5,497 nt of DNA from an uncultured Collinsella sp. (GTDB lineage Bacteria; Actinomycetota; Coriobacteriia; Coriobacteriales; Coriobacteriaceae): contig USMH01000082.1 of assembly GCA_900555745.1 (NCBI GenBank), positions 1 to 5,497 of the forward strand, in the 5' to 3' direction. Within the stretch, counting starts at the first letter, position 1. Each line of letters starts with the position of its first letter. Position numbers and translations under genes: made by a program. This document shows, in pieces, positions 1-5,497 of the stretch. The notes under the pieces were generated by a model that saw only the letters and a list, made by a program, of their open reading frames with translations, was not told the DNA's origin and searched no databases.

Positions 1-1870
1 CGCGGACCGCGGCCTCAACGTCCTCTGCAAGCTGCTTGAGCGCAGCCTGCAGCGCACCCTCGCCGGCATCGCGGCGGTAGACGGCACGGAAACGGCGGGT
101 TTTAAAGCCCACGCGGTCGATGGCGCAAATGCGGTCGAACTCCTCCTCGCTCAGCAGCGGACGCTCCAGGCGCACCAGCTGACAGGCCGTACGGGAGTCC
201 TCGAGCAGGTTGCCGTGGTTGCCCAGGTAGAGCGTGGTCGAGGTAACCATATGCTCGCGAAGAGCGTCGATGGGCGGATTCGTGACCTGAGCGAACAGCT
301 GATAGAAGTAGTCGAAGAACGAGCGCGTCTTCTTGGACAGGCAGGCCAGCGGCGCATCGATACCCATCGAGGCGAGCGGCGCCTTGCCTTGCTGGGCCAT
401 GGGGCGCACGACCTCGTCAACATCATCCCAGTGATACCCGAGCTTGGCCATGCGCACGGCGGCGGGCACCTCGGTATCCTCGGCGGGCGTGGGCGCGACG
501 GGCTTGTCGAGCGCGTCGACGGTCAGCGTCTCCTCGGCGATCCAGTCGCGATAGGGCTTTTCCTTGGCGTAACGGGCGCGCAGCTCGTCGTTGTAGATGA
601 CGCGGCCGCGGGCAAAATCGACCTCGAGCATCTGGCCCGGTCCCAGACAGCCGCTCGTCAGGATGTTCTCGGGGCTCACCTCGATGGTGCCCACCTCACT
701 CGCCAGCATAAAGCGGCCGTCGCGCGTCACGTAGTAGCGGGCGGGGCGCAGGCCGTTGCGGTCGAGGGCGGCACCCAGCGTGCGACCGTCGGTAAAGGCG
801 ATGGCGGCCGGGCCGTCCCAGGGCTCCATGAGCATTGACTGGTAGGCGTCGTAGGCGCGGCGCTCCTCGCTCAGACTGTCGTTGTGGTCCCACGGCTCGG
901 GCAGCAGCATGGATGCGGCACGCGTGAGCGGACGGCCGTTCATGACCAAGAACTCGAGCACATTGTCCAGAATCGCGGAATCGGAGCCCTCGCGGTTGAT
1001 GATGGGCATCACGCGCTCAAGATCGTGCTGCAGCACGGGGCTATACAGATTGGGCTCGCGGGCGCGAATCCAGTTGACGTTGCCCTTGAGGGTGTTGATC
1101 TCGCCGTTGTGGATGATAAAGCGGTTGGGGTGCGCGCGCTCCCAGCTGGGCGTGGTGTTGGTGGAGTAGCGCGAGTGGACGAGCGCCACGGCCGTCTTGA
1201 CGGCGGCATCGTTGAGATCGATGAAGAAGCGACGCATCTGCGTGGCGACGAGCATGCCCTTGTACACGATAGTACGCGAGCTCATGGAGCACACGTAGAA
1301 GATCTTATCGCGCAGGGCAAACTCGGCGTCGGCCTTCTTTTCGATGGTGCGGCGGCACACGTACAGACGGCGCTCAAAGGCGTCGCCCGCCGGCGTGTCG
1401 TCCGGACGACCCAGGAAGGCCTGCAGGATAGTGGGCATACAGGCGCGGGCCGTCTCGCCCAGGTCGTGCGGGTCGACCGGCACCTCGCGCCAAAAGAGCA
1501 GCGGCACGCCGGCCTCGGCGCAGCCCTCCTCAAACACGCGGCGGGCATCCTCTACGCCCTTGTCGTCCTGCGGGAAGAACAGCATGGCCACGCCATAGTC
1601 GCCCTCTGCCGGCAGGATCTGGCCGCACTTTTGAGCCTCTTTACGGAAAAAGTGGTGCGGAACCTGGAACAGGATGCCAGCACCGTCGCCGGTATTCTTC
1701 TCGAGTCCCGTGCCGCCGCGGTGCTCCAAGTTGACCAGAATGGACAGCGCATCGTCCAGAATCTGGTGATGGCGCTCACCGTTGATATCGGCAAGCGCGC
1801 CGATGCCACATGCATCGTGATCGAATTCGGGGCGATAAAGGCCCTGCTGCTGAGCGGAATCTGCCTGCAT
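1..1870 (-). CDS. gltB: Glutamate synthase large subunit, N-terminal part (partial)
   Basis: Large (alpha) subunit of glutamate synthase, which makes two glutamates from glutamine and 2-oxoglutarate in the cytoplasm. The frame stays open from the ATG at 1868-1870 to the left edge: 623 codons of a protein usually near 1500 residues, so roughly the first 40%. A 20-residue stretch precedes Cys21 (DHDACGIG), the expected N-terminal nucleophile of a class II amidotransferase after propeptide removal. Glutaminase-domain landmarks follow in order: EHRGGTG (His50), TGDGAG (about 60-65), HNGEINT (254-260) and DRNGLRPARYY (370-380). The central domain has begun by about 480, with the conserved QVTNPPID stretch near 530 and LGNHGNLLED after 545. 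The FMN/Fe-S synthase domain is outside the window. A strong ribosome site (GGGGAGG, 1877-1883) sits 6 nt before the ATG and fixes the start. The gene is divergent from gpmA across a 539-bp gap. No frameshift was seen. Confidence 0.96.
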   Translation of the reverse strand, partial: MQADSAQQQGLYRPEFDHDACGIGALADINGERHHQILDDALSILVNLEHRGGTGLEKNTGDGAGILFQVPHHFFRKEAQKCGQILPAEGDYGVAMLFFPQDDKGVEDARRVFEEGCAEAGVPLLFWREVPVDPHDLGETARACMPTILQAFLGRPDDTPAGDAFERRLYVCRRTIEKKADAEFALRDKIFYVCSMSSRTIVYKGMLVATQMRRFFIDLNDAAVKTAVALVHSRYSTNTTPSWERAHPNRFIIHNGEINTLKGNVNWIRAREPNLYSPVLQHDLERVMPIINREGSDSAILDNVLEFLVMNGRPLTRAASMLLPEPWDHNDSLSEERRAYDAYQSMLMEPWDGPAAIAFTDGRTLGAALDRNGLRPARYYVTRDGRFMLASEVGTIEVSPENILTSGCLGPGQMLEVDFARGRVIYNDELRARYAKEKPYRDWIAEETLTVDALDKPVAPTPAEDTEVPAAVRMAKLGYHWDDVDEVVRPMAQQGKAPLASMGIDAPLACLSKKTRSFFDYFYQLFAQVTNPPIDALREHMVTSTTLYLGNHGNLLEDSRTACQLVRLERPLLSEEEFDRICAIDRVGFKTRRFRAVYRRDAGEGALQAALKQLAEDVEAAVR

Positions 1871-1950
1871 CGCGATCCTCCCCTAGATATTTAGACAGTC
1901 AGTTGAATAGGCATACTAGGAGCATCGCCGGCCCGTTGTGTTTCCCGCCC

Positions 1951-1974
1951 GTTTCGAAACAATCGCGTAACGCG
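1951..1974. promoter_or_regulatory. Paired small palindromes in the gltB upstream region
   Basis: Two short dyads lie side by side about 80-105 bp before the gltB ATG: GTTTCGAAAC (1951-1960, a perfect 10-bp palindrome) and CGCGTAACGCG (1964-1974, a perfect 5-bp dyad around a central A). Their position would suit an operator for gltB, but no regulator can be named and short palindromes arise often by chance in GC-rich DNA. No convincing -35/-10 pair for gltB was found. The best -10-like string on the minus strand is TAGTAT (complement of 1913-1918), without a matching -35. Confidence 0.2.
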
Positions 1975-2068
1975 CGCCCTGCGAGTGGGTGCCGCCGAGC
2001 TCAAGGACGACAACAAGGGCCCCAAGTTCGGTCTTCAAGCTCACCGCTTCAAACATCTCAATCTGTAA
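1973..2068 (+). pseudogene. Coding-like remnant ending inside the repeat array
   Basis: From about 1973 the plus strand reads as a short coding-like stretch with G/C-ending codons typical of the neighbouring genes. It contains GAAELKDDNKGPKFG and ends in ...FKHLNL followed by TAA at 2066-2068. The stop lies within the first repeat arm, so the last five residues are encoded by the repeat itself. There is no ribosome site; the only plausible start is GTG at 1985, and upstream of about 1970 the frame no longer looks coding (TGA at 1904-1906). It could be the surviving tail of a displaced gene, a small unrecognised peptide gene, or chance. The protein family is not recognised. Confidence 0.25.
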
Positions 2069-2272
2069 CAGGAAGACCCAATTACGACGACTAACTGTTA
2101 CAGATTGAGATGTTTTTGAGAGACGGATCCGAATGTCTCAATCTGTAACACGAAGGGCCGGTTTTTGCAGCTAACTGTTACAGATCGAGATTTTCCATAG
2201 GACCATTTCTTCCTGTCTCGATCTGTAACACCTAGGTCCAATTTCCATCCCTAGTTGTTACAGATCAAGACA
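2051..2272. repeat. Array of six 15-bp repeats in alternating orientation, 40-bp period
   Basis: Six copies of TCTCAATCTGTAACA or its reverse complement start at 2056, 2096, 2136, 2176, 2216 and 2256, with orientations + - + - + -. Every start is exactly 40 bp apart, so all five gaps are exactly 25 bp. The copies pair into three palindromic units repeated every 80 bp. Unit 1 (2051-2115) has perfect 20-bp arms around 25 nt. Unit 2 (core 2136-2190) has 15-bp arms with one mismatch. Unit 3 (2214-2272) has 17-bp arms with one mismatch. The three 25-nt interiors share AG at positions 4-5, CC at 8-9, TT at 12-13 and CTA at 21-23, so the whole unit is homologous and not only the arms. No seventh site exists at the next 40-bp step on either side. 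The array lies between the divergent gltB and gpmA promoters, ending about 55 bp before the gpmA -35. It may be a dispersed palindromic element (REP- or MITE-like) in tandem, or a multi-site protein-binding array. Function unknown. Confidence 0.93.
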
Positions 2273-2328
2273 TTTCGGCAATCCCCTTTCACCGTCCCAT
2301 TCAAATACAACAATTTTGTTAGTCACGG

Positions 2329-2357
2329 TTAACTTTCTGGCCTAAAACGGGTATCCT
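2329..2357 (+). promoter_or_regulatory. Sigma-70-type promoter of gpmA
   Basis: TTAACT (2329-2334) and TATCCT (2352-2357) are separated by 17 bp, a good match to the housekeeping -35/-10 pattern. Transcription would start near 2364, leaving a leader of about 45 nt before the gpmA ATG. The promoter is immediately downstream of the repeat array in an AT-richer patch. Assigned by pattern only. Confidence 0.6.
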
Positions 2358-2375
2358 TTGCGGCGTCAAGCAAAC

Positions 2376-2404
2376 GGCACGCGCGCCGTGCCAGATCAAG
2401 GAGG
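2376..2404 (+). promoter_or_regulatory. Leader hairpin and ribosome site of gpmA
   Basis: GGCACG (2376-2381) pairs with CGTGCC (2387-2392) around a 5-nt GC-rich loop, followed 5 nt later by the ribosome site AAGGAGG (2398-2404), which lies 5 nt before the ATG at 2410. The strong ribosome site decides the start in favour of 2410 over the in-frame ATG at 2437. The hairpin ends before the ribosome site and leaves it free, so it may stabilise the 5' end of the message or do nothing. It has no T-tract, so it is not a terminator. Confidence 0.45.
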
Positions 2405-2409
2405 CCCCC

Positions 2410-3183
2410 ATGGCATGCCAGACAGACCAACAGACGATGCAACTTGTCCTTATCCGTCACGGAGAATCCGAGTGGAACAAACTCAACCTGTTCACCGGCT
2501 GGACCGATGTTGAGCTCACCGACACGGGCCGCGAAGAAGCCGCCGCAGGCGGTCGAGCCCTCAAAGAAGCCGGTTTCGACTTTGACGTCTGCTACACTTC
2601 GCGCCTCAAGCGCGCGATCCACACCCTCAACATCGTGCTCGGCCAGATGGATCGCGAGTGGCTGCCCGTCATCAAATCCTGGAAGCTCAACGAGCGCCAC
2701 TACGGCGCGCTGCAGGGTCTCAACAAGGCCGATGCCGCGGCGGAGCACGGCGACGAGCAGGTGCTCATCTGGCGCCGCTCCTTCGACGTCTGCCCGCCGG
2801 CGCTCGAGCCGGGCGACGAGCGCGACCCCCACACCCAGGAGCAATACCGCGACGTCGCGCCCGATCAACTGCCCTATACCGAGTGCCTCAAGGATACGAT
2901 CGCCCGCGCCTGGCCTTATTTCGAAGACGAGATTCGCCCCCAAATGCTCACCGGCAAGCGCGTACTCATCGCCGCACACGGCAACTCACTGCGCTCTCTC
3001 GTCATGAAGTTCGAGCACCTCACGCCCGAGGAAATCCTCAAGGTCAACATCCCCACCGGCGTGCCGCTCGTTTACACCTTCGACACCGATTTCAACGTCC
3101 TCGACAAGCGCTACATCGGCGACCCGGCAACCATCGCCGCCAAGATCGATGCCGTTGCCAATCAGGGCAAAGCGCACAAGTAG
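2410..3183 (+). CDS. gpmA: 2,3-bisphosphoglycerate-dependent phosphoglycerate mutase
   Basis: Interconverts 3-phosphoglycerate and 2-phosphoglycerate in lower glycolysis and gluconeogenesis, in the cytosol, through a phosphohistidine enzyme primed by 2,3-bisphosphoglycerate. The 257-residue protein is close to the usual 230-250 of the family. It shows the histidine phosphatase signature LIRHGESEWN with catalytic His17, FTGWTDVELT (28-37), SRLKRAIHT (64-72), NERHYGALQG (94-103), the insertion PGDERDP (134-140) typical of the cofactor-dependent enzyme, and the second active-site histidine in AAHGNSLR (His190). The N-terminus carries about 9 extra residues before the usual MQLVLIRHG; the start at 2410 is chosen because AAGGAGG sits 5 nt upstream. 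A sigma-70-like promoter precedes it. The metal-transporter gene follows after 75 bp on the same strand with no evident terminator between, so the two may share a transcript. Confidence 0.96.
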   Translation: MACQTDQQTMQLVLIRHGESEWNKLNLFTGWTDVELTDTGREEAAAGGRALKEAGFDFDVCYTSRLKRAIHTLNIVLGQMDREWLPVIKSWKLNERHYGALQGLNKADAAAEHGDEQVLIWRRSFDVCPPALEPGDERDPHTQEQYRDVAPDQLPYTECLKDTIARAWPYFEDEIRPQMLTGKRVLIAAHGNSLRSLVMKFEHLTPEEILKVNIPTGVPLVYTFDTDFNVLDKRYIGDPATIAAKIDAVANQGKAHK

Positions 3184-3258
3184 CCCCAACCTAAATCCGA
3201 CGCGTGGCGCCGCACGACCCAGATGCGACGTCACGCCGCCCATACGCAGGAGCGCACC

Positions 3259-4515
3259 ATGCTCAACCATCTCAAACAACACTTTGGCTCGCACCGCACC
3301 GGAGGCCACGGAGGTCTGGATATCGCCCGGCATATCGGCCCCGGGCTTCTCGTGACCGTCGGCTTTATCGATCCGGGCAACTGGGCCTCCAACATGGCCG
3401 CCGGCTCGCAGTTTGGCTACGCGCTGCTGTGGATCGTCACGCTGTCCACGATCATGCTCATCGTGCTGCAGCACAACGCGGCGCACTTGGGCATCGCCAC
3501 GGGCGCCTGCCTTGCCGAGGCCACGACCCGCTTTCTCCCCCGCTTCGTTGGGCGCACGGTGCTCGCCAGTGCCTACCTCGCGACCATCGCCACCGCCATG
3601 GCCGAGATCCTGGGCGGCGCGATTGCGCTCCAGATGCTCTTTGGACTGCCCGTGCGTGCCGGCTGCGTCATCGTGGCAGCAGTATCGATGGCGATGCTCA
3701 TGACGAGCTCCTACAAGCGTGCCGAGCGCTGGATTATCGCCTTCGTAGGCGTGGTAGGACTCTCGTTTTTGGCCGAGCTTGCACTAGTCAAGGTCGACTG
3801 GCCGCAAGCCGCCGCAAGCTGGATCACGCCCAGTATGCCCACTGGCTCTGCCGCGATTATCGTGAGTGTCCTGGGTGCGGTCGTTATGCCCCACAACCTC
3901 TTTCTACACTCCGAGGTCATCCAATCCATGCACTTCGAAGGCCAAGGCGAGCAGGTTATCGAAGAGCGTCTGCGCTATGAGCTCTTCGACACGCTCTTTT
4001 CGATGGGCGTGGGCTGGGCAATCAACTCGGCCATGGTCATCCTGGCCGCAACGACCTTCTTTGCGCACGGCATTGTCGTAGACGACCTCGCCGTCGCAGC
4101 GGACACGCTCTCCCCCATTCTGGGCCCAGCAAGCTCGACAATCTTTGCGGTGGCGCTGCTGTTTGCGGGCCTCTCGAGTAGTGTGACGGCAGGCATGGCG
4201 GCAGGCACCATCACCGCGGGCATGTTCGACGAGGAATACGACATCCACGACCGGCACTCATCGATTGGAGTGGCGGTCTGTTTCGTCAGCGCAGTGGCGG
4301 CGTGCCTGATCGTCCCGAATCCTTTTGAGGGTCTCATCTGGAGTCAGGCGCTGTTGTCGCTTCAGTTGCCGATTACGGTCTTTGTGCTCATACGGCTCAC
4401 CAGTTCGCCCCGCGTTATGGGCAAATACGCCAACTCGCGCCCGCTCAACGCGCTGCTCGTAGGGATCGGCGTCATCGTGACGATTCTCGACATCGTGCTG
4501 CTAACGGGGATGTAA
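3259..4515 (+). CDS. mntH: NRAMP-family Mn2+/Fe2+ importer (MntH-like)
   Basis: Proton-coupled importer of divalent transition metals (Mn2+, possibly Fe2+) in the cytoplasmic membrane. The 418-residue protein has about eleven hydrophobic segments, roughly at 28-48, 52-74, 100-126, 130-150, 155-178, 196-218, 246-272, 294-322, 336-354, 359-380 and 397-417, as in bacterial MntH. The metal-site motifs are both intact: DPGN at 38-41 in segment 1 and MPHN at 210-213 (MPHNLFLHS) in segment 6. Asp38, Asn41 and Met210 would coordinate the metal by family analogy. This argues for a true transition-metal carrier and against the Mg2+-transporting NRAMP relatives, which alter this site. An in-frame ATG exists at 3223, but 3259 is preferred because CAGGAG (3247-3252) lies 6 nt before it and the shorter N-terminus fits the family. 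No Mn riboswitch or MntR-like site could be recognised in the 75 bp after gpmA. Confidence 0.93.
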   Translation: MLNHLKQHFGSHRTGGHGGLDIARHIGPGLLVTVGFIDPGNWASNMAAGSQFGYALLWIVTLSTIMLIVLQHNAAHLGIATGACLAEATTRFLPRFVGRTVLASAYLATIATAMAEILGGAIALQMLFGLPVRAGCVIVAAVSMAMLMTSSYKRAERWIIAFVGVVGLSFLAELALVKVDWPQAAASWITPSMPTGSAAIIVSVLGAVVMPHNLFLHSEVIQSMHFEGQGEQVIEERLRYELFDTLFSMGVGWAINSAMVILAATTFFAHGIVVDDLAVAADTLSPILGPASSTIFAVALLFAGLSSSVTAGMAAGTITAGMFDEEYDIHDRHSSIGVAVCFVSAVAACLIVPNPFEGLIWSQALLSLQLPITVFVLIRLTSSPRVMGKYANSRPLNALLVGIGVIVTILDIVLLTGM

Positions 4516-4544
4516 TTGGGATGACGTGGCTGTCCAGATATAAC

Positions 4545-4574
4545 GTCTCAATCTGTAACACGTAAGGCCGTTTT
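4545..4574 (+). repeat. Solitary left half of the palindromic repeat unit
   Basis: TCTCAATCTGTAACA at 4546-4560 is identical to the left arms at 2056 and 2136. The similarity continues into the interior: CG, A, GGCCG and TTT match the second array unit (2136-2190), about 27 of 32 bases from 4545. The right arm expected at 4586-4600 is absent, so this is a decayed or half-deleted copy. It lies 30 bp after the mntH stop, not near a promoter, which points to a dispersed repeat family in this genome more than to a local operator. Confidence 0.8.
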
Positions 4575-4593
4575 AAACCGTCAGATAAATCAA

Positions 4594-4628
4594 AAGGGTC
4601 CCAGCCGGAATATCCAGCCGGGACCCTT
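4594..4628 (-). terminator. Hairpin terminator for the rubredoxin gene, perhaps bidirectional
   Basis: AAGGGTCCC (4594-4602) pairs perfectly over 9 bp with GGGACCCTT (4620-4628) around a 17-nt loop that contains a small inner dyad. Read on the minus strand, the stem is followed by TTTTGATTTAT, a fair T-tract, about 40 nt past the rubredoxin stop. On the plus strand only two Ts follow, so termination of mntH transcripts here would be weaker. Because the genes converge at this point, it probably serves both sides. Confidence 0.7.
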
Positions 4629-4668
4629 GGACAGAGCTCTGTATGGCTAATCGCCGTGTGTCTACGAG

Positions 4669-4812
4669 TTACTCCTCGACGAGCTCAAACTCATCGGGGC
4701 CGACGCCGCACACCGGGCACACGTAATCCTCGGGCAGCTCGGGCGTGTCGACCTCAACCTCGTAGCCGCAAACGGTGCACACAAACTTATACGTCTTCTT
4801 CTCCTCAGCCAT
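4669..4812 (-). CDS. Short rubredoxin-type iron protein
   Basis: Small cytosolic one-electron carrier that binds one iron through four cysteines. The 47-residue protein has CTVCGY (Cys12, Cys15) and CPVCG (Cys32, Cys35), with [11 protein letters not shown] and a terminal EFELVEE as in rubredoxins. Only 16 residues separate the two cysteine pairs, against about 29 in classical rubredoxins, so the central loop is shortened; it recalls the rubredoxin-like domain of rubrerythrin. The start at 4812 is chosen because AGGAG (complement of 4819-4823) lies 6 nt upstream; an earlier in-frame ATG at 4851 would overlap the predicted transcription start. It follows the flavin reductase gene on the same strand by 89 bp and has its own promoter. 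The likely partner is that reductase, with a flavodiiron or peroxide/superoxide-detoxifying enzyme as acceptor (inference). Confidence 0.92.
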
Positions 4813-4856
4813 GATGTTCTCCTCTCGAACGTGACTGGTGATGTACTTCAATTATT

Positions 4857-4884
4857 AGTATAGATTCTCAATAATATAATGCAA
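4857..4884 (-). promoter_or_regulatory. Promoter of the rubredoxin gene
   Basis: On the minus strand TTGCAT (complement of 4879-4884) and TATACT (complement of 4857-4862) are 16 bp apart, in a strikingly AT-rich patch between two GC-rich genes. The start would fall near 4850, giving a leader of about 38 nt. The region also holds the imperfect dyad ATTATT (4851-4856) / AATAAT (4870-4875) overlapping the -10, a possible operator. Pattern-based only. Confidence 0.6.
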
Positions 4885-4901
4885 GTATTTTTAGAACATT
4901 T

Positions 4902-5405
4902 CTAGCCTTGATACGACGAAGCTTTGGGCGGCGTCTTACCCTTCAAGACCTTGTGATAGTAGTCATAGGTCAGCGGCGTCTCGTCACTCAAGCGCTCGGC
5001 GTCCTCCACCTCGCCGATAAAGAGCAGGTGCGTGCCCACATCCACGGTATCAATCAGACGGCAGCTAAACAGCGCCGCCGCGTGCTCGGGCACATAGGGC
5101 ATGCCCAGCGCGGTCTCGTGGGTCTCGTACTTGGCAAACTTGTCGTAGCCACTGCTGGTGCGGAAGCCAAAATTGCCGATATAGAGCATGTCGGCGGTCT
5201 GGTCAATCACGGTCAGCGCAAAAGCCTTAGCCGATGCGATTACGCCGGACGTGACATTTTCCTTGTTCACGGCAATCGAGATGCGCGGCGGGGCGGATGT
5301 CACCTGCACCGCTGTGTTGATAACGCAGCCGGCACGCAGCCCGTCCGCCGCGGCGCTCACCACGTACAGGCCACTCGGCATGGTAAAGAACGCAGTTTTG
5401 TCCAT
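4902..5405 (-). CDS. FMN-binding flavin reductase, Hrb N-domain type
   Basis: Split-barrel flavin reductase (flavin_Reduct family) of 167 residues, expected to bind FMN and pass NAD(P)H electrons to rubredoxin. Landmarks, all typical of the flavin domain of anaerobe high-molecular-weight rubredoxins (Hrb): SGLYVVSA (11-18), INTAVQVTS and the following PPR (29-41), AVNKENVT (45-52), IGNFGFRTSSGYDKF (76-90), DVGTHLLFIGEV (122-133) and TYDYYHKVLKGKTPPK (146-161). In Hrb a rubredoxin domain follows the GKTP segment in the same chain. Here the protein stops six residues later, and a separate rubredoxin gene lies 89 bp downstream. The start at 5405 is preferred: GGGGAG (complement of 5414-5419) lies 8 nt upstream, whereas a start at 5474 would fall inside the terminator of the previous gene. 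No convincing promoter was seen in 5406-5456. Confidence 0.92.
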   Translation of the reverse strand: MDKTAFFTMPSGLYVVSAAADGLRAGCVINTAVQVTSAPPRISIAVNKENVTSGVIASAKAFALTVIDQTADMLYIGNFGFRTSSGYDKFAKYETHETALGMPYVPEHAAALFSCRLIDTVDVGTHLLFIGEVEDAERLSDETPLTYDYYHKVLKGKTPPKASSYQG

Positions 5406-5456
5406 AACGATCACTCCCCTAGCTCGGGTTGGAACCTCATGGATGTATGTACCCAC

Positions 5457-5490
5457 AAAAAAGGCGGCACCCATAACGGACGCCGCCTTT
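5457..5490 (-). terminator. Rho-independent terminator of an upstream minus-strand gene
   Basis: Read on the minus strand, AAAGGCGGC (complement of 5482-5490) pairs perfectly with GCCGCCTTT (complement of 5460-5468) around a 13-nt loop and runs into six Ts (complement of 5457-5462). This is a textbook intrinsic terminator. It should end a minus-strand transcript whose gene lies to the right of the window and insulate the flavin reductase gene from it. Confidence 0.85.
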
Positions 5491-5497
5491 GAGACAT

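What the first reader, a model, noticed from the sequence alone, without database searches (positions are those of the whole stretch)
2051..2272. Six-site array of alternating inverted 15-bp repeats on an exact 40-bp grid
The sequence directly shows six 15-bp sites with strictly alternating orientation, and all five gaps are exactly 25 bp. Fixed spacing with alternation is not usual for CRISPR (direct repeats), simple tandem repeats or loosely spaced REP clusters. The arms differ by at most one base from consensus, while the gaps have diverged, so arms and spacing appear maintained. The pattern suits a protein loading on a regular lattice of dyads between two divergent promoters, a transcript of three similar hairpins, or a tandemly amplified palindromic mobile element.
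Basis: seen in the sequence. Interest (0 to 1): 0.75.

Follow-up and report, generated by a model that had tools for sequence, protein, structure and literature searches.

The report
Nuclease-linked repeat arrays in gut bacteria
Many Collinsella gut bacteria carry a strictly spaced array of short mirror-image DNA sites at many places between their genes, and in most of these genomes two such arrays bracket the gene of a predicted DNA-binding nuclease that likely recognises them, which would make this a repeat family with its own dedicated protein.

Summary
In detail: six 15-bp sites, strictly alternating, all steps 40 bp. It is one copy of a genome-wide family: 22 of 43 genomes of the genus group hold 13-34 exact units each, one holds 1, 20 none. 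Of 331 distinct neighbouring site pairs, 322 are exact 40- or 41-bp lattice steps. The two arms do not covary, which favours DNA recognition over an RNA hairpin. About 8 kb from the gltB array the same arrays bracket a gene for an AbiEi-like, Vsr-nuclease-like protein: 17 of 17 complete loci; orthologs (at least 85% identity) in 19 of 22 array-rich and 0 of 21 other genomes. Six of 11 distant paralogs are bracketed by other repeats. The repeat read from the G019 bracket was then found 51 times in G019 and 0-1 times elsewhere, on its own 30/31/30-bp lattice; a G033 repeat behaved alike, a G025 repeat did not in a sample. Best reading: dispersed operators of a bracketed AbiEi-Vsr protein, BIME-like in layout, without a RAYT link. 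Binding and cutting are untested; three array-rich genomes lack the gene.

The parts
2056..2110 (.). unit 1: 15-bp arm (+) 2056-2070, inner 25 bp, 15-bp arm (-) 2096-2110
2136..2190 (.). unit 2: arm (+) 2136-2150, inner 25 bp, arm (-) 2176-2190
2216..2270 (.). unit 3: arm (+) 2216-2230, inner 25 bp, arm (-) 2256-2270
2071..2095 (.). inner 25 bp of unit 1; in the family an A/T at inner position 3 and a central A/T tract are conserved, the rest varies
2151..2175 (.). inner 25 bp of unit 2
2231..2255 (.). inner 25 bp of unit 3
2111..2135 (.). 25-bp linker between units 1 and 2
2191..2215 (.). 25-bp linker between units 2 and 3
4546..4560 (+). lone site, likely remnant of a unit whose right arm is lost; G001 and G002 have two full units at this mntH-rubredoxin place
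2..1870 (-). gltB, glutamate synthase large subunit (N-terminal part); left neighbour of the array
2410..3183 (+). gpmA, phosphoglycerate mutase; right neighbour of the array (in G007 and G008 mntH follows the array instead)

Best explanation
The array is one copy of a genome-wide family of fixed-geometry site arrays, two of which in most of these genomes bracket the gene of a predicted AbiEi-type DNA-binding protein with a Vsr-type nuclease domain, and its 15-bp arms are likely that protein's binding sites (operators), on which it would assemble as inverted pairs every 40 bp. Shown here: the lattice and its conservation, the absence of arm covariation, the bracketing, the same arrangement with private repeats at several distant paralogs, and the predicted fold. 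Inferred: that the protein binds the arms; that it would repress its own gene, as AbiEi of Streptococcus agalactiae does by binding an 11-bp inverted repeat with a 27-bp gap (PMC3985639, passages read); and that dispersed arrays act as further binding sites (titration, insulation or local DNA organisation). How arrays reached some 19 places in a genome such as G008 is not shown. Copy-number differences, mosaic units and loss of the bracketed gene together with the sequence between its arrays (G007) are seen and fit homologous recombination in the arms; nuclease-provoked copying would be an added, untested step.
Against: G007, G010 and G011 are array-rich without an ortholog, and G028's copy is interrupted by a stop; arms in G007 are hardly more decayed than in G008 (28 mismatches in 74 arms against 22 in 76). 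The array-rich genomes look like one related group, so 19/22 against 0/21 may reflect a single evolutionary event. 5 of 11 paralog loci show no bracket word of 14 bp. Of the bracket words tested only in samples, G025's was absent from 400 kb of G025, G045's gave 4 sites in 392 kb (its own bracket included), and G007's gave 4 loose matches in its own sample against 3 in G008 and 1 in G025. Mosaic breakpoints lie mostly in arms (151 of 426) rather than at the unit centre (86 of 728; linker centre 21 of 267), so there is no sign of cutting at the dyad. No sigma-70-like promoter was found in the bracketing array. No Pfam or NCBIfam model passes its cut-off. Foldseek found no match at E <= 0.001; the AbiEi match has E 0.029 and 6.8 A rmsd.
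Confidence: 0.62

Rival explanations
1. A BIME/REPIN-like selfish repeat spread by a transposase (RAYT or other), with the AbiEi-Vsr gene a passenger trapped between two arrays.
For: Layout like BIMEs, in which regularly spaced REPs alternate (PMC2817692, abstract and passages). Y1_Tnp genes occur in 37 of 43 genomes, 85 matches. RAYT-type REP words lie within 100 bp of arrays in 8 of 32 cases in G008, all 8 pointing the same way relative to the array, and in 4 of 29 cases in G007, 2 of 4 pointing that way; at glmS 4 of 21 genomes have REP-array-REP while 16 of the other 17 show one REP.
Against: No arm site with up to 3 mismatches in 23 stretches around 22 of the 85 Y1_Tnp matches, among them all 2 of G008 and all 4 of G007; of three RAYT-type loci searched for repeats two carry other repeats and one none clear. 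Units show no covariation. Private repeats around distant AbiEi-Vsr paralogs are not expected of a passenger.
Confidence: 0.2
2. Binding sites of an unrelated nucleoid or regulatory protein; the gene inside is bracketed by chance of place.
For: Strict helical-scale geometry and conservation; presence in genomes that lack the gene; neighbours are diverse, mostly metabolic genes, which could suit a general organiser.
Against: Bracketing in 17 of 17 loci and the separate repeat families at paralogs point to this protein family.
Confidence: 0.13
3. A transcribed RNA with three similar hairpins (processing or termination signal).
For: Single strands fold into long stems, -19.7 to -24.1 kcal/mol for the window's three units.
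Against: No covariation; arrays lie in codirectional, divergent and convergent gaps in about background proportions; no Rfam family reaches its gathering score in the window; inner 25-bp length fixed while sequence varies.
Confidence: 0.03
4. Add-on to the best explanation, not exclusive with it: array dispersal is driven by the nuclease itself, as homing-like gene conversion after cutting.
Against: Breakpoints are not concentrated at the unit centre; recombination in repeated arms alone would give the same mosaics; arrays persist without the gene.
Confidence: 0.25

Closest known systems
BIME / REP clusters (with RAYT transposases)
   Same: Intergenic, dispersed, regularly spaced sites in alternating orientation, in clusters of 1-5 units.
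   Different: No covariation between arms; inner and linker sequences are diverged while lengths stay fixed; no RAYT carries these repeats in the 22 Y1_Tnp genes examined; the bracketed gene is AbiEi-Vsr-like.
REPINs (Bertels and Rainey 2011, PMC3116915, passages read)
   Same: A conserved ~16-bp word in inverted doublets at a fixed distance with a spacer; ordered tandem clusters; a dedicated protein gene beside some clusters.
   Different: REPIN doublets of that paper are 71 or 110 bp apart and linked to RAYT transposases, with compensatory changes in the hairpin; here 40 bp, no covariation, PD-(D/E)XK-like protein.
AbiEi operator of AbiE type IV toxin-antitoxin systems (PMC3985639, passages read)
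   Same: Predicted AbiEi-like fold; inverted repeat beside its own gene with similar geometry (11-bp arms and 27-bp gap there; 15-bp arms and 25-bp gap here).
   Different: No AbiEii toxin seen beside the bracketed gene; extra Vsr-like nuclease domain; repeats on both sides of the gene and dispersed over the genome.
Vsr-like homing endonuclease I-Bth0305I (3r3p)
   Different: Here fused to an AbiEi-like domain; cutting untested.

Membership tests
BIME / REP | regularly spaced extragenic repeats in alternating orientation | tested here: met
   (6 of 7 arrays in 400 kb clear of called ORFs, one overlapping an ORF call by 44%)
BIME / REP | hairpin-forming repeat with compensatory changes | tested here: not met
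   pairing of unit arms does not exceed shuffles; a hairpin inside a single arm was not tested
BIME / REP | repeats flank a RAYT (Y1_Tnp) gene in the same genome | tested here: not met
   0 arm sites (up to 3 mismatches) in 23 stretches around 22 of 85 Y1_Tnp matches, including all 2 of G008 and all 4 of G007
REPIN | inverted doublet of a conserved word at a fixed distance | tested here: met
   +- pairs at 40 bp 197 times, at 41 bp once, plus 3 shadow pairs at 8 bp
CRISPR array | direct repeats with unique spacers | tested here: not met
   orientation alternates; inner sequences are shared at orthologous places
AbiE type IV toxin-antitoxin | AbiEi-type wHTH protein | tested here: inconclusive
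AbiE type IV toxin-antitoxin | AbiEii toxin gene in the same operon | tested here: not met
   neighbours in G008 are an amidohydrolase and a 235-aa protein without Pfam match; the annotated C. aerofaciens stretch lists no such toxin; other genomes not checked
AbiE type IV toxin-antitoxin | AbiEi binds an inverted repeat at its own promoter | not testable with these tools
   repeat geometry and position fit, binding needs EMSA; no consensus promoter seen
Vsr / PD-(D/E)XK nuclease | fold and conserved acidic and lysine residues | tested here: met
Vsr / PD-(D/E)XK nuclease | DNA cleavage | not testable with these tools
   no assay possible

The most novel reading that the evidence does not exclude
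A new class of repeat-protein system: AbiEi-Vsr fusion proteins whose genes sit between copies of their own operators, each paralog with a private site word and a private exact lattice (40/40-41, 30/31/30, 29/33 bp), the operators dispersing through the genome by homing-like copying so that a repressor-nuclease seeds its host chromosome with its own binding arrays.
Probability: 0.35. Interest if true: 0.9.

Novelty: new variant of a known kind. Interest (0 to 1): 0.78.

Why it matters
Dispersed palindromic repeats with a dedicated enzyme are known with RAYT transposases. A second, unrelated kind of partner, an AbiEi-like DNA binder fused to a Vsr-like nuclease with its own lattice word per paralog, would show that this lifestyle evolved more than once. 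It would also give a ready set of matched protein-site pairs in common gut bacteria to test what such arrays do to chromosomes and gene expression.

Tried and rejected
RNA hairpin: rejected for lack of covariation. RAYT/REP origin: Y1_Tnp genes exist, but no arm site lies in the 23 stretches examined. Promoter or terminator element: array contexts in 400 kb (5 codirectional, 1 divergent, 1 convergent) match the background of 115/32/33 gaps; a first count on 37 arrays gave 14/12/10 and one open. Single regulon: neighbouring genes are diverse. Phage or plasmid origin: no unit in viral contigs, no match of the array in phage records; the one 'plasmid' record matched is an 899,693-bp Collinsella aerofaciens record with 21 places. 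The bracketed protein matched one phage record weakly over 25% of its length, and a paralog matched only the same C. aerofaciens record among plasmids. Wider spread: unit pattern in 23 of 395 genomes of the order, the same 22 plus G040. Profile R1 found one or two units in G021, G033, G040 and G041; those of G021/G041 lie upstream of clpB in a region 98-99% identical between the two genomes, as after transfer. Cutting at the unit centre: not supported by breakpoints. Solved-structure search by sequence: nothing significant. The padloc scan failed on a wrong reading frame and was not repeated. The VIA-align rows cover residues 121-342 best; families not listed there are not excluded.

Papers: full-text searches, listings seen: 'Collinsella + repetitive extragenic palindromic' (4 of 4), 'Collinsella + intergenic repeat' (14, none), the arm word (15, none), 'Collinsella aerofaciens + inverted repeat' (49, 2 of 2), 'REPIN + RAYT + inverted' (50, 10 of 10), 'bacterial interspersed mosaic element + alternating + gyrase' (51, 2 of 2), 'DUF559 + repeats + inverted' (90, none), 'AbiEi + palindromic repeats' (99, 10 of 23), 'DUF559' (100, 14 of 14), 'repetitive extragenic palindromic + homing endonuclease' (119, 3 of 3). 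Nothing in these listings describes these arrays. I read passages only, of PMC8040213, PMC3733652, PMC3116915, PMC2817692 and PMC3985639; no supplements.

Full report
What is in the window. The window carries gltB(-), gpmA(+), an Nramp transporter gene (mntH, +), a rubredoxin-like gene(-) and a flavin reductase-like gene(-). Its best relatives among 80 genome loci are two Collinsella contigs, 97% identical in GpmA. Between gltB and gpmA stand six sites TCTYRATCTGTAACA at 2056+, 2096-, 2136+, 2176-, 2216+, 2256-, every step 40 bp. A lone site sits at 4546+. In 200 shuffles of the window the mean number of matches with up to 2 mismatches was 0.02.

A genome-wide family. In G001 and G002, the genomes of those two contigs, the site occurs 92 and 90 times with at most one mismatch. 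The inverted pair with a 25-26-bp gap occurs 13-34 times in each of 22 of 43 genomes of the genus group, once in G040, and not in 20; in 395 genomes of the order the same 23 are positive. In G008 I count at least 19 arrays (15, four more, two of these four single units). In a contiguous 400 kb of G008, 36 matches with up to 2 mismatches (one of them a palindromic shadow) fall into 7 arrays plus one lone site; six arrays lie clear of my called ORFs, one overlaps an ORF call by 44%, and the lone site lies in an ORF call that is likely spurious. The arrays' neighbours are 5 codirectional, 1 divergent, 1 convergent, against 115/32/33 gaps in the background. So the divergent setting in the window is not typical.

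Anatomy. Every array in the 29 sequences starts with + and ends with - and has 2 to 10 sites, apart from three lone sites. Without assuming a spacing, 331 distinct neighbouring pairs in 122 loci gave +- at 40 bp 197 times, -+ at 40 bp 87 times and -+ at 41 bp 38 times. Nine pairs differ: six are palindromic shadow matches at 8 and 32 bp, the others are one each of +-41, -+39 and ++80 (pairs are distinct by sequence but include orthologous arrays of related genomes). The unit is therefore 15-25-15 with linkers of 25 or 26 bp. Six of 15 arm positions never vary in 184 arms. The inner 25 bp differ between loci but have A or T at positions 3 and 23 in 92 of 92 and a central A/T tract; their A/T profile has a best period of 10.0 bp (p=0.017), the linkers do not (p=0.69). 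At the variable arm positions the two arms vary independently (position 5: Fisher p=0.14), and a 21-pair stem on 37 units pairs no better than shuffles (87.9% against 88.3%, 381 of 500 as high). This argues for DNA recognition of each arm and against an RNA stem.

Evolution. Upstream of gltB, 22 of 22 array-rich genomes carry 1 to 3 units (15 with three, 3 with two, 4 with one; G017's locus is cut by a contig end) and 8 loci from other genomes carry none. G001 and G002 have one unit where the window has three; the G001 difference is exactly 160 bp, with a hybrid unit. Inner diversity exceeds arm diversity at orthologous units (0.084 against 0.043, and 0.161 against 0.032), while one linker is as conserved as the arms (0.04). 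Pieces are exchanged: of pairs sharing one 12-bp half, the neighbour across an arm differs in 151 of 426, across the inner centre in 86 of 728, across the linker centre in 21 of 267. Recombination thus seems to happen mostly in the arms. At glmS, 4 of 21 genomes have an array between two inverted RAYT-type REPs; 16 of the other 17 show one REP, which fits excision between REPs, though insertion is not excluded.

The bracketed gene. Four arrays crowd into about 15 kb around gltB in G008. Two of them enclose a 364-aa protein gene. In 17 of 17 loci with both flanks the arrays stand on both sides, and in two loci cut by contig ends on the side present; gaps to the gene are 3 to 45 bp in four loci measured. 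The same layout stands in the named record NZ_OY725717.1 of C. aerofaciens, where the gene is annotated as a hypothetical protein and the window's array homologue (93.6% identical) lies about 8 kb away. Orthologs of at least 85% identity occur in 19 of 22 array-rich and 0 of 21 other genomes, G028's copy being interrupted; G007, G010 and G011 have none. In G007 the gene has gone together with the sequence between the two arrays, leaving one unit whose flanks are the outer flanks of both arrays, so the gene can be lost like a cassette between its repeats.

Test on paralogs. If the repeats belong to the protein, diverged paralogs should have their own. In 6 of 11 paralog loci both 500-bp flanks share a word of at least 14 bp, against 15 of 339 control ORFs (p=8.5e-6; five loci do not). 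Two of these six words were searched in all 43 genomes, chosen because they recur within their brackets. The G019 word hit 51 sites in G019, one in G018 and none in 41 other genomes; the 47 sites that stand in groups gave steps ++30 (11), +-31 (10), --30 (8), and 61 or 91 where a site is missing (4). The G033 word gave 20 sites in G033, one each in G008 and G044, none in 40. The same words read backwards gave 0-2 and 0-3 per genome. The other four were tried in samples only. The G010 word forms a lattice of 29 and 33 bp dispersed in G008: 53 loose matches in 800 kb with 24 of 26 close pairs at 29 or 33, against 15 matches in 400 kb of G025 and 7 in 392 kb of G045 without any close pair. The G045 word is rare (4 sites in 392 kb, its bracket included), the G025 word absent from 400 kb, and the G007 word unclear (4 loose matches in its sample, 3 in G008, 1 in G025).

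Reading. The simplest account is that the arms are operators of the bracketed AbiEi-Vsr protein and that arrays are dispersed, cooperative binding lattices. Layout and lifestyle are BIME/REPIN-like, but two features tested for that family (compensatory changes, RAYT link) are not met. Not shown: binding, repression, cutting, or how arrays spread. The strongest points against are the array-rich genomes without the gene and the lack of decay there (28 mismatches in 74 arms of G007 against 22 in 76 of G008), and that the array-rich genomes look like one related group.

Noticed in passing
4546-4560: Lone site after mntH; G001 and G002 have two full units there, G007 and G008 the same kind of remnant as the window.
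   Followed up: partly
4594-4628: Inverted repeat AAGGGTCCC..GGGACCCTT between mntH and the rubredoxin gene, likely a terminator; weak Rfam BjrC68 hit at 4586-4650, below its gathering score.
   Followed up: no
L133, L142-L146; glmS loci L251-L271: RAYT-type REP words (AAAGGTGCCTGTCCC) lie close to arrays with the same relative orientation in 8 of 8 cases in G008 but 2 of 4 in G007; REP-REP recombination may remove whole arrays.
   Followed up: partly
L309 10129-10452, L350: A second alternating lattice family in the same clade, arm GGGAYGCANYTTCCG with 29/33-bp steps, bracketing a 333-aa paralog in G010 and dispersed in G008, which shows no such paralog.
   Followed up: partly
L151 2760-4622: A GmrSD-type restriction endonuclease gene directly beside an array in G007; the G008 orthologous place lacks it in the stretch compared.
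   Followed up: no
L228, L229: Region upstream of clpB with one unit in G021 and G041, 98-99% identical between them although these genomes otherwise gave no unit: looks transferred.
   Followed up: partly
L303 6075-7013: A permease-like gene in G008 whose 500-bp flanks share a 31-bp word; not found by the AbiEi-Vsr profile.
   Followed up: no
L281 10825-11283: IS200/IS605 tnpA between mntH and the rubredoxin gene in the named C. aerofaciens record, in the same interval as the window's lone site.
   Followed up: no
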